Source of the DNA: a bacterium
Lineage (GTDB): Bacteria; CSSED10-310; JAJRTK01
NCBI GenBank assembly: GCA_024278345.1
Contig: JAJRTK010000457.1
Location: 1 to 7,611 of the forward strand
DNA: 7,611 nt
Direction of reading: 5' to 3'
Of this stretch, positions 1 to 7,611 are shown piece by piece (position 1 is the stretch's first letter; the number at the start of each line of letters is the position of its first letter). Under the pieces are notes generated by a model. That model worked only from the letters and a program-made list of their open reading frames with translations. It made no database searches and had not been told where the DNA came from. Position numbers and translations under genes: made by a program.

Positions 1-93
1 GGCACCTACGACCGGGTGTTCGAGCACTACATGACAACCCGTGGGCGCCAGCCCCCTGCAAAGCAGGAAACGTCACCACCCGTGAACGAGTAA
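1..93 (+). CDS. C-terminal end of an unidentified upstream protein (partial)
   Basis: Frame 1 is open from the first base and ends at TAA 91-93, giving 30 residues. It begins GTYDRVFEHYM and ends in a tail rich in Pro, Gln, Thr and Glu (PPAKQETSPPVNE) that looks disordered. The aromatic, charged stretch followed by a polar tail is compatible with the end of a cytosolic enzyme such as a glycosyltransferase, but the fragment is too short to assign and I give no function. The same strand and the 154 bp gap to asnB suggest it belongs to the same polysaccharide locus. No other frame in this stretch gives a better reading. Confidence 0.55.
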   Translation, partial: GTYDRVFEHYMTTRGRQPPAKQETSPPVNE

Positions 94-247
94 TCATCAA
101 GCTTTTGCAACGCCGCCCAGCATGGGCCGGTGTCTGCTACCCGGACTGGGACAAACGCGGAATGCTCCCTCTCACACCATCGATGTGTGCCGAAATCTCC
201 TAAACGCCGGCAGAGCGGCGGGCAAGAAACTGACAACGGAGCGATGA
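94..247. other. Intergenic gap, no clear regulatory signal
   Basis: This 154 bp gap is the only sizeable non-coding stretch in the window. It holds two small GC-rich inverted repeats: GCCCA/TGGGC at 115-119 and 123-127 (3-nt loop), and CGCCG/CGGCG at 205-209 and 216-220 (6-nt loop). Neither is followed by a T-tract, so neither is a convincing intrinsic terminator. A TTGCAA at 105-110 resembles a -35 box, but no acceptable -10 lies 16-19 bp downstream. The CGGAG at 237-241 is the likely Shine-Dalgarno of asnB, 6 nt before its ATG. A promoter here is possible but not shown. Confidence 0.5.
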
Positions 248-2041
248 ATGTGCGGAGTTGGCGCGGTATTCCACTACGGCGATGCTCGTGAAGGAGAATT
301 GCGCTCCTGGCTCGGAGATGTCAACCAAGCCCAGCGGTGCCGCGGTCCCGACGGTGAGGGGCTATGGATCTCTGAGCATGGGAGAATGGGTCTGGGACAC
401 CGGCGTTTGGCCATCATCGACCTCAGTGAGCAGGGTGCACAGCCGATGGCGACTGAGGACGGAATGGTCCGCATTGCTTATAACGGCGAAATTTACAACT
501 TCCGGGCGCTGCGCCGGGACTTGGAGGGACGAGGCTGCCGCTTCCGCTCGGAGAGCGATACCGAGGTTTTGCTTCATCTTTACCGCGAGTACGGAGCAGA
601 AATGTGTACTCGCCTGCGAGGTATGTACGCTTTTGCCCTCTGGGACGAGGCGCGGAAGGGTCTCTTGCTGGCGCGCGACCCTTATGGGATCAAGCCCCTA
701 TACTACGCCGACGACGGGCGCACGCTGCGGGTAGCCAGTCAGGTGAAAGCGCTGCTCACTGCCGGGGCCATCGATACCTCACCAGAGCCGGCCGGCCATG
801 TTGGATTCTTCCTGTGGGGCTGCGTGCCTGAGCCTTTTACGTTGTATCGGGGAATCCGTGCGCTGGCTCCAGGGACTACGCTTTGGGTACAGCAGGGCAC
901 CACCCCCCGCGCCAACGTCTTCTGCGACATCGTCCGGGAGATCACGCAACCGGAACCGGCTCCGGTCAGGGAGCCAGGGGAGGTAGCCGAAATCTTGAGA
1001 CGTGCCTTGGAGGAGAGTGTCCGTCGGCATCTAGTTGCCGACGTCCCCGTTGGGCTGTTTCTCTCGGCCGGGCTCGACTCGACATCCATTGCGAGGCTGG
1101 CGTCACGCTCGATTGCTGAACTTAGGACCGTGACTTTGGGGTTTGACGAGTACCGGGGAACACAAGCTGACGAGACGCCGCTGGCGGAGATGGTGGCAGG
1201 CCTGCTCGGTTCCGATCACACCACTCGCTGGGTCCGTAGGTCCGATTTCGATCAAAACCTCGATGCCGTTTTGTCCGCTATGGATCAGCCAAGCATTGAT
1301 GGCGTCAATACGTACTTTGTGAGTAAATCTGCGGCGCGAGCGGGTCTCAAAGTTGCACTGTCAGGTCTTGGCGGAGATGAACTTCTGGGTGGCTATCCGT
1401 CTTTCCGACACATACCAGCAATGATGCAGATATCTGCCCCTTTTAGCTGGATTGGTAAAGCGTTTCGTATTGTAACTTTGCCCTTGCTCCGGCGCTTCAC
1501 TTCGCCCAAACACGCTGGACTTTTCGAATTTGGCCATTCACCTGGTGGAGCCTACTTTTTGCGCCGGGGTCTGTACATGCCTTGGGAACTTCCATCGTTT
1601 CTTGACCCGGATCTCGTTCGCGAGGGCTGGCGGCAACTAGATTTAATTGCCCGCATTAATCGCACACTACCTGAGCATTCACCCCTATCCCCCGTGGTTG
1701 CTGCCATGGAGTCCACCCTTTACATGCGCAACATGCTCCTGCGCGATACTGATTGGGCCAGCATGGCCCATTCGCTCGAGGTCCGGGTACCACTCGCGGA
1801 CCTAGATCTTCTACGTGCTATTGCCCCGCTAATGACGACCCCTACACCTCCAAATAAGACAATGATGGCAAATTGTGCGTGGCGTGAAGGGACACCGCAA
1901 GCACTTCTTCACAAGCCTAAGACCGGATTTTCAATTCCGGTTCACGAGTGGCTGCGTCCAGAGGCATCTAGTGGCGAACGCGGACTCCGCTCTTGGGCCC
2001 GATTTGTTTACTGGGCAGTACTCGGGCGACTTGGCGGATGA
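248..2041 (+). CDS. asnB: Asparagine synthetase (glutamine-hydrolysing)-type amidotransferase
   Basis: This 597-residue cytosolic enzyme hydrolyses glutamine and passes the ammonia to an acyl-adenylate made with ATP. The class II glutaminase domain covers about residues 1-210. It has nucleophile Cys2 directly after Met1 (MCGVGAVF), RGPDG (32-36), GHRRLAIIDLS (50-60), YNGEIYN (78-84), SDTE (103-106) and RDPYGIKP (143-150). The synthetase domain, about 235-560, has the pyrophosphate loop SAGLDS (273-278; SGGxDS is the common form) and SGLGGDE (372-378). The start is fixed because Cys2 must become N-terminal; CGGAG at 237-241 precedes it. Length and C-terminus (WARFVYWAVLG) look complete. In polysaccharide clusters such paralogues, for example Pseudomonas WbpS, are thought to amidate uronic-acid sugars rather than make free asparagine; that role here is inferred from context. 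GC falls from about 70% near the 5' end to below 50% in the 3' half (hand counts of single 60-base rows). Confidence 0.93.
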   Translation: MCGVGAVFHYGDAREGELRSWLGDVNQAQRCRGPDGEGLWISEHGRMGLGHRRLAIIDLSEQGAQPMATEDGMVRIAYNGEIYNFRALRRDLEGRGCRFRSESDTEVLLHLYREYGAEMCTRLRGMYAFALWDEARKGLLLARDPYGIKPLYYADDGRTLRVASQVKALLTAGAIDTSPEPAGHVGFFLWGCVPEPFTLYRGIRALAPGTTLWVQQGTTPRANVFCDIVREITQPEPAPVREPGEVAEILRRALEESVRRHLVADVPVGLFLSAGLDSTSIARLASRSIAELRTVTLGFDEYRGTQADETPLAEMVAGLLGSDHTTRWVRRSDFDQNLDAVLSAMDQPSIDGVNTYFVSKSAARAGLKVALSGLGGDELLGGYPSFRHIPAMMQISAPFSWIGKAFRIVTLPLLRRFTSPKHAGLFEFGHSPGGAYFLRRGLYMPWELPSFLDPDLVREGWRQLDLIARINRTLPEHSPLSPVVAAMESTLYMRNMLLRDTDWASMAHSLEVRVPLADLDLLRAIAPLMTTPTPPNKTMMANCAWREGTPQALLHKPKTGFSIPVHEWLRPEASSGERGLRSWARFVYWAVLGRLGG

Positions 2042-2045
2042 TGGG

Positions 2046-3206
2046 ATGAACATTCTTCACATCACTCCAGCCCACTACCCCGCCATGTGCTACGGCGGCC
2101 CCATCTTCACCGTGTGGCAGATGAACAACGCTCTGGCGAAGTTTCCTGGAGTTTTACTTCGCGTGCTCACGACGGATGCGGCAGGTGCGCGACGATTATC
2201 TGGCCAGGAAAGAGCAATAAGGCCCGACTATGAGCTCGTCTTTACCCGGAGGATTGCCGGTGCCGGCGTTTCCCCGGGCTTGCTCACCCGATTGTTGCCC
2301 GCGCTCGCTTGGGCCGATGTGGTGCACCTTACCGCTTTGTACTCTTTCCCGACCATTCCGGTACTTATGGCCTGCCGGGTGATGGCCAAACCAACCGTAT
2401 GGTCTTTGCGTGGCGCATTGCTTGATGACTTGAATCGTGCTCACTATGATCCTCAATCGAGCTCAATCAGGTTTATTAAACATTGCTGGAACCGTCTTTG
2501 CCGCTCATTAATCGAACGCCCCGGCGCGGCCATTCACGTGACTACGCACCAGGAATTGGAGGCGTCGCGGTCTGTCTTCCATAAGGCCCGCTTTGCTCTG
2601 ATTCCTAACGGCGTCGAGATTCCGAATGTATTGCCTGAAAACAGAGAGTGGTTAGCAGGTGGGCAGGTACGCCTGATGTTTCTTGGACGCTTGGCGCCCA
2701 AGAAGGGCATTGAAAACCTCTTACATGCCATGGCCCAGCTTGGGCCGCAGGTGTACCTTAAGCTGTATGGCTCAGGGCATGTGGCTTATGCCCGAAAGCT
2801 CAGGGCGCTGGCGGAGAATCTTCGGGTCGGCGATCGGACGGTTTTCATGGGCCATCTGGATGGAGAAACAAAGCCTCGGGCCTTTTTTGAGGCCGATGTG
2901 TGTGTGGTGCCGTCGTATTCGGAGAATTTCTGCATCGTGGTCGCTGAGGCACTGGCGCACGGCGTGCCGGTGATTGTCAGCGATCGCCTGGCCTGGGGCG
3001 AAGTGGCGGAGGTCGCGTGTGGGCTGGTGGTACCGAATGATCCAGAGTCGTTGGCGGCCGCTGTCCGACGCATTGCTGGGATGGACCTTCCCGAGATGGG
3101 ACACCGAGGTCGGAGATGGATGCAAAAGAGTTTCGATTGGGCCGTCATTGCAAAGAGAATGGCGATTACGTACAAGAGTGTTGTAGAGGCTACTCGTGAG
3201 TCGTAG
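2046..3206 (+). CDS. Glycosyltransferase family 4 (GT-B fold)
   Basis: A 386-residue retaining glycosyltransferase that would transfer a sugar from a nucleotide-sugar donor to a lipid-linked acceptor at the inner face of the cytoplasmic membrane. The N-terminal Rossmann half opens with MNILHITPAHYP and a glycine-rich GGP at 17-19. The linker has IPNGV at 186-190. The donor-binding half has FLGRLAPKKG (212-221) and the EX7E motif within PSYSENFCIVVAEALAHG, with Glu293 and Glu301. I chose ATG 2046, 4 bp after the asnB stop, because the family's N-terminal beta strand begins exactly there. The frame is open back to an ATG at 1875, but that start would overlap asnB by 167 bp and add 57 unrelated residues. 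A weak GGCGGA at 2033-2038 may be the ribosome site. Sugar specificity cannot be read from the sequence. The 3' third is much richer in GC than the middle. Confidence 0.92.
   Translation: MNILHITPAHYPAMCYGGPIFTVWQMNNALAKFPGVLLRVLTTDAAGARRLSGQERAIRPDYELVFTRRIAGAGVSPGLLTRLLPALAWADVVHLTALYSFPTIPVLMACRVMAKPTVWSLRGALLDDLNRAHYDPQSSSIRFIKHCWNRLCRSLIERPGAAIHVTTHQELEASRSVFHKARFALIPNGVEIPNVLPENREWLAGGQVRLMFLGRLAPKKGIENLLHAMAQLGPQVYLKLYGSGHVAYARKLRALAENLRVGDRTVFMGHLDGETKPRAFFEADVCVVPSYSENFCIVVAEALAHGVPVIVSDRLAWGEVAEVACGLVVPNDPESLAAAVRRIAGMDLPEMGHRGRRWMQKSFDWAVIAKRMAITYKSVVEATRES
3185..3189 (+). promoter_or_regulatory. Ribosome binding site deciding a GTG start
   Basis: AGAGG lies 6 nt before GTG 3196, inside the end of the preceding glycosyltransferase gene. 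It supports the GTG start over the first in-frame ATG at 3229, which would cut off the first cysteine pair of the methyltransferase's zinc ribbon. Confidence 0.6.
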
Positions 3207-4071
3207 AAAGGAATGCCCCGCTTGTGGAATGAAGAGAAGCGTAAAAGCTTTTGAGAAAGAAGGCTACGCTGTCCATCGATGCAGGCTTTGCAAAACGCTC
3301 TATATTGAAAATCCCCCGTCTGCTGAGGACCTGATAAGAATCTACAACCACGGGTCATATTATGAGTTGGCCGAGGAATCCATCCGGCGAATTCAACGAG
3401 AAGCTCTTCGGCGATGTAGGATTGTGAAGCGATGGAAACGGATCGGGACCTTCATCGAGATTGGATGCGCACGCGGTTGGCAGCTCGATGCTGCGAGGGC
3501 AGCTGGTTTTGAAACATATGGGACAGAGCTTTCGCAAAAGAACGTATCAATGTGTACAGAAAGAGGCCACCATGTTGTGCATGGGGGGATGGAAGAAGCG
3601 AAAGAGATCAAGCCTCAACAAGGCTTCGATATTGTCGCCTGCTTGGATGTCATCGAGCACGTTCTTGGCCCGCGTGATTTCCTCGGAAAGGCAGCCGATC
3701 TCTTAGCCGATGATGGGATATTGATCGTATCCACGCCGAATTATTCTGGTGTTGTGGCCAAGGTGCTTGGCGCTGAAGATCCCTTCATGATACCCCCGGA
3801 ACACCTCAACTTCTTCACTCTTCAAGGGCTCCGTCTCATGTTTGGCAGTGCCGGCCTTGACGTGTTGTACAGAACGACATTTGGCGCCCTTACTATAGAA
3901 GAAAGAAAGAGGATTCCAGAGAAATACTTACCTACTCCACTGAAGCGACTGGGAGGCATCGCCTCGGCAGTCGCTCCATTGGGTGTGTACTGCCTGAATC
4001 TTCTCAAAGTTGGGCTCGAGATGGAGGTCTATCTGAGGAAGCAGAGATGGCGCCAGACCTTACTTGCATAG
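3196..4071 (+). CDS. Class I SAM-dependent methyltransferase with N-terminal zinc ribbon
   Basis: A 291-residue predicted methyltransferase starting at GTG and overlapping the preceding gene by 11 bp. The N-terminus carries two cysteine pairs, C7-x2-C10 and C29-x2-C32, typical of a small zinc ribbon. The SAM-binding Rossmann fold follows: FIEIGCARG at 86-94 (motif I, G90 and G94), Glu111 at the end of strand 2 as the likely ribose-binding acid, FDIVACLDVIEHV at 144-156, and STPNYSG at 179-185. This arrangement is that of Methyltransf_23-type proteins common in glycan loci. The C-terminal 40 residues have a hydrophobic stretch (about 253-278) that may sit against the membrane. The likely substrate is a sugar hydroxyl or a glycan end, but no residue proves it. 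The gene is lower in GC than its 3' neighbour (about 47% in row 3241-3300). It ends with TAG, 25 bp inside the next gene. Confidence 0.9.
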   Translation: MSRRKECPACGMKRSVKAFEKEGYAVHRCRLCKTLYIENPPSAEDLIRIYNHGSYYELAEESIRRIQREALRRCRIVKRWKRIGTFIEIGCARGWQLDAARAAGFETYGTELSQKNVSMCTERGHHVVHGGMEEAKEIKPQQGFDIVACLDVIEHVLGPRDFLGKAADLLADDGILIVSTPNYSGVVAKVLGAEDPFMIPPEHLNFFTLQGLRLMFGSAGLDVLYRTTFGALTIEERKRIPEKYLPTPLKRLGGIASAVAPLGVYCLNLLKVGLEMEVYLRKQRWRQTLLA

Positions 4072-4973
4072 TGCTCACCTATAATGAAGAAATCCATATT
4101 GAACGCTGCCTGCGCTCGCTTGAAGGGGTTGCGCACCAGGTCTTTGTTGTTGACTCCTTTTCCACAGACAAAACCGTTGACCTTGCAAAGGATTTAGGTG
4201 CGGTCCTGGCACAACGGCCATTTATTAACCAGGCCGATCAATTCCAATGGGCGCTGGATCATTACGTCGAATACTGCGGCCAAGCCACGGAATGGATCAT
4301 GCGTCTGGATGCGGACGAACATGTGACGCCCGCATTGCGGGAGGAGATTCGCCGTGCCCTACCGGCAGCGGCTTCGGATGTGGCGGGATTCATAATCAAT
4401 CTATGCGTTCACTTTAAGGGTCACCAAATTCGCCACGGTGGTCACTATCTCAGACTACTTCGTCTTTGGCGCGATGGTAAGGCTAAGATTGAGGCCAGTT
4501 GGATGGACGAGCATATGGTGGCGCCATCGGGGCGCGTGTTGGCCCTGAAGGAGGAGATCCACGAGAACAACCTCAACCACATCACCTGGTGGACCGACAA
4601 GCACAACCGCTATGCGTCACGGGAGGCGGTCGATTTGCTCAATAAGCGCTATTGTTTCCTTCCGGAATCAAGAGAGGCGCTGGCACAGTTGAGAGGGCAG
4701 GCGAAAATCAGGCGTTGGCTTAAGGACAGGCTATATACGTATTTGCCGCTAGGATGGCGGGCCTTTTTTTTCTATCTTTACCGGATGGTTTTTCGTTTGG
4801 GCTTTCTCGATGGCCGGGCAGGCATGGCATTTCATTTTCTACAAGGGTTCTGGTACCGGTTCTTGGTGGACATGAAAGTGTGGGAGGTGGAGCATTACAT
4901 GCGTGATCGTCACGTTGGGTGCGTGCAGGCTATCCGTGATGTGTTGGGGATTCATCTGGAGAAGAGAGCATGA
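4047..4973 (+). CDS. Glycosyltransferase family 2 (GT-A fold, WaaE/KdtX-like)
   Basis: A 308-residue inverting glycosyltransferase. It opens with the nucleotide-binding strand DLTCIVLTYNEEIHIERCLRSL (residues 4-25; Tyr12-Asn13-Glu14-Glu15), followed by VVDSFSTDKT at 34-43 in place of the usual DSGSTDGT. The metal-binding DxD is Asp88-Ala-Asp90 in RLDADE. The overall pattern is that of WaaE/KdtX-like (LPS core beta-glucosyltransferase-type) proteins. The last 90 residues are aromatic and hydrophobic (RAFFFYLYRMVF, HFLQGFWYRFLVDM) and probably anchor it at the cytoplasmic membrane. Start ATG 4047 lies 6 nt after GAGGAA (4035-4040), and the gene overlaps the methyltransferase by 25 bp. A run of eight T at 4764-4771 codes for part of the Phe-rich segment and keeps the frame. 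Donor and acceptor are unknown. Confidence 0.9.
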   Translation: MAPDLTCIVLTYNEEIHIERCLRSLEGVAHQVFVVDSFSTDKTVDLAKDLGAVLAQRPFINQADQFQWALDHYVEYCGQATEWIMRLDADEHVTPALREEIRRALPAAASDVAGFIINLCVHFKGHQIRHGGHYLRLLRLWRDGKAKIEASWMDEHMVAPSGRVLALKEEIHENNLNHITWWTDKHNRYASREAVDLLNKRYCFLPESREALAQLRGQAKIRRWLKDRLYTYLPLGWRAFFFYLYRMVFRLGFLDGRAGMAFHFLQGFWYRFLVDMKVWEVEHYMRDRHVGCVQAIRDVLGIHLEKRA

Positions 4974-6616
4974 CGATGATTTTAGGCATCAACGCCTATC
5001 ACGGTGATGCTTCGGCCTGTCTGGTGGTGCACGGCAAGCTGGTGGCGGCAGCCGAGGAGGAGCGCTTTCGGCGAATCAAGCACTGGGCCGGTTTTCCGGT
5101 GGAGGCCATTCGCTACTGCCTGGAGGCAGGGGGTGTCACCTTGACCGACGTGGCCCATGTGGCGACTAACCGCGATCCCGGGGCCAATCTGATCAAGAAG
5201 ATCGGTTTCACCCTCAAGCGGCGTCCCGAGTTGGGGTTGGTGCTCGACCGCCTCAGAAATGCCCGCCAGTGGGCGAGTGTGGAAGAACAGTTGCGCCGTG
5301 GCTTTCCGGATCAGCCCTTCCGAGGCCAGATGCACCCAGTGGAGCATCATTTGGCGCATCTGGCCTCGACCTTTTTCGTTTCGCCGTTCGACCAGGCGGT
5401 GGTGGTGTCGGTGGACGGTTTCGGAGATTTCGCAAGTGCCGCTTGGGGCGTGGGTCGCGGCAACGAAGTCCTCACCGACGACAAAGTCTATTTTCCCCAC
5501 TCTCTTGGCATTTTCTACCAGGCCATGACGCAGTATCTGGGTTTTCCCCATTACGGCGACGAGTACAAGGTGATGGGCCTGGCGCCTTATGGCGATCCGA
5601 ATTTCGTGGACGAGATGCGGCGGATCGTGAAGCTGGAACCCGAGGGATCCTTTCGGCTCGATACCCGGTTCTTCCGACACCAGAAGGAAAAGGTGGACTA
5701 CGAGTGGGAGGGCGGCGCGCCGGGGGTTGGCCGCCTGTTCAGTGAGGAGCTGGAGAATCTTCTGGGGCCAGCGCGGGGCAAGGACGATCCGCTTGGCCAG
5801 CGACACAAGGACATTGCCCGCTCCGTGCAGACCATGTACGAGGAGGCATTCTTTCATCTTCTCAATCGCCTGCACGAGCGCCACGGCCACGACGCGCTGT
5901 GTTTGGCGGGCGGTTGCGCGATGAACTCGGTGGCCAACGGCAAGGTGCGGATGAGAACTCCTTTCAAGCGCGTCTACATCCAGCCCGCGGCAGGGGATGC
6001 CGGGGGGGCCATTGGGGCGGCCTATGCCATCTGGAGCAGGCTCACCGGCGGCAAGCGTGCCTTCGTGATGGAGCATGCCTACTGGGGGCCCGGGTTCAAC
6101 GACGAAGCAATCCAGGCCGTGCTGGATCGCCATGCCGGCAGGATCTCCTCGGAAGGGTGCCGAGTGGAGCATATCGCCGACCAAGGCGAGCTCTGTCGCC
6201 GGACCGCTGAGGCGGTTGCCCAGGGGCACGTGCTGGGTTGGTTCCAAGGGCGGATGGAATGGGGGCCGCGGGCCCTCGGCAACCGTTCCATCGTCTGCGA
6301 TCCGCGTCGGGAAGACATGAAGGATATTCTCAACCTGAAGATCAAGCGACGGGAGTCGTTTCGCCCCTTCGCCCCGTCGATCTTGCGCGAGAAGGTCAGC
6401 GAGTGGTTCGAGGTGGACGACGATGTCCCCTTCATGATGAAGGTTTTTCCGATTCGCAAGGAGAAGCGTGCCTTAATTCCAGCGGTAACCCATGTGGACG
6501 GGTCGGGAAGAGTACAGACTGTCTATCGCCACACCAATCCGCTTTATTACCGTATTATCGAGACCTTTGAATCCTTGACCGGTGTGCCTATTATCCTCAA
6601 CACATCGTTCAACTAG
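4970..6616 (+). CDS. Sugar O-carbamoyltransferase, NodU/CmcH family, truncated by an internal amber codon
   Basis: This family transfers a carbamoyl group from carbamoyl phosphate, through carbamoyl-AMP, to a hydroxyl (NodU on Nod factors, TobZ on tobramycin, CmcH on cephalosporins). Here a glycan sugar is the likely acceptor (inference). The N-terminal Kae1-like domain shows ILGINAYHGDAS (4-15), the metal-binding-type histidines His126, His127 and His130 in EHHLAH, VDGFGDF at 148-154, KVMGLAPYG and LAGGCAMNS at 312-320. The YrdC-like C-terminal domain shows WFQGRMEWGPRALGNRS at 424-440, KRRESFRPFAPS and LNTSFN (543-548). The start ATG overlaps the previous TGA (ATGA), with GGAG at 4958-4961. 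The frame meets TAG at 6614-6616 after 548 residues, in the middle of the conserved LNTSFN-x-NEP motif; family members run on for about 30 more residues, which are still encoded downstream. Product activity is therefore doubtful. If read through, the protein has 582 residues. Confidence 0.9.
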   Translation: MTMILGINAYHGDASACLVVHGKLVAAAEEERFRRIKHWAGFPVEAIRYCLEAGGVTLTDVAHVATNRDPGANLIKKIGFTLKRRPELGLVLDRLRNARQWASVEEQLRRGFPDQPFRGQMHPVEHHLAHLASTFFVSPFDQAVVVSVDGFGDFASAAWGVGRGNEVLTDDKVYFPHSLGIFYQAMTQYLGFPHYGDEYKVMGLAPYGDPNFVDEMRRIVKLEPEGSFRLDTRFFRHQKEKVDYEWEGGAPGVGRLFSEELENLLGPARGKDDPLGQRHKDIARSVQTMYEEAFFHLLNRLHERHGHDALCLAGGCAMNSVANGKVRMRTPFKRVYIQPAAGDAGGAIGAAYAIWSRLTGGKRAFVMEHAYWGPGFNDEAIQAVLDRHAGRISSEGCRVEHIADQGELCRRTAEAVAQGHVLGWFQGRMEWGPRALGNRSIVCDPRREDMKDILNLKIKRRESFRPFAPSILREKVSEWFEVDDDVPFMMKVFPIRKEKRALIPAVTHVDGSGRVQTVYRHTNPLYYRIIETFESLTGVPIILNTSFN

Positions 6617-6718
6617 AATGAGCCGGTGGTGTGCCGGCCGGAGGAGGCGCTCGACTGCTTCCTGCGCACCAAGATGGATGCCCTTGTGTTGGGCAATCAT
6701 TTCATATCCCGCCAGTGA
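6614..6718 (+). pseudogene. Amber codon plus detached C-terminus of the carbamoyltransferase
   Basis: In the carbamoyltransferase frame, TAG 6614-6616 is followed by 33 sense codons and TGA 6716-6718. They read NEPVVCRPEEALDCF, then LRTKMDALVLGNHFISRQ. This is the typical C-terminus of the family; from memory, relatives commonly read LNTSFNENEP and continue with EEALDCFLRT-like and VLGN-like segments. The TAG thus sits where a sense codon, often Glu (GAG or GAA, one base away), is expected. No start codon with a ribosome site lies in this remnant, so it is not a gene by itself. TAG ends two other genes in this window (3204-3206 and 4069-4071), which argues against a reassigned code. Confidence 0.85.
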
Positions 6719-7611
6719 AAGTTCTTGTTTTCGGCCTCAACTTCGCCCCGGAGCTCACCGGCATCGGCCGTTACACCGGGGAGCTGGCGGCGTGGTTGGC
6801 GGACCGCGGCCACGAGGTGCGGGCTGTAACGGCGCCACCGTACTATCCTGCGTGGCGAATCGGTGCCGGGTATCCGGGCTGGAGGTACCGGAGAGAGCGA
6901 TTCGGCTTGGTGGACGTGCGTCGTTGCCCGCTGTGGGTGCCTAGGCGTCCGACTGGGCTGACCAGGCTCTTGCATCTCGGCAGCTTCGCTGTGTCGAGCT
7001 CTCTGCTCACTCCGTCACTTCGCCGCTGGCGGCCGGACGTCATCTGGGCTGTCGAACCGACGCTTTTCTCCGCCCCCGGCGCGTTGCTTGTCGGTCGATT
7101 GTCTCAAGCGAAGTGTTGGCTCCATGTGCAGGATTTTGAGGTGGACGCAGCGTTCGGGCTGGGGTTGCTCAACGGCGGACTCGCGGAGCGAATGGTTCGC
7201 CAACTTGAAGCGGCCCTGATGCGGCGCTTTACGGTGGTTTCGACGATTTCCACGGGCATGCACAGGCGTCTTTTGGCCAAGGGAGTGGAGGAGAACAGGA
7301 CCTTTCTGCTTCCGAACTGGGCGGATTCTCGGTGCCGGTTCGATGCAGAGGGGCGCCGGCGGTTTCGGGTTCGGTATGGTGTGGCGGAAGACGCCGCGTT
7401 GGTGATGTACTCGGGGAATCTTGGGAAAAAACAGGGCCTTGAGTTGTTGCTGGAAGCGGCGCAGCGCTTGCCGACCGTGACCTTTATGGTGTGCGGCGAA
7501 GGGGCGGCCAAGCGAGGGCTGGTTGCACAGGCATCTCGTTTGGGTCTGACCAATGTTCGATTCCTGCCGTTACAGCCGGAGGAGGAATTGCCGGCGATGC
7601 TTTCGGCCGGA
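6715..7611 (+). CDS. wcaI: WcaI-family glycosyltransferase (GT4), 3' end beyond the window
   Basis: The first 299 codons of a GT-B glycosyltransferase; WcaI proteins have about 400 residues, so roughly a quarter is missing. It starts at GTG 6715, overlapping the TGA at 6716-6718. The N-terminal signature VFGLNFAPELTGIGRYTGEL (5-24) with LADRGHEVRAVTAPPYYPAW just after is highly typical of WcaI/WbuB-type fucosyltransferase-like enzymes. Further on are LHVQDFEVDAAFGLG (136-150), LLPNWAD (198-204) and the second-domain strand YSGNLGKKQGLELLLEA (232-248). WcaI acts in colanic acid synthesis in E. coli; here the symbol marks the family only, not the same sugar linkage. No Shine-Dalgarno precedes the GTG (the upstream bases are ATATCCCGCCA), so translation probably depends on ribosomes finishing the carbamoyltransferase at 6718. 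The amber codon 100 nt upstream would weaken that coupling. Confidence 0.9.
   Translation, partial: MKVLVFGLNFAPELTGIGRYTGELAAWLADRGHEVRAVTAPPYYPAWRIGAGYPGWRYRRERFGLVDVRRCPLWVPRRPTGLTRLLHLGSFAVSSSLLTPSLRRWRPDVIWAVEPTLFSAPGALLVGRLSQAKCWLHVQDFEVDAAFGLGLLNGGLAERMVRQLEAALMRRFTVVSTISTGMHRRLLAKGVEENRTFLLPNWADSRCRFDAEGRRRFRVRYGVAEDAALVMYSGNLGKKQGLELLLEAAQRLPTVTFMVCGEGAAKRGLVAQASRLGLTNVRFLPLQPEEELPAMLSAG

Follow-up and report, generated by a model that had tools for sequence, protein, structure and literature searches.

Does the in-frame TAG that interrupts a carbamoyltransferase gene in a surface-glycan cluster of an uncultured bacterium mark a real lesion, an error in the assembled sequence, one state of a genetic switch, or a codon that is read as an amino acid? 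The window analysed here, 7,611 nucleotides in length, spans the entire contig C398 of a MAG of 6.06 Mb that comprises 550 contigs and reaches 87.9% completeness. From the evidence set out below we conclude that the gene carries a single-base nonsense change, evolutionarily recent, that is probably a real null allele, with an error of the assembly consensus as the main competing explanation.

An in-frame TAG in the carbamoyltransferase gene

Starting at the ATG at 4970, the carbamoyltransferase frame runs through 548 codons before it meets the TAG, and, when this codon is taken as a residue, it continues without a frame change through a tail, NEPVVCRPEEALDCFLRTKMDALVLGNHFISRQ, and counts 582 codons in total, with 33 open codons lying between the TAG (6614-6616) and the original TGA (6716-6718). 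This TGA overlaps the GTG start (6715-6717) of the following gene, which encodes a WcaI-like glycosyltransferase. The position of the TAG, the unchanged frame, the position of the TGA and the overlap of the old stop with the next start had all been described in the first-pass annotation and were confirmed from the sequence. The frames of all other complete genes on the contig are open (Table 1).

Table 1 Genes and sequence features of the contig
Feature	Position	Strand	Remarks
Glutamine-hydrolysing asparagine synthase-like amidotransferase	248-2041	+	Frame open to its end
Family 4 glycosyltransferase (GT4)	2046-3206	+	Ends in TAG (3204-3206); homologues match to residue 383-384 of 386
SAM methyltransferase	3196-4071	+	TAG stop at 4069-4071
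Family 2 glycosyltransferase (GT2)	4047-4973	+	4-base overlap with the carbamoyltransferase start
Carbamoyltransferase (Carbam_trans_N + Carbam_trans_C)	4970-6616	+	548 aa as encoded; premature TAG
In-frame TAG, codon 549	6614-6616	+	Glu in 80/80 close homologues
Conserved tail, 33 codons and original TGA	6617-6718	+	Last helix and last two YrdC-like strands in the model
WcaI-like family 4 glycosyltransferase	6715-7611	+	GTG start; cut by the contig end

The residues behind the TAG as family sequence

Without the tail, the Pfam model Carbam_trans_C is matched over profile positions 1-136 of 170 with 202.9 bits, the product as encoded thereby falling short of a complete C-terminal domain, and with the read-through tail the match extends over positions 1-169 of 170 and rises to 242.5 bits, bearing out the earlier remark that the 33 residues after the TAG are still recognisable. 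Both carbamoyltransferase domains (PF02543 and PF16861, with gathering cut-offs of 24 and 27 bits) score above these thresholds with read-through (192.8 and 242.5 bits) and still do so without it (193.1 and 202.9 bits).

The column of the TAG is occupied by Glu in 80 out of 80 close homologues, which were drawn from genome contigs and are about 58-73% identical (best segment), and all of them run on uninterrupted through the tail, confirming the claim of the first-pass annotation that the family conserves this stretch as one block. The same annotation had named close homologues that end naturally at LNTSFN as the observation that would speak against an interruption; none of the 80 does so, and a natural end at this motif is therefore excluded. 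Moreover, among 109 aligned matches of a wider set that includes distant ones, 81 carry Glu and 27 carry other residues (Val, Leu, Asn, Asp, Ala), and the sole stop at this column is that of the window itself. Because read-through extends the Pfam domain match and the homologues are uninterrupted at the column, the tail is, as judged by sequence comparison, real family sequence and no chance open frame.

Comparison with known carbamoyltransferases

The initially proposed name NodU/CmcH is right only as far as membership of the Pfam carbamoyltransferase family goes and fails as a NodU equivalog, with 143.1 bits against a cut-off of 1000 for NCBIfam NF041651. The read-through protein model (mean pLDDT 81.7) shows the Kae1-like plus YrdC-like fold of class III carbamoyltransferases in Foldseek, where GdmN, TobZ, NovN and VtdB match the whole fold at ranks 1-19 (E 1e-42 to 1e-46, TMq 0.77-0.86), and the same class III O-carbamoyltransferases match over the full length of the sequence (phmmer E about 1e-82 to 1e-88) and have the NTSFN..EP motif in common with the window's enzyme. 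In TobZ and GdmN, the YrdC-like domain is the maker of carbamoyl-AMP. Unlike in these four proteins, the frame in the window is stopped by a TAG standing directly after NTSFN, and the gene lies in a glycan cluster, whereas theirs belong to an antibiotic cluster. The structure matches include the TobZ S530A variant (PDB 3vf4); judged by position in the alignment, Ser 530 of TobZ would correspond to the NTSFN serine if the crystallised chain begins with six additional residues.

Close homologues from proteobacterial and other MAGs (for example L008, L009, L011 and L227) are 70-73% identical over the whole length and have no stop at the column of the window's TAG; L227 shares the GT2-carbamoyltransferase-WcaI-like gene neighbourhood, and in L008 the carbamoyltransferase is likewise followed by a WcaI-like gene. 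Interrupted homologues were also encountered, namely one from a Pedosphaera MAG (L075) with an in-frame TGA at residue 361 (position 5081) between conserved blocks, and two carbamoyltransferase fragments carrying TAA (G021 and G055), but these stops occupy other positions in the gene or sit in copies whose decay is further advanced, unlike the TAG described here. A literature search for a documented case of such a lesion returned nothing useful.

Origin of the contig

The tetranucleotide correlation of the contig with its bin is 0.83, compared with at least 0.92 for each of the 7.6-kb pieces taken from 20 other stretches of the bin. The best match of the carbamoyltransferase (73% identity) is a protein of a deltaproteobacterial MAG, followed by proteobacterial proteins at about 70%, against at most 46% identity over the full length within the bin's own phylum. 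Because the composition is outlying and the closest proteins lie outside this phylum, the contig appears to be a glycan cluster that was either horizontally acquired or misbinned. Neither the bin's phylum (8 genomes) nor 60 relatives or the groups around the closest matches contained a closer relative, whether it has the TAG or not, the best match overall being 73% identical; additionally, viral contigs yielded no relative of the carbamoyltransferase and plasmids no DNA match to the window.

Outlying composition was also observed for other contigs of the bin (L198, L211 and L210), so that the bin is probably a mixture or contains many islands.

Possible decoding of UAG as an amino acid

A tail without visible relaxation would suit a codon that is decoded, be it by a suppressor tRNA (a reading raised in the first-pass annotation), via pyrrolysine or in a reassigned code, with the full 582-residue protein being made, but several observations on the bin make this highly improbable. 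Release factor 1 (RF1) is present above its curated cut-off, pyrrolysyl-tRNA synthetase (PylS) was not detected above cut-off, and no CUA anticodon, and hence no UAG-reading tRNA, occurs among the tRNAs that ARAGORN called at the 48 RF00005 matches of the bin; the filed bin accordingly shows neither a UAG-reading tRNA nor RF1 loss nor PylS, and the suppressor-tRNA reading finds no support there. Furthermore, in the roughly 535 kb sampled from the bin, 164 out of 593 long frames terminate in TAG, and the stop is succeeded by another 120 open codons in 16.5% (TAG), 17.0% (TGA) and 22.4% (TAA) of cases; open frame is thus no commoner behind TAG than behind the other two stops, and TAG is an ordinary stop in the bin. 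Two other genes of the contig itself end in TAG, and that of the GT4 gene is located at the natural end, because homologues match almost to its last residue (Table 1).

In favour of decoding, the surveyed bin may not be the genome from which the contig comes. Given its outlying composition and the fragmented MAG, the tRNA and RF1 evidence of the bin may be inapplicable to the contig's true owner; if the contig is misbinned, the bin-level tRNA argument is therefore weaker, although the two TAG-ended genes still count. It is very improbable that the contig stems from a non-bin organism in which certain internal UAG codons are read as an amino acid; in such an organism the full carbamoyltransferase would be made and glycan decoration would depend on the efficiency of read-through.

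As a separate observation, a tRNA-like gene whose anticodon loop is irregular and has six bases, and to which ARAGORN assigns no amino acid, is located on the minus strand of L144 at 473-545 (G000:C257).

Age and nature of the change

The per-column family agreement of the window's tail is 0.754, compared with 0.735 for a typical member, and its codons are identical to, synonymous with or non-synonymous to those of L008 in 8, 16 and 9 cases (159, 240 and 145 upstream), a synonymous to non-synonymous split that resembles the rest of the gene. Decay is thus not visible in the tail, a state that only fits a recent change, an error and read-through equally; we keep this reading modest because the comparison covers 33 codons and the nearest relative is 73% identical. 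The single-base nonsense change in front of an intact and undecayed tail supports the initial suggestion that the lesion is either recent or a base-call error.

The T at 6614 may be an error in the consensus sequence of the metagenome, the organism's own gene being intact, a possibility that we hold to be the less probable one. It is favoured by the distribution of the genome over 550 contigs, by the undecayed tail among otherwise open genes and by the single base that separates the TAG from a Glu codon. G to T is, in addition, the commonest type among the stop-creating single changes of this gene (44 out of 176), and oxidative damage in handling is a known origin of G to T artefacts (PMC12390751). 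Against this, an error would have had to strike one of the 176 stop-creating changes among 5238 possible ones, and on balance we rank a real, recent allele ahead, as the moderately probable reading.

The location in a glycan cluster, where loss of the gene's function would plausibly change the glycan, could also suit a TAG that represents one state of an on/off switch, whether through phase or antigenic variation or through phage-driven selection, as the first-pass annotation had considered. The change is, however, a base substitution in TTCAACTAGAATGAG and not slippage, the site is without homopolymer or short tandem repeat, and no slippage tract was seen at 6600-6630 when the sequence was read by eye. 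No invertible element at the site and no second allele, the latter in the bin's phylum, the relatives or the groups around the closest matches, were found, leaving such variation without positive support and, in our judgement, very unlikely. Together, the TAG is best described as an ordinary nonsense lesion of a known enzyme family, or as an error of the assembly.

Probable consequences for the enzyme and the glycan cluster

With a real nonsense allele, translation would halt after LNTSFN and yield a 548-residue protein lacking its last 34 residues. The elements lost behind the TAG in the read-through model are a helix (557-567) and two strands (571-574 and 577-581), all part of the YrdC-like domain, which adenylates carbamoyl phosphate (PMC9633730). 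Because of this loss, the model makes a loss of function of the carbamoyltransferase likely; the shortened protein would be unstable or fail to activate carbamoyl phosphate, and the glycan would be without its carbamoyl group. Moreover, no Shine-Dalgarno sequence is evident for the GTG at which the WcaI-like gene starts, and ribosomes would now terminate 98 bases before it, which is why the coupling of its translation to the old stop may be weakened, and the downstream glycosyltransferase would receive less translation.

A lone in-frame stop in a compositionally outlying MAG contig should not be equated with recoding without reads. If the allele is real, it would be a further loss-of-function allele in a surface-glycan cluster that changes fast, a finding of local interest only.
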